From positions 809,456 to 864,493 of the forward strand of contig JAMPHB010000001.1 of NCBI GenBank assembly GCA_023663685.1: a stretch of 55,038 bases of DNA. Reading direction: 5' to 3'. The notes under the pieces are model-generated. The model was not told the origin of the DNA. It did no database searches and saw only the letters and a program-made list of their open reading frames with translations. This document shows, in pieces, positions 1-55,038 of this stretch (its first letter is position 1; each line of letters starts with the position of its first letter). A program made the translations under genes and the position numbers. Origin of the DNA: Blautia sp. Its GTDB lineage: Bacteria > Bacillota > Clostridia > Lachnospirales > Lachnospiraceae.

Positions 1-314
1 AGCTCTCAAATGTACTCATTTGGCAAAAGGCGAACCGCTACCGTTTTGGTAACACTCATGTATATTCTACCATAGCGACAGTTTTTTACAAGATATGACA
101 TCAAATGCGTAAAGCTATGGCTGGACGCTGAATTGTAACTTATTTTACCACAAACACACTCGCAATTCTATATCTTTTGACAATCCGGCATCCCAGATGA
201 TATAATATATAAAGAACACACATCTTTCCCTGATTTTATATGTATCTTTCTATGAATCCGGGAAATTGGAAAAGGTATGGGAAGTTTGTAAAAATAAGCA
301 GGGAGGATTCGGAA
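1..314. other. Intergenic region upstream of the STAS operon
   Basis: No credible gene is seen here. The left part contains a small inverted repeat (TACCG, four Ts, GGTA near 36-52) and AT-rich sequence. The right part carries the sigma-A promoter listed separately and about 100 nt of untranslated leader before the STAS gene start at 315. An ATG at 240 is in frame with the STAS gene but has no ribosome binding site. Confidence 0.6.
177..206 (+). promoter_or_regulatory. Sigma-A promoter of the STAS/RsbW/hybrid kinase operon
   Basis: A perfect -35 TTGACA (177-182) is followed by an 18-nt spacer and a perfect -10 TATAAT (201-206). The start point is expected near 213. It reads into the STAS gene at 315 and probably through the four signalling genes to 3775. 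Confidence 0.85.
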
Positions 315-617
315 ATGACCATTGAAAAAAAGGAAAACGGAAACGAGATTACGATTTTGCCGGCCGGGCGTCTGGATTCCAACACGGCTCCGCAGCTCGA
401 GCAGGAGATCAACGCAGGCATCGACAGCGCCGAAAAGCTGATTCTGGATTTTGCGGATCTGGAATATCTCTCGTCCGCGGGGCTGCGCGTGCTTTTAGCG
501 GCGCACAAGGCGTTTCTCAAAAAGGGGAACGGCGGGCTGGTAATCTGCAATGTGAACGAGACCATCCACGAGGTTTTTGAGGTGACGGGATTTTTGGATG
601 TTCTCAACATAGAATAA
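315..617 (+). CDS. Anti-sigma factor antagonist, STAS domain (SpoIIAA/RsbV-like)
   Basis: A single STAS domain of 100 residues, the usual length for a RsbV/SpoIIAA partner-switching antagonist. The conserved phosphorylation loop reads DLEYLSSAGLRVL, with Ser54 at the position phosphorylated by the partner kinase in this family. The start at 315 is chosen because GGGAGG lies just upstream; the open frame extends to an ATG at 240 without a ribosome site. It lies 15 nt before the RsbW-like kinase gene, its expected partner, and a PP2C phosphatase converges from the far side of the cluster, so all three parts of a partner switch are present. The sigma factor or other target it controls is not visible here. 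Confidence 0.85.
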   Translation: MTIEKKENGNEITILPAGRLDSNTAPQLEQEINAGIDSAEKLILDFADLEYLSSAGLRVLLAAHKAFLKKGNGGLVICNVNETIHEVFEVTGFLDVLNIE

Positions 618-632
618 ATCTGGAGGCTGCAT

Positions 633-1040
633 ATGAAAGAAATGACAGTTGATGCGACGCTGGAAAGCATTCCGCTCATCACGGATTTTGTGGACGAGCA
701 GCTTGAGCAGCTTGAATGCCCGATGAAAGCGCAGGCGCAGATAGATATCGCAATCGACGAGCTGTTCAGCAATATCGTCCACTATGCGTACCACCCGGGA
801 ACCGGCCCTGCGACGGTGCGCGTGGAGGTGCTCGAAGAACCGCTCTCCGTTGTGATCACATTTATTGATCAGGGAGTTCCCTACGATCCGCTCGCAAAGG
901 AGGATCCGGATGTGACGCTGTCCGCAGAGGAGCGGGAACCCGGCGGACTGGGAATTTATATCGTGAAGAAAAATATGAGCGAAATTACATACGAATACAA
1001 GGACGGCAAAAACATTCTGCGGATTCGCAAGGATCTGTGA
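633..1040 (+). CDS. RsbW/SpoIIAB-like ATP-binding protein (HATPase_c_2)
   Basis: A 135-residue single GHKL ATPase domain, as in anti-sigma serine kinases. The N box is visible as AIDELFSNIVHYAY, the G1 region as DQGVPYDP and the G2 box as GGLGIYIVKKNM. Such proteins bind a sigma factor or another target and phosphorylate the STAS antagonist encoded just before. GGAGG lies 8 nt upstream of the start (TCTGGAGGCTGCAT). The gene is followed after 13 nt by a hybrid histidine kinase, so the switch may feed into, or be read out with, two-component signalling. No sigma factor gene is adjacent, which is why RsbW itself is not named. Confidence 0.8.
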   Translation: MKEMTVDATLESIPLITDFVDEQLEQLECPMKAQAQIDIAIDELFSNIVHYAYHPGTGPATVRVEVLEEPLSVVITFIDQGVPYDPLAKEDPDVTLSAEEREPGGLGIYIVKKNMSEITYEYKDGKNILRIRKDL

Positions 1041-1053
1041 GACGAGGAGAATT

Positions 1054-3312
1054 ATGTCAGAGCAAATCAGAAGTAATGATTTATACCGCGAGATTGTAAC
1101 GAATTCTTTCGAGGGTATTATGGTCATCAGCATGAACGGGAAGATCACGCTGTTAAACCCTGCGGCGGAGCAGATGCTCGGGCTCACGCAGGAGGATATC
1201 GGCAATTCGTTCATCAACGTCTTTTTGATGAAGGAGGGGACGGACGACTTCAACGAGGTCATTCTCGACACGATTTACGAAAAGGAGAAAGTGCGGAACA
1301 AGACGGTCGATTACCTCCTCGCGGACAAGCCCCGGAAGCTGCTTCTCACGACAAGCTATATCCAGAGCGACGGCGAGAAATCCGTCGTCGTGGTGATGGA
1401 CGATGTGACCGCGCTCAACGAGCTGCGCGACGCACGGATCGCACTCGAGCGGATTGAGAAGATAAATAAAGAATACGAAAAGGCGAAGGACGAGGCCATC
1501 CGGGCAAACGAGGCAAAAAGCCTTTTTCTCTCAAACATGTCGCACGAGATTCGGACGCCGATCAACGCGGTGCTCGGCATGAACGAAATGATCTTGCGGG
1601 AGTGTACCGACGAGCAGCTTCTCTCCTACGCGGCGAATATTCAAAGCTCGGGAAAAACGCTCCTTTTTTTGATTAACGATATTCTGGATATGTCGAAGAT
1701 TGAGTCCGGCAAGATGGAGATCGTGCCGGTGGAATACCCGTTTGCAGACCTTTTGCTGGATCTGTGGAACATCATCGCCCTGCGCGCGCAGGACAAAGGC
1801 CTGTCGCTCACCTTTACGCTGGATGAGACGATGCCGCAGAAGCTGTTCGGCGACGATGTGCGCATCAAACAGATTGTGACCAATCTCCTCACGAATGCGG
1901 TCAAGTATACACCGCAGGGAAGCATTGGGCTGCACGCCGCATATGAGCGAACCGGCGGGGAACAGTTGAACCTGATTTTGTCCGTGAAGGACACCGGCAC
2001 AGGCATCCGGAAGGAGGATATGGGGAAGCTTTTCGAGAGCTTCCAGCGGCTTGACGAGGAGAAAAACCGCAACATCGAGGGCACCGGCCTCGGAATGAAC
2101 ATCACAATGTCCCTGTTAAAATTGATGGACGGCGATATGAAGGTCGAGAGCGAGTACGGCAGGGGCTCCACCTTTACCGTTACAATCCCGCAGCGCATCG
2201 TGTGCGCCGATCCTGTCGGAAGCTTCGACGAGATCAAAAGCAGGCAGGAGCAGAACCGGGCGCAGCGACAGCAGGCATTTGAAGCGCCGGAGGCGAGCGT
2301 TCTCGTCGTGGATGACAATGAGATGAACCGGATTGTCTTCCAGTCTCTGCTCAAGCGCACGAAGATGAAAATTACAGCGGCGGACTCCGGCAAAAATGCA
2401 CTCGCTCTCATAGAAAAGGAGCATTTTGACATCATATTTATGGATCACATGATGCCGGATATGGACGGGATCGAGACACTCCATGCGATGAAGGAGCTTG
2501 CAGATTCCCCGAACGGGCAGACGCCGGTCATCGTGCTGACGGCAAACGCGATTTCCGGTGCAAAGGAGATGTATCTGCAGGAGGGCTTTGACGATTTCCT
2601 GACAAAACCGATCGACGGTGACCTGCTGGAGCAGACGGTAGCGGACTATCTCCCCGGGCGGCTGATTTGCCGCAGCACGGCTTCTGTGCGCGGGCACGAA
2701 GAGCCGGCGGTAAAGGAGGACGTTGACCTCAGTGACTACGGCATCTCCGTCGCAAACGGACTGTCACACGCCAAGGGCGACGCGGAAATATACACGGAAC
2801 TCGCGGGCATGTTCGTGCGGGAGCAGGGCAAACAGGAGACGATGCGGCAGTTTATCGCCGAACAGAATTTAAAGGATTATGCGATCTGGGTACACGGACT
2901 CAAGGGCAACGCGCGGACGCTCGGCGCAGATGCGCTCGCCGACCTCGCATACGAGCACGAGATGCAGAGCAAGGCGGGGGATTTATCCTATGTACAGGTA
3001 CACTGGGACAAGCTGCTCGCCGTCTGGAACCGCACACTTGAGGGCTTTCATGCATATCTTGACCGCTGCGGCCGTTGCGATGAAAAGTACGATGCGGCGG
3101 AAAACGGCGCATTGCTGGAGCTGTCGCGCGACGACCTGGAGCGGGCTGCGGCGCTGTTGGACGATTTCGAGACGGAGCAGGCTGCCGGGCTGCTCCGGGA
3201 GTGGATCAAAAGTCCGCTGGAGCCGGACATGCACGCACGCATTAAGGGCGCGCTGATTGCTCTCGAGGACGAGTTTGACGAGGATAAAGCGATCGCCCTG
3301 CTGCGGGAATAG
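1054..3312 (+). CDS. Hybrid sensor histidine kinase: PAS, HisKA, HATPase, receiver, HPt
   Basis: A 752-residue cytoplasmic-looking kinase; no membrane segment is seen. Domains in order: PAS (about 10-125; ITLLNPAAEQMLG), a short coiled coil (about 125-155), HisKA with the phospho-His in NMSHEIRTPINAVLG (His164), HATPase with N box TNLLTNAVKY and G boxes DTGTGI and GTGLGM (about 270-385), receiver with Asp464 in FMDHMMPDMDG and Lys518 in LTKPI, then an HPt domain with His614 in VHGLKGNARTLGA. A complete four-step phosphorelay is thus carried in one chain. The likely terminal acceptor is the lone receiver encoded 55 nt downstream. The start has GAGGAG upstream. The signal sensed by the PAS domain cannot be read from sequence. 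Confidence 0.9.
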   Translation: MSEQIRSNDLYREIVTNSFEGIMVISMNGKITLLNPAAEQMLGLTQEDIGNSFINVFLMKEGTDDFNEVILDTIYEKEKVRNKTVDYLLADKPRKLLLTTSYIQSDGEKSVVVVMDDVTALNELRDARIALERIEKINKEYEKAKDEAIRANEAKSLFLSNMSHEIRTPINAVLGMNEMILRECTDEQLLSYAANIQSSGKTLLFLINDILDMSKIESGKMEIVPVEYPFADLLLDLWNIIALRAQDKGLSLTFTLDETMPQKLFGDDVRIKQIVTNLLTNAVKYTPQGSIGLHAAYERTGGEQLNLILSVKDTGTGIRKEDMGKLFESFQRLDEEKNRNIEGTGLGMNITMSLLKLMDGDMKVESEYGRGSTFTVTIPQRIVCADPVGSFDEIKSRQEQNRAQRQQAFEAPEASVLVVDDNEMNRIVFQSLLKRTKMKITAADSGKNALALIEKEHFDIIFMDHMMPDMDGIETLHAMKELADSPNGQTPVIVLTANAISGAKEMYLQEGFDDFLTKPIDGDLLEQTVADYLPGRLICRSTASVRGHEEPAVKEDVDLSDYGISVANGLSHAKGDAEIYTELAGMFVREQGKQETMRQFIAEQNLKDYAIWVHGLKGNARTLGADALADLAYEHEMQSKAGDLSYVQVHWDKLLAVWNRTLEGFHAYLDRCGRCDEKYDAAENGALLELSRDDLERAAALLDDFETEQAAGLLREWIKSPLEPDMHARIKGALIALEDEFDEDKAIALLRE

Positions 3313-3367
3313 TTTTATGCCCGTTCAGCCATTACATACCTGGCAAATGAAAATGGAGGAAAACGAG

Positions 3368-3775
3368 ATGAGTTTTAAGAAGAAAATTGTAGCGGTAGAC
3401 GACAGCGGCATCATTCTGAAGATGCTGACAAAAGTGCTGGGTGAACAATACGATCTGCACGCATTTTCCGGTGCAAGACGCGCCCTGCAGTTTTTAAAGG
3501 AACGAACGCCCGACCTGATTATTCTGGACATTGACATGCCGGAGATCAACGGCTATGAGATGCTCAAGATGATTAAAGAGCGGGAGCATTTGCAGGATGT
3601 TCCGGTCATCTTCCTCACCTCGAGCAACGACAAGGATCATGTGATCAGGGCCGTTGCGGGAGGCGCAAAGGACTATGTCATTAAGCCGATTGACGAGGAC
3701 ATTCTGCTCGACAAGGTGCGCGCGCAGCTGGAGACCGAAAAGACCGACAGCGCGATCAGCTGGAACGACATCTGA
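3368..3775 (+). CDS. Single-domain response regulator (CheY-like receiver)
   Basis: A 135-residue protein that is one receiver domain with no output domain. The acidic pair is in VAVDDSG (Asp10 region), the phospho-acceptor is Asp54 in IILDIDMPEING, the conserved Thr/Ser is in FLTSS, and Lys106 lies in YVIKPID. An upstream in-frame ATG at 3257 overlaps the kinase gene and lacks a ribosome site; the ATG at 3368 follows ATGGAGGAAAACGAG and is preferred. As the last gene of the operon it is the natural partner of the HPt domain of the preceding kinase. How it acts downstream is unknown; the neighbouring PP2C phosphatase is one possible target. Confidence 0.88.
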   Translation: MSFKKKIVAVDDSGIILKMLTKVLGEQYDLHAFSGARRALQFLKERTPDLIILDIDMPEINGYEMLKMIKEREHLQDVPVIFLTSSNDKDHVIRAVAGGAKDYVIKPIDEDILLDKVRAQLETEKTDSAISWNDI

Positions 3776-3794
3776 GACACAGCAGGGAAACGCT

Positions 3795-5282
3795 TTAATC
3801 CGCGTTTCCCTGATTTATCTGCATCGGCTTTAAATATTCCACGCACAGCATCGTGATATCGTCGAACTGCGGCGCATCGCCGACAAAGCGGTCGATATCT
3901 GCTTTCACGGCAGGAAGCAGCGCAGACGGCGCCTGTCCGCTGTTTTTCACAAGAACATCTGTCAGGCGCTGCATTCCGTAGAGCTCATGCTCGGCATTGG
4001 TCGCTTCCGTCACACCGTCTGTATACTGGAAAATCTTATCTCCGGGCGCAAGCTGTATCTGTCCGCTCTTATACTTCATCCCTTCCATGCCTGCAAGTAC
4101 AAATCCGGCGCGCAGCTTATGCGGCTCGTACACACCGCCCTTCCTCGCGAGAAACGGCATCTCATGCCCCGCATTGACAAAGCGGAATTCCCCCGTCACC
4201 AGATCGAGCACGCCCTCAAATGCCGTGATGAAGAGTCCTTCGTTGTTGGACTGGCAGAGCAGCTCGTTGACCTCCGTGAATACCTCGCCGAGATCCGCGC
4301 CCGGCTTCGTGTGATCCTTGATGAGCGTCTTGCCGATCACCATAAAAAGTGCGGCGGGAACACCTTTTCCCGATACATCGGCAATCACGATGGCAAGATG
4401 CCGCTCGTCCACCATAAAGAAATCGTAGAAATCGCCGCCGACCTCCTTCGCCGGGTTCATGGTCGCGTAAATGTCAAACTCCTGCCGCTCCGGGAAAGCC
4501 GGGAAAATGCGCGGCAGCATGTCCGCCTGAATATGCGTCGCGACGTCCAGCTCCGTCGAGATGCGCTGACGCTCCTCGCTGTCCCTGATCTGCCTTTCCA
4601 AAAGCTTGCGCGTCCGTCCCGCGACAGTTGTACATATGGAGGAGAGCCCGAGCAGAATGAAGGCGCGCGGCAATACGAAGAAAAGCGCGGTCTCGCGTAC
4701 CATCTGCGCCGTGAGATGGCGCGGCGGGCCTGAGTAAAGCGTCGCATTGTAATACGCCTGCTCCTCGAGAACCCCCTGAAATCCAACGGCCGGAGCAAAC
4801 ATGTTCAGATCCGCCTCGCCAAAGAGCATCCCCAGGAATACGGACGCCGAAAAAAACACCCAGGATGCGGCCAGCGAAAGGTGCGTCAGCTTTTTGGAGT
4901 AATAATGACAGCTTATGGTAATCGGCACCGCCCACGCGAGAACGCCGTGCTTCGGCATCGCGCTCGACAGAATGAACATGCCCAGAATGCCGCAGATCAG
5001 AACCACGAATTTGACCCAGCCGGGCTTGCCGCCCACCAGCTTGTATATGAGCGCAGGCAGCAACAGACAGGCGATCATAATCGGCATTCCGACATTCATG
5101 ATGCCCGCCGGAACAATAAAAATTCCCAGAAGGTTAAAAATCCATGACGCCGCGCCAACCGCGGCGCAAACCGCCAGACACTTCACCGCGTAGAGATTCG
5201 CTTCCTCCTCGTTCTCGAGGAGAACGCGAAGCTCCAGCTCGCTGTTGTTATCATTCGCTTTTTTATGCTTTCTCGAATTCAT
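3795..5282 (-). CDS. Membrane-anchored PP2C/SpoIIE-type serine phosphatase
   Basis: About 495 residues. The N-terminal 250 or so residues hold several hydrophobic segments (for example LLGIFIVPAGIMN and FVVLICGILGMFIL), so it is an integral membrane protein. The C-terminal half is a PP2C/SpoIIE phosphatase domain with MNPAKEVGGDFYDFF, IADVSGKGVPAALFM and YTDGVTEATN, which carry the metal-binding aspartates. Such enzymes dephosphorylate STAS antagonists, matching the STAS gene at 315. The start at 5282 is chosen for AGGTG upstream; the frame runs open to 5372. It converges with the receiver gene (19-nt gap) and has its own promoter. SpoIIE proper is longer with ten membrane spans, so this is an RsbU/SpoIIE relative and not clearly the sporulation enzyme. 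Confidence 0.85.
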   Translation of the reverse strand: MNSRKHKKANDNNSELELRVLLENEEEANLYAVKCLAVCAAVGAASWIFNLLGIFIVPAGIMNVGMPIMIACLLLPALIYKLVGGKPGWVKFVVLICGILGMFILSSAMPKHGVLAWAVPITISCHYYSKKLTHLSLAASWVFFSASVFLGMLFGEADLNMFAPAVGFQGVLEEQAYYNATLYSGPPRHLTAQMVRETALFFVLPRAFILLGLSSICTTVAGRTRKLLERQIRDSEERQRISTELDVATHIQADMLPRIFPAFPERQEFDIYATMNPAKEVGGDFYDFFMVDERHLAIVIADVSGKGVPAALFMVIGKTLIKDHTKPGADLGEVFTEVNELLCQSNNEGLFITAFEGVLDLVTGEFRFVNAGHEMPFLARKGGVYEPHKLRAGFVLAGMEGMKYKSGQIQLAPGDKIFQYTDGVTEATNAEHELYGMQRLTDVLVKNSGQAPSALLPAVKADIDRFVGDAPQFDDITMLCVEYLKPMQINQGNAD

Positions 5283-5322
5283 AGGACACCTCGTATTTGC
5301 CGGTAACTTACAATCGCTTTTT

Positions 5323-5351
5323 ATTATAGCAAATGCAGGCGCATATTTCCA
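5323..5351 (-). promoter_or_regulatory. Promoter of the PP2C phosphatase gene
   Basis: On the minus strand, -35 TGGAAA (5351-5346), a 17-nt spacer and -10 TATAAT (5328-5323), with TGC directly before the -10 (extended -10). It is about 40 nt upstream of the chosen start codon. Confidence 0.65.
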
Positions 5352-5540
5352 GTGCTTGTGTCGAAAAAGCAATCCTGATATTTATTGTTCGTTTATCGTA
5401 TCAGTAATCGACATTTTCCTATCGCTTGTCCTTCTCAATCAAAATTGCATGATAGCTTTCCATATTTGCCAGCACCAAAAGCTGTTGAATACTCATTTCC
5501 CATTGCCAGACAATTTTCCAACTCCAGATACTGGAAGCTG

Positions 5541-6221
5541 TCAGCGAATCACTTTATAGCGCAATCTAAGATATGAGTTCTCCAAAACCATACACTCCTG
5601 CAATTCCAACACTCCCAAGTGTAATAATTCGCTGTCTGACAGCAGAGATTTTCCGTCAATCAGGGTGGATGTATCCTTGCCGCCAATTAAAACAGGGGCA
5701 ACGACAATATCGATATAATCAAACAGCTTCTCCCGAAGAAACAACCCGTTTAATGTGCCGCCGGTTTGTATGGTAATCCTTTGACAGCCATATTCCGACT
5801 TGAGTTTTATAAGGACATCCGTCAAAGACAGCTCTCTTTGACAGATAATGTGAAGGTTATTTTCGTTCACCTGAAAAGCTGGATGATCTGTATTGGATGT
5901 GACAAGCACAAATTCTTTTGACAGGGCGCACAGATAGCGAATACCATATTCGGTTAGATGGTTGTTATCAACGATCACAAAAGAAACCTGTGTTTTGTCC
6001 GGCATTTTCTTTGTATTAACGCCCATCTTCGCCTGAACCCTGCCGGAGTTAAGCGACCATAAATCGGTTGTCTGCTCTATCTCATAATACTGGTGCAGTC
6101 CTTCTTGAACACCCGCAATTTTAGGGAAATCCTTGTCCACATCTAAATTGTCTGTTGCGCCTGTGCTGATTTTTCCGTCAACAGACATAAGCATAAATAG
6201 CGTTGTAATTGGCCTTTCCAT
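5541..6221 (-). CDS. RibD C-terminal / dihydrofolate reductase family protein
   Basis: A 226-residue stand-alone RibD_C domain. Visible features are the N-terminal strand and nucleotide loop (TTLFMLMSVDGKISTG), the central FVIVDN strand, and the C-terminal ITIQTGGTLNGLFLREKL and VVAPVLIGGKDTSTLIDG motifs that bind NADPH in RibD and DHFR folds. No deaminase domain is present, so a role in riboflavin synthesis is not implied; many such single-domain proteins are uncharacterised reductases. The start at 6221 has GGAGG upstream, whereas the open frame begins at 6296. Codon use is AT-richer than the flanking signalling genes, in keeping with an accessory patch that extends to about 7190. Confidence 0.8.
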   Translation of the reverse strand: MERPITTLFMLMSVDGKISTGATDNLDVDKDFPKIAGVQEGLHQYYEIEQTTDLWSLNSGRVQAKMGVNTKKMPDKTQVSFVIVDNNHLTEYGIRYLCALSKEFVLVTSNTDHPAFQVNENNLHIICQRELSLTDVLIKLKSEYGCQRITIQTGGTLNGLFLREKLFDYIDIVVAPVLIGGKDTSTLIDGKSLLSDSELLHLGVLELQECMVLENSYLRLRYKVIR

Positions 6222-6284
6222 TCTGATCCTCCAAATCCTGACTGTAATTTGATGATTTTCAAGGGAAACATAATCACATAAAAC

Positions 6285-6290
6285 ATTATA
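6285..6290 (-). promoter_or_regulatory. Candidate extended -10 promoter of the RibD-like gene
   Basis: TATAAT on the minus strand at 6290-6285 is preceded by TGT, giving an extended -10. The -35 region (TTTCCG at 17 nt) is poor. It is about 64 nt upstream of the start codon. Confidence 0.4.
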
Positions 6291-6449
6291 ACACAATATA
6301 AATCAGGCGGAAAGAACGGATTGAAATGCTTTCAGATTGGAAATTTTCTGACTTTTGAATATCCCCTTGATTTTTTCATTGGAGGTGAGTATGATAATAT
6401 TAAATCAGGATTCAGTGAATCAGGATTAGGCATTATCCGGAGGTGCTTT

Positions 6450-6594
6450 ATGTTTATAGGCAGAGAGGCAGAGCTGAAATTCTTACAGGATAAATTATGA
6501 AGAAGAAAAGGGGCAGCTGATTGTCCTTTATGGCAGACGCCGTGTCGCTAAAACGGAAACGCTTCGGGAGTTTTGCAAAGGAAAAAAGGAATGA
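6450..6594 (+). pseudogene. Decayed N-terminal fragment of an AAA ATPase (DUF234/archaeal-type ATPase family)
   Basis: Reading from ATG 6450 gives MFIGREAELKFLQDK, then a stop at 6498-6500. Shifting frame by one base there continues as YEEEKGQLIVLYGRRRVAKT, then ETLREFCKGKKE and a stop at 6592-6594. This is the start of the bacterial/archaeal ATPases that open with GREaEL and carry LYGRRRVGKT as Walker A. Three lesions are visible: one extra base at about 6495, the Walker A glycine changed to alanine (GCT), and loss of everything beyond about 48 codons. It has a good ribosome site (CCGGAGGTGC). Clearly a remnant, not a gene. Confidence 0.75.
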
Positions 6595-6683
6595 TGACGC
6601 TTGATGATATTGCGGAGTGTATTCCGACATTATCACTGGAAGAATTGAAAGAGATTGAATCTGAGGTTATGCAATTGGCATAA
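6591..6683 (+). pseudogene. Small ORF or 3' remnant, 30 codons
   Basis: Beginning one base before the stop of the ATPase remnant, ATG 6591 encodes 30 residues, MMTLDDIAECIPTLSL followed by EELKEIESEVMQLA. It is an amphipathic, acidic helix-rich piece of the kind found at the C-terminus of larger proteins, so it is most likely the surviving tail of a deleted gene. No ribosome site of its own precedes it. Not recognised with certainty. Confidence 0.4.
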
Positions 6684-6718
6684 ATCAACCACATCAATTC
6701 AAAAAGGAGAAAACAGCA

Positions 6719-7192
6719 ATGGCTTATGTTGAAAGCAACTGTCCCAAATGTGGCAAAAAAATCCGCGAAAACTGTAATGCATGGGTGTATGGAAGCCCAA
6801 TCAGAAATTGCCCCGGCTGTAAATGCGAATTTTTAGATAAGCGCTGGCGCGAAGTTGCCATTGACGGCTTCGACCCGCGGGCCAACAACAAAAAACTTTA
6901 CATATTTGGATTCTTTGGATTTTTATTGTTTAGCATTGTGTGTGCGGGAATTCTTTATTATATGTCATCTTTATATGGCCATTATCCGACAAGATTGCTG
7001 GGCTGCGTCATAGTGGGCGCTGTCGGGACAATCGGGTGCGCCGTTGTTTTACTGAGGCAGCTGACAGGCTATGAAGACAGAATCAATCAAAAATATATGG
7101 AAGAGTCACAAAAAAGGCTGCAGAATAAAGATTATGTGGAAAGGCTTGTGTCCTACGGGTATTCTGTGCCGGATGCATATAGAAACAAGTAG
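6719..7192 (+). CDS. Zinc-ribbon protein with two membrane segments, unknown function
   Basis: 157 residues, preceded by AAAAAGGAGAAAACAGCA. The N-terminus has two Cys pairs, CPKCGKK (Cys9/Cys12) and CPGCKCEFLD (about 37-41), the pattern of a zinc ribbon. Two hydrophobic helices follow (about 60-82, FGFFGFLLFSIVCAGILYY, and about 92-114), then a charged coiled tail of about 40 residues that would lie in the cytoplasm. I do not recognise a named family. It stands alone after gene debris and converges with the gene ending at 7208 with only 15 nt between, without an obvious terminator. Confidence 0.75.
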   Translation: MAYVESNCPKCGKKIRENCNAWVYGSPIRNCPGCKCEFLDKRWREVAIDGFDPRANNKKLYIFGFFGFLLFSIVCAGILYYMSSLYGHYPTRLLGCVIVGAVGTIGCAVVLLRQLTGYEDRINQKYMEESQKRLQNKDYVERLVSYGYSVPDAYRNK

Positions 7193-7207
7193 AAAGACAG
7201 CCCTGTT

Positions 7208-7438
7208 CTACTCATCAAATTCCATGGTTACAAAAAAACCTTTTTCTGTCTCCTTCACGTCCACCACGTCTCCCTCCCGGCTTTTCAGGCGCTCGCCCAC
7301 CTCATAGTTGCCGGACATGGCAATGGCATGTTCAAGCGTGTAATAGTAAGAGGTGGGGAGCCTGCTCTCTGTAACAGCAAGATGATCCCCCACCTTTGTC
7401 AGCCCCGGCCGCTCCATCTTAAATTCCATCTGTCTCAT
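7208..7438 (-). CDS. Small conserved-looking protein, unknown function
   Basis: 76 residues, soluble, with a mixed alpha/beta appearance (GLTKVGDHLAVTESRLPTSY, then SREGDVVDVKETEKGFFVTM). The start at 7438 is chosen because GGAGGACGACC lies directly before it inside the end of the preceding HdeD-like gene, giving a 20-nt overlap that suggests translational coupling. It is the last gene of the NUDIX-SseB-HdeD-like operon. I do not recognise the family. A start at 7429 (second Met) is possible. Confidence 0.65.
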   Translation of the reverse strand: MRQMEFKMERPGLTKVGDHLAVTESRLPTSYYYTLEHAIAMSGNYEVGERLKSREGDVVDVKETEKGFFVTMEFDE

Positions 7439-8018
7439 GGTCGTCCTCCACAAACTCCACGTCCACCGTGGCGTTGCGCCTCTCGAAATCCCGCGCCGCA
7501 TGTGTGGCCGACGCTGCAATCCAGATATTTGACAGGCCGCCGAGCACCAGAAGAACACCGACCACAGCCACAGCTTTTTCCATCACGCCAAAGGCATCAA
7601 AGATGCAGACCGCGCCAAAGACAATCTCCAGAACCGACAATGCAAGGTTAAAACCCCAGGAGCCCAGACCATTTTTCTTCGCATCCAGTGTCTCCTTTAA
7701 GCCCCGGACGCCATGAAAGGCCAGCACCACGCCGATGACAATGGGAATCAGGCTGACGATCACCGAGGGCTGGATTAAAAACCAGATTCCCACCGCCAGC
7801 ACCACCACACCCATAAGCACCGACAAGCCGTTGGTCACAATGTTCAGAAAGAAGCTGCTCAGATAGACCGCGCCGACCACGACAAGACCGATTGCCAGCA
7901 CCGTCCCAATCACGTCAATCACACCGTCCTTCCAGACAATGAACACAATTCCCAACAGAATACAAAGGACAGACGAAAACAGAAAATCCGCCCGTATTTT
8001 TCTCAGAAAATCTTTCAT
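7419..8018 (-). CDS. HdeD/DUF308-type membrane protein
   Basis: 199 residues with about six transmembrane helices arranged as three pairs (SVLCILLGIVFIVW; VLAIGLVVVGAVYLSSFFL; VLMGVVVLAVGIWFLI; IPIVIGVVLAFHGV; LEIVFGAVCIFDAF; VAVVGVLLVLGGLSNIWIA). This repeated small-helix layout with many Gly and Val residues is that of the DUF308/HdeD family, linked to acid resistance in enterobacteria but uncharacterised in Firmicutes. A 30-residue acidic tail follows. It overlaps the end of the sseB-like gene by 4 nt (8015-8018), so the two are translated together. Confidence 0.78.
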   Translation of the reverse strand: MKDFLRKIRADFLFSSVLCILLGIVFIVWKDGVIDVIGTVLAIGLVVVGAVYLSSFFLNIVTNGLSVLMGVVVLAVGIWFLIQPSVIVSLIPIVIGVVLAFHGVRGLKETLDAKKNGLGSWGFNLALSVLEIVFGAVCIFDAFGVMEKAVAVVGVLLVLGGLSNIWIAASATHAARDFERRNATVDVEFVEDDHETDGI

Positions 8019-8968
8019 AGAGCACTCTCTCCTTTTATAATATCAATAATCCTCTGCAGCTCCGCCCCCTCCACCGGGGACTCTCCGTGACTGACAGCCT
8101 TCCCGTCTCCGCCAATCTCGCCTAAGAGCTTTACGCCCTTCTCCTTCGCCTGCTCCACCGTAAAATAACGTCCGGAGCCCAAGGCCTCATTCCATGCGAG
8201 ATATACCCGGTGGCAGGCTCCCGGCTCTATTTTTCCCGGCATATCCACCCGCACCAGTTGCAGCTCCCCGGATATATGCATCACCATGACGGAAAAATCC
8301 TCCGGCAGATAGGGATACATCCGCTTCTGCTGGTAGCTCTCCTCAAACAGCTCATCGATGCAGGCCTCCTTTTTCTCACAGAGCGTCTCAAACAGCTCTT
8401 TTCCATTTTCAAAAAGTCTCCGGGGTAAAAATTTTGTCTCAAACTGTCTGCGCTCAAATGCCGTATACTGCTCCGGCGTGAGCTCCACAGTCTTCCCCCT
8501 GCCTTTTTGTCTCCGGCTCTCCACCTCCTCAATCCTCTTCACCAGGGGCTCCCTGAACACCAGATTATTCGTAAAGGGGTTGATAACGATTCCCGTCGCA
8601 TTTGCCCCGGGTCTTGCCACCATCCGGTTGACCGCAAGGAAGGGCATATTGATGATCACAGGACTCTTCGGCTCTGCGGGAATCTGCTCCTTACTGGTGT
8701 ACACCGGAAAGAGCATCTCCCCGGTGGGAGCCTTCAGGACGCAGGGCACCGGCTGTTTTTTCCCGTTGAGCGCCGCGGGAACTAACAGCCTTGCCTCCCG
8801 CAGCTTTGTAATGAGCAGACTGAGGCTCTCCTCAGTCTTTTCCGTGGAATAGGCCCGCATCTGTGCCTCCACCTCAGGATTTTTTACGTCCAGCGTCAGC
8901 TTCGGATCCGTGGGGGCTTCGCCCTTCTTTTCGAGCATAACGCTTTTCAACTTTTTCTTGTCCATCAT
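8015..8968 (-). CDS. SseB family protein
   Basis: 317 residues. The N-terminal half has the SseB signature: LREARLLVPAAL, VPCVLKAPTGEMLFPVYTS, and the hydrophobic ATGIVINPFTNNLVF strand (about 60-135). The C-terminal part (from about 190; YLPEDFSVMVMHISGEL) looks like the SseB C-terminal domain. A basic, charged linker (RRQKGRGK) joins the halves. SseB proteins are named after enhanced serine sensitivity and are found in polymorphic toxin and secretion settings in some bacteria; their molecular role is unclear. It overlaps the NUDIX gene by 4 nt upstream and the HdeD-like gene by 4 nt downstream, a tightly coupled operon. Confidence 0.75.
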   Translation of the reverse strand: MMDKKKLKSVMLEKKGEAPTDPKLTLDVKNPEVEAQMRAYSTEKTEESLSLLITKLREARLLVPAALNGKKQPVPCVLKAPTGEMLFPVYTSKEQIPAEPKSPVIINMPFLAVNRMVARPGANATGIVINPFTNNLVFREPLVKRIEEVESRRQKGRGKTVELTPEQYTAFERRQFETKFLPRRLFENGKELFETLCEKKEACIDELFEESYQQKRMYPYLPEDFSVMVMHISGELQLVRVDMPGKIEPGACHRVYLAWNEALGSGRYFTVEQAKEKGVKLLGEIGGDGKAVSHGESPVEGAELQRIIDIIKGESAL

Positions 8969-9474
8969 ACCTTAATCTCTCCACTCTCCAGCAGCAGCCG
9001 GACCAACTCCATCTCCCGATAGCTCCAGACCTGGCTTTCACAAAAAGGAGCGTTCCCCGCAAGAAACTCCTCCGGCGTGGCCCAGTCCAGATGGTAGCCT
9101 GCCGCGATCTCGCTCTCCGTCATTTTAGTCTCCGTCATCCTGTCCAGCACCCCGCAGGAAAACACAATCGAATGACACTCATAGATCTCCTCCGGCACAA
9201 AGAGGTCGCGCCTTTTCTCCAGCACCTCACCAAGCTCTCTGATACTCTCCGGAACCACAATGAGCCCCGACTCCTCCTGCACCTCCCGGCACAGCGCCGC
9301 GTGCAGGCTCTCGCCCTCCTCGACGCCGCCCCCCAAAAGCTTGTAATCCCCTCTGGCTCCATGCTGGGTGGCTATCCTGCCGTCCCGCTGGATCACAGCT
9401 CTCGTGGAATACTTCACGCGCAGCGGCATCTCCGGTGTATAATCCTCTCTATCAAGCGTCAAAAGTCTTTTCAT
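8965..9474 (-). CDS. NUDIX hydrolase
   Basis: 169 residues. The NUDIX box is complete: GGGVEEGESLHAALCREV then QEESGLIV fits G-x5-E-x7-R-E-x2-E-E-x-G (about 49-74). The N-terminal strand RVKYSTRAVIQRDGRIAT is typical of MutT-like enzymes that hydrolyse nucleoside diphosphates linked to another group; the substrate cannot be told. First gene of a four-gene operon with the sseB-like, HdeD-like and small 76-residue genes. The upstream promoter at 9518-9547 faces this gene and is divergent from the symporter gene. Confidence 0.87.
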   Translation of the reverse strand: MKRLLTLDREDYTPEMPLRVKYSTRAVIQRDGRIATQHGARGDYKLLGGGVEEGESLHAALCREVQEESGLIVVPESIRELGEVLEKRRDLFVPEEIYECHSIVFSCGVLDRMTETKMTESEIAAGYHLDWATPEEFLAGNAPFCESQVWSYREMELVRLLLESGEIKV

Positions 9475-9517
9475 ACCCGCTCTCCTTCATGTGGCAGCCC
9501 CTGCAATGGCTTAACAG

Positions 9518-9547
9518 ATTATACCACATTTAATTCTCATATTTCAA
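9518..9547 (-). promoter_or_regulatory. Promoter of the NUDIX-SseB-HdeD operon
   Basis: Minus-strand -35 TTGAAA (9547-9542), 18-nt spacer, -10 TATAAT (9523-9518) preceded by TGG (extended -10). It is about 43 nt upstream of the NUDIX start codon. Confidence 0.7.
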
Positions 9548-9601
9548 CCTATGGACAAATAGTATAGAAAAAAGGAAAACAAAGCGGCAGGAAACAGGAT
9601 T

Positions 9602-11014
9602 ATGGATATGCAAAAAATAAGCGGCGCTGTGCAGGCCATCGACGATATTGTCTGGGGACCCGTCATGCTCGCCCTTTTGATGGGAACCGGAATTTATCTG
9701 ACTGTCCGCACCCGCTTTCTCCCATGGCGCAATCTGGGCTACGCAGTCAAAAGCTCTTTAAGCCGGCAGGCACGACAGTCTGCGCCGGGGACGGGGGACG
9801 TCTCCCCCTTCTCTGCCCTTACCACCGCTTTAGCCGCCACCATCGGCACCGGAAATATTGTCGGCGTGGCGACCGCCATGGTGGGCGGAGGCCCCGGCGC
9901 CTTAGTGTGGATGTGGATATCCGCCGCCTTCGGGCTTGCCTCAAAATTCAGCGAGTGTATGCTGGCGGTCAAATACCGGAGCATCAACGCCAGGGGGGAG
10001 ATGAGCGGCGGTCCCATGTACACCATGAAACGGGCGGTAAAAAATAAAAGGCTCGGCGCGGCAATGGGTGGACTCTTCGCTTTTTTTGCCGTCCTTGCCT
10101 CCTTCGGAATCGGTAACATGACGCAGGGCAATTCCATCTCCGCCGCAATGTATGCCTCCTTTTCAATCCCTCACGGGGCAACCGGGCTCATTCTCACGGT
10201 TTTGGTTCTTTTCATCGTGGTGGGCGGCATACAGGCCATCTCCAGAATATCCTCCATCGTCGTCCCCCTGATGGCGGGCTTTTACGCGGTATGCGGCCTT
10301 ATCGTGATTGTCTGCAACATCGAAAGGCTCCCGGCAGAACTTTTCACGCTCTTTCGAATGGCATTCTCGCCCCGCGCCGTCGGGGGCGGGCTTTGCGGCT
10401 CCATCACCGCCTCCATGGCAAACGCCCTGCATTACGGCGTCGCCCGCGGCGTATTCAGCAATGAGGCAGGCATGGGAAGCGCGGCCATCTCCGCCGCCGC
10501 CGCTTCCACCGACGATCCGGTACGGCAGGGCTATATCAATATGACCGGAACCTTCTGGGATACGCTCGTGGTCTGCACGATTACCGGGCTGGCAATCGCC
10601 TCCTCCGGGGTGCTGGGCATGACGGACGGAACCGGAAAACTCCTTGAGGGCTCTGACCTGACAATTGCCGCCTTTCAGAGCGCGCTCGGCGCACCCGGGG
10701 GACGGCTCGTCGCCATCGGCATCGCACTGTTCGCCTTTTCCACCATTCTCGGCTGGGAATACCATGGGGAAAAGGCGTGGGAATATCTCTCCGGCACGCA
10801 TCGCTACAACATGCTCTACCGCCTCCTGTTCTCCCTCACCGTCTATGCCGGCTGCACCCAGCCCTTAAAGCTGGTATGGAATTTCTCGGATATTGCAAAC
10901 GCACTGATGGCTGTTCCGAATCTGATCTGCCTGCTGCTTCTGAGTAAGGAAATCACCTCCGACATGCTTGCTTTCCAGAAAACGCTCGAAAAAGAGAAGG
11001 GCGGGAAAAGCTGA
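9602..11014 (+). CDS. Alanine/glycine:cation symporter (AGCS family)
   Basis: 470 residues with about ten to eleven membrane helices. AGCS hallmarks are visible: VWGPVMLALLMGTGIYLTVRT near the N-terminus, the signature ALTTALAATIGTGNIVGVAT (about 71-92), GPGALVWMWISAAFGLASKF, MSGGPMYTMK, and GVARGVFSNEAGMGSAAISA (about 280-300). The family imports alanine or glycine with Na+ (or H+). The protein is of normal length. The gene stands alone, divergent from the NUDIX operon, and converges with the PIN/NYN gene; a hairpin at 11000-11029 lies between them. Ribosome site CAGGAAACAGGATT is modest. Confidence 0.92.
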   Translation: MDMQKISGAVQAIDDIVWGPVMLALLMGTGIYLTVRTRFLPWRNLGYAVKSSLSRQARQSAPGTGDVSPFSALTTALAATIGTGNIVGVATAMVGGGPGALVWMWISAAFGLASKFSECMLAVKYRSINARGEMSGGPMYTMKRAVKNKRLGAAMGGLFAFFAVLASFGIGNMTQGNSISAAMYASFSIPHGATGLILTVLVLFIVVGGIQAISRISSIVVPLMAGFYAVCGLIVIVCNIERLPAELFTLFRMAFSPRAVGGGLCGSITASMANALHYGVARGVFSNEAGMGSAAISAAAASTDDPVRQGYINMTGTFWDTLVVCTITGLAIASSGVLGMTDGTGKLLEGSDLTIAAFQSALGAPGGRLVAIGIALFAFSTILGWEYHGEKAWEYLSGTHRYNMLYRLLFSLTVYAGCTQPLKLVWNFSDIANALMAVPNLICLLLLSKEITSDMLAFQKTLEKEKGGKS

Positions 11015-11029
11015 CCGCTCCTTCCCGCC
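11000..11029. terminator. Hairpin between converging symporter and PIN/NYN genes
   Basis: GGCGGGAA (11000-11007) pairs with TTCCCGCC (11022-11029) across a 14-nt loop. It spans the symporter stop codon and has no long T tract, so it is at best a weak bidirectional terminator. Confidence 0.4.
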
Positions 11030-11038
11030 TCCGTAAAG

Positions 11039-11845
11039 CTACTGACCCTTTTTATCCGCAATCAGCGGCTTGATGCTCTTGTAGATCTCGCTGGCTTTCC
11101 GGCTGTCCCTGAACTCCTTCGCCAGCGCGTTGCTGATGCCCGTCTTGGTCTTATACTTCTGAATATAACTCACCACAAGATCCACCACATCCTTGTCCGG
11201 CACAGCTTCCTCCACCTGAATGCGCAGCTGCCTCTGCTCCGGGTTCTCGTCCTTCTTTTTGCTCCCCTTTTTGCCGGGCTTTTCGGACTTCTCCTGCTTC
11301 GCTTTCTTGTCCCCTGCGGACTTTTCGGACTTCTCCTGCTTCGCTTTCTTGTCCCCTGCGGACTTTTCAGACTTCTCCTGCTTCGCTTTCTTGTCCTCTG
11401 CGGGCTTTTCGGACTTCTCCTGCTTCGCTTTCTTGTCCTCTGCGGGCTTTTCGGACTTCTCGTCCTCCACGATCTTGCTGCTTGCAAGGCTCCCCGCCAG
11501 TACAATCTCAATGCCGCGCTTCGTCCAGAATGTCACCAGACTGGAATAGCCCCTGTCCTTTGTGACCACATAATAGCGGACTCTGCGGTTCTCCTTCTCA
11601 TTCTCACAGACCAGATAGCCGAGATAGGTGGCGAGCTGAAAATCCAGCGCGTTTTTCCGCCCCACGTCCACTCTCTGAAAAGAGATCTGAGCCCTGGAGC
11701 TGTTGATCTGCTCATGGAGATCGAAGGTCATGCTGTCCGCATTCTCGCTGTAAAAAATCACAATCCGGTCACTTGCCTCCAGCGCGCTGATCCCATTCAG
11801 CCCCGACGAGTTGACATTTTCAAAATCAACTAAAAAAACATTCAT
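11039..11845 (-). CDS. PIN/NYN-like ribonuclease domain protein with repetitive Lys/Glu linker
   Basis: 268 residues. The N-terminal 125 residues look like a PIN/NYN nuclease-type fold: VFLVDFENVNSSGL carries the first acidic residue, IVIFYSENADSMTF the second strand, and YYVVTKDRGYSSLVTFW the later acidic residue. Residues about 135-195 are low complexity, made of 14-residue units KSEKPAEDKKAKQE and KSEKSAGDKKAKQE. The C-terminal 60 residues (VVDLVVSYIQKYKTKTGISN) look like a small helical domain that could bind RNA or protein. It follows the DUF362 gene by 11 nt and is likely cotranscribed. The target is unknown; nuclease activity is inferred from family only. Confidence 0.72.
   Translation of the reverse strand: MNVFLVDFENVNSSGLNGISALEASDRIVIFYSENADSMTFDLHEQINSSRAQISFQRVDVGRKNALDFQLATYLGYLVCENEKENRRVRYYVVTKDRGYSSLVTFWTKRGIEIVLAGSLASSKIVEDEKSEKPAEDKKAKQEKSEKPAEDKKAKQEKSEKSAGDKKAKQEKSEKSAGDKKAKQEKSEKPGKKGSKKKDENPEQRQLRIQVEEAVPDKDVVDLVVSYIQKYKTKTGISNALAKEFRDSRKASEIYKSIKPLIADKKGQ
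11279..11460 (-). repeat. 42-bp tandem repeats coding the Lys/Glu linker
   Basis: Four full units and a partial fifth begin at 11279, 11321, 11363, 11405 and 11447, each starting CTTTTC(G/A)GACTTCTCCTGC on the plus strand. The period of 42 bp keeps frame. Units fall into two variants (Pro-Ala-Glu and Ser-Ala-Gly), so the array probably grew by duplication of a pair and may vary in copy number between strains. Confidence 0.9.
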
Positions 11846-11856
11846 AGTGTTTCCTC

Positions 11857-12720
11857 TTATATTTCTATCAGTTCGTACTCCCTGCTGCCAAAGTCCAGCG
11901 CATCCGCAGCCTCCACCGTATGAACGCCGTTTCTCGACTCGATTCGCTCAAGCAGATGGTCGCGTCCCGTATCCTTCGACTGGTATACCAGATCCAGACA
12001 CGCCTGATCCAGTGCGATCGGGTCAAGCCCCGCCAGCACACCGATATCCTTCATGCAGGGATCTTCTGCCACCGCACAGCAGTCGCAGTCCACGGACATA
12101 TTCGCCATCACATTGATAAACGCCATATTTCCCTTGAAATATTCCACCACCGAGGAAGCCGCATCCGCCATGGACTCCAAAAACTGGTCATGGTCGGAGG
12201 TCCAGATCTCCTCCACCTTGCCCGCGCCGTGGATATAAGCCTTGCCATGGCTGGAAGCGATACCGATGGAAATGTTCTTGAGCGCTCCTCCGAAGCCTCC
12301 CATGGGATGCCCCTTAAAATGGGTCAAAACCAGCATAGAATCATAGTTTGCCATATGACCGCCCACATAGTTTTTCTGTATCGTTTTTCCCCACGGAATG
12401 GCGAGCTCAAGCTCACCTTCCTCGTCCATGATATCCACCTCTGCAATGTCCGTCCAGCCATGGAGTTTCATGGTCTCCCAGTGATCCTTTGTCGTATCCC
12501 GCTTCCCCTCGTAGGCAGTATTGCATTCCACGATCGTGCCATGCACCCGGTCGATCATCGGCTTCCAGAATGAAGGCCGGATAAAATTCTGATTCCCCAC
12601 CTCGCCGGAATGCAGCTTCACCGCCACCCGTCCCGGAAGGGACGCTCCAAGCCTGTCATACAACGCAAGCACCGCCTCGGGAGTAATCTGTCTGCTGAAA
12701 TATACCTTTGCTTTTTCCAT
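11857..12720 (-). CDS. DUF362 domain-containing protein
   Basis: 287 residues covering a DUF362 domain: GRVAVKLHSGEVGNQNFIRP (about 28-50), then HMANYDSMLVLTHFKGHPMGGFGGALKNISIG in pieces (THFKGHPMGGFGGALKN), and the distal Cys-rich segment CDCCAVAEDPCMKDIG. The last may bind an iron-sulfur cluster or another metal; no separate ferredoxin domain is present. DUF362 proteins are widespread in anaerobes and unassigned. The start at 12720 is preferred because AGGAAGAG precedes it; a start at 12738 would add six residues. It leads an operon with the PIN/NYN gene. Confidence 0.8.
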   Translation of the reverse strand: MEKAKVYFSRQITPEAVLALYDRLGASLPGRVAVKLHSGEVGNQNFIRPSFWKPMIDRVHGTIVECNTAYEGKRDTTKDHWETMKLHGWTDIAEVDIMDEEGELELAIPWGKTIQKNYVGGHMANYDSMLVLTHFKGHPMGGFGGALKNISIGIASSHGKAYIHGAGKVEEIWTSDHDQFLESMADAASSVVEYFKGNMAFINVMANMSVDCDCCAVAEDPCMKDIGVLAGLDPIALDQACLDLVYQSKDTGRDHLLERIESRNGVHTVEAADALDFGSREYELIEI

Positions 12721-12771
12721 AATTCTCTTCCTTTCCATGATTTGCCGATTTCCAGTTTACACCTATTTCTT

Positions 12772-12800
12772 ATTTTAGCCGAACTGGGGAAAATGCGCAA
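12772..12800 (-). promoter_or_regulatory. Candidate promoter of the DUF362 gene
   Basis: Minus-strand -35 TTGCGC (12800-12795), 17-nt spacer and -10 TAAAAT (12777-12772). About 50 nt of leader would precede the start at 12720. Confidence 0.5.
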
Positions 12801-12846
12801 TCATTATTATCTCAAGTGCGCCTCATAGCACACCCTAATAATTCGA

Positions 12847-13032
12847 CTACTCAGAAGCTTCATGGAACGCCATTCCCTCTTGCTTTTTTCTAATTGCCAT
12901 TATCATTTCCCGGTTTTTCATCCTGCTTTGTTCTAATGCCTGCTCGTCTTCCTTTTGAAATGGATTGGGGAGAATAAGACGCATTGCTCTTTCCTCATAA
13001 TATAAATCGTTTAGATAACCTTCTTCTCTCAT
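12847..13032 (-). CDS. Small charged protein, unknown function
   Basis: 61 residues, highly charged and mostly helical (NDLYYEERAMRLILPNPF, then KEDEQALEQSRMKNREMI). The start at 13032 has AAAGGAGATTTGGA directly before it; the open frame reaches 13074 but lacks a ribosome site there. It lies 13 nt after the JAB gene and is probably cotranscribed with it. I do not recognise the family. The pair is AT-rich compared with both flanks, which suggests later acquisition. Confidence 0.6.
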   Translation of the reverse strand: MREEGYLNDLYYEERAMRLILPNPFQKEDEQALEQSRMKNREMIMAIRKKQEGMAFHEASE

Positions 13033-13045
13033 TCCAAATCTCCTT

Positions 13046-13645
13046 TCATTTATAAAATAAACCCACCTCTCCACACTGCTTCAAAAAAGAAAGTGCCAGA
13101 TCATAGTATTCCTTTACTGTAAGATTCTCAGTTACCTTTACAGCAACCTTCTTAAACAAGGCAAACGCCTTATGAAAATCATATTGCCTATCCTTATACA
13201 AATAATGAACCGTTCCCTGATTTGATACCACGGTTATAACAGCCACTGTGGAATAAACCAGAAAAAAACGTATATCCTCAAGCGAAAATGTCTGTGATGA
13301 GGGATGGTTGTGCAGAACTACCACCGATACGCTGTCTGCCGATGTCAATATATGATTTGACAATGTATCCGATGTTATTTGTACACTATGCTCCGTTCCA
13401 TAACTAATTCCATATTCATCTAACGGCATATCTGCATCAATATCACAAATAATTGCCACTTCATTGCTATCATTGAATTCTTTGGATAACGACAACACAT
13501 CCCTTGCCAACTGCTACATAATCAAATTCTGTTTTTCTGAAAGATTTTTATATTGGATATAGGGTACTTTCTCTATTGCAATATCCGTAATATAGATTTT
13601 TTCCATCCTTTTCTTTGCTTGTTCTAATTCTTTATTGTTTTCCAT
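13046..13645 (-). pseudogene. JAB/RadC-like metalloprotease-fold protein interrupted by one amber codon
   Basis: Read from ATG 13645 the frame is open for 43 codons (begins MENNKELEQAKKRM, ends EKQNLIM), meets TAG at 13516-13514, and then runs open for another 155 codons to 13046. The downstream part contains VVVLHNHPSSQTFSLEDIRF, a JAMM-type H-x-H...S-x2-D motif like that of RadC, with the H-to-S spacing one residue shorter than in RadC. A TTG directly after the stop (13510) could start the rest, but no ribosome site precedes it. A recent nonsense mutation is the simplest reading; suppression or reinitiation would restore a product. An ATG at 13654 could add three residues. Confidence 0.7.
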
Positions 13646-13725
13646 AAAATACATCGCCTATTTTCTTTTATTATACATAGATATATTTAAAAATCCATAT
13701 GTTTTCACTATTTATCCTCAGACTC

Positions 13726-14613
13726 TCATTCCGGCGCCGCCTCCACGGCCTCCCGGGAGATGATGTACTCATACTCTGTATCCAGATTCCTGGGAAATAA
13801 GATATAGAAATTCTCCGATTCCTCCGTCGTATAGGTATCGCAGTATTGCATATAGACCAGGTTTTTCACAATGTACAAAAAGTTACCATAATTGTCATTT
13901 AAGGCTTTCTCCGGCTCTGTCTCCGGCTTCCCCGCATCGATGGGAGTACAAAATTCCTGCTTTGCGGCCTTCTCCCGTATCTCTAAAATGGAGAGCGGAT
14001 TCCCCTCACTGTCCACCCAGTAGGTATTATTGGTGATATCCAGCATCACCCACTTTTGCCCAGCCGAATCCCATACCTCATTCACCACATGACAGTCATT
14101 GTCATAAACAGAATTCGGCATAATCCACACCTTTCTCGCATAAATCCCCAGAGACAGGCACATCTCGTTTAAAATCTGCGCCTTGCTCCGGCAGTTGATG
14201 CCCTGCTTTTTGTTGTCCAGACTGTACTCCAAAAGCTCCAGCGCGCGCATCGGGACATGGTTGTCGTAATCACCTTTATGTGTCAGCCGTCCGGCAAACG
14301 CATTCATCAGATTCCTCGCCCGCTCAAATTCGCTTCCGGTCTGTGCAAGCTCCTCAAGCCGGTACTGGCTGCGGAGCTTCTCATAGTCCTCACTGGAAAA
14401 ATCGTAGGTAAAGCGATAGTCCTCCCCTTCCCGAAATTCTAAGTCATTATAGAGAATCCCGGACTCCATCGTGTAGAGCTCAGAAGGGGACTGTAAATAC
14501 GTCGTCCAAAACAGACTGTCTCCCCCGAAAAAAGCAGTAAAGCCGATAAAGCCCAGACTGACCGCCAGCAATACCGCCAGAATCACACACACAATTTTCA
14601 AATGCTTTTTCAT
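13726..14613 (-). CDS. Transglutaminase-like domain protein, membrane-anchored
   Basis: 295 residues. An N-terminal hydrophobic segment (about 8-30, IVCVILAVLLAVSLGFIGF) is a signal anchor, so the rest lies outside. The core is a transglutaminase-like cysteine peptidase fold with the expected triad: Cys141 in INCRSKAQILNEM, His175 in DCHVVNEVWD, and Asp192 in VMLDITNNTYW. Such domains act as peptidases, transglutaminases or structural modules; the substrate is unknown. The gene lies 21 nt after the alpha/beta hydrolase gene, which also encodes a membrane-anchored extracytoplasmic enzyme, and the two are probably cotranscribed. Confidence 0.8.
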   Translation of the reverse strand: MKKHLKIVCVILAVLLAVSLGFIGFTAFFGGDSLFWTTYLQSPSELYTMESGILYNDLEFREGEDYRFTYDFSSEDYEKLRSQYRLEELAQTGSEFERARNLMNAFAGRLTHKGDYDNHVPMRALELLEYSLDNKKQGINCRSKAQILNEMCLSLGIYARKVWIMPNSVYDNDCHVVNEVWDSAGQKWVMLDITNNTYWVDSEGNPLSILEIREKAAKQEFCTPIDAGKPETEPEKALNDNYGNFLYIVKNLVYMQYCDTYTTEESENFYILFPRNLDTEYEYIISREAVEAAPE

Positions 14614-14634
14614 AACTGTCTCCCTTTTTGTATA

Positions 14635-15618
14635 TTATAATCCCTGTTCTCCCAGAAACTCCTGAATCGCCCCATAATAGCCCTCCGGATCCTTGTCCTG
14701 CGACTGGGCGTGCCCGGCTCCCTCCACAATCAAAAGCTCCTTCTCACACGCTGCCGCCTCATATAACTCATAGGACATATTCACAGAGATCAGCGCATCC
14801 CTGCTGCCGTGGATAAAAAGCGTCGGCGTATCACTTTTGGCCACTGCATCGATTGCGGAGGCATCCCGCAGATTGTAGCCCCCGCGCAGCCGCAGCATCA
14901 GGCAGGCGGAATCCACAAAAGGAAACGGGGGCAGGCCAAACCAGCTTGTAATCTTATCTCCAAACATGGTGTAGGCGTCCGTGTAGGCACAGTCCGAGAC
15001 CACCGCCCGCACATGCTCCGACAGTTCTTCGTCCCCGGTCATTATCAGCGCGGTCGAAGCGCCCATGGACTGTCCGTGCAGAACAATATCGGCGTCCTCA
15101 TCCTGCTCTAAAATATATTCTATCCACAGCTCACAGTCGAAATGATCCGTCCACCCCATACCGATAAAGTCTCCCCCGCTCTCTCCCTGACAGCGCAGAT
15201 CCGGCGCGAGCACATGGTAGCCCTGCCCGTAATACCAATAGGCGAACTGGTACATTTCCTCCTTCCAGCCCGTGTAGCCGTGCAGGAGCATGACCCATTT
15301 ATGGCTCTCCTCCTCCGCAAAGAACTCCTGCGCCACAAGCCTGTATCCGTCCTCCGACTCCAGCGAATGCTTCTGCCCCTTTACCTCCTTAAGCCATGCC
15401 CCCGTATCGTCCAGCGCCATCTGGCGGTTCTCCCCGATATCCGGGGTATGTACCTGTTCGGCATAGCTCATAACTGTAATTTCCTCAAAGGCGTCCAGCC
15501 TGCTCATAAAGGACGGCACAAGGCAGGCACTGACCAGAAAATAGATAAAAACCGTATACAGCACAAAGAGCGCGGCCAATATCAGCCCTATAATTTTAAC
15601 TGCTTTTTTCTTCTGCAT
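14635..15618 (-). CDS. Alpha/beta hydrolase, membrane-anchored
   Basis: 327 residues. One N-terminal membrane segment (about 8-32) precedes an alpha/beta hydrolase domain: oxyanion loop LLHGYTGWKEE, nucleophile elbow HGQSMGAST (Ser184), acid Asp274 in HGSRDALIS, and His303 in GAGHAQS. This is the layout of the YqkD/BAAT-like serine hydrolases that are tethered outside the membrane. The start at 15618 follows TTGGGGGTCATC; the alternative ATG at 15648 overlaps the TATAAT at 15647-15652 and lacks a ribosome site. First gene of a pair with the transglutaminase-like gene. Confidence 0.85.
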   Translation of the reverse strand: MQKKKAVKIIGLILAALFVLYTVFIYFLVSACLVPSFMSRLDAFEEITVMSYAEQVHTPDIGENRQMALDDTGAWLKEVKGQKHSLESEDGYRLVAQEFFAEEESHKWVMLLHGYTGWKEEMYQFAYWYYGQGYHVLAPDLRCQGESGGDFIGMGWTDHFDCELWIEYILEQDEDADIVLHGQSMGASTALIMTGDEELSEHVRAVVSDCAYTDAYTMFGDKITSWFGLPPFPFVDSACLMLRLRGGYNLRDASAIDAVAKSDTPTLFIHGSRDALISVNMSYELYEAAACEKELLIVEGAGHAQSQDKDPEGYYGAIQEFLGEQGL

Positions 15619-15949
15619 GATGACCCCCAACAAGCGTTCTATTTTCATTATAACGCTTCCCCCCCGGAAGCGCTACGGGGAATTGCTCCCAGCAGGAATC
15701 CATATAAAGTAAAAAGGCAGCTCGCGCCGCCTTTTTAGGAGAAGGTATTTTTACTATGGGGTATAGCAAAAACTATATAATGTATTGGGGGTTTTACAAG
15801 TAGTATAATAGCATGTCCCGGCGAAGAAGTGTGCACAAACTTCACAATTTTTATTATTTGTTTTTATAAATATTGTATAGTACTAAAGTACAGTTTTGGC
15901 ATATTGCGTCGAAAAAGTGCACAATAAACCGTCTTATTTTTCAGTATTT
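15619..15949. other. Intergenic region between the hydrolase and the dipeptidase
   Basis: Contains, from left to right, a minus-strand TATAAT at 15652-15647 just upstream of the hydrolase start, a GC hairpin (CGCTTCC/GGAAGCG, 15654-15672), a terminator-like hairpin at 15711-15736, then about 210 AT-rich bases without an ORF of note. No RNA gene was recognised. Confidence 0.5.
15711..15736 (-). terminator. Terminator after the dipeptidase / two-component operon
   Basis: AAAAAGGC (15711-15718) and GCCTTTTT (15729-15736) form an 8-bp stem with a 10-nt loop, ending in T runs on both strands. On the minus strand it ends the kinase-regulator-dipeptidase transcript; on the plus strand no gene reads into it. 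Confidence 0.65.
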
Positions 15950-16942
15950 TCATACATAAGCGGATTTCATCGCATCCGCGATGACCCGCTCCACATTCTT
16001 AAACGCCAGCTTTTCTATCACTCTGCCGCTGTGTCCCCTGCGGTGCAGCCCGTCGAACAAAAGCTCCATGCCCGTACAGTCTGCGATCTCAAAGCTTCCC
16101 CCGATGCCGTCAAAGTCCGTGCCGATACCCACGCACTCCTCGCCGCCGACCTTAATAAAATGCTCAATATGCCTGCAAAGCCCCTCCACTGTGGTATGGC
16201 TGTCTTTTGCGTCCGCATTGACAAAGGCCGGGGCAAAATTGATTCCCGCCACACCGCCGTGCTCCGCCAGCGTCCGAATCATATCGTCGGTGAGATTTCT
16301 GGTTGCAGGGCTGAGCGCGCGGCAATTCGAGTGGGAAGCCACAAAGGGCTTTTTGCAACAGTCCGCCACATCATAGAAACCGCCGTCCGACAGATGGGAT
16401 ACGTCCACGAGCATTCCCAGCCCGCCCATGTACTCCACAGCCTCCTTCCCGAAGTCCGTGAGCCCTTTTGCCATCTGCACCGGGTCGGAGGAATGATTGT
16501 ACCCAAAGCAATTGGGATCGTTCCATGTCAGCGTCATCAGGGAGACTCCCATCTCGTGAAGCTTTTTGATTTTTTCCATGCTTTCCTGCACCACCGCCCC
16601 GTTCTCGACCGTGAGAAAAGCCGACAGCTTCCCGTCCTTCGCATTTTTCCTATGCTCCTCTATGGACCGGGCAGGCGCCACAAAATCCGCACACTGCTCC
16701 ATCGTATTTTGATAAATCCCATACATCTGCATCAGCAGCTCGTCAGCTGAGGGCATCTTCTCCATGCCAAACCAGGCGGGCTCATCTCTCTGGGGCAAAA
16801 ACATGGCAAAAAACTGTCCTGCCGCGCCAGCCTCACGCAGCCGCTTCAAATCCAGCATCGTGCCCTGCAGCTCACAGACCGTCTCCTTCTTTTGTGCCAG
16901 TGCCTGCTCTAAGGTATCACAGTGCATATCCATATATCGCAT
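15950..16942 (-). CDS. Membrane dipeptidase (renal dipeptidase, peptidase M19)
   Basis: 330 residues, an amidohydrolase-type zinc dipeptidase. Metal ligands are visible in order: HxD in MDMHCDTLEQAL (His7, Asp9), Glu in LTVENGAVV, His in VDVSHLSDGGF, His in VASHSNCRAL, and the distal Asp in GTDFDGIGGSF. Despite the family name no signal or membrane segment is present, as usual in bacteria. It hydrolyses dipeptides, in some cases D-containing or beta-lactam substrates; specificity is not readable. Start has GGGGGAATAAAT upstream. It lies 43 nt after the response regulator gene and is probably in that operon. Confidence 0.9.
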   Translation of the reverse strand: MRYMDMHCDTLEQALAQKKETVCELQGTMLDLKRLREAGAAGQFFAMFLPQRDEPAWFGMEKMPSADELLMQMYGIYQNTMEQCADFVAPARSIEEHRKNAKDGKLSAFLTVENGAVVQESMEKIKKLHEMGVSLMTLTWNDPNCFGYNHSSDPVQMAKGLTDFGKEAVEYMGGLGMLVDVSHLSDGGFYDVADCCKKPFVASHSNCRALSPATRNLTDDMIRTLAEHGGVAGINFAPAFVNADAKDSHTTVEGLCRHIEHFIKVGGEECVGIGTDFDGIGGSFEIADCTGMELLFDGLHRRGHSGRVIEKLAFKNVERVIADAMKSAYV

Positions 16943-16985
16943 ATTTATTCCCCCTATACAATTCCACGCGCGTCAAATCATGCCG

Positions 16986-17675
16986 TCACAGCTTAAACCG
17001 GTATCCCACCCCCCAGATTGTCTCGATATACTGGGGTTTATTCGTATTCATCTCCACCTTTTCCCGGATCTTTTTGATGTGGACGGTGACGGTCGCAATG
17101 TCCCCGATAGACTCCATATCCCAGATTTCCCTGAAAAGCTCCTCCTTCGTAAACACATGGTTCGGATTCTCCGCGAGAAAAGTGAGAAGGTCAAACTCCT
17201 TCGTCGTAAACTGCTTTTCCTCCCCGTTTACCCAGACGCGGCGGGCGGTCTTGTCAATCCTGATGCCGCGGATCTCCACGATATCATTTTCCACAATATT
17301 GCTGCCAATCAGCCTCTCATAGCGGGCCAGATGCGCCTTCACCCTCGCTACCAGCTCGCTGGGTGAAAACGGCTTCGTCACATAATCGTCCGCCCCCAGA
17401 CCCAGCCCCCGAATCTTGTCAATATCGTCCTTCTTCGCCGACACCATAAGAATCGGCGTATTTTTCTTCTCCCGGATCTGCCGGCATATCTCAAAGCCAT
17501 CCACCTCCGGCAGCATCAGATCCAGAATAAACAGATCAAAATCCTCCTTCAGCGCCCGCTCCAGACCCGTCCCGCCGTCGTTTGCAATCTCCACCTCAAA
17601 GCCGGAGAGCTCCAGATAGTCCTTCTCCAGATCTGCAATCGTCACCTCGTCCTCCACGATCAAAATCCTACTCAT
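16986..17675 (-). CDS. OmpR/PhoB-type response regulator
   Basis: 229 residues. Receiver domain at 1-120 with acidic residues in LIVEDEVT, phospho-acceptor Asp52 in LFILDLMLPEVDG, and Lys in YVTKPFSPSELVARVKAHL. A winged-helix DNA-binding domain occupies about 130-228 (KEFDLLTFLAENPNHVFTKE, TVTVHIKKIREKVE, IWGVGYRF). It overlaps the sensor kinase gene by 8 nt (17668-17675), so the pair is translated together, with the kinase gene unusually placed first in this transcript only because of strand order: kinase, regulator, dipeptidase. Target genes are unknown. Confidence 0.93.
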   Translation of the reverse strand: MSRILIVEDEVTIADLEKDYLELSGFEVEIANDGGTGLERALKEDFDLFILDLMLPEVDGFEICRQIREKKNTPILMVSAKKDDIDKIRGLGLGADDYVTKPFSPSELVARVKAHLARYERLIGSNIVENDIVEIRGIRIDKTARRVWVNGEEKQFTTKEFDLLTFLAENPNHVFTKEELFREIWDMESIGDIATVTVHIKKIREKVEMNTNKPQYIETIWGVGYRFKL

Positions 17676-19152
17676 TGATAACCTCCTCGTATTTGCGTAT
17701 TACAAAGTACATGATTGTACCTGCATCCTCCTTGCTGGTTGCCCAGATTTTGCCCCCGTGATCCTCCACAATCTTCTTGACGATGGAAAGCCCGATGCCG
17801 CTGCCTCCGGTGGCGGAATTGCGGGACGCATCCGTCCGGTAAAAACGGTCGAATATATAGGGCAGATCCTTCTGGGCGATTCCCCTGCCGTTGTCCTCCA
17901 GCTCCATCTGAATGAAATCCCCCACGTCCTTAATCCGTATCTGAATAAAGCCCTGCTGTTTGTTCATGTACTTGACAGAATTGCCTATAATATTGTTCAC
18001 TACCCGCCGCAGCTGCTCGGGATCCGCAATAATCATCACGTCTCCCTCCACATAATTGTAGTAGGAAAAGCCGATGCCCTTCGCCTCCAGATCCAGCCCG
18101 ATCTCCTCCACACAGTCCTGAAAATACTCGGAGACATTCAGCTTCGCGTAGTTGTAGGGGATACGGTTCGTGTCAATCTTGGAGTAGAGCGTCAGCTCGT
18201 TGATGAGCGCATCCATCTCATTCGCCTTGCTGTAGATCGTGCGGATATATTTGTCCAGCTTCTCCGGGGTGTTGGCCACGCCGTCTATAATTCCTTCCGC
18301 GTAACCCTTCACCGCCGTGATCGGCGTCTTTAGATCGTGTGCAATATTGCTGATCAGCGCCTTGTTCTCCGTCTCATTGCTCAGCTTCTCCTCCGCGTTT
18401 GCCTTCAGCCTCTTTCGCATCTCCTCAAAGCTGACGCACAGCTCCCCAATGGCATCGTCCCTGCTCATCTCGATCTCAAAATCCAGATTGCCCTCCTTGA
18501 TATTCTCCGCCGCAGCCTGCAGCTTTTTGATAGGCGTGATCATACTCCCATAAATCCAGATGATCATCATAAACGCGGTCAGCAGCAGAATCAGTATCAC
18601 CGCCAGCACCACCTGCAGCAGAAGCCTCTTTACCTCGGGCACAGTGTTGCCGACTGTGGTGATGATAAACGCACTCAGCTTCTCCTCCCCCTCCGGGACA
18701 TCGACCTGCTTCACCAGAATCCCCGCACCGCTGTCAATATAGATTCCCGTGCCGGAATCGGACTCTGTCGTGCCATACGCCGGAAGAGAGTTCACCACAC
18801 GGCTGTTGTCCTTCTCTCCATTGTAGACAATCTCTTCATCCGCCCGCACCACCAGATAGGAGTACTTTCCCTTAAGCTCCTCATTCATCGCTTCCTGATA
18901 CGCCTGACGGCGAAGCTGGCCGGGCTCCTGCGACGCCACGCGCTTAAGCTCATCAAACTCTGTCGCCGTATAGTGGTTTAACATCTGTACCGAATTCACG
19001 ATACTGTAGGCGTCTGCATTCCGGATCCCGTAGGTCTGCCTGATGGCATTGACCTGCGCATTGCAAAAGGCGACCACGACCATCGCCGCTAAAACCAGCG
19101 GCACAAATATAATAATGCAAAAGGAGATAATCAGCTTGGACTTTATCTTCAT
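17668..19152 (-). CDS. Sensor histidine kinase with extracytoplasmic domain and HAMP
   Basis: 494 residues. Two membrane helices (about 7-30 and 178-203) bracket an outside sensor region of about 145 residues. A HAMP linker follows (ITPIKKLQAAAENIKEGNLD), then HisKA with phospho-His272 in SNIAHDLKTPITAVKGYAEG, and HATPase with N box VVNNIIGNSVKYM, G1 ELEDNGRGI, F box DLPYIFDRFYR and G2 GGSGIGLSIVKKI. It pairs with the OmpR-type regulator by gene overlap. The sensed signal is unknown; cotranscription with an M19 dipeptidase hints at peptides or cell-wall fragments, as an inference only. Confidence 0.93.
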   Translation of the reverse strand: MKIKSKLIISFCIIIFVPLVLAAMVVVAFCNAQVNAIRQTYGIRNADAYSIVNSVQMLNHYTATEFDELKRVASQEPGQLRRQAYQEAMNEELKGKYSYLVVRADEEIVYNGEKDNSRVVNSLPAYGTTESDSGTGIYIDSGAGILVKQVDVPEGEEKLSAFIITTVGNTVPEVKRLLLQVVLAVILILLLTAFMMIIWIYGSMITPIKKLQAAAENIKEGNLDFEIEMSRDDAIGELCVSFEEMRKRLKANAEEKLSNETENKALISNIAHDLKTPITAVKGYAEGIIDGVANTPEKLDKYIRTIYSKANEMDALINELTLYSKIDTNRIPYNYAKLNVSEYFQDCVEEIGLDLEAKGIGFSYYNYVEGDVMIIADPEQLRRVVNNIIGNSVKYMNKQQGFIQIRIKDVGDFIQMELEDNGRGIAQKDLPYIFDRFYRTDASRNSATGGSGIGLSIVKKIVEDHGGKIWATSKEDAGTIMYFVIRKYEEVINE

Positions 19153-19163
19153 ACTGCCTCCCG

Positions 19164-19205
19164 AAATAAAATGGGCATAGCCTGTAACATGCTATACCCA
19201 TTATA
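19164..19205 (-). terminator. Hairpin downstream of metK, overlapping a candidate promoter
   Basis: On the minus strand ATGGGTATAGC and GCTATGCCCAT (19201-19191 and 19181-19171) form an 11-bp stem with one G-U pair, followed by TTTTATTT: a terminator-like structure 74 nt after metK. The same sequence starts with TGGTATAAT (-10 at 19205-19200), so it could also be the promoter of the two-component operon. Confidence 0.5.
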
Positions 19206-19274
19206 CCATTTCCCCGCGAAAAACCGATGGAAAAATATGTAAATTATTCTAAATTTTCTATAAAATCCGACGAT

Positions 19275-20456
19275 TTACAGATACCTTTTCAAAGTCTCCG
19301 CCCTGTCCACCGCCTCCCACGGAAGGTCAAGATCCGTGCGTCCAAAATGACCGTAGGCCGCGGTCTTGCGGTAAATCGGCCTTCTCAGATCGAGCATCCG
19401 GATAATCCCGGCCGGGCGCAGATCAAAGTTCTCGCGGACAATCTCCACCAGCCTCTCATCGGAGAGCTTTCCGGTACCGAAGGTATCTACCATCACGGAG
19501 GTGGGCTGCGCCACGCCAATCGCGTAAGAGAGCTGAATCTCACATCTGTCCGCAAGCCCTGCCGCCACAATATTTTTCGCTACATAGCGGGCAGCGTAAG
19601 CGGCGGAGCGGTCTACCTTCGTACAGTCCTTGCCGGAAAAAGCGCCGCCGCCGTGGCGGGCATATCCGCCGTAAGTGTCCACGATAATCTTGCGTCCGGT
19701 CAGACCCGCGTCTCCGTGGGGGCCGCCAATCACAAAGCGTCCGGTCGGATTGATAAATACCTTCGTCTTATCGTCCACCATATCCTTCGGCAGGATGGGG
19801 TCAAAGACATACTTTTTGATATCCTCGTGAATCTGCTGCTGGGATATCTCCTCGTCGTGCTGGGTGGACAAAACCACCGCCTCTAAGCGTTTCGGTTTTC
19901 CCTCCTCATCGTACTCCACAGACACCTGCGTCTTGCCGTCCGGGCGCAGATATTTGAGCGTGCCGTTCTTGCGAACCTCTGTGAGCTGCAGCGCAAGCTT
20001 GTGTGCCAGCGCGATCGGATAGGGCATGAGCTCCGGCGTCTCGTTCGTCGCATAGCCAAACATCATTCCCTGATCTCCCGCTCCGGTGTCCAGCTCGTCC
20101 GTCAGAGAGCCTTCTCTTGCTTCCAGCGCCTTGTCCACGCCCATCGCAATGTCCGCGGACTGCTGATCCAGCGCCACCATGACCGCGCAGGTATTGCCGT
20201 CAAAGCCCGTTTTCGCATCGTTGTAGCCAATCTCGTTGACCGTCTTTCGCACAATCGCCGGAATGTCAAGCACCGCCTTGGTGGTGAGTTCTCCCGTCAC
20301 CAGCACGAAGCCGGTGCAGCTCGCCGCCTCGCAGGCTACCCGGCTCATTGGATCCTGCTCCAGGCAGGCGTCCAAAATAGCGTCGGATACTGCGTCACAC
20401 ACTTTGTCCGGATGTCCTTCTGTCACGGACTCCGAAGTAAATAATCGTTTTTCCAT
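19275..20456 (-). CDS. metK: S-adenosylmethionine synthetase
   Basis: 393 residues, full length for MetK, which joins methionine and ATP to make S-adenosylmethionine. Signatures are clear: [20 protein letters not shown] at the N-terminus, [12 protein letters not shown] (about 116-127), [20 protein letters not shown] in part, and [19 protein letters not shown]. The start follows GAAAGGAGAAAATC. Expression is very probably controlled by the SAM-I riboswitch and terminator in its approximately 395-nt leader. It stands as a single-gene transcript. Confidence 0.98.
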
Positions 20457-20546
20457 GATTTTCTCCTTTCTCGTGCACCAATTTTTATATCATAGGAAAG
20501 TTCATATACTTTAGCTCTTCACAGCAGCAAGGTCTTTCCTATGATA

Positions 20547-20576
20547 CAAAAAAATCCGCTCACAAAATAAGCGGAT
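20547..20576 (-). terminator. Riboswitch-controlled terminator of metK
   Basis: On the minus strand ATCCGCT (20576-20570) pairs with AGCGGAT (20560-20554) and is followed by seven Ts. The left arm with the following bases (ATCCGCTTATT) is complementary, with one mismatch, to the 3' strand of riboswitch helix P1 (AATAAGAGGAT), which makes the antiterminator explicit. Confidence 0.9.
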
Positions 20577-20599
20577 AAAATTACCTGGATAATCAAATC

Positions 20600-20821
20600 C
20601 TCTTATTGTTCGATATCCCCGGCCCTGCCGGGGGCGCATACGGATGATGTCCGTATATTCTCGCTCAGGCTGGCACCGTCCTGTCTAATGTGACCTGACA
20701 TCACAGTTAGGGCAATGCTTCTACGGAGGCATTGCAGATGTTGCAATACTGCCTGCGGAGGCATTGCAGGGGTTGCCGTGGCTTCACAGATCCTATGTAT
20801 CTCCACCACTCTGAATAAGAG
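20600..20821 (-). ncRNA. SAM-I (S-box) riboswitch with enlarged P3
   Basis: The minus strand reads CTCTTATTCAGAGTGGTGGA, then TGAAGCCACGGCAACC, and later CGGTGCCAGCC: the conserved core of a SAM-I aptamer. P1 is CTCTTATT (20821-20814) with AATAAGAG (20607-20600). High SAM should stabilise P1 and free the terminator at 20547-20576, stopping metK transcription. The aptamer is about 222 nt, roughly twice the usual size. The excess lies between GGCAACC and GGTGCC, where P3 branches into three extra hairpins (20743-20767, 20712-20735, 20685-20710). Confidence 0.92.
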
Positions 20822-20858
20822 AAAAGCTACAATATTCAGTTTAAAATCTCTATGCCAT

Positions 20859-20887
20859 ACCATAACTCTATTTATTCACTCTGTCAA
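20859..20887 (-). promoter_or_regulatory. metK promoter
   Basis: Minus-strand -35 TTGACA (20887-20882), 17-nt spacer and -10 TATGGT (20864-20859). The predicted start near 20852 is about 30 nt before the riboswitch. Confidence 0.8.
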
Positions 20888-20898
20888 GCCCCATTTTA

Positions 20899-20927
20899 TT
20901 GACATATTCAACAAAGTTTATTATAAT
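20899..20927 (+). promoter_or_regulatory. HD-GYP gene promoter
   Basis: Perfect -35 TTGACA (20899-20904), 17-nt spacer and perfect -10 TATAAT (20922-20927). Its -35 lies 11 bp from the -35 of the divergent metK promoter, so RNA polymerases at the two sites may compete. Confidence 0.88.
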
Positions 20928-20980
20928 TTTAATAAAGTGTTTTTACATAAGGTAAGAGCAAACGAGAAACGAGGCAGAAA

Positions 20981-22105
20981 ATGTACAGATTAACCCCACA
21001 AGAACTGGAAATCGGCATGATTACCGCCGAGCCGGCCCTGACGCCGCTTGGACAGCTTCTGGCGCCCGAAGGGACGGAGATTACACGTCAACTTATCAAT
21101 CAAATGAAGCTGTACCGCGTGGAGTCCGTCGCGGTGGAAGGAGAAGCCCCTGCGGATCCTGACGCCCCCGAGCCCGTTAAGCAGGAGCCGGTAAAGGCAC
21201 AAAGGACGCACGCCCAGGAGAGCAAGACCCACTTCCAGAAGGTGGCGGCATCCTCGGAGTTCCGCGATTTTCAGGTGACCTATTTCCGGGCGATTGATCA
21301 GATGAAGATTTCCTTTATGGGACTGATCAAGCTCCAGAAGCCCATTGACACCTCGGGACTTCTGGTGTCCGTGTCGGATCTGTTTCTCTCCCGCAATACC
21401 ATCGCGGAGCTGTTTGACATGATCTACAATATGCGGGCGGTGAAAGATGCGGTCTATGCGCACAGCCTGAACGTTGCGCTGATTTCCCGCATGATTGGCC
21501 GCTGGCTCAAGTTTGAGACGCATGATCTGGACGTTTTGACCCTCGCCGGGCTGCTCCACGACATCGGCAAGCTCAAGATTCCGGAGGAAATACTGGAAAA
21601 GCCCGACTCCCTGACCGACGAGGAGTTTGCGATGATCCGCCAGCACCCGACACTCGGCTATCAGGTTCTTAAAAATCAGGATCTTGATTCCCGCATCAAA
21701 AAGGCGGCGCTCATGCACCATGAACGCTGCGACGGCAGCGGATATCCCTCTGCCCTGACGCTGGATTTTATTGACAATTATGCCATGATCGTTGCAATCG
21801 CAGACGTGTACGATGCCATGACTACGGCGCGCTCCTACCGGGCGCCCTTGTGCCCCTTCGAGGTAATCAGCAACTTCGAGAAGGATGGCTACCAGAAATA
21901 CGAGCCTCACTACATTCTCACCTTTTTGAAGCAGATTGCTACCACCTACCAGAGCAACCGTGTCATGCTGAGCGACGGCAGGGGCTGCAACATCGTGATG
22001 CTCAACCAGCGCGCGCTCTCCCGCCCCATTGTCCAGTTTGACGATAATACCTGCCTCGACCTGTCCTCCGCCGATAAGGAGCTCTATATCAAAGCCTTAC
22101 TGTAG
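20981..22105 (+). CDS. HD-GYP domain protein, probable cyclic di-GMP phosphodiesterase
   Basis: 374 residues. The N-terminal 110 residues form an unrecognised module with MITAEPALTPLGQLLAPEG, resembling the short domain found before HD-GYP in many Firmicutes. The HD-GYP domain (about 155-340) has the metal ligands HSLNVA, LLHDIGKLKIP (HD), RQHPTLGY, HHERCDGSGYP (GYP) and IADVYDAMT. All catalytic positions look intact, so hydrolysis of cyclic di-GMP or a related dinucleotide is likely. Monocistronic: a strong promoter precedes it and a bidirectional terminator follows 5 nt after the stop. Confidence 0.88.
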   Translation: MYRLTPQELEIGMITAEPALTPLGQLLAPEGTEITRQLINQMKLYRVESVAVEGEAPADPDAPEPVKQEPVKAQRTHAQESKTHFQKVAASSEFRDFQVTYFRAIDQMKISFMGLIKLQKPIDTSGLLVSVSDLFLSRNTIAELFDMIYNMRAVKDAVYAHSLNVALISRMIGRWLKFETHDLDVLTLAGLLHDIGKLKIPEEILEKPDSLTDEEFAMIRQHPTLGYQVLKNQDLDSRIKKAALMHHERCDGSGYPSALTLDFIDNYAMIVAIADVYDAMTTARSYRAPLCPFEVISNFEKDGYQKYEPHYILTFLKQIATTYQSNRVMLSDGRGCNIVMLNQRALSRPIVQFDDNTCLDLSSADKELYIKALL

Positions 22106-22110
22106 AAAAA

Positions 22111-22148
22111 AGCTGTGAAAATGTCTTCCATTTTCACAGCTCTTTTTT
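22111..22148. terminator. Bidirectional terminator between HD-GYP gene and murA
   Basis: AGCTGTGAAAATG (22111-22123) and CATTTTCACAGCT (22129-22141) form a perfect 13-bp stem with a 5-nt loop; T run on the plus strand (22142-22148) and A run before it (Ts on the minus strand). It ends both converging transcripts. Confidence 0.93.
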
Positions 22149-22149
22149 C

Positions 22150-23442
22150 CTATGATACTTTAAGAATCAGCTTCTGCAAAGCCTTCTCATCCGCCGACTT
22201 CTCAATCTGCCCGCCGATGGCTCTCATTTTCCCATCGAAATTCTCATAGCCCCGCTCGATATAATAGATATCATCCACAACCGTGATACCCTCCGCCACG
22301 AGTCCTGCAATCACAAGCGCAGCCCCCGCCCGCAGATCCGGCGCATTGACCCGGGCTCCCGTGTAGCGCTTCACACCGCTGATAATCGCGATATTGCTCT
22401 CCACCTTGATGTTCGCACCCATGCGGGTCAGCTCATCGACATATTTGAAGCGGTTCTCGAAAATACTCTCCGTCACCGTGCTCGTGCCCTCCGCAATCCC
22501 TAAGAGCACCGCCATCTGCGGCTGCATATCGGTCGGAAAACCCGGGTAGGGCAGTGTCGTCACCTGCGTGTGCACCAGCCGTCTGTCGGAAACCACCCGC
22601 ACCGCATCGTCAAACTCCTGCACCTTACAGCCCACCTCCAGCAGCTTCGCGGTCGTGGCTTCCAGATGCTTGGGAATCACATTTTTTACGAGGACGTCTC
22701 CGCCTGCCGCCGCCACCGCAAACATAAAGGTTCCGGCCTCAATCTGGTCAGGAATCACTGAGTATTCCGTCTTATGAAGCCGCTCCACACCCACAATACG
22801 AATCACGTCCGTACCAGCGCCGCGGATATTGGCTCCCATACTGTTCAAAAAGTTCGCCACGTCTACCACATGGGGCTCCTTGGCGGCATTCTCAATGACC
22901 GTCTTGCCCTCCGCCATGGCCGCCGCCATCATAATATTGATCGTCGCTCCCACGGATACCTTATCCAGATAGATATGGGTTCCGACAAGGTTTTCCGCCT
23001 CCGCCGCTACCAGTCCGTGGGCAATGTCCACCGTAGCTCCCATGGCACGGAATCCCTTGATGTGAAGGTCAATCGGCCGGCTTCCGATATCACAGCCGCC
23101 CGGCAGTGCAACCTCCGCCTTTTTGTATTTGCCAAGCAGGGCTCCCAAAAGGTAATAGGAAGCACGGATACGGCGGATAAACTCGTTATCCACGCTGACA
23201 TTCTGAATGAAGGAGCCGTTGATCCGCACAGTGTGAGCATCCACGCGATCCACCTTTGCACCGATCTCCTCAATGGCCTGCAGCAAGACATTGATATCCC
23301 TGACATTCGGCAAATTATCTATGGTAACCGTCTCATCTGTCATAATCGCCGCCGCCAGAATCGCCAGCGCCGCATTCTTCGCACCGCCAATCTCCACTTC
23401 CCCATTCAGAGGATTTCCGCCCTTGATCACATACTGTTCCAT
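22150..23442 (-). CDS. murA: UDP-N-acetylglucosamine 1-carboxyvinyltransferase
   Basis: 430 residues, full-length MurA, which transfers enolpyruvate from PEP to UDP-GlcNAc, the first committed step of peptidoglycan synthesis. The opening GGNPLNGEVEIGGAKNAALA and the active loop VALPGGCDIGSRPIDLH with catalytic Cys117 (the fosfomycin target) are visible, as is the C-terminal LRAGAALVIAGLVAEG. It follows aroK by 52 nt at the end of the pth-mfd run and is closed by the bidirectional terminator. Firmicutes often carry two MurA copies; which one this is cannot be told here. Confidence 0.96.
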   Translation of the reverse strand: MEQYVIKGGNPLNGEVEIGGAKNAALAILAAAIMTDETVTIDNLPNVRDINVLLQAIEEIGAKVDRVDAHTVRINGSFIQNVSVDNEFIRRIRASYYLLGALLGKYKKAEVALPGGCDIGSRPIDLHIKGFRAMGATVDIAHGLVAAEAENLVGTHIYLDKVSVGATINIMMAAAMAEGKTVIENAAKEPHVVDVANFLNSMGANIRGAGTDVIRIVGVERLHKTEYSVIPDQIEAGTFMFAVAAAGGDVLVKNVIPKHLEATTAKLLEVGCKVQEFDDAVRVVSDRRLVHTQVTTLPYPGFPTDMQPQMAVLLGIAEGTSTVTESIFENRFKYVDELTRMGANIKVESNIAIISGVKRYTGARVNAPDLRAGAALVIAGLVAEGITVVDDIYYIERGYENFDGKMRAIGGQIEKSADEKALQKLILKVS

Positions 23443-23494
23443 GTCTCACCTCATACCGATCTTAGTACTTCTCACATATTCCCTACTATTTATA

Positions 23495-24025
23495 CTATTC
23501 GTTAATCGCCCGATTGTTATTCCCAAAATCGAGTTTATTGATAACATTCTTTACTGTCTGCTCCACCGAACAGTCGTCCCCGGATACACACAGGTCGGCA
23601 TATTTCTCGTACAGCGGCGTCCGCTCCGTATAGATATCCCGCAGGCTCTGTCCTTCCCTGATCACTACGCCCCTTCCCTCTATATCTGCAAGTCTCTTTT
23701 CCAGCACCGGATAGGGAGCCATAAGATACACCACTGTCCCCAGCTTTTGCAAATGGGCCATCGCCTCTTTTCCGTACACCACGCTCCCGCCGGTGGCGAT
23801 GATAGTGTGCTCCGCAGAGATCGCGGCGTTCACACGGTTCTCCATGGCAATAAAGCCATCGACACCCTGCTCTGCAATAATCTCCCGCAGGAGTTTTCCC
23901 GCCTCCCTCTGAATCAGAAGGTCTGCATCCAGAAACTGGTAGCCCAGCAGCTTTGCAAGGATAACGCCGACGGTGCTTTTACCCACCCCCGGCATTCCTA
24001 TTAAAACAATATTGTCCTTTTTCAT
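23495..24025 (-). CDS. aroK: Shikimate kinase
   Basis: 176 residues, phosphorylates shikimate in aromatic amino acid synthesis. P-loop GMPGVGKSTVG (about 10-20), shikimate-binding DAD in FLDADLLIQ, and ATGGSVVY (the GGG-like motif) are present, with the lid region IEGRGVVIREG near 115-125. It overlaps the prsA-like gene by 4 nt (24022-24025, ATGA), so translation is coupled to a secreted foldase, an unusual but common-looking packing of unrelated housekeeping genes. Confidence 0.93.
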   Translation of the reverse strand: MKKDNIVLIGMPGVGKSTVGVILAKLLGYQFLDADLLIQREAGKLLREIIAEQGVDGFIAMENRVNAAISAEHTIIATGGSVVYGKEAMAHLQKLGTVVYLMAPYPVLEKRLADIEGRGVVIREGQSLRDIYTERTPLYEKYADLCVSGDDCSVEQTVKNVINKLDFGNNNRAINE

Positions 24026-25086
24026 TGCTGCGCGTCCGCAGGCGCATTCGGATCGGTGATGGTCAGGAAATTTTTGAACTGGATTTTGGCAAGCTGCTTC
24101 TCCTTTACCTGCCAGCCGTCCTCCTCCTGCCAGCTCTCCAGCACCTCACTGTAATGCTCATTCTTCCTCTGCTCAATGATCGAGTCCCTGTTCTTCTGCG
24201 TCGCCTCCGCATCGGTATCGCTGTCCACATGCACAATGTACAGCGCGCTGTCTGTCTCAATCACGCCGGAGGTCTCTCCCTCCTTAAGCCCCTTAAGGGC
24301 AGCCATAATGGGATCCTCTTCCTCGTCCGATTCCTCTGATTCCGCGTCCTCCGCAGACTCGTATGTCTCATAAGTCTCCGCCGTAGTCTCATAGCCATGC
24401 GCCTGCGCAACGCTCTCCATGGTAGCGCCAGCCGCCGCAAGCTCGGTCAGCATGTCCTGTGCCGTCTGCTTTAAAGCGGCCGCCTCGTCCTCCGTATAGG
24501 CCACAGAATTGCCATCCGCATCCGTGTAGGAATCCGTCCGGATCTCGATCTGTGTATAGCCGCGCATATTGGCCTCCTCATCGGACACAGTAATATCCGC
24601 ATCTGCCTTCACGGCATCCGACATCTTATACTGGATCGTATAGAGCGTCAAAAGCTCCTCCACGAGCTCCTGCGTCGCCCCCATCTCGCCAACCGCATCA
24701 CTGGAATTTCCGCTCATAAACGCAGAAGCCGCCTCTGTGATCGCCGTCTTCTCCGCATCTGTCAGCTCTACCCCGTAATCTGCCATATGCGCCTTTAACG
24801 TATACATATCATGGAGGGAATCCATCACAGAATTCTTTAAGGATTCCTGCATGGTCGTCCCGTCACCGTACATGTCCTGATGCCACACATCGTCTCCCAT
24901 ATACATGCGGTAATAGTCTTCCACGCTCGCCTGCTGGTAATGGCAATAAAAATTCGCAATCCCGAGGGATACCTCGGCACCGTCCATGCTCGCAGCCGTC
25001 GCATTTTTATTCACTCCGCCGCATCCGGTCATAAGGGATACGGTCAGCATTCCTGCCAGTAATAAGGCTGTCTGTCTCTTTTTCAT
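24022..25086 (-). CDS. PrsA/SurA-like peptidyl-prolyl isomerase lipoprotein
   Basis: 354 residues. A lipoprotein signal is clear: basic MKKRQ, hydrophobic core, lipobox LMTGCGG with Cys22 as lipidation site. The body has a SurA_N-like helical region (about 40-180) and a parvulin-like stretch around 195-300 (ESVAQAHGYE, GLKEGETSGVIETDSALYIV). An acidic insertion (about 245-265, rich in Glu, Asp and Ser) breaks the parvulin region. It would help fold exported proteins at the outer face of the membrane. It follows mfd by 64 nt. Foldase activity is inferred from family. Confidence 0.82.
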   Translation of the reverse strand: MKKRQTALLLAGMLTVSLMTGCGGVNKNATAASMDGAEVSLGIANFYCHYQQASVEDYYRMYMGDDVWHQDMYGDGTTMQESLKNSVMDSLHDMYTLKAHMADYGVELTDAEKTAITEAASAFMSGNSSDAVGEMGATQELVEELLTLYTIQYKMSDAVKADADITVSDEEANMRGYTQIEIRTDSYTDADGNSVAYTEDEAAALKQTAQDMLTELAAAGATMESVAQAHGYETTAETYETYESAEDAESEESDEEEDPIMAALKGLKEGETSGVIETDSALYIVHVDSDTDAEATQKNRDSIIEQRKNEHYSEVLESWQEEDGWQVKEKQLAKIQFKNFLTITDPNAPADAQQ

Positions 25087-25150
25087 GGTTCCTCCTAAAT
25101 GCTCAATTTGCTCATAATATTATAGTTCTTTTTTGGACGACTGGCAAGGA

Positions 25151-28100
25151 CTAAGTTGCGATTCCTTGATTTTCGTGCATTTCTTCTGTATTTTCATTCG
25201 CCGGGGCGTCTTTTTCGTCACACAATAACAAGTACATTTTTCCTAATAATTCCTCCAGCACCTCGATAATTTCCTTATTTTTTCCCTGAAAGCCTGCCGT
25301 GGGATCATAGGTAAAATACGGGTTCTGTGCATCCGCGACAAAGCCCAGCCCCGGCACGGCCGCCAAAAGCTCCGGGATGCGGGCCGCGTTCACCCTCGCG
25401 CGCTCATACATGACAAGGCGGATCTCCCCGCTTTTTTGCACGATATCCCTCATATAGGTGTGATGCGCCAGACTTTTCAGCCTCGCGATGCGGATCAGGT
25501 TCTGCACGGACTTCGGCGGCTCCCCAAAGCGGTCGATCAGCTCCTCGATCATCTCCATTGCCTCATCCTCCGTCTCAATTCCCGCGATGCGCTTGTAGAT
25601 GTCCAGCTTCTGGAACTCGTTGGCAATGTAGGACGTAGGAATGTAGGCATCCGTTTTCACGTCCACGGAGGTATCAAATTTTTCCTCCACCACATCTCCC
25701 TTCGCCTCCCGCACTGCCTCGTGGAGCATTTTACAGTAAAGGTCGTAGCCTACCGCCTCCATGTGGCCGCTCTGCTCGGCTCCCAGAAGATTCCCGGCTC
25801 CCCGGATTTCCAGATCCCGCATGGCAATTTTAAAGCCGCTGCCAAGCTCTGAGTACTCCTTAATAGCCGCCAGCCGCTTCTCCGCCACCTCCTTTAGCAT
25901 CTTGTTTCTGCGGTACATGAGAAATGCGTAAGCTGTGCGGCTGCTGCGCCCCACACGCCCCCTGAGCTGGTAGAGCTGGGACAGCCCCATATTGTCCGCA
26001 TCGCTTATAATCATCGTATTGACATTGGAAATATCCAGCCCCGTCTCAATAATGGTCGTGGAAACCAGCACGTCAATGTCCCCGTTGATAAAACGGTACA
26101 TGATATCCTCAAGCTGGTTCTCCCGCATCTGCCCGTGGGCAAAGGCGACATTGGCCTCCGGCACCAGCGCCTGGAGTTTCGACGCCACCTCGTCGATATC
26201 CCTCACCTTATTGTAGACATAGTAGACCTGACCGTCCCGCGCCAGCTCCCGGGATACCGCCTCCCGCACCAGCTCCTCATTGTACTCTATCACATAGGTC
26301 TGGATGGGCACCCGGTCCATGGGCGGCTCCTCTAAAACACTCATGTCCCGTATGCCGATCAGGCTCATGTGCAGCGTCCGCGGAATCGGCGTGGCCGTCA
26401 GCGTCAGCACATCTACGTTGGTCTTGAGCTGCTTGATTTTCTCCTTGTGAGCCACGCCGAAGCGCTGCTCCTCGTCAATCACCAGAAGCCCTAAGTCCTT
26501 AAATTCCACATCCTTCGAAAGAATCCGGTGCGTCCCGACGACAATGTCCGCCTGCCCCTTTTTCAGCTCCGTGATCGTGCGCTTCTGCTCCGCCGCCGAC
26601 CGGAAACGGCATAAAAGCTCCACCCGCACCGGGAAATCCTTCATCCGCTGGGCAAAGGTATCGTATATCTGCTGGGCAAGAATCGTGGTCGGGGCAAGAT
26701 AAGCCACCTGCTTGTTCTCCTGCACCGCCTTGAATGCCGCCCGGATTGCAATCTCTGTCTTGCCATAGCCCACGTCCCCGCAGATTAAGCGGTCCATGAT
26801 TTTTTTGCTCTCCATATCCCGCTTCGTGTCCTCGATGGCAAGCACCTGATCCTCCGTCTCCTCGAAGGGAAAGAGCTCCTCAAACTCTCTCTGCCAGACC
26901 GTATCCGCCCCATAGACATAGCCGTCCTGCTTTTCTCTCGCCGCATAGAGCTGCACCAGCTCCTGCGCCACCTCCTTCACCGCACCGCGCACCCTTGTCC
27001 TGGTTTTTGACCATTCCTGCCCGCCCAGCCGGTTGAGCTTCGGCTTTTTCGCGTCCTTTCCGGCGTACTTCTGGATCAGCTCCAGCTGGGTGGCGAGAAT
27101 GTAGAGATTGGAATTCCCCGCGTACTCGATCTTGATGTAATCCTTAATTTTTTTGTCCACCTCGATTTTCTCGATGCCCCGGTAAATGCCAAGCCCGTGG
27201 TTCTCGTGCACCACATAATCCCCCACCGCAAGGTCTGTAAAGCTCTGTATCTTCTCCCCCTCGTAGGTTCTGTGACGCTTCCGCTTCTTTTTCTCACCCC
27301 CGAAGATATCCGTCTCCGTAATCACGGCAAACTGCAGAATCGGGTACTCGTAACCCCTGTGCACCTTTCCGTAGCACACCATGATCTGTCCCGGCAAAAG
27401 CACATGGTCATAATCCTCGGTGTAAAAACAGTTCAGCCCTTCATTTAAAAGATCCTCCGCCAGCCGTTTCGCCCTGGTTCTCGAGCCCGAGAGCAGGATC
27501 ACCCGGTAACCGTTTTTTCTGTAGCGGGTCAGATCCTTAAGCAACAGCTCAAAGCTGTTGTTGTAGGCACTGACGCTCTTTACCTGCACGCCAAAGGCTC
27601 CCGTCAGGGCAAGGCCGCAGGTCTTGTTGTCCAGCGCCGCCAGGGACACACAGGAATAGCGCCCGATCTTCGCCATGATTTCTTTATAAGAAAACAGCTC
27701 CCGCATCTGTCCCGGCAGAATATAGCCCTTCTCCAGCCGCTGCTTCATGCTCTCGGAATACTCAAGCTCTGTCTGCCGCCCCCGCTCTGTGCTGCGGGTC
27801 AGCTCGTCGAAAAACAAAAGGGTATTCTCCGGCGCAAAATAATCCAAAAGCCCTACCCTCTCCTCACGAAAATAGGACAGATATGCATCCATGCCGGCCG
27901 TTTCGCCGAGCTCCCCCCACGCCTCCGCCAGCTCCTTCGCCTGCGAGAGCGCGCGGTGCGCCTCCTCAGTCTTCATTGATTTCCGCAGCTTCGACGAAAA
28001 ACTCTCCGCCTCCGCCAGCAGCGCCTCGATGCCCGCCGCTTTCTCCCCGTCGGTGAGGACGAGCTCGCAGGCCGGATAGATGGTCAAAAACTCCATCTGT

Positions 28101-28732
28101 TCAATGGATTTCTGGCTCTCCACGTCGAAAGAGCGGACCGTATCCACTTCATCACCCCAGAACTCGATGCGGACGGGATTCTCCTCCGTCAGCGGAAAAA
28201 TATCCAGTATTCCGCCCCGCACGGCAAACTGTCCGATATTCTCCACCTGATATTCCTTTTCGTAACCCATGCGCACCAGCGCCTCCGTGAGCTCCTTTAA
28301 ATCCGCCTCATCTCCCGGCGCAATCCTTCGGATGCAGCCCTGCAGACGCTCCTTAGAGACCATGGTGTTCATCAGCGCGTCAAAGGTGGTGATGACCGTG
28401 ACCTTTTCCTGCCCGAGAATCGCTTTGAGCGCCCCAATCCTCTCCGCGGTCAGCAGATTGCCCCGGATATCCGACTGGTAGAACAAAACGTCCTTCGCCG
28501 GGTAATACACCGCCTCCGCATCAAAAAAGCGGTAATCCTCATAGAGCTCCTTCGCCCGCTGCTCCTGAAAGGTGACAATGATACTGCTCTTTTCGCCGCC
28601 CAGGCTATAGATCATGTGCGGCTTTTCGGCGTCGATACAGCCGGTCACCGAGACAAGCCCCGGCTTTTCCATGGCACGCCTCATATCCGCATAGCCGCTC
28701 AATTCCCGTAAGGGTTCCACAAATGCTCTCAC
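25151..28732 (-). CDS. mfd: Transcription-repair coupling factor
   Basis: 1193 residues, full length. N-terminal UvrB-like region ([20 protein letters not shown]), RNA polymerase-interacting domain ([20 protein letters not shown], about 495-560), then the translocase: Walker [13 protein letters not shown], Walker [22 protein letters not shown], and [30 protein letters not shown] in the second RecA domain. A C-terminal TRCF domain follows. Mfd removes stalled RNA polymerase and recruits UvrA. Translation starts at GTG (28732-28730), sharing one base with the pth stop (TAGTG), which implies coupling. Confidence 0.97.
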
Positions 28733-29313
28733 TAATCGTTCTCCTGCTTCTTCGCATTATAATCGTTCATGGCCTTGTCCGCCTGCCCATGCACCATCAG
28801 CGCGGCCGCCGACACAGCGTCGCGGATTGCCGCCTCCACCCGCTCTCTGTCCGCCCTGCCCATGCGGCTTAACACATGGGATGCCAGATCCCTGCCATTC
28901 TCTCTCTCCCCCACGCCCACCTTGATGCGCAGAAAATTCTGGGTACCCAGCTCTCTTATGATGCTCTTGATCCCGTTGTGCCCCCCTGCGCTTCCCTTTT
29001 TCCGCACACGGATATTGCCGGGGGAGAGGCTGATATCGTCAAAAATGACCAACAGCTCCGTCTCCGGGTCAAGCTTGTAAAAATTCACAATCTCAGCGAC
29101 GCTGTCCCCGCTCAGATTCATGTAAGTCATGGGCTTTGCGAGAATCACCTTAACTCCCTCGATCACGCCGGTGCCGCACAGCGCCCGGTGCTTTTTTTCC
29201 CGCACCGCTATATGATACTGCATCGCAAGGGCATCTATGACGTCAAAGCCGATATTGTGGCGCGTGCCCTCGTATTTTCTCTCCGGATTACCGAGTCCTG
29301 CAATTAAAAACAT
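28732..29313 (-). CDS. pth: Peptidyl-tRNA hydrolase
   Basis: 193 residues. Releases peptides from peptidyl-tRNA. The catalytic environment is visible: GLGNPERKYEGTRHNIGFD with Asn10 and His20, then KPMTYMNLSGDSV, and VIFDDISLSPGNIRVRKKGS with the key Asp, followed by GGHNGIKSII. The start at 29313 follows TTTGGAGGAAAGATATC; the frame is open to 29379 without a ribosome site. The stop overlaps the mfd GTG. pth next to mfd is a conserved Firmicute pairing. Confidence 0.96.
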   Translation of the reverse strand: MFLIAGLGNPERKYEGTRHNIGFDVIDALAMQYHIAVREKKHRALCGTGVIEGVKVILAKPMTYMNLSGDSVAEIVNFYKLDPETELLVIFDDISLSPGNIRVRKKGSAGGHNGIKSIIRELGTQNFLRIKVGVGERENGRDLASHVLSRMGRADRERVEAAIRDAVSAAALMVHGQADKAMNDYNAKKQEND

Positions 29314-29346
29314 GATATCTTTCCTCCAAATCCATACATGCCATTT

Positions 29347-29375
29347 ATTATATTCCAGCCCCGCGCCCGTTTCAA
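29347..29375 (-). promoter_or_regulatory. Promoter of the pth-mfd operon
   Basis: Minus-strand -35 TTGAAA (29375-29370), 17-nt spacer and -10 TATAAT (29352-29347). It starts about 25-30 nt before the pth start codon and sits just after the spoVG terminator. Confidence 0.85.
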
Positions 29376-29393
29376 GCAAAAGAATGCAATCTC

Positions 29394-29424
29394 ATAAAAA
29401 GACCGCAGATTGCTCTGCGGTCTT
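29394..29424 (-). terminator. Terminator of the glgC-glgD-spoVG transcript
   Basis: AAGACCGCAG and CTGCGGTCTT form a 10-bp stem with a 6-nt loop (about 29399-29424); on the minus strand five Ts follow. It lies 22 nt after the spoVG stop. Confidence 0.9.
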
Positions 29425-29446
29425 CCCCACTCTCCTAAAAACGGCC

Positions 29447-29710
29447 TTACTCCTCTTCCAGCGATTCGCGGTATTTGTCCAGAATAAGCCTCTGAATGTG
29501 CTCTCTGGTACCAGAATTGATCGGGTGAGCGATGTCCCGGTATTCTCCATCGCTGGCCTTGCGGCTGGGCATTGCAATGAACAAGCCCTTTTCTCCCTCG
29601 ATCACCTTGATATCATGCACCACGAACTCATCGTCAATGGTGATGGACACAACAGCCTTCATCTTGCCATCCTTGTCCACCTTGCGAATTCTTACGTCTG
29701 TAATACGCAT
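29447..29710 (-). CDS. spoVG: Septation/sporulation regulator SpoVG
   Basis: 87 residues, full-length Spo[51 protein letters not shown] and FRDIAHPI-like [15 protein letters not shown] are all present. SpoVG binds nucleic acids and affects septation, sporulation and virulence genes in Firmicutes. The start at 29710 has GAGGGGGTGAG upstream; the open frame reaches into glgD (to 29764) without a ribosome site. It lies 34 nt after glgD and ends at a strong terminator, so it may be cotranscribed with the glycogen genes. Confidence 0.95.
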
Positions 29711-29744
29711 AAACTCACCCCCTCTCTTACGCTCTGTGCAGCGC

Positions 29745-30863
29745 TTACAGTATGTATCGCTCATTGCTATCCGCCACGATCAGAACGCCGTTCTCCCCGC
29801 AATAGTAGGTGTTCGCCTTTAGCGTGCCCCGGCTTTCCACGATACAGTTTTCCACATGGGTGTTGTCCCCTATGTAAACGTCGTTCAGAATCACAGAATT
29901 TTTAATAACACAGTTGTTGCCAACAAACACCTTTTTAAACAGCACCGAGTCCTCCACCCGGCTGTTGATGATGCAGCCGCTCGACACCAGACTCCCCGAT
30001 ACGTCCGAGCCGTTATTGTACTTCGCCGGCGGCAGATCGTCCACCTTGGAGTATATCTTTGGCTCCCTGCGGAAAAAGAATTCGCGCACTTCCGGTTTCA
30101 GAAAATCCATGTTCGTGCGGAAATAATCGTCCACGCTGGCAATATTGCTCCAGTAATCCTGCATCTTCCAGCCATAGATCCGTTTCACATTCTTATAGCG
30201 GATCAGCACATCCGCGACAAGATCAAAGCGGCTCTCCTCCGCGGATTTTTCCAGAATCTCAATGAGCTGTCTCCTGCGAATCACATAGACGCCGATGGAG
30301 ATGGTATTGCTTGTGGCCATCAGCGGCTTCTCCTCGAAATCCACAATCCGGGAATCCTCGTTCATCCGCACCACCCCGAAGCGGCTCACGTCCATATCTG
30401 CCGGCATCTCCTTGCAGGCGACCGTGATATCCGCCTTCTTCGCAATATGGTAATCCAGCAGCTCATTGTAATCCATCTTGTAGACACAGTCCCCGTTCGC
30501 GATGATCACATAGGGCTCATGGCGCTTTTTTAAAAAATCAATGTTCTGGTAGATGGCGTCCGCCGTCCCCCTGTACCAGTCGCTGTTCTCCGCCGTGACC
30601 GTGGGCGTAAACAGATACATTCCCCCCTGCTTTCTGCCAAAGTCCCACCACTTGGAGGAGCTCAGATGCTCGTTTAAGGAGCGGGCATTGTACTGGGTAA
30701 GCACTGCCACGGTCTGTACATGGGAATTGCTCATATTGCTCAGCGCAAAATCAATACAGCGGAAGCTTCCCCCCACCGGCATCGCCGGAATCGCCCGCTT
30801 CCGGGACAACTGCTTCATCCGGTTACTGCTGCCCCCGGCCAAAATAATTCCTACTGCCTTCAT
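29745..30863 (-). CDS. glgD: Glucose-1-phosphate adenylyltransferase subunit GlgD
   Basis: 372 residues. Nucleotidyltransferase domain with [20 protein letters not shown] at the N-terminus, then left-handed beta-helix repeats ([39 protein letters not shown]). GlgD is the GlgC paralogue of Firmicutes; it is weakly or not catalytic alone and tunes GlgC in a mixed complex. Relative to GlgC the sugar-nucleotide loop is degenerate (LAGGSSNRM against [10 protein letters not shown]). It overlaps glgC by 4 nt (ATGA), consistent with stoichiometric synthesis. Confidence 0.94.
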
Positions 30864-32134
30864 GCTCTGTCACCTGCCTTAATAATTATTTCGCCGCTCG
30901 CCAGCTCGCCGTTCGGATAATCCGCCGCCTCCGTCACTCCCGAAATCGCCGTGTTTTTGCCGATTCTCACATTGTCCGGCACGACGGAATCCTCTCCGAT
31001 CGTCACCAGTCCGAAGGAATAGATATCGGCATTCAGCTTGTTTTCTGCCTCCCCGCCGGTTCCCAGAACAACGCCGTTTCCAATCCTGCAGTTCTCTGCC
31101 ACGATCGACTTGTCAATCGTCACGCCTTCCCCGATGCAGACATCCTTCATAATAATCGAATCCCGCACTACGGAGCCTCTTCCAATATGTACATTCGGCC
31201 CGATCACAGAACCCGACACCGTCCCGTGAATCTCCGACGCCTCCCCGACAATACAGCGCTCCACATGCCCCTCTGCCGACACAAACTGGGGCTCGATCGT
31301 GTCGCTCTTCGTGTAGATCTTCCAGTATTCCTCGTACAGATTAAACTCCGGTATCAGGTCGATGAGCTCCATGTTGGCCTCCCAGTAAGAGCCCAGCGTG
31401 CCCACATCCTTCCAGTAGCCATTGAATTCGTAGGCAAAAAGCCGCATATCCTTCCCAAAGCAATAGGGGATAATGTGCTTGCCGAAATCACAGCTCTTCT
31501 GATCCTTTAGCTCTATCAGCGCATCCTTTAGCACCTTCCATGAGAAGATATAGATTCCCATGGAAGCCAGATTACTCCTCGGCTGCTTAGGCTTCTCCTC
31601 AAATTCCAGAATCCGCTTTTTCTCATCCGCGATCACAATCCCGAAGCGGCTTGCCTCCTCCATCGGCACCGGCATGGTGGCAATCGTCACATCGGCATGG
31701 TTCGCCTTGTGGAAATCCAGCATGACCTCGTAGTCCATCTTATAAATATGGTCGCCGGACAAAATCAGCACATACTCAGGATTATAATTCTCCATATAAC
31801 GAAGATTCTGGTAAATGGCGTTTGCCGTGCCCGTATACCACTCGCTGTTGTCGCTGCGCTCGTAGGGCGGGAGCACGGTAACACCGCCGTTGTTGCGATC
31901 CAAATCCCACGGAATCCCGATTCCGATGTGGGTATTTAAGCGGAGCGGCTGATACTGGGTCAGCACCCCCACCGTGTCGATCCCGGAATTGATGCAATTG
32001 CTCAGCGGAAAATCTATGATCCGGTACTTTCCGCCAAACGCCACTGCCGGCTTCGCCACATCTGCTGTCAAAACGCCAAGTCTGCTGCCCTGGCCTCCTG
32101 CCAGAAGCATAGCTATCATTTCTTTTCTAATCAC
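30860..32134 (-). CDS. glgC: Glucose-1-phosphate adenylyltransferase
   Basis: 424 residues; makes ADP-glucose from glucose-1-phosphate and ATP for glycogen synthesis. Visible: [15 protein letters not shown] (nucleotide loop), [39 protein letters not shown] (catalytic Asp), FEEKPKQP, and a C-terminal beta helix ([20 protein letters not shown]). Translation starts at GTG 32134 after AGGTGATAGA; a start at the ATG five codons in would remove the usual MIRKEM opening. glgA, glgB and glgP are not in this window. Confidence 0.96.
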
Positions 32135-32178
32135 TCTATCACCTGCCTCGCCCGAAATACAATATGCGTTCTAGGTAT

Positions 32179-32207
32179 ATTGTACCACAGCTTGCTTTTT
32201 GGTACAA
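32179..32207 (-). promoter_or_regulatory. glgC promoter embedded in an inverted repeat
   Basis: Minus-strand -35 TTGTAC (32207-32202), 17-nt spacer, -10 TACAAT (32184-32179). The two elements are the ends of an 8-bp inverted repeat, TTGTACCA (32207-32200) and TGGTACAA (32187-32180), spaced by 12 nt: a plausible operator covering the promoter. Confidence 0.6.
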
Positions 32208-32293
32208 CATATTTCACAATTATTCTTTTCTAATCTATCTTTTTTTGTCAAAATGCACAACATTTTACAGATGCACCATTTCCCAGCCTATGA

Positions 32294-32299
32294 TATAAT
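32294..32299 (+). promoter_or_regulatory. Candidate -10 of the murC promoter
   Basis: TATAAT at 32294-32299, about 40 nt before the murC start. No convincing -35 is seen at 16-18 nt. Confidence 0.4.
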
Positions 32300-32338
32300 A
32301 AATCACAAAGACAAAATTTTAACAGGCAGGTATTTCAT

Positions 32339-33718
32339 ATGTATAAATTAGATTTTAAAAATCCTATCCATGTCCATTTTATAGGGATTGGCGGCATCAG
32401 CATGAGCGGCCTCGCCGAGATTCTCCTCACGGCCGGATTTACGGTTTCCGGCTCTGACGCAAAGGAATCCCCCCTCACCCGGAGGCTTTCCGAAAAAAAT
32501 GCCCGGATTTTCTACGGCCAGAAGGCTGGCAACATTATTCCCGGTATTGACCTTGTCGTCTATACCGCCGCCATCCATGAAGACAATGAAGAGTTCGTCT
32601 GCGCTAAGGATCAGGGTATTCCTATGATGACAAGAGCGGAGCTTCTCGGACAGATTATGGACAATTACGAACAGTCCATCGCAGTGGCGGGCACCCACGG
32701 CAAGACCACCACGACCTCCATGCTCAGCCAGATTCTCTTAGAGGCAGAGACAGATCCCACCATCACCGTGGGGGGAATCCTTCCTGCCATCGGCGGCAAT
32801 CTGCGGGTCGGCGCCTCGCCGGTATTCTTGTCCGAGGCCTGCGAGTACACCAACAGCTTCCTGCATTTTCGCCCGCGCTACAGTGTGATTCTGAATGTGG
32901 AAGCGGAGCATCTGGACTTTTTCAAGGATCTTGCGGACATTCGCCACTCCTTCCGGGAGTTTGCCGCCTGCACCCTCTCCCCGGGCTTTACCATCATAAA
33001 TGCTGAAATTGATAACTGGCAAGGGCTGGTGGACGGCCTGCCCCAGCAGATCATTACATACGGCTTCGATTCCTCCTGCGACTTCTATGCCGAAAATGTA
33101 ACCTTTGACGAAAAGGCCTGCGGCCGCTTTACCGTGATGCATGAGGGCGCCATGCTCTTTGACGTGCAGCTTCAGGTGCCCGGACGCCACAATGTGAGCA
33201 ACGCAATGGCCGCGATCGCCGTCGCCACCGCAATGAAGCTGGATGCGGATGCAATTGTCCGGGGGCTTCTTGCTTTCGGCGGAGCCGACCGGCGCTTTCA
33301 GTACAAGGGCTGCGTGGACGGTGTGACGGTCATCGACGATTACGCCCACCATCCCACGGAGATCCGCGCCACCTTAACCGCGGCGGCGCACTACCCCCAC
33401 AAACGGCTCGTCCTCGTCTTTCAGCCACATACCTACTCGCGGACGAAAGCCTTTTTGAAAGATTTCGCCGAGGTTCTCTCCCTTGCGGACATTGTGGTTC
33501 TGGCCGATATCTACTCCGCCAGAGAACAGAATACCTGCGGTGTAAGCGCAAAGGATATTTTGTCCCTCCTGCTTGCTAATAATAAGGAAGCGTATTACTT
33601 CCCTTCCTTTGAGGAGATTGAAAAATTTTTATTAAAAAAATGTATGAACGGCGACTTGTTGATAACTATGGGAGCCGGAAACGTTGTAGAGATTGGGGAA
33701 GCCCTCCTCGGAAAGTAA
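32339..33718 (+). CDS. murC: UDP-N-acetylmuramate--L-alanine ligase
   Basis: 459 residues, full length; adds L-alanine to UDP-MurNAc in peptidoglycan synthesis. N-terminal Rossmann motif HFIGIGGISMSGLAEIL, ATP loop GTHGKTTTTSM (about 118-128), EACEYTNSFLHFRP with the metal-binding Glu, NVEAEHLDFF, and C-terminal DDYAHHPTEIRATL are present. It lies outside any division cluster, divergent from glgC and upstream of the dnaD-dnaC-like genes. A hairpin terminator that overlaps a DnaA box follows the stop. Confidence 0.96.
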   Translation: MYKLDFKNPIHVHFIGIGGISMSGLAEILLTAGFTVSGSDAKESPLTRRLSEKNARIFYGQKAGNIIPGIDLVVYTAAIHEDNEEFVCAKDQGIPMMTRAELLGQIMDNYEQSIAVAGTHGKTTTTSMLSQILLEAETDPTITVGGILPAIGGNLRVGASPVFLSEACEYTNSFLHFRPRYSVILNVEAEHLDFFKDLADIRHSFREFAACTLSPGFTIINAEIDNWQGLVDGLPQQIITYGFDSSCDFYAENVTFDEKACGRFTVMHEGAMLFDVQLQVPGRHNVSNAMAAIAVATAMKLDADAIVRGLLAFGGADRRFQYKGCVDGVTVIDDYAHHPTEIRATLTAAAHYPHKRLVLVFQPHTYSRTKAFLKDFAEVLSLADIVVLADIYSAREQNTCGVSAKDILSLLLANNKEAYYFPSFEEIEKFLLKKCMNGDLLITMGAGNVVEIGEALLGK

Positions 33719-33719
33719 G

Positions 33720-33737
33720 TTATCCACATTATCCACA
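33720..33737 (+). promoter_or_regulatory. Tandem pair of DnaA boxes (pair 1)
   Basis: Two perfect TTATCCACA nonamers directly abut (33720-33728 and 33729-33737), beginning at the last base before the murC intergenic space. This is the consensus DnaA box. Confidence 0.65.
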
Positions 33738-33790
33738 TAGAAATGTTGATTTTTATCAAAGGATCTATGTGGATTCTTTTTTATTTTTTA
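33731..33790 (+). terminator. murC terminator overlapping a DnaA box
   Basis: ATCCACATAGA (33731-33741) pairs perfectly with TCTATGTGGAT (33764-33774); inside, TTGAT and ATCAA form a second short stem with a TTTT loop. TCTTTTTTATTTTTTA follows. The left arm includes most of the second DnaA box. Confidence 0.75.
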
Positions 33791-33872
33791 GCATTTTACG
33801 CATACTCTCTTTTCCTTTTATATCCGCCGTTTTGAGCGCCTTCTTAAATTCTGTATTGATTTTTGCCCCCTC

Positions 33873-33890
33873 TTATCCACCTTATCCACA
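33873..33890 (+). promoter_or_regulatory. Tandem pair of DnaA boxes (pair 2)
   Basis: TTATCCACC (33873-33881, one mismatch) directly followed by TTATCCACA (33882-33890, perfect). Same orientation and spacing as pair 1, 153 bp further on and about 80 bp before the dnaD-like -10. Confidence 0.6.
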
Positions 33891-33946
33891 ATTTTTAAAT
33901 CTTCGAAAATCCTTGGTATTGCTGGATTTTATCGCGTTTTTTCTTC

Positions 33947-33975
33947 TTCCATTTCCGTTTTCATTGTGCTATAAT
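33947..33975 (+). promoter_or_regulatory. Promoter of the dnaD-dnaC-prs operon
   Basis: Extended -10 TGCTATAAT (TATAAT at 33970-33975) with a weak -35 TTCCAT (33947-33952) at 17 nt. The leader to the start at 34002 is about 20 nt, including GAGAGGTG as ribosome site. Confidence 0.6.
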
Positions 33976-34001
33976 CACAGTGCGTTAAGAGAGGTGTAGT
34001 T

Positions 34002-35186
34002 ATGGTAGAGCTTCAGTTACACAGTGATTGTCCGAGTACGGACACAATTGTTCCAAACAAATTTATTGATACCTATATGCCGGAAGCCAATGGTGAGTTC
34101 GTAAAGGTATACTTATACTTATTACACAGCCTGCAGTCTCATGCATATAACTGTACGGTTTCAGCGATTGCAGATCACTTTAACCAGACAGAAAAGGACG
34201 TGGTGCGCGCGCTGAATTACTGGCAGAAGCAGGGACTTCTGGCACTGGAGCTGAACTCCGAGGGGAATATCTCCATCTGTATGATGGACTTAGGCCGCGC
34301 GGATACACCAGCCGAGCCTCCCCAGACAGAAAACAAGGCTCCTCTGCTTCGGATTTCCGCTGCCAGCGCTTCCGCGCCGACGGCCAGTGTTTTGGCAGCT
34401 CCGGCCAGTGGCTCTGCGCCAGCGGCCAGTGTTTTGGCAGCTCCGGCCAGCGGCTCTGCGCCGGCGGCCAGCGCCCCGGCTCCAGAGATGGTAAAGACTC
34501 CCGCGAAGCGTACATACACGGCGGACGAGCTCACGGAATTCCGCAATAACCCGGACATCTCTGAGCTGTTCTTTGTCGTGGAGACCTATATTCGCCACCC
34601 GCTTACCGCGAACGATATGAACACAGTGCTGTTCTGGCACGAGGAGCTGCATTTCTCCACGGAGCTGATCGTGTATCTGCTGGAATACTGTATCAGCAAG
34701 GGACACACCTCCATGCGTTATCTGGACAAGGTTGCACAGAACTGGCACGCGGAGAACATCACGACCGTGGAGCAGGCAAAGGAGGACGCCGCCATACACA
34801 GTCAGGCGTATTACGGGGTTATGAAGGCTCTCGGCATCACCGGACGCAGCCTGGTAAAGGCGGAGACAGCTTATATTAAGAAATGGACGAACGAGTACGG
34901 CTTCGACCTTCCCCTGATTCAGGAGGCCTGCGGCCGGACTATGGCAGCCACCCACCAGCCGAGCTTTGAGTACACAGACTCCATTTTGACCCGCTGGCAC
35001 GAAAATCAGGTACATACCCTCGCCGATATTGAGGCTCTCGACAAGTCCTACAGCAAGACCCGGAAGGTGACGGTCAAGACCATAGAGACACCGGCACGGA
35101 AAAATGCTTTTAACAATTTCAGCCAGCGTACCTACGACTATGACAAGCTGGAGGAGCTGCTGCTCACCACGCCACTGAGAGGATAG
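34002..35186 (+). CDS. DnaD-domain replication initiation protein
   Basis: 394 residues. N-terminal winged-helix part (about 15-90; VPNKFIDTYMPEANGEFVKV, AIADHFNQTEKDVVRALNYW), then an Ala/Ser/Pro linker (about 110-165) with 14-residue units ASVLAAPASGSAPA, then DnaD/DnaB-type C-terminal region with two helical repeats (about 180-345; FVVETYIRHPLTANDMNTVL, MRYLDKVAQNWHAENITTVE, and YTDSILTRWHENQVHTLADI). DnaD-like proteins help load the replicative helicase with the DnaC/DnaI-type ATPase, which is the next gene, 4 nt away. The FxY-W-x-NI pattern (YLDKVAQNW...NI) is the usual DnaD signature. Linker length may vary by repeat slippage. Confidence 0.88.
   Translation: MVELQLHSDCPSTDTIVPNKFIDTYMPEANGEFVKVYLYLLHSLQSHAYNCTVSAIADHFNQTEKDVVRALNYWQKQGLLALELNSEGNISICMMDLGRADTPAEPPQTENKAPLLRISAASASAPTASVLAAPASGSAPAASVLAAPASGSAPAASAPAPEMVKTPAKRTYTADELTEFRNNPDISELFFVVETYIRHPLTANDMNTVLFWHEELHFSTELIVYLLEYCISKGHTSMRYLDKVAQNWHAENITTVEQAKEDAAIHSQAYYGVMKALGITGRSLVKAETAYIKKWTNEYGFDLPLIQEACGRTMAATHQPSFEYTDSILTRWHENQVHTLADIEALDKSYSKTRKVTVKTIETPARKNAFNNFSQRTYDYDKLEELLLTTPLRG
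34381..34464 (+). repeat. 42-bp direct repeat in the dnaD-like linker
   Basis: Two near-identical 42-bp units (34381-34422 and 34423-34464), each starting CGGCCAGTGTTTTGGCAGCT, with a partial third. They encode an Ala/Ser/Pro-rich flexible linker. Confidence 0.9.
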
Positions 35187-35190
35187 AGAC

Positions 35191-36180
35191 ATGGCATTAA
35201 CCAATGCACAATACGATGAAATTATGAGGGACTACAATGAGCGGCAGCTTGCAAACCGGCGCGTGGCCGACAGCCGCCGCCAGTCCGCCTACGAAAAATA
35301 TCCCCGCCTCCGGGAGATTGACGATGCAGTCGCCCGTTGCTCCGTGGAAAATGCGAAGCTTCTGCTCGCCGGCGATGCGGGGGCGCTTTCCGCACTCCGG
35401 GACACCCTGGCCGCACTCCGCGCAGAGCGGCAGAATCTGCTTGCGGCAGGCGGCTATCCGGCGGACTATCTGGAGCCGGTCTACACCTGCCCGGACTGTA
35501 AGGATACCGGATATATCGACGGCCAGAAATGCCATTGCTTTCAGCAGGCCATCATCAATACGATTTATGTGCAGTCCAATATCCCGGCCATTTTGGAAAA
35601 GGAGAATTTCGCTTCCTTTTCCTATGAATACTATTCTGACACAGACATTAACCCAACCACAAAGCTTTCCTCCCTCGCCACCGCAAAGAATGCGGTAGAG
35701 GCGTGCCATGACTTCATTGACCACTTTGAGGAAAAGCCGCGGAATCTTTTATTTTACGGGGATACCGGTGTCGGAAAAACCTTTCTGTCCAACTGTGTCG
35801 CCAGAGAGATTTTAGACCGGGGGCGCTCCGTAATCTACTTTACATCTTTCCAATTATTTGATATATTAAGCAAAGGCGTATTTGAAAAGGACGCAGACGC
35901 TATCGCCGCCCACCAGAATATTTTTGACTGTGAGCTTTTGGTCATTGACGATCTGGGGACGGAGCTGTCTAACAATTTTACTGTATCCCAGTTGTTTCTG
36001 TGCGTGAATGAGCGGATTCTGCGTGGCAGATCCACCATCATCTCCACAAACCTCGGGCTGGGACAGCTCACGGAGCGTTACTCGGAGCGAACCTTTTCGC
36101 GCATTATGGACAACTATGTGTTGATTAAGCTTTTCACTACCGATATACGGCTGCAGAAGAGAAGTAACAAACGCAACTAA
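35191..36180 (+). CDS. DnaC/DnaI-like helicase loader ATPase
   Basis: 329 residues. An N-terminal helical and zinc-binding part has CPDCKDTGYIDGQKCHC (Cys100, Cys103, Cys114, Cys116), like the zinc domain of DnaI that binds the helicase. The C-terminal AAA+ domain has Walker A GDTGVGKTFLSN (about 190-200), Walker B ELLVIDDLGTE, sensor 1 STIISTNLG and the arginine-finger region YSERTFSRIMDNY. With the DnaD-like gene it makes a helicase-loading pair. Called dnaC or dnaI in different genomes, so no symbol is given. Confidence 0.9.
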   Translation: MALTNAQYDEIMRDYNERQLANRRVADSRRQSAYEKYPRLREIDDAVARCSVENAKLLLAGDAGALSALRDTLAALRAERQNLLAAGGYPADYLEPVYTCPDCKDTGYIDGQKCHCFQQAIINTIYVQSNIPAILEKENFASFSYEYYSDTDINPTTKLSSLATAKNAVEACHDFIDHFEEKPRNLLFYGDTGVGKTFLSNCVAREILDRGRSVIYFTSFQLFDILSKGVFEKDADAIAAHQNIFDCELLVIDDLGTELSNNFTVSQLFLCVNERILRGRSTIISTNLGLGQLTERYSERTFSRIMDNYVLIKLFTTDIRLQKRSNKRN

Positions 36181-36194
36181 ATGGAGGACAAATC

Positions 36195-37382
36195 ATGCCT
36201 AACGATGAAAGAATCTTAGAAACCATGCCCTGCGGCAAGCTCGGAATTATCCCGACCGCAAGCTGCGCCACTCTGGGGGAGAAGATCAACGGCTATCTGG
36301 TCGGCTGGAGAAAGCACAGGGAGCACGACCATCAGAAAGAGAGTGCCTTCAACGGCTATTACCGTGAAAGCTATATTATTGAGCCCTACACGCCGCGTTT
36401 TGGAACCGGAGAAGCCAAATGTGTGATCAACCAGTCTGTGAGGGGCTACGACCTCTATATCATGGTAGATGTGACCAATTACAGCCTGACCTACTCTCTG
36501 TGCGGACAGACGAACCACATGTCGCCGGATGACCATTACGCAGATTTAAAACGCGTCATCGCCGCCGTGGGTGGCAAGGCGCGCAGAATTACTGTGATTC
36601 TTCCGTTTTTGTATGAGAGCCGCCAGCACAGAAGAAACGCCCGCGAGTCCCTGGACTGTCCGCTGGCGCTTCAGGAGCTCGTGCATATGGGCGTGGACAA
36701 TATCATCACCTTTGACGCACACGATCCCCGGGTCGTGAATGCGATTCCCCTAAGCGGTTTTGAAAATGTGATGCCCTCCTACCAGTTTATCAAGGGCATC
36801 CTTAAGAATGTCCGGGATCTGACCATTGACGCCGACCATCTGATGATCATCAGCCCCGACGAGGGCGCGACGAACCGTGCGATCTACATGGCGAACGTTC
36901 TGGGCGTGGATATGGGTATGTTCTATAAGAGAAGGGATTACAGCAAGATTGTTGATGGGCGCAACCCGATCGTGGCTCACGAATTCCTCGGATCCAATGT
37001 GGAGGGCAAGGACGTGCTGATTATCGACGATATGATTTCCTCCGGCGAGAGCATGATCGACACCGCCAAAGAGCTCAAAAAACGCCATGCAAACCGGATT
37101 TTCGTGGTGTCCACCTTCGGGCTGTTCACCAACGGTCTTTCCGCCTTTGATCAGGCTTACCGGGACGGCCTGATTTACCGGGTCGTAACAACGAACCTGA
37201 TCTATCAGACCCCCGAGCTTCTGTCCAGAGAATACTACATCAGCTGCGATATGAGCAAATATATTGCCTACATTATCGACACACTGAACCACGATTCCTC
37301 CATCAGCGACCTGCTGAACCCTTACGACAGGATTCAAAGATATGTCAAGCGCTACAACGAAAAGCAGAAAAACAGCAAATAG
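36195..37382 (+). CDS. prs: Ribose-phosphate pyrophosphokinase (long form)
   Basis: 395 residues, about 80 more than the classic PRPP synthetase. It makes PRPP from ribose-5-phosphate and ATP. Seen: RRITVILPFLYESRQHRR (ATP-binding region), NIITFDAHDP (catalytic loop with divalent-metal His), SPDEGATNRAIYMAN, and the PRPP loop KDVLIIDDMISSGESMI. The extra length is mainly at the N-terminus (GKLGIIPTASCATLGEKING). This long type is usual in Lachnospiraceae. The ribosome site is ATGGAGGACAAATC. Its stop lies 1 bp from the stop of the converging HD gene. Confidence 0.9.
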   Translation: MPNDERILETMPCGKLGIIPTASCATLGEKINGYLVGWRKHREHDHQKESAFNGYYRESYIIEPYTPRFGTGEAKCVINQSVRGYDLYIMVDVTNYSLTYSLCGQTNHMSPDDHYADLKRVIAAVGGKARRITVILPFLYESRQHRRNARESLDCPLALQELVHMGVDNIITFDAHDPRVVNAIPLSGFENVMPSYQFIKGILKNVRDLTIDADHLMIISPDEGATNRAIYMANVLGVDMGMFYKRRDYSKIVDGRNPIVAHEFLGSNVEGKDVLIIDDMISSGESMIDTAKELKKRHANRIFVVSTFGLFTNGLSAFDQAYRDGLIYRVVTTNLIYQTPELLSREYYISCDMSKYIAYIIDTLNHDSSISDLLNPYDRIQRYVKRYNEKQKNSK

Positions 37383-37383
37383 A

Positions 37384-38007
37384 TCATTCCTCCGGGAGAT
37401 TTCCTGCTTTCACATTCGACTCAATAAACTGCTCTCTGGCATAATCCCAGAGAGCTTTTGAGCCCTCTTCGGTCGATGCGTTGCGGGCGAGCACCTGGCT
37501 CAGCTTCACACCATGCTCCTTCCACGATTTTCCCTCTGTGGCGGAATTGAGCATCATGGGCTGAATATGATCCATGGCGCGGGCAAATTTTGCCTCAGGC
37601 GTCTTCTGCGCCTCAAATTCAAGCCAGAGCTCATGGAGGTATTTCCCCTGATCCTCCGGCAAAAGTCCATAGATGCGCTCCGCCGCTTTTGCCTCTCTCT
37701 TAGCCTGAGTCTTTTTCCCCTCCTCGTCGTATGCGTATGTATCCCCCGCGTCAATCTCCACCAGATCATGTATCAAAAGCATCGCAATCGTATGCAGGAC
37801 ATCTATCTCCTCGTTCGCATACTCGCTCAGAAGAATTGTCATAATCGCCATGTGCCAGGCGTGCTCCGCGTCATTCTCCTTGCGACTGCCTCCCATGAGG
37901 TATGTCTGCCTCCCAATGAATTTCTCTTTGTCTATCTCCCGGATAAAATCAAACTGCTTGTCCAAACGCTCCTGCATTTGTTCTCTGGTCATATTCTTCC
38001 TGTCCAT
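37384..38007 (-). CDS. HD-domain hydrolase (YfbR-like)
   Basis: 207 residues. HD phosphohydrolase with DAEHAWHMAIMTILLSEYA (first His), LIHDLVEIDAGDTYAYDEEG (HD pair), and distal ARAMDHIQPMML. This pattern is shared with 5'-deoxynucleotidases such as YfbR. Substrate not provable; a nucleotide monophosphatase is the best guess. The start at 38007 has TGGAGGAGAAAATT before it; the open frame into mscL (38127) is ignored. It follows mscL by 22 nt and probably shares its transcript. Confidence 0.8.
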   Translation of the reverse strand: MDRKNMTREQMQERLDKQFDFIREIDKEKFIGRQTYLMGGSRKENDAEHAWHMAIMTILLSEYANEEIDVLHTIAMLLIHDLVEIDAGDTYAYDEEGKKTQAKREAKAAERIYGLLPEDQGKYLHELWLEFEAQKTPEAKFARAMDHIQPMMLNSATEGKSWKEHGVKLSQVLARNASTEEGSKALWDYAREQFIESNVKAGNLPEE

Positions 38008-38029
38008 AATTTTCTCCTCCAGCGATTGC

Positions 38030-38518
38030 TTACTCTGTCTCTGCCTGCGGAATTTCCTCTCCCTCTGCGGCTGCGGCCTGCTCCAGAATCGAGGTGCAAT
38101 GCGGGCAGCGGGTCGCCAGAATATCAATCTCGCTCATACAGTAGGGACACTTTTTCGTAGTGGGCGCCGGGGCTTCCTCCTCCTTTTTGCTTAACGAATT
38201 CAGCTTGTCCGTCAGCTTGTTGATTGCCTTGAGCAATAGGAAAATAACCAGTGCCGTAATCAGAAAATTGAGAACCGCCGTAATAAAGTTGCCATAGGTC
38301 AGCGTCGGTGCATTCTCACCGTTTCCCAGCTTCACCGTGAGGTAAGAAAAATCCGTGCCGCCAAAAATCCCAAGAATCGGCGTTAAGATATCCGCGTTCA
38401 GCGAATTTACAATCGCCGTGAACGCGCCTCCGACAATCACACCAACCGCCATATCCATTACATTTCCACGAAGAATAAACTTCTTAAATTCCTCCAAAAA
38501 TTTGCTTTTCTTTTTCAT
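38030..38518 (-). CDS. mscL: Large-conductance mechanosensitive channel with C-terminal zinc ribbon
   Basis: 162 residues. The MscL core is clear: FKKFILRGNVMDMAVGVIVG, GAFTAIVNSLNADILTPILG for the first helix, and FITAVLNFLITALVIFLLLK for the second, followed by the cytoplasmic helix (KLTDKLNSLSKKEEE). In place of a simple tail, residues about 121-145 carry CPYCMSEI and CPHCTSIL, a four-Cys zinc ribbon, then an acidic end. MscL opens under membrane tension to release solutes during osmotic downshock. The ribbon at the cytoplasmic mouth is unusual and its job is unknown. Start at 38518 follows AAGGAGAAAGTACA. Confidence 0.93.
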   Translation of the reverse strand: MKKKSKFLEEFKKFILRGNVMDMAVGVIVGGAFTAIVNSLNADILTPILGIFGGTDFSYLTVKLGNGENAPTLTYGNFITAVLNFLITALVIFLLLKAINKLTDKLNSLSKKEEEAPAPTTKKCPYCMSEIDILATRCPHCTSILEQAAAAEGEEIPQAETE

Positions 38519-38552
38519 TGTACTTTCTCCTTCCATCGTTTTTCCTGTGATA

Positions 38553-38582
38553 GAAAAGAGCGCAGCAAAATGCTACGCTCTC
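38553..38582 (-). terminator. Terminator of the ribosomal protein cluster
   Basis: AGAGCGTAGCA (38581-38571) pairs with TGCTGCGCTCT (38567-38557) on the minus strand with one G-U pair and a 3-nt loop, followed by TTTTCT. It begins 8 nt after the rplQ stop. Confidence 0.9.
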
Positions 38583-38588
38583 TGTCAT

Positions 38589-39113
38589 CTATACTAATTC
38601 AATAAGAACCTCTAAAGCGCCGTCTCCCTTGCGCTGGCCGATCTTTACGATTCTTGTGTAACCGCCGTTACGATCCGTGTACTTCGGCGCAATCTCGTCA
38701 AAAAGCTTTGCGACAAGATCCACTTCCTTGATGCCTTTTCTCGTGCCATCGGAAATCTTAACCGGATAGAGAACCTTAAGTATCTCTCTTCTCGCATGTA
38801 AGCGGGAGGGAAGATCCTTCTTGATCTGCTTCTCTACCTCGTCATATACTGTGACCTTCTTGCCGTCAATCACTTCCTTGACTCTCCTGCCATCCTTATC
38901 CTTACGGGGAACCTTTGCGGTAACGGTAACTTCCTCGTAGTTATCCTTCTCTCTGACCGCCATAGCGATGAGTCTCTCCACAATCTTGCGAAGCTCCTTT
39001 GCCCTTGCCTCTGTCGTAATGATCTTGCCATTCGCGATCAGAGCAGTCGCCTGACCTCTCAAAAGTGCCTTTCTCTGATCAGAGGTTTTTCCTAATTTAC
39101 GATACTTTGCCAT
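38589..39113 (-). CDS. rplQ: 50S ribosomal protein L17, with internal insertion
   Basis: 174 residues against 113-127 in most bacteria. The ends match L17 ([34 protein letters not shown]-like [44 protein letters not shown]). Between about residues 60 and 105 there is an extra segment, rich in Lys, Glu and Val ([20 protein letters not shown]), placed just before the SRLHARR helix. Start at 39113 has GGAGGAATAACA upstream. L17 sits near the peptide exit tunnel. Last gene of the cluster; the ECF transporter genes that often follow are absent. Confidence 0.96.
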
Positions 39114-39419
39114 TGTTATTCCTCCATGCTGCGGGTCTGTCACGCTCTTCGGACTTACTGAACCAAACCCAGTGTGTATAGCTTCTTTTACTGACAGCTC
39201 CATGCTCCTTGGACTTACTGGAGCTCCCATATATGAGATAACCTCCTCCGGAGGTTACCTTAAGGAGCACATGCCATGCTTTATTTGCACTTCGTGCAAA
39301 TGGCATGTGCGTAGGAGGCAGCTTCCTCCGAAGGTTACCTTAAGGAGCACATGCCATGCTTTATTTGCACTTCGTGCAAATGGCATGTGCGTAGGAGATA
39401 ACCTCCTCCGGAGGTTACC
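39114..39419. other. rpoA-rplQ gap with repeat array
   Basis: 306 bp inside an operon whose other gaps are mostly 10-50 bp. Left part (39140-39222) holds two copies of a roughly 20-bp motif, CA(C/T)GCTC(T/C)T(C/T)GGACTTACTG, and an AGCTCCA/TGGAGCT hairpin (about 39197-39227). The right part is the A-B-A'-B-A palindrome array listed next. Confidence 0.8.
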
Positions 39420-39420
39420 T
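39237..39420 (-). repeat. A-B-A'-B-A array of palindromes
   Basis: B is 66 bp, present twice identically (39252-39317 and 39332-39397), 80 bp apart. Its core GCACATGCCAT...ATGGCATGTGC with TTGCAC/GTGCAA forms a 17-bp stem with a 7-nt bulge and a TTC loop. A is a 23-bp palindrome GATAACCTCCTCCGGAGGTT(ACC) at 39237-39259 and 39397-39419; a changed copy A' (39317-39339) sits in the middle. The array abuts the rpoA stop codon. No ORF crosses it. Confidence 0.92.
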
Positions 39421-40379
39421 CACTCTTCTCCCTGATTGAGCTGCAGGCCCAGCTCTTTGAGCTTGGCAAGCACCTCCTCTAAGGATTTGCGTCCTAAGTT
39501 GCGAACCTTCATCATGTCCTCCGGTGTGCGGTTAATGAGCTCCGCCACTGTGTTGATTCCGGCTCTCTTGAGACAATTGTAAGAACGAACTGACAGCTCC
39601 AGCTCGTCGATATTCATCTCGAGCACTTTCTCCTGCGCGTCGTTCTCCTTCTCCACCATAATCTCCGCCTGCTGTGCAGCATCAGACAAATCAATGAAAA
39701 GGTTCAGATGCTCGCTGAGCACCTTTGCCGCCAGGCTGACTGCCTCGTCCGGCTCCAAGGTTCCATTGGTGTATACGTCCAGCGTGAGCTTATCATAATC
39801 TGTGACCTGGCCTACACGGGTATTCTCGATTGTCACGTTCACGCGATCCACCGGCGTATAGATGGAGTCCACTGCAATTACGCCAATCGGCGTATCCTCT
39901 GACTTATTCTTGTCCGCGCTGACATATCCTCTGCCGTTGGAAATTGTGAGCTCCATGTACAGCTTGCATTCCGCACCACCGTTCAAATGTGCAATTACCA
40001 GCTCAGGATTCATAATCTCAATATCCGAATCAAACTGAATGTCCGCCGCTGTAACAACACCTTCCCCCTCGCACTCAATATAAGCAACCTTGGGTTCATT
40101 CGTCGAACTGTTATTGCGGATTGCAAGATCCTTGATGTTCATAATAATCTCAGTCACATCTTCCTTAACACCGGGAATCGAACTGAACTCATGCAGAACT
40201 CCGTCAATCTTGACCTGACTGACCGCAGCGCCCGGCAGAGAAGAAAGCATAATTCTTCTCAGCGAGTTACCGAGTGTTGTTCCGTATCCTCTCTCCAGAG
40301 GCTCAACCACAAACTTACCAAATGTCTTGTCTTCTGAAATTTCAGCGATTTCAATTTTCGGTTTTTCAAAATCGAACAC
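39420..40379 (-). CDS. rpoA: RNA polymerase alpha subunit
   Basis: 319 residues, full length. N-terminal dimerisation domain: [56 protein letters not shown]-terminal domain (about 245-310) that binds UP elements and activators: [20 protein letters not shown] and [19 protein letters not shown]. Stop TGA (39422-39420) touches the repeat array. Confidence 0.98.
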
Positions 40380-40424
40380 TACAAAGTCCCTCCTTCTCGG
40401 GTATTGTCCTGCCGCTATGCGTGA

Positions 40425-41018
40425 TTACTTAGAATACAGCTCGACAATAAGCATCTCATTTACGGGAACATCAATCTGTTCGCGGGAGGGCAGCTCCTTT
40501 ACGGTGCCCTGAAGCTTCTCTGTATCCTGCTCCAGCCACTCCGGCACAAGCCTTCCTCCGGCAACCTCGATAATGTCCTTCATGCGCTGAAAGTTCTTCT
40601 TGCTCTCTCTGACCTCAATGACATCGCCAGCTTTCACAAGATAGGAAGGAATATTTACCACCTTGCCGTTCACTGTGAAAAACTTGTGGTCAACTACCTG
40701 CCTTGCCTCTCTTCTTGTTCTGGCAAAGCCAAGACGGAACACTACATTGTCCAGTCTGCACTCCAGCATGGTCATCAGGTTCGGACCGGTCAGCCCTTTC
40801 ATCTTATCCGCCTTTTCGTAATAATTACGGAAGGGCTTCTCCATAACGCCGTAGATGAACTTTGCCTTCTGCTTCTCGCGAAGCTGCAGGCCATACTCAG
40901 AAACCTTGCGGTTGGATCTCACCAGATTTCTTCTGGACTTCTTATCATATCCTAAATAACTTGGCTCAATGCCAAGGGATCTGCATCTCTTCAGTACAGG
41001 TACTCTATTCACTGCCAT
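40425..41018 (-). CDS. rpsD: 30S ribosomal protein S4
   Basis: 197 residues. Opens [20 protein letters not shown] with a single Cys, so it is the zinc-free C-minus type. The S4 RNA-binding fold is seen in [20 protein letters not shown] and [20 protein letters not shown]. Early 16S binder and, in many bacteria, translational repressor of its operon. It lies 20 nt after rpsK; no separate leader is present. Confidence 0.97.
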
Positions 41019-41038
41019 CTTGATCTATACCTCCTAAA

Positions 41039-41434
41039 TTATACTCTTCTTCTCTTTGGCGGACGACATCCATTGTGAGGCACCGGCGTCACATCGCGGA
41101 TGGATGTAACCTCAAGACCACATGCAGAAAGTGCGCGGATTGCCGCCTCTCTTCCTGAACCCGGTCCCTTGACAAACACGTCAACAGTCTTCAGACCATG
41201 TACCAGCGCCGCCTTTGTCGCTGTCTCTGCCGCCATCTGTGCAGCATAGGGAGTAGATTTCTTTGAACCTCTAAAACCAAGACCACCGGCACTCGCCCAT
41301 GACAAAGCATTTCCCTCAGTATCTGTCAGTGTGACGATCGTATTGTTGAAGGATGCCTGAATGTGTGCCTGTCCACGTTCAACGTTTTTCTTTACGCGCT
41401 TTTTTGTTGTTTTCTTTGCAACGTTTTTAGCCAT
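41039..41434 (-). CDS. rpsK: 30S ribosomal protein S11
   Basis: 131 residues. Platform protein of the small subunit. Basic N-terminus ([20 protein letters not shown]), central [20 protein letters not shown] and the highly conserved end [18 protein letters not shown]. Includes the Asn-Gly pair of the PHNGCRPPK motif, the isoaspartate site known in E. coli S11. Confidence 0.98.
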
Positions 41435-41466
41435 ATTTAAACTAACCTACTTTCTCATCAAATCCA

Positions 41467-41835
41467 TTACTTCTTCTTATTTGCAACAGTTCTCTTCGGA
41501 CCTTTTCTTGTTCTTGCATTGGTCTTTGTCTTCTGGCCACGAACCGGAAGTCCCTTTCTGTGACGAATCCCGCGGTAGCAGCCAATCTCCTGCAGTCTCT
41601 TGATATTGAGCGCTACCTCTCTTCTGAGATCACCCTCTACCACCTGTGTCTCATCAATGACAGAGCTGATTCTCTTCACCTCTTCGTCTGTCAGATCCCT
41701 GACACGGGTATCCGGGTTCACCTTCGCCTCCTTCAAAATGCGGTTCGAGCTGGATCTTCCGATACCGTAGATGTAGGTCAGGCCGATCTCTACACGTTTT
41801 TCCCTAGGTAAATCTACACCTGCAATACGAGCCAT
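41467..41835 (-). CDS. rpsM: 30S ribosomal protein S13
   Basis: 122 residues. [39 protein letters not shown] and the C-terminal basic tail [20 protein letters not shown] are diagnostic. S13 contacts the large subunit through bridge B1 and P-site tRNA through its tail. It follows an unusually long 283-bp gap after rpmJ. The ribosome site TATGGAGGTGTAAACACAC is strong. Confidence 0.98.
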
Positions 41836-42118
41836 GTGTGTTTACACCTCCATATATTTTTCCTGATGATTGATAGTAATGCACGGTATCCGCAACAAAA
41901 TACCGCCCCGAATACGACCGTCCATACAGCTGCGGTTGCACGCCCTGAAATGTGTGTATGCACCATCTTATTCCATATTACGCAAACAATGCGCTGCATA
42001 TTTGCCATCTGCCACTCGGTATTATAGCAGACAGCCAGATGCCTCTGTATATTATGAATAGGACATATAATGTCCTACAGCCGCCATAACTTAGACAGAG
42101 AACAGGGTTATAAACCAA
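41836..42118. other. rpmJ-rpsM gap
   Basis: 283 bp. Contains hairpins GGACAT/ATGTCC with a 3-nt loop (42061-42075) and CGGTAT/ATACCG (about 41888-41909), a minus-strand TATAAT at 42026-42021 without a good -35, and a 64-codon ORF starting at 42008 that overlaps the rpsM start. None proves a gene. Confidence 0.5.
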
Positions 42119-42133
42119 TTAACCCTGTCTCTG
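42096..42133 (-). other. Stable hairpin at the rpmJ 3' end
   Basis: CAGAGACAGGGTTA (42133-42120) pairs with TAACCCTGTTCTCTG (42110-42096) with one bulged base. It includes the last codons of rpmJ. No T run follows on the minus strand, so RNA processing or stability is more likely than termination. Confidence 0.6.
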
Positions 42134-42232
42134 CTTATGCTTCGGATTCTCACAGATAATACGGATGCTTCCTTTTCTCTTGATGACCTTGCATTTCTCG
42201 CAAATCGGTTTTACTGATGATCTTACCTTCAC
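42119..42232 (-). CDS. rpmJ: 50S ribosomal protein L36
   Basis: 37 residues, the usual length, and starting at GTG (42232-42230) after AAAGGAGGTTTTGTC. Zinc ligands are CEKC, the Cys of IICENPKH and its His, so it is the zinc-binding form. An ATG-only reading would wrongly extend it to 42307, into the promoter. It is preceded by a strong promoter that lies after infA. Confidence 0.95.
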
Positions 42233-42298
42233 GACAAAACCTCCTTTCTCCATAAAAAGCGCCGTTTTCCGGCACTTTCCAAAAAGTGTCCGTTTAAC

Positions 42299-42327
42299 AT
42301 TATACACAGACTCCTCTGGGAAGTCAA
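42299..42327 (-). promoter_or_regulatory. Internal sigma-A promoter before rpmJ
   Basis: Minus-strand -35 TTGACT (42327-42322), 17-nt spacer, -10 TATAAT (42304-42299). It can drive rpmJ-rpsM-rpsK-rpsD-rpoA-rplQ apart from the upstream genes. The leader includes CACTTT/AAAGTG and GCCG/CGGC mini hairpins followed by TTTTT. Confidence 0.82.
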
Positions 42328-42334
42328 GGAATTT

Positions 42335-42553
42335 TTACTTATCCCTCCAAATAATTCTTCCCTTGGTCAAATCATAGGGAGACATCTCTATCGTAACCTT
42401 ATCTCCCGGCAGGATACGGATAAAATTCATCCGAAGCTTCCCGCTGATGGTCGCCAGAATCTGGTGCCCGTTCTCAAGCTCTACCTTAAAAAATGCGTTC
42501 GGCAGCTTTTCCACTACCACGCCCTCTACCTCGATCACATCTGCCTTTGACAT
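42335..42553 (-). CDS. infA: Translation initiation factor IF-1
   Basis: 72 residues, a single S1-like OB fold. [40 protein letters not shown], and [20 protein letters not shown] are standard. Binds the A site of the 30S subunit at initiation. It lies 33 nt after map; the KOW-domain gene sometimes found between them is missing. Confidence 0.98.
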
Positions 42554-42586
42554 AACTTTCTTTCCTCCCGCAATGTCTACATGAAT

Positions 42587-43375
42587 TTAAAAGAGCTCCA
42601 TAAAGCCCGCTTCCTTTTCCTCCTCCGTCAGAGAAAGAATTTCCGGCTTTCCTTCCGTAATAAGAATCGTATTCTCATAATGGGCGGACAATGACATATC
42701 CTCTGTAACTACCGTCCACTCGTCATCCATCCACAGCACATCTGCCGTCCCGAGATTGATCATCGGCTCCACCGCAAGCGTCATACCCTGCTTTAGCTTC
42801 ACCCCCGGAAACAGCTTCCGGTAATTGGGAATCTCCGGCTCCTCGTGAAGATTACTTCCAATCCCATGCCCGCACAGATCTCTCACTACACCGTAACCGC
42901 AGCTCTGCGCATAGCTCCCAATCGCCCGGGAGATGTCGTGGAGATGATTTCCTGCCACCGCCTTCTTCATTCCCTCGAAAAAGGATTGTCTGGTTCTCTC
43001 AATTAAAAGCCGGGCCTCCTCGCTGATCTCACCCACCGCCACGGTTCTGGCGGCATCCGAATGATAGCCTTTGTAGATGACTCCCGCATCGAGACTTACA
43101 ATATCTCCCTCCTTAAGGATCCGGTCCGTTCTCGGTATCCCATGAACAACCTCCTCATTGACAGAGACACAGATGGACGCGGGATATCCGCAATAATTTT
43201 TGAAGGAAGGTTCGCAGCCATGGCCGCGGATCATAGCCTCTCCCAACTGGTCAATATCCATCGTAGACATACCCGGTCTGATTTCTTTTCCAAGCCGCTG
43301 ATGCACATCGGCGAGGATACGCCCCGCCTCACGCATCAGCTCAATCTCCCTGGGAGACTTAATCGTTACCGACAT
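42587..43375 (-). CDS. map: Methionine aminopeptidase, type I
   Basis: 262 residues; removes the first Met of new proteins. Metal ligands in order: Asp in VSLDAGVIYKGYHSDAARTV (both Asp), His in LCGHGIGSNLHEEPEIPN, Glu in LAVEPMINLG, and the C-terminal Glu in YENTILITEGKPEIL. The start at 43375 begins 1 nt after the adk stop (TAGAATG); longer readings into adk are shadow sequence. Type Ia, without an N-terminal zinc extension. Confidence 0.97.
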   Translation of the reverse strand: MSVTIKSPREIELMREAGRILADVHQRLGKEIRPGMSTMDIDQLGEAMIRGHGCEPSFKNYCGYPASICVSVNEEVVHGIPRTDRILKEGDIVSLDAGVIYKGYHSDAARTVAVGEISEEARLLIERTRQSFFEGMKKAVAGNHLHDISRAIGSYAQSCGYGVVRDLCGHGIGSNLHEEPEIPNYRKLFPGVKLKQGMTLAVEPMINLGTADVLWMDDEWTVVTEDMSLSAHYENTILITEGKPEILSLTEEEKEAGFMELF

Positions 43376-43376
43376 T

Positions 43377-44021
43377 CTACGCTCCCAGGATTCCCACGAT
43401 CGCAGCAAACACATCGTCCATCGGCTGTGTTCCGTCCACAGATTTCAAAATCCCCTGCGCCTTGTAGTAATCAATCAGCGGCTGCGTCTGCTCATGGTAC
43501 ACAGACAGACGCTTCTGAACTGTCTCCGGCTTATCATCGTCACGAAGCACGGTATCGCTTCCGCAGGCGTCGCACTTGCCCTCTGTCTTCGTCGGGTTGA
43601 ACACGATATGATAGGTCGCCCCGCAGTTTAAGCAGGCACGTCTTCCTCCCATACGGTTTACAATGTTCTCGTCGGGCACATCTACGTCGATTGCATAATC
43701 CATGGTCTGACCAATCTTCTTAAGCGCGGCGTCAAGCGCCTCTGCCTGCGGGATTGTTCTCGGAAATCCATCCAGAACAAATCCGTTCTTGCAATCATCC
43801 TGCTGGATTCTGTCCATCACCAGATCACAGGTCAGCTCGTCGGGAACGAGAGCCCCCTGATCCATGTAGGTCTTTGCCTTTTTCCCCAGCTCCGTGCCGT
43901 TCTTGATGTTAGCCCGGAAAATATCCCCGGTAGAAATGTGCGGAATGTCATACTTTGCCGCAATCTGCTTTGCCTGTGTGCCCTTGCCGGCTCCCGGAGC
44001 CCCTAACATAATAATTTTCAT
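43377..44021 (-). CDS. adk: Adenylate kinase with zinc LID
   Basis: 214 residues. P-loop [11 protein letters not shown] at the N-terminus, NMP-binding [25 protein letters not shown], and a LID with four Cys (CLNCG and CDACG), the zinc-binding Gram-positive form. Interconverts ATP, AMP and ADP. The start at 44021 is set by AAAGGAGAATGAAT and by the family opening [10 protein letters not shown]; the ATG at 44027 is within that ribosome site. Confidence 0.97.
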
Positions 44022-44051
44022 ATTCATTCTCCTTTTTAATAGTATTACAAT

Positions 44052-44081
44052 GGAGATACCGAGATCAGCCCCGGTATCTCC
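44052..44081. other. Hairpin between secY and adk
   Basis: A perfect 10-bp inverted repeat, GGAGATACCG (44052-44061) and CGGTATCTCC (44072-44081), in the 67-bp gap between secY and adk. No T run follows on the minus strand; it may tune adk levels or mRNA cleavage. Confidence 0.6.
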
Positions 44082-44088
44082 AAGATAA

Positions 44089-45405
44089 TTAGTCGTTCAA
44101 AAATCCTTTATAATAGCGAACTCTCATCTGCGACTCTACCTGCTTTAAGGTTTCAATAATAACGCCGACAATAATGATGATGGAGGTTCCGCCGAAGGAT
44201 ACATCCGCTTTGAACACGCCGTTGAAGAAAATCGGAATAACAGCTACAATCGTCAGCCCGACCGCTCCAATAAAGACAATATAGTTAAGAATCTGGTTCA
44301 GGTAATCGCTGGTAGCCTTTCCCGGCCGGATACCCGGAATAAAGCCTCCCGCCTTCTTCATGTTATTTGCAATCTCCAGCGGATTAAAGGTAATCTGCGT
44401 GTAGAAATAGGCAAATGCGATGAGAAGCAGCACATAAACCAGAAGGCCGATGGAATAGACCGGCTCCTCCGGGTTGCACCAGTTGGACTGGGACAGACCC
44501 CTTAAAATTTTACTTCCGATGCCGGTTCCGTTTCCCTTGCCGATAATGCTTGCAATGATTACAGGCGTCTGCATCAGAGACTGGGCAAAAATGACCGGAA
44601 TCACGCCGCCGGTGTTCACCTTAAGCGGAATGTGCGTAGACTGTCCGCCCACCTGCCTGCGCCCCTGAAGCTTCTTGGAATACTGTACCGGAATTCTCCG
44701 CTCAGCTCCCTGAAGCACCACTACAAACACAACCATCGCCGCAATGATAGCGAGAATGATGAGCCCCGCCACGATTCCCTTCGGAATAGACTTGTTCGCG
44801 ATGAACTGATCCCAGAGTGTTCCGAGATCCTGCGGCATACGGGAAATAATGTTGATAACCAGCACGATAGAAATACCATTGCCGATTCCCTTTTCCGTGA
44901 TGCGCTCGCCGATCCACATAAGCACCGCGGAACCAGCAGTGAGGGTCGTCACCACCATGATCACCGTAAGCGGACTGTCATCGGACAGATAGCCGCCGCG
45001 GTAAAATCCGATTGTCATAGCGATTGCCTCAATCAGACCAAGGCCAATCGTCACATAACGGGTAATGGAGGCAATCTTCTTTCTTCCCTCCTCGCCGTCA
45101 CGCTGCATCTCCTCCAGCTTCGGAATCGCTATCGTGAGGAGCTGCATAATGATGGAAGCCGTAATATACGGTGTGATATTTAGTGCGAAAACAGACATGT
45201 TCTCAAAGGAACCGCCGGTGATCGCTCCGAAAAATCCAAGGCCGTCCGCAGACTGGCTCTCCCACCACTCCCGAAAGACATCACCCTCTACCCCCGGAAT
45301 CGGCAGCTCGCTGCCAAGCCGGATCACGATCAGCATAAGGAACGTGAAAAGAATTCTGTTTCGGATGTCCTTAACTTTAAATGCATTACGCAGTGTCTCG
45401 AGCAT
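44089..45405 (-). CDS. secY: Protein translocase subunit SecY
   Basis: 438 residues, ten membrane helices. Signatures: [15 protein letters not shown] before the plug, [18 protein letters not shown], and [14 protein letters not shown], plus [20 protein letters not shown] near the C-terminus. Forms the SecYEG channel. The start ATG overlaps the rplO stop by one base (TAATG). Confidence 0.97.
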
Positions 45406-45845
45406 TAAACCACCTCTGCTTTTCCACCAAGAGCCTCGATCTTCTCCTTCGCGCTTGCGCTAAAGGCATTCGCCTGAACGGTAAGCTTCTTGGTAAATTC
45501 TCCGTTTCCGAGAATCTTTACGCCATCCCTCGGGTTCTTCACAATACCAGCCTCCATCAGCGTCTCCACCGATACGACAGCGTCATTGTCGAACCGCTCC
45601 AGGACGGAGAGGTTGATTCCAACGATTTCCTTGGAATTTCTGCACTTAAAACCTCTCTTGGGTATTCTTCTGTATAAGGGCATCTGACCGCCTTCAAAGC
45701 CCGGTCTCGGAGCTCCTGAACGGGCCTTCTGACCCTTGTGCCCCTTACCTGCGGTCTTGCCGTTGCCGGAACCATGTCCACGGCCTCTACGGAAATTACC
45801 ACTTTGCACGGAGCCTTCCGCCGCTTTTAAACTAGATAAATCCAT
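45405..45845 (-). CDS. rplO: 50S ribosomal protein L15
   Basis: 146 residues. [12 protein letters not shown], the Gly-rich [20 protein letters not shown] and [17 protein letters not shown] are characteristic. Start at 45845 after AAGGAGGTGCCAAA; the open frame to 45866 is leader. Late assembly protein near domain II of 23S rRNA. Confidence 0.97.
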
Positions 45846-45869
45846 TTTGGCACCTCCTTGTCTCAATCT

Positions 45870-46055
45870 TTAAACTTCTTCTACCTTCAGATACGGTCTC
45901 ACCTTGCGGATTGCACCCTGTGTAGCCGCATTGTCCGGCAACTCAACCGTCTTGTTCATCTTGGTCAGGCCAAGAGCCTCGATGGTTTTTTTGTTCTTCG
46001 GAACAGCACCGATCGTAGACTTAATAAGCGTAACCTTCACTCTCTTATCTGCCAT
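45870..46055 (-). CDS. rpmD: 50S ribosomal protein L30
   Basis: 61 residues, the typical small L30: VKVTLIKSTIGAVPKNKKTI, LGLTKMNKTVELPDNA and IRKVRPYLKVEEV. Present in this cluster in most Firmicutes, as here between rpsE and rplO. Confidence 0.97.
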   Translation of the reverse strand: MADKRVKVTLIKSTIGAVPKNKKTIEALGLTKMNKTVELPDNAATQGAIRKVRPYLKVEEV

Positions 46056-46068
46056 GATTTGCTCCTCC

Positions 46069-46578
46069 TTAACCTAAGATTTCTTCTACAGACTTGCCGC
46101 GGAGTCTTGCAACCTCCTCCGGGCTTCTGAGCTGCTTTAATGCCTCGATGGTCGCAAGCACGACATTCTGCTTGTTGTTAGAGCCCAGCGACTTGGTACG
46201 GATATTCTTGATTCCTGCAATCTCGCATACGGAACGCGCGGGACCTCCGGCGATGATTCCGGTACCTTCCGGAGACTTCTTTAAAAGAACCGAAGCACCG
46301 GTGTATTTTCCTGTCACATCGTGCGTGATGGAGCTGTGCTCGTCTAATTTTACGTTTACAAGGCGCTTGATTGCGTCTTCCTTGCCCTTGCGGATGGCTT
46401 CCGGAATCTCAGCAGCCTTGCCAAGTCCGGCGCCAACATGGCCGTTCTTGTCACCAACAACAACGAGAGCTGTGAAACGCATGTTACGTCCACCCTTAAC
46501 AACCTTTGTTACACGCTTGATGTCAACAACCTGATCAACTAATTCTAATTGACTCGCATCAATGATTTCACGTTTCAT
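46069..46578 (-). CDS. rpsE: 30S ribosomal protein S5
   Basis: 169 residues. Double-stranded RNA-binding N-terminal domain ([40 protein letters not shown]) and C-terminal domain ([20 protein letters not shown]). The VGDKNGHVG loop is the region where spectinomycin resistance and ram changes arise; it looks wild type. Confidence 0.98.
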
Positions 46579-46590
46579 GTTTGTCTCCTC

Positions 46591-46959
46591 CTAGAATTCT
46601 AAGCCAGCTTCTCTCGCCGCGTCCGCCAGTGCCTTTACCTTGCCTGCGTAAATATATCCGCCACGGTCAAAGACAACTGTGGTGATTCCCTTATCCAGAG
46701 CCTTCTTAGCGATTACTGTGCCGAGCTTTGCAGCAGCGCCCATATCATTGGTCTTCTCTACCTCCGCCTTCACATCCTTCTCTAAGGTAGAAGCTGCCAC
46801 GAGGGTATTTCCAACTGTATCATCAATAATCTGAACATACATATGGTTATTGCTTCTGAATACAGACATGCGGGGACGCTCTGCTGTACCGGAAAGATGA
46901 TTACGCATTCTTTTATGTTTCTTCTCACGAACTACCGTTCTTGACTTTTTACTAACCAT
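46591..46959 (-). CDS. rplR: 50S ribosomal protein L18
   Basis: 122 residues. Basic N-terminus ([20 protein letters not shown]), [13 protein letters not shown], and C-terminal [20 protein letters not shown]. Binds 5S rRNA together with L5. Confidence 0.98.
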
Positions 46960-46977
46960 TTTTGTCCACTCCTTTAA

Positions 46978-47517
46978 TTATTTCTTTCCAGTCTTACCAA
47001 CCTTGCGGCGGATCACCTCATCGGCATACTTGATACCCTTGCCCTTATACGGCTCAGGTCTTCTCTTGTCTCTGATCTCTGCTGCGTACTGGCCAACCTT
47101 TTCCTTGTCGATTCCCTTGACGGTAATCTTGTTATCTTCTACAACTGATTCCAGTCCCTCCGGATCCTCCATCTCAACCGGATGTGAGTAACCAAGATTC
47201 AGCGTAAGCTTCTTCCCGGACTTGGATGCTCTATAACCGACACCGTTTACCTCCAGAACCTTTGCATAACCGTCGGTAACGCCAACAACCATGTTGTTGA
47301 TCAGTGTCCTTGTCAATCCGTGTAAGGATTTCATTCTCTTTAAGTCATTCGGTCTTGTTACAATGATTTCAGAGCCCTCTTCTTTGATTTCCATCTCAGA
47401 CGGAAGTGTTCTCTCAAGAGTTCCCTTTGGACCTTTCACAGTCACATGATTATTTTCTGCGATCTCGACGGTCACACCAGCCGGGATGGCGATTGGCATT
47501 CTTCCTATTCGTGACAT
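46978..47517 (-). CDS. rplF: 50S ribosomal protein L6
   Basis: 179 residues, two similar L6 domains. [40 protein letters not shown], and the C-terminal signature [20 protein letters not shown]. Lies near the factor-binding site. Confidence 0.98.
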
Positions 47518-47538
47518 GCCCGTACCTCCTTTTTATAT

Positions 47539-47940
47539 TTACCAAACAAACGCTAATACTTCTCCGCCGACCTTGAGCTTTCTCGCTTCCTTGTCGGTTA
47601 CAATTCCCTGATTCGTAGAAAGGATTGCAATTCCCAGGCCTCCAAGCACACTCGGGATCTCATCCTTGCCTGCATACACACGAAGACCCGGCTTGGAAAT
47701 TCTCTTGATTCCGGTAATAACCTTCTCATTCTTGTCTACGCCATACTTTAATGTTACACGAATAGTCTTAAAGCTGCCATCCTCTATGATCTCATACTTC
47801 TCAATATATCCCTCATCGACCAGAATGCCGGCAATGGCAACCTTGATCTTAGAAGATGGAATATCTACTGTATCATGCTTTGCAGTATTCGCATTACGAA
47901 TTCTTGTAAGCATATCTGCGATTGGATCACTTGTCATCAT
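47539..47940 (-). CDS. rpsH: 30S ribosomal protein S8
   Basis: 133 residues. [20 protein letters not shown], then [20 protein letters not shown] and the C-terminal [20 protein letters not shown]. Central-domain 16S binder; in E. coli it represses the spc operon. The first of two Met codons is used here after GGAGGAAATATACAGC. Confidence 0.97.
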
Positions 47941-47964
47941 GCTGTATATTTCCTCCTTTTCATT

Positions 47965-48150
47965 TTACCAGGATGCCTTCTTAACCCCCGGAATCTGACC
48001 TTTATAAGCTAACTCACGGAAACATACTCTACAGATTCCGTACTTTCTTAAAACTGAATGTGGACGTCCACAAATTCTGCAGCGGGTGTACTCTCTGGTA
48101 GAGAATTTCGGTTTGCGCTGCTGCTTGATCTTCATACTTTTCTTAGCCAT
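47965..48150 (-). CDS. rpsN: 30S ribosomal protein S14, zinc type
   Basis: 61 residues, the short zinc-binding S14 (type Z, also named rpsZ). Ligands CRICGRPH and CRVCFREL are intact. Basic throughout, starting [20 protein letters not shown]. Confidence 0.98.
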
Positions 48151-48165
48151 TAAAATTCCCTCCTA

Positions 48166-48705
48166 TTATTTTGCAAATGGCATGTTGAACAAAGTCAATA
48201 GCTCACGGGCTTCCTCGTCCGTCTTTGCGGTGGTAACGAAAATAACGTCCATACCGCGAACCTTGTCTACCTTATCGTACTCAATCTCCGGAAAAATAAT
48301 CTGCTCTTTGATACCAAGCGCATAATTTCCGCGTCCGTCAAAGGCGTTCGGATTCACTCCACGGAAGTCACGCACACGCGGCAGGGCCAGATTGATCAGA
48401 CGGTCCGCAAACTCGTACATCTTCTCTCCGCGCAGGGTTACCTTGCAGCCAATCGGCATATTCTCACGGATCTTAAAGTTCGCAATTGCGTTCTTCGCCT
48501 TCGTCATAATCGGCTTCTGTCCGGTGATGATCTCCATATCCTTCATCGCCGCCTCGAGAATCTTCGCATTCTCCTTCGCCTCACCGACACCCATATTCAC
48601 TACGATCTTGTCGAGCTTAGGAATCTCCATTGTGTTCTTGTATCCGAACTTCTTGGTCATTGCGTCCTTGATCTCGTTCTCATACTGTTCTCTCAGTCTA
48701 CTCAA
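48166..48705 (-). CDS. rplE: 50S ribosomal protein L5
   Basis: 179 residues. [40 protein letters not shown] and [20 protein letters not shown] are diagnostic. Binds 5S rRNA and forms bridge B1b with S13. Confidence 0.98.
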
Positions 48706-48728
48706 TGTTCTTCTCCTCCTCTCTCCAA

Positions 48729-49040
48729 CTAATCGATGATGTCGCCGGTGGATTTCGCAAAACGTACTTTTCTGTCTCCATCCATCTTGAAGCCTACACG
48801 GGTAGCCTTACCCTTGTGAAGATACATTACGTTCGAGATCTGAATCGGCGCCTCCTGGTGAAGAATGCCGCCCTGCTGGTTGGTCATGCTCGGCTTCGCA
48901 TGTTTTGTCACCATGTTGACGCCCTCGACCAGCACCGTATTTTTCTTCTTGTTTACGGCAATTACCTTGCCCTCTTTGTCCTTATCCTTGCCGGCGATCA
49001 CTTTGACCATATCGCCTTTTTTAATCTTCATACTTGCCAT
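48729..49040 (-). CDS. rplX: 50S ribosomal protein L24
   Basis: 103 residues. KOW motif at the start ([20 protein letters not shown]), then [20 protein letters not shown]. Assembly initiator. The start at 49040 follows ATAGGAGGACGAAG; a start nine bases later (MKIKKG) is nearly as likely and closer to the usual family N-terminus. Confidence 0.93.
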
Positions 49041-49050
49041 CTTCGTCCTC

Positions 49051-49419
49051 CTATAATACTTCCGGAGCCAGAGAAACAATCTTCATAAACTGCTTCTCGC
49101 GAAGCTCGCGGGCTACCGGCCCAAAGATACGGGTTCCTCTCGGAGTCTTGTCTTCCTTGATGATCACTGCTGCGTTCTCATCAAACTTGATATATGAGCC
49201 ATCCTTGCGGCGGGCGCCCTTCACTGAGCGAACAACTACGGCCTTTACAACATCGCCCTTCTTAACAACGCCGCCCGGTGTTGCATCTTTAACGGTAGCA
49301 ACGATTATATCACCGATATTCGCATACCTTCTGGTAGATCCACCCATAACGCGGATAACAAGTAACTCTTTGGCGCCGGTATTGTCTGCAACCCTGAGTC
49401 TGCTTTCCTGCTGTACCAT
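49051..49419 (-). CDS. rplN: 50S ribosomal protein L14
   Basis: 122 residues. [40 protein letters not shown] and [20 protein letters not shown] match L14 end to end. Forms bridge B5/B8 and the RsfS binding face. Confidence 0.98.
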
Positions 49420-49438
49420 GCTTTTTGCCCTCCCTTAA

Positions 49439-49696
49439 TTATTTTGCTCTCTCCATGATTTCTACAAGTCTCCATCTTTTTTCCTTGGATAATGGTCTTG
49501 TCTCCATCACTCTGACTGTATCTCCGATCTTTGCATCGTTCTTCTCGTCATGGGCCTTCAGCTTATATGTTCTCTTCACGATCTTGTTGTACAGCGGATG
49601 TCTCTCGTTATTCTTCACTGCCACAACGATTGTCTTATCCATCTTATCGCTCACAACCGTACCCACGCGTGTTTTTCTAAGATTTCTTTCTTCCAC
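49439..49696 (-). CDS. rpsQ: 30S ribosomal protein S17
   Basis: 85 residues, OB fold. [40 protein letters not shown] and [20 protein letters not shown] are standard. Early 16S 5' domain binder. Confidence 0.98.
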
Positions 49697-49715
49697 GATT
49701 AGACTCTCCTCTCTA

Positions 49716-49925
49716 TTATTCTGCAGCTCTTGCCTTCTCGGTGATCACAGTCTGGATTCTTGCAATATTCCGGCGAACCTCTTTGATTCTTGCTGTGTTA
49801 TCCAGCTGATTGGTCGCGTTCTGGAATCTCAGGTTAAAGAGCTCCTTCTTTGCGTCCACCAGCTTTGACTGCAGATCCGTGACATTCTGGGATTTTAATT
49901 CTTCTAAATATGCACTAGTTTTCAT
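49716..49925 (-). CDS. rpmC: 50S ribosomal protein L29
   Basis: 69 residues, two-helix hairpin protein by the exit tunnel: [56 protein letters not shown]. Start at 49925 lies inside the end of rplP (11-nt overlap) after GGAAGGCGGTGCAGCAA, so it is translationally coupled. Confidence 0.96.
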
Positions 49926-50352
49926 TTGCTGCACCGCCTTCCAACTCTGCACGAGAAACTATTTTACATTTGCAGGGTAACTTGTGCGTGGCAAGACGCA
50001 GCGCCTCGCGGGCTACCTCCTCCGACACGCCGGCAATCTCAAACATAACTCTGCCCGGCTTTACTACGGCTACCCAATACTCAAGGTTACCTTTTCCTTT
50101 ACCCATACGAACACCCATAGGCTTCTGCGTCACAGGCTTCTCCGGGAAAATCTTGATCCAGACCTTACCGCCACGCTTGATATATCTCGTCATAGCGACA
50201 CGAGCCGCCTCAATCTGGTTTGCTTTGATCCAGCAGGGCTCTAAAGCGACAATACCGTACTCTCCATAGGTGATCGTATTGCCTCTGGTGGCCTTTCCGG
50301 CCATAGAACCGCGGAACTGCTTACGATGTTTTACTCTCTTCGGCATTAACAT
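49915..50352 (-). CDS. rplP: 50S ribosomal protein L16
   Basis: 145 residues. [40 protein letters not shown] and [20 protein letters not shown] are characteristic. Helps position A-site tRNA. Separated from rpsC by 2 nt. Confidence 0.98.
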
Positions 50353-50354
50353 AA

Positions 50355-51011
50355 TTACTGAGCCCCTCCTTCCTTGTTACCCTTCGCAGGAAGCACCTCG
50401 CCCTTGTAGATCCACACCTTTACGCCAACCTTGCCGTAGGTGGTATCTGCCTCAGCGAAGCCATAATCAATATCTGCGCGAAGTGTCTGAAGCGGAATCG
50501 TCCCCTCCGAGTAAAACTCTGTGCGGGCCATATCCGCGCCGCCCAGACGGCCGGAGCAGGAAGTCTTGATTCCCTTGGCGCCGGACTTCATCGCACGACC
50601 CATGCAGGACTTCATTGCACGGCGGAAGGAAACACGGTTCTCAAGCTGCAGCGCGATATTCTCTGCTACAAGCTGTGCATCCCGGTCCGGTCTCTTGACC
50701 TCCTTGATATCCACCACCAGCTTCTTGTCTGTGAGCTTCTGCACCTCGCCTTTGATCTTCTCGATCTCTGCGCCGCCCTTGCCGATCACAACGCCCGGCT
50801 TTGCGGTGTAAATGATTACTTTCACACGGTCGGAAGCGCGCTCGATCTCAATCTTTGACACACCTGCTGCGTACAGCTTCTTCTTCAAAAATGTTCTGAT
50901 ATTGTAATCTTCTACCAGATAATCAGCGAAATCACCCTCTGCATACCACTTAGAGTCCCAATCCTTGATTACGCCGACTCTCAATCCATGCGGATTTACC
51001 TTCTGTCCCAT
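50355..51011 (-). CDS. rpsC: 30S ribosomal protein S3
   Basis: 218 residues. Opens [20 protein letters not shown]. Type II KH domain with GKGG in [18 protein letters not shown] (about 70-85), and the C-terminal S3 domain with [20 protein letters not shown] and [20 protein letters not shown]. Lines the mRNA entry channel. Confidence 0.98.
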
Positions 51012-51020
51012 GACTGCCTC

Positions 51021-51407
51021 CTATCTCTCATCAAGCACAATTGTAATATGGCTCATTCTTTTCTCAATCCTGTAAGCCCTGCCCTGTGCCCTCGGTTGAA
51101 TTCTCTTCATTGTCGGTCCCTTATTGGCAAAGCACTCTGCCACATAAAGGTTCTCCGCCTTCAAACCATTGTTGTTCTCTGCATTCGCAATCGCTGACTT
51201 AAGCAGCTTCTCGATCACGCTTGATGCGTATCTCGGATTGTAGGATACGATCGCAAGCGCGGTCGCAACGTCCTTCCCACGGATTGCATCTAACACGAAG
51301 CATGCCTTTGTCACGGACATTCTAGCATAGGATAACTTTGCTGAAGGTCTGGTGTCTTTTACTTCGTTTCTCTCTCTCTTGATCTGGGATCTGTGTCCTC
51401 TTGCCAT
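51021..51407 (-). CDS. rplV: 50S ribosomal protein L22
   Basis: 128 residues. KLSYARMSVTKACFVLDAIR, the exit-tunnel hairpin KGPTMKRIQPRAQGRAYRIE and C-terminal SHITIVLDE are seen. The hairpin is where macrolide-resistance changes occur; no insertion is evident. The N-terminus is about 10 residues longer than in E. coli. Confidence 0.98.
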   Translation of the reverse strand: MARGHRSQIKRERNEVKDTRPSAKLSYARMSVTKACFVLDAIRGKDVATALAIVSYNPRYASSVIEKLLKSAIANAENNNGLKAENLYVAECFANKGPTMKRIQPRAQGRAYRIEKRMSHITIVLDER

Positions 51408-51429
51408 GACGAAAACCTCCTTTCAAAAA

Positions 51430-51711
51430 TTATCTTACGCCTGACTTCTTCTCGTCCTTGCCGTGCCCTCTGTAGGTTCTGGTCGCAACAAACTCGCCGA
51501 GCTTGTGGCCAACCATATCCTCTGTCACATATACCGGAACATGCTTTCTTCCGTCATGCACCGCAAAGGTGTGGCCGACAAATGACGGGAAGATGGTAGA
51601 ACGGCGGGACCAGGTCTTGATAACCTGCTTGTCACCGGAAGCGTTCATAGCATCCACTTTTTTCAGTAAGCTTGCATCTGCAAACGGTCCTTTTTTCAAT
51701 GAACGTGCCAT
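51430..51711 (-). CDS. rpsS: 30S ribosomal protein S19
   Basis: 93 residues. [40 protein letters not shown] and [20 protein letters not shown] identify it. Located in the 30S head with S13. Confidence 0.98.
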
Positions 51712-51726
51712 TTTCTAACCTCCTAA

Positions 51727-52569
51727 TTATTTGATCGCTCTACCGTCTCTTCTTCTTACGATGAGCTTGTTCGACTGCTTGTTCTTCTTTCTGGTCTTAA
51801 GGCCAAGCGCAGGCTTGCCCCATGGTGTACACGGACCCGGACGTCCAACCGGAGCCCTTCCCTCTCCACCACCGTGCGGATGGTCGTTCGGGTTCATAAC
51901 GGAACCGCGGACAGTCGGGCGAACGCCCATATGGCGCTTACGTCCGGCCTTGCCGATATTTATGAGGTTGTGGTCGCCGTTGCCGACAACGCCGACCGTT
52001 GCGCGGCACTGAATCGGAACCATGCGCATCTCGCCGGAGGGAAGACGCAGCGTCGCATACTTTCCTTCCTTTGCCATGAGCTGTGCGCTGTTTCCCGCAG
52101 AGCGAACCATCTGCCCGCCCTTGCCCGGCATCAGCTCGATATTGTGAATCTGTGTACCAACCGGAATATTCTCCAGCGGCAGACAGTTGCCGACTCTCAC
52201 CTCCGCATCCGGGCCGTTCATAACCTTCATGCCGTCCGTGAGTCCTGCCGGAGCCAGGATATATGCCTTCTGGCCGTCTGCATAGCAGATCAGCGCAATG
52301 TTCGCCGTGCGGTTCGGATCGTACTCGATACCGATCACCGTTGCCGGAATGCCGTCCTTCCTTCTCTTAAAATCAATGATTCTGTACTTTCTTCTATTCC
52401 CACCGCCATGGTGACGAACCGTGATCTTACCCTGATTATTACGGCCTGCGTGCTTTTTCAGGGAAGTGGTCAGGGACTTCTCCGGAGTCTTCTTAGTGAT
52501 CTCAGAGAAATCAGAACCGGTCATATTCCTTCTGGAAGGTGTATATGGGTTATATTTCTTGATTCCCAT
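51727..52569 (-). CDS. rplB: 50S ribosomal protein L2
   Basis: 280 residues. [40 protein letters not shown], and the C-terminal [20 protein letters not shown] with the conserved His important for peptidyl transfer. The largest ribosomal protein in the cluster; strongly conserved. Confidence 0.98.
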
Positions 52570-52619
52570 TGTTGTTCTCCTTTCAAACTATTCTTGCCAG
52601 TAACGCGCCTGCGGGCGAA

Positions 52620-52919
52620 TTACAGACCCGAGAAAATCTCAATATCCTTGCTGTCCTCGGTAAGCTGGACGATCGCCTTCTTGGTCTTTGCGGTCTTGCC
52701 AACCACCATACCGCGTCTCTTCTTCTTGCCGTCGTAATTCATGGTGTTGACCTTCGCCACCTTGGTTCCCTCGAACATTCTCTCGACCGCGTCCTTGATC
52801 ATGGTCTTGTTCGCCTCCGGGTGAACCAGAAACGTATACTTCTTCTCCGCCATTGCAGCCATGCTCTTCTCGGTCACCAGCGGCTTGAGGATTACATCAT
52901 AATACTGTATGTTTGCCAT
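52620..52919 (-). CDS. rplW: 50S ribosomal protein L23
   Basis: 99 residues. [40 protein letters not shown] and [20 protein letters not shown] match. Docking site for trigger factor and SRP at the exit tunnel. Its start overlaps the rplD stop by one base (TAATG). Confidence 0.98.
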
Positions 52920-53539
52920 TATGCATACACCTCCTCGATTGTTGCGACAGCGTCCTTTGTGAGAACCACTGTATCATATTTCAGCGCGTCAAATACATTC
53001 AGCTCGTTGGTCTGCGCGGTCTTTACGGTCGGAATGTTCGCAGCGGAAGCGATTACGTTCGTATCCATGTCGTTTAAAACTACCAGCGCCTTCTTGAGCT
53101 TTAAATTATCCATCACCTGCACAAACTTCTTGGTCTTAATCTCGTCGAGCTTAAGATCATCCAGTACCACAAGCTTGCCATCAGATACCTTGGCGGTAAG
53201 CACAGACTTTAATGCCGCGCGCTTCTCCTTCTTGTTCAGCTTAAAGGAATAATCCCTCGGTGTCGGCGCAAATACTACGCCGCCGCCCTTCCACTGGGGC
53301 GCTCTTATGGAGCCCTGTCTCGCGTGACCGGTTCCCTTCTGCCTCCACGGTTTTCTTCCGCCGCCGCGAACCTCAGAACGGGTCCTGGCCTTCTGCGTTC
53401 CCTGACGGTTATTTGCAAGCTGCTGAAGAACAGCCATATGAACTAAATGCTCATTGATTTCTACGCCGAAAATGGAATCGTTCAGCTCAATGGAGCCGAC
53501 TTCGTTGCCTTCCATATTGTAAACAGCTACTGTAGCCAT
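52919..53539 (-). CDS. rplD: 50S ribosomal protein L4
   Basis: 206 residues. The exit-tunnel loop is visible as [20 protein letters not shown] followed by [11 protein letters not shown], and the globular part [20 protein letters not shown]. In E. coli L4 represses the S10 operon through its leader; whether the structured leader here serves that role is open. Confidence 0.98.
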
Positions 53540-53568
53540 CGTAAAGTTCCTCCTTTCTCAACTTCCCT

Positions 53569-54252
53569 CTATTTTGCGGACTTTACAGTCTCTTTAACAG
53601 TAATCAGAGCCTTCTTTGCCCCCGGAACCGAGCCCTTGACAAGCAGCAGATTGTTCTCTGCGTCAACCCTGATGACCTCTAAATTCTGGGTCGTAACCTT
53701 GACGCTTCCCATGTGGCCGGGCATACCCTTGCCCTTGAATACACGGCTCGGGGAAGAGCAGGCGCCGTTAGAACCCTGATGACGGTGGAACTTGGAACCG
53801 TGAGCCATCGGTCCTCTGTGCTGACCCAGTCTCTTAATCGCACCCTGGAAGCCTTTACCTTTGGAAATAGCGGATACATCCACCTTGTCGCCCTCTGCGA
53901 AGATGTCTGCCTTGATCTCGTCCGCCAGTTTATACTCCTCTGCATTCTCAAAACGGAACTCCCGGACAAAACGCTTGCCGGACACGCCAGCCTTTGCAAA
54001 ATGTCCCATCTCAGCCTTGTTCACGCCATGACGGTTGCGAATCTCTTTCCTGCCGTTCGCATCCTTGTTGACCACCTTTTCCTTCTTGTCAACAAAACCA
54101 ACCTGCACGGCGCTGTAACCGTCATTCTCAACGGTCTTGACCTGCGTAACCACGCAGGGGCCGGCCTGCAATACCGTTACCGGAACCAGCACGCCGTCCG
54201 CATTGAAGATTTGAGTCATTCCGACTTTGGTTGCTAAAATTGCTTTCTTCAT
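53569..54252 (-). CDS. rplC: 50S ribosomal protein L3
   Basis: 227 residues, slightly longer than usual because of a short basic insertion ([14 protein letters not shown], about 64-77). [20 protein letters not shown], the signature [20 protein letters not shown] and [20 protein letters not shown] are present. Starts assembly of the 50S subunit. Ribosome site AGGAGGTAGAA. Confidence 0.97.
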
Positions 54253-54390
54253 TTCTACCTCCTATTTTTCTTGAACACCGACCATACACCATTTGCTGTC
54301 AGCAAATGTCCCGGCGTCACATGCCGGATTCTGTGAATCCAACACATACTACAGCGGAGCGCAATGCGCTCATCCTAGTCTCTAGGATTT
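54253..54390. other. rpsJ-rplC gap: chain of five hairpins
   Basis: Five short perfect inverted repeats follow one another: CATTTGCT/AGCAAATG (54290-54308), CCGGC/GCCGG (54311-54327), GGATTC/GAATCC (54326-54340), GAGCGC/GCGCTC (54357-54371) and ATCCTAG/CTAGGAT (54372-54388). All but the second have a 3-nt loop. The last two abut directly. No repeated sequence is shared; only the form is. Confidence 0.85.
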
Positions 54391-54708
54391 TTACTTGTTT
54401 TTCATTTTGATATCAATGTACACACCAGCCGGCATCTCCAGACGGGACAGTGCATCCACCGTCTTCTGGGTCGGCGTCACGATATCAATCAGTCTCTTAT
54501 GAGTCCTCTGCTCAAACTGCTCACGGGAATCTTTGTACTTGTGGGTCGCACGAAGAATCGTGATAATCTCCTTCTTAGTAGGAAGAGGTACCGGGCCGCT
54601 CACCTGCGATCCGTTCTTCTTAACAGTTTCGATGATCTTCTTTGCCGATGAATCCACCAGCTCGTGATCATACGCCTTGAGAGTGATTCTCATTACTTGA
54701 CTTGCCAT
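54391..54708 (-). CDS. rpsJ: 30S ribosomal protein S10 / NusE
   Basis: 105 residues. [40 protein letters not shown] and [20 protein letters not shown] identify it. S10 also acts as NusE in transcription antitermination. First gene of the S10 operon. GGAGG lies 10 nt before the ATG at 54708; a start at the Met five codons in (MRITLK) is the common family start and possible. Confidence 0.97.
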
Positions 54709-55038
54709 AAAAAAAGTCGCCTCCTTTTCGCACTTAAAAGTTCAGTACGACAAGCGGTGACTGTACACGTTGCCGGGTGTGTCCTTGCGGTAAGGTGTCG
54801 CTCTGCGACGGATTCCTTATCGTTCTGGTAAGGTGTCGCCTGCGGTAAGGTGCCGCGTTAGCGGCGGATTCCTTATCACCCCACCGTAAGGTGGTACTCC
54901 GTACCGGATTCCTTATCGCTCTGGTAAGGAACTTCCTTATCTCCATTCCACTCCCGTCGTATCTGCCCATGGCAGACGGTTACTATCTGTACAGTGACTT
55001 GTCGTCAGTTTCCTAACTTGACATTCGCTCCACGGAAA
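54709..55038. other. Leader region of the S10 operon
   Basis: 330 bp without a gene, reaching the window edge. It holds the rpsJ ribosome site, a hairpin array (54789-54941), a TCTGCC/GGCAGA hairpin (54962-54976) and outer inverted repeats (54747-54767 and 54988-55005). No clear sigma-A promoter is seen; it may lie beyond the window. Confidence 0.7.
54747..55005 (-). repeat. Palindrome array closed by long-range inverted repeat
   Basis: Units on the plus strand: GGTAAGG...CCTTATC frames at 54789-54821, 54844-54877, 54885-54917 and 54923-54941, with inner stems GTCGC/GCGAC, GCCGC/GCGGC, GGTAC/GTACC, and none in the last. A broken unit lies at 54827-54843. The outer arms, ACGACAAG...TGACTGTACA (54747-54767) and TGTACAGTGACTTGTCGT (54988-55005), are imperfect inverted copies with a 3-nt gap. 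It looks either like a multibranched leader RNA or a small mobile element. Confidence 0.75.

Follow-up and report, generated by a model that had tools for sequence, protein, structure and literature searches.

The S10 ribosomal protein leader of a Blautia species: a known family with a conserved 3' part beyond its Rfam model and a variable tip probably filled by dispersed palindromes

For the S10 operon of E. coli, the accessible part of PMC10931766 describes a leader that is bound by L4. In Clostridia, examples of the S10 r-leader were presented by Eckert and Weinberg 2020 and judged to be in essence the Firmicutes S10 r-leader that Yao et al. 2007 had described, as given in the accessible part of PMC7247131, and the Rfam family RF03136 (S10-Clostridia r-leader) appears to have originated from that study. 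A literature search returned no papers on RF03136 by name or on palindromic repeats in Lachnospiraceae.

The window analysed here is the whole stretch of 55,038 nucleotides from Blautia sp., and the region of interest is located at its end, in front of rpsJ. The initial annotation had proposed that this region could be a new leader for a ribosomal protein operon, or else a MITE-like element. The following features place it in the known family.

54391..54708, minus strand: rpsJ, which encodes ribosomal protein S10 and heads the operon, an ORF of 105 aa
54706..55030, minus strand: S10 leader, spanning the 3' part of RF03136 through to the start codon of rpsJ (model R1, 150.2 bits, E 2.7e-39)
54999..55038, minus strand: Rfam RF03136 S10-Clostridia r-leader, 3' 40 positions (42.7 bits, gathering score 35.1)

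RF03136 was the sole Rfam match above the cut-off in the whole window when 4227 families were scanned; it adjoins the outer arm at the window edge and had escaped the initial annotation. The match is truncated by the window end and a scaffold gap, and was scored as a cut-off match at 42.7 bits, which is above the curated 35.1 bits, with rpsJ and its ribosomal protein operon directly downstream. Beyond the window end at 55038, a run of N (about 100; L004 2495-2594) replaces the 5' half of the S10 leader; because the contig runs into N, the 5' half of RF03136 is absent from the assembly, and in the contig with the N run the family scored 28.9 bits, below the cut-off. The sister genome G075 (L220) carries the complete RF03136 (85.2 bits, 81/81 positions), followed by the same array context as in the window, and its rpsJ is identical to the window rpsJ at 311/318 positions. 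The region is therefore a known S10 leader family and the suggestion of a new one has to be given up. The leader is presumably co-transcribed with rpsJ. With the L4-bound leader of E. coli it shares the operon and the same feedback logic by an operon protein, as far as the accessible part of PMC10931766 describes it; for homology between the two, RF03136 alone was above the cut-off among the 4227 families, a library that may not include an E. coli model.

The window leader resembles RF03136 in its position before rpsJ and in the sequence and structure of the 5' domain. However, the Rfam model stops at position 81, and the 3' arm, the junction, the variable tip, a ACACCCGG motif and the Shine-Dalgarno (SD) region of the window leader all lie 3' of that position. 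rpsJ as a DNA query gave a match in 42/60 relatives, and 30 rpsJ loci were kept for leader comparison. From the RF03136 start to the ATG, 28/30 leaders measured 226-370 nt; L051 measured 180 and the window's own leader was cut. By these sequence lengths the 81-position Rfam model accounts for roughly the first third of the leader, whose full length is about three to four times that of the model. In the accessible literature on S10 and rpsJ leaders and on palindromes in riboswitches, including passages of PMC7247131, PMC2965389, PMC10931766 and PMC4342826, neither the 3' part nor the array was found to be described. The parts of the extended leader in the window are as follows.

54988..55005, minus strand: closing long-range helix, 5' arm (ACGACAAG, TC, ACTGTACA), from sequence, inverted repeat, pair counts and duplex tests
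54747..54767, minus strand: closing helix, 3' arm (TGTACAGT, CACCG internal loop, CTTGTCGT), on the same basis as the 5' arm
54962..54976, minus strand: side hairpin TCTGCC/GGCAGA inside the closing helix, 5/5 model pairs with two-sided changes (alignment A2)
54949..54956, minus strand: stem bearing the variable tip, 5' side (CGGGAGTG), helix 5 of A2 with two-sided changes in 3/6 pairs, placed by alignment to the window
54774..54781, minus strand: stem bearing the variable tip, 3' side (CACACCCG), overlapping the ACACCCGG motif (54773-54780)
54728..54750, minus strand: hairpin TCGTACT/AGTGCGA, immediately 5' of the Shine-Dalgarno and with bases in common with the closing helix
54709..54728, minus strand: Shine-Dalgarno region AAAAGGAG-GCGA-CTTTTTTT, abutting the ATG, a potential SD hairpin, near invariant in the leaders compared

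The array, the hairpin and the imperfect outer arms that enclose them had been described correctly in the initial annotation and were found in the sequence where it placed them; the inner part of the arms is an 11 nt inverted repeat with 91% complementarity. In relatives, the closing helix follows a common plan, ACGACAAG-UC-ACUGUACA with UGUACAGU-CACCG-CUUGUCGU (L051 in part). After the 5' arm come the side hairpin (UCUAC/GUAGA type in relatives, not clear in L052), the tip stem (CGUGUG/CACACG type), the hairpin, the Shine-Dalgarno, seven U and AUG. The T run between the Shine-Dalgarno and the rpsJ ATG, seven and once eight long, is nearly invariant, with an internal A in a few leaders, and makes an unusual spacer. 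A motif of the ACACCCGG type, located 3' of the variable tip and beyond the Rfam model, could be anchored in 16/20 Clostridia RF03136 loci (L223-L242) and is a candidate protein-binding element. L051 (387-566; from another family of the order, 68.5 bits) is without much of the 5' arm and the RF03136 3' part and keeps the 3' end, which may be a natural deletion or an assembly error. A TATAAT-like box was also seen by eye just upstream of the leader in relatives; the promoter scan listed another site about 100 nt further upstream, not that box.

To describe the leader apart from the array, the covariance model R1 was built from 25 relatives, all of them array-free. L025, L026, L030 and L031 were deliberately kept out of it, so that the window is an independent test, and L051 was kept out of alignment A1, R1 and the pairing-probability set. 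R1 found the window leader with 150.2 bits (E 2.7e-39), the next-best match reaching 8.5 bits. It also matched 88/88 sources supplied, where 80 of the 88 had been preselected by the leader motif in named genomes, four matches were end-cut, and the window and L025 are one place. The scan with the leader motif gave at least 118 stretches, 80 of which are among the matches listed, mostly from Lachnospiraceae or uncultured Clostridia and Eubacteriales. A crude test for rpsJ was passed by 72 of these 80 motif-picked loci among the matches listed; as for the other eight, L084, L098, L101 and L106 visibly enter rpsJ, L093 and L129 stop before the gene, L140 consists of ATGGCAAGTCA up to the end of the locus, and L104 is undecided.

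In a class-wide sample, R1 matched 30/291 genomes, namely the window's own, 9 of the same family, 2 of the same order and 18 others. All 18 matches fetched from the 20 outside the family lie before rpsJ (18/18), and each matching genome gave one locus, save that the window's own leader was returned in two pieces. These results uphold the claim that this is an rpsJ leader whose closing long-range helix is conserved. RF03136 was matched in 168/291 genomes of the same sample, 132 above the cut-off; as R1 was found in only 30/291, the 3' part as modelled is mainly a Lachnospirales form. Among 20 RF03136 loci of the class, rpsJ was located by script in 14/20, and the other six are rpsJ-like by eye.

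Over 84 distinct rows, 95.9% of cells were paired compared with 92.9% in shuffles, and 111 cells were changed on both sides compared with 25 +/- 9, although alignments derived from R1 are biased towards structure by construction. Sliding the partner strand abolished the covariation signal. The side hairpin and the tip stem showed the strongest two-sided changes. The two helices of the closing-helix 3' arm were paired in 100% and 95% of cells (84 distinct rows), but within the order 3/7 and 4/8 of their pairs are invariant, and the covariation of the closing helix is thin there because the helix varies little. The 5-pair core (GTACT/AGTGC, helix 6) of the hairpin upstream of the Shine-Dalgarno was likewise paired in 100% of cells, yet 4/5 pairs are invariant.

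The long-range arms were also examined as duplexes in four sets of loci, with median z of -3.9, -4.3, -3.8 and -2.5; these values cover the loci that could be anchored (27/32, 63/80, 22/28 and 16/20, the unanchored being unscored), letters were simply shuffled for the controls, and the sequence or model of this leader, or rpsJ, had served to find the first three sets. In the third set, the 22 class loci found with R1 (median z -3.8), no more than 5/100 shuffles were as good in 22/22 loci, and the arm sequences had changed. In the fourth, 16 class leaders found with RF03136 (median z -2.5), 9/16 passed at the same threshold (at most 5/100 shuffles) and 7/16 exceeded it. The RF03136-found set is the fairer test of the arms and is only partly positive. 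The expectation that the same structure would recur before rpsJ with compensatory changes was thus borne out in relatives and only in part (9/16) in the most distant set. Judged from these comparisons of sequences, the closing helix is real and specific to the rpsJ leader.

We consider it likely that the locus is best explained as a known S10 leader family whose 3' part is conserved past the end of the Rfam model, whose tip is filled by dispersed palindromes, and which is subject to feedback by a protein of the S10 operon. An S10-operon protein in excess would bind the leader core and repress the operon; the best guess for the ligand, by analogy with E. coli, would be L4. The same bases would be contested by the UGUC/GACA pairing of RF03136 and by the closing helix ACGACAAG/CUUGUCGU, which could compete in turn with the hairpin UCGUACU/AGUGCGA next to the SD helix. 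As bases are shared among the three pairings, protein binding would shift the balance and alter the access of the ribosome. The palindromes would be passengers that the tip tolerates rather than the binding site itself, with three full and two reduced copies making up the tip filling in this species. The predicted pairing probabilities were of comparable magnitude, with medians of 0.32 for UGUC/GACA (30 leaders) and 0.25 for the closing helix (23/30 leaders), and the Shine-Dalgarno was mostly paired in prediction (mean unpaired 0.32). The bistability is a purely thermodynamic prediction. The SD hairpin taken alone was no more stable than shuffles (z -0.42). A direct anti-SD helix, CGCUU/AGGCG, appeared in one fold and is unsupported, as it showed no compensatory change: 7/30 leaders have CACUU and L027 has GGAGGAG, with the partner unmatched.

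Control by transcription attenuation, as in part of the L4 control in E. coli, rather than by hiding of the ribosome-binding site, is an unlikely alternative. About seven T directly follow GGCGAC or a similar sequence after the SD in nearly all leaders compared, and competing helices are typical of attenuators. However, the T run sits between the SD and the ATG, and scans of the window leader and the sister leader listed terminator-like sites only on the strand opposite to the mRNA, four per leader, all in the palindromes.

The tip of the window leader, which the preferred reading regards as filled by palindromes, contains the following units.

54789..54821, plus strand: palindromic unit 1, inner stem GTCGC/GCGAC
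54827..54840 (about), plus strand: partial unit, left half only, GGTAAGGTGTCGCC, from sequence and direct repeats
54844..54877, plus strand: palindromic unit 2, inner stem GCCGC/GCGGC
54885..54917, plus strand: palindromic unit 3, inner stem GGTAC/GTACC, starting CGTAAGG with C as first base
54923..54941, plus strand: short palindrome GGTAAGGAACTTCCTTATC, the frame without a separate inner stem, also in sister G075

Four units with a common frame had been counted in the initial annotation; three are full, the fourth (54923-54941) has no separate inner stem, and the partial unit was overlooked. The distance between the arms was 64-223 nt in 24 leaders, with the maximum in the window leader, and 57-201 nt by a slightly different measure in 77 named loci among the matches listed. 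A check for the unit core (AAGGAATCY) on all 28 genus leaders found GGTAAGG...GGATTCCTTATC palindromes in 6/28, namely the window, sister G075 and four further relatives; the other 22/28 have other hairpins or short tips. Among the 80 named loci in the matches listed the core occurred in one, an Agathobacter record whose leader match has the length and score of that of G005. In G075, two full units and the short palindrome follow one another as they do in the window. It is without a clean 54-nt stretch (one full and one partial unit), the remaining leader being almost identical, and the difference has no clear target duplication; on this comparison it may be an insertion in the window species or a loss in G075. 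At the 54-nt spot, L030, L032 and L058 have a different hairpin.

It is improbable that the units are functional parts of the leader, i.e. hairpins selected for RNA structure, such as several protein-binding sites. The inner stems differ in sequence and yet pair in every full unit (two were scored unpaired only through a search pattern that was one base too long), six related genomes carry units in their leaders, and the 330-nt leader as a whole folds well, at -111.7 kcal/mol against -92.2 +/- 4.8 in shuffles (z -4.1, 0/100 as low). The compensatory changes that had been read from the array are present. In the six unit-carrying leaders, the outer frame of 9/11 units has A-C or C-A on the mRNA strand and a G-T wobble on the other, so pairing is better on the opposite strand and inner-stem compensation alone is no proof of mRNA selection; the 11 units are related and the nine cases are not independent events, and one unit (G005) shows the reverse pattern. 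The single units are not all beyond chance, with fold z (mRNA strand versus opposite strand) of -2.1 versus -3.6, -0.5 versus -1.7 and -0.4 versus -0.7; two units fold better on the opposite strand and the third equally well. Against a function of the units also stand the 22/28 genus leaders without the unit core, the different unit number in the sister species and the same frame away from rpsJ. By its sequence pattern, the array is probably better read as a DNA repeat with a separate history than as a hairpin under selection in this mRNA. A further reading, in which the S10 r-leader of Clostridia is a two-domain bistable switch with a hitherto unmodelled 3' domain, offers its open tip as a landing site, and has its balance of folds tuned in this clade by the palindromes taken in, is put forward very tentatively and would be rather unlikely.

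REP/MITE-type repeats are a known class of short palindromic repeats, and the array units are like them in being short, palindromic, dispersed and sometimes tandem. A palindrome model, R2, which includes the window units, gave 65 matches in 14/62 genus genomes, of which seven are in identified rpsJ leaders (rpsJ was not located in six carriers). One member, G018, has 18 of the 65 R2 matches, far more copies than the others, and is a possible place to seek the source. In the source genome of the window, a palindrome lies in front of an open frame at C22:246918-246956 (L013) and a tandem pair lies before a gene labelled helicase-like by reading at C27:67725-67811 (L016). Past the palindromes in both places, a solitary left arm GGTAAGGAGG immediately precedes a start codon, where it may act as a Shine-Dalgarno sequence. 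A palindrome is found just behind the tmRNA gene in four related genomes (L056, L059, L064, L066), near tRNA-Ala in one relative, and at further places elsewhere. The neighbourhoods differ, and the array units have copies dispersed over unrelated loci. The recurrence after tmRNA in four genomes suggests inheritance there rather than recent jumps, and the position may reflect inheritance or a preferred site.

The units differ from REP/MITE-type repeats in that no clear target duplication was seen, some sites recur between species, and 10/14 carriers have no PF01797. This Y1 transposase domain is absent from the source genome (82% complete), which is one of these ten, and present in the carriers G022, G027, G029 and G033, and in 22/62 genus genomes overall. 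A REP with Y1 transposase is unsupported because PF01797 is absent from 10/14 carriers, the source genome included. As part of the explanation that we consider likely, the array units would be a mobile-type palindrome that colonised the tip of the leader.

The extra units could also be an assembly artefact, as the draft genome has 31 contigs and a run of N where the window stops, and arrays pose assembly problems, but this is very unlikely because the separate assembly of another species, G075, shows the same succession with two full units and the short one, and units are present in four further relatives. That the whole region is a MITE-like mobile element with the closing arms as its inverted ends and no leader function can be rejected as extremely improbable: the palindromes are dispersed and sometimes tandem, and inverted arms do surround the array, but species that have no palindrome at all still conserve the arms and their surroundings before rpsJ, and the enclosing leader is found at one locus per matching genome. 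An ORF of 78 aa over the leader (54734-54970) was treated as chance because its reading frame crosses the palindromes. Both the leader and the mobile palindrome of the initial annotation thus hold, for different parts: dispersal over unrelated loci, which had been set as evidence against a leader, applies to the array units only, and the enclosing leader is not scattered.

To summarise, the leader is of a known kind; its 3' part is conserved past the end of the Rfam model, and its variable tip has an unusual filling that is specific to the lineage. The control of the S10 operon in Clostridia has so far rested on prediction, as far as the accessible literature surveyed shows, and the conserved 3' part offers a concrete testable switch, namely which helix forms with the protein bound. 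The array also illustrates how a dispersed palindrome can lodge in an essential operon's leader and leave it intact, since the palindrome sits in the variable tip outside the conserved core.
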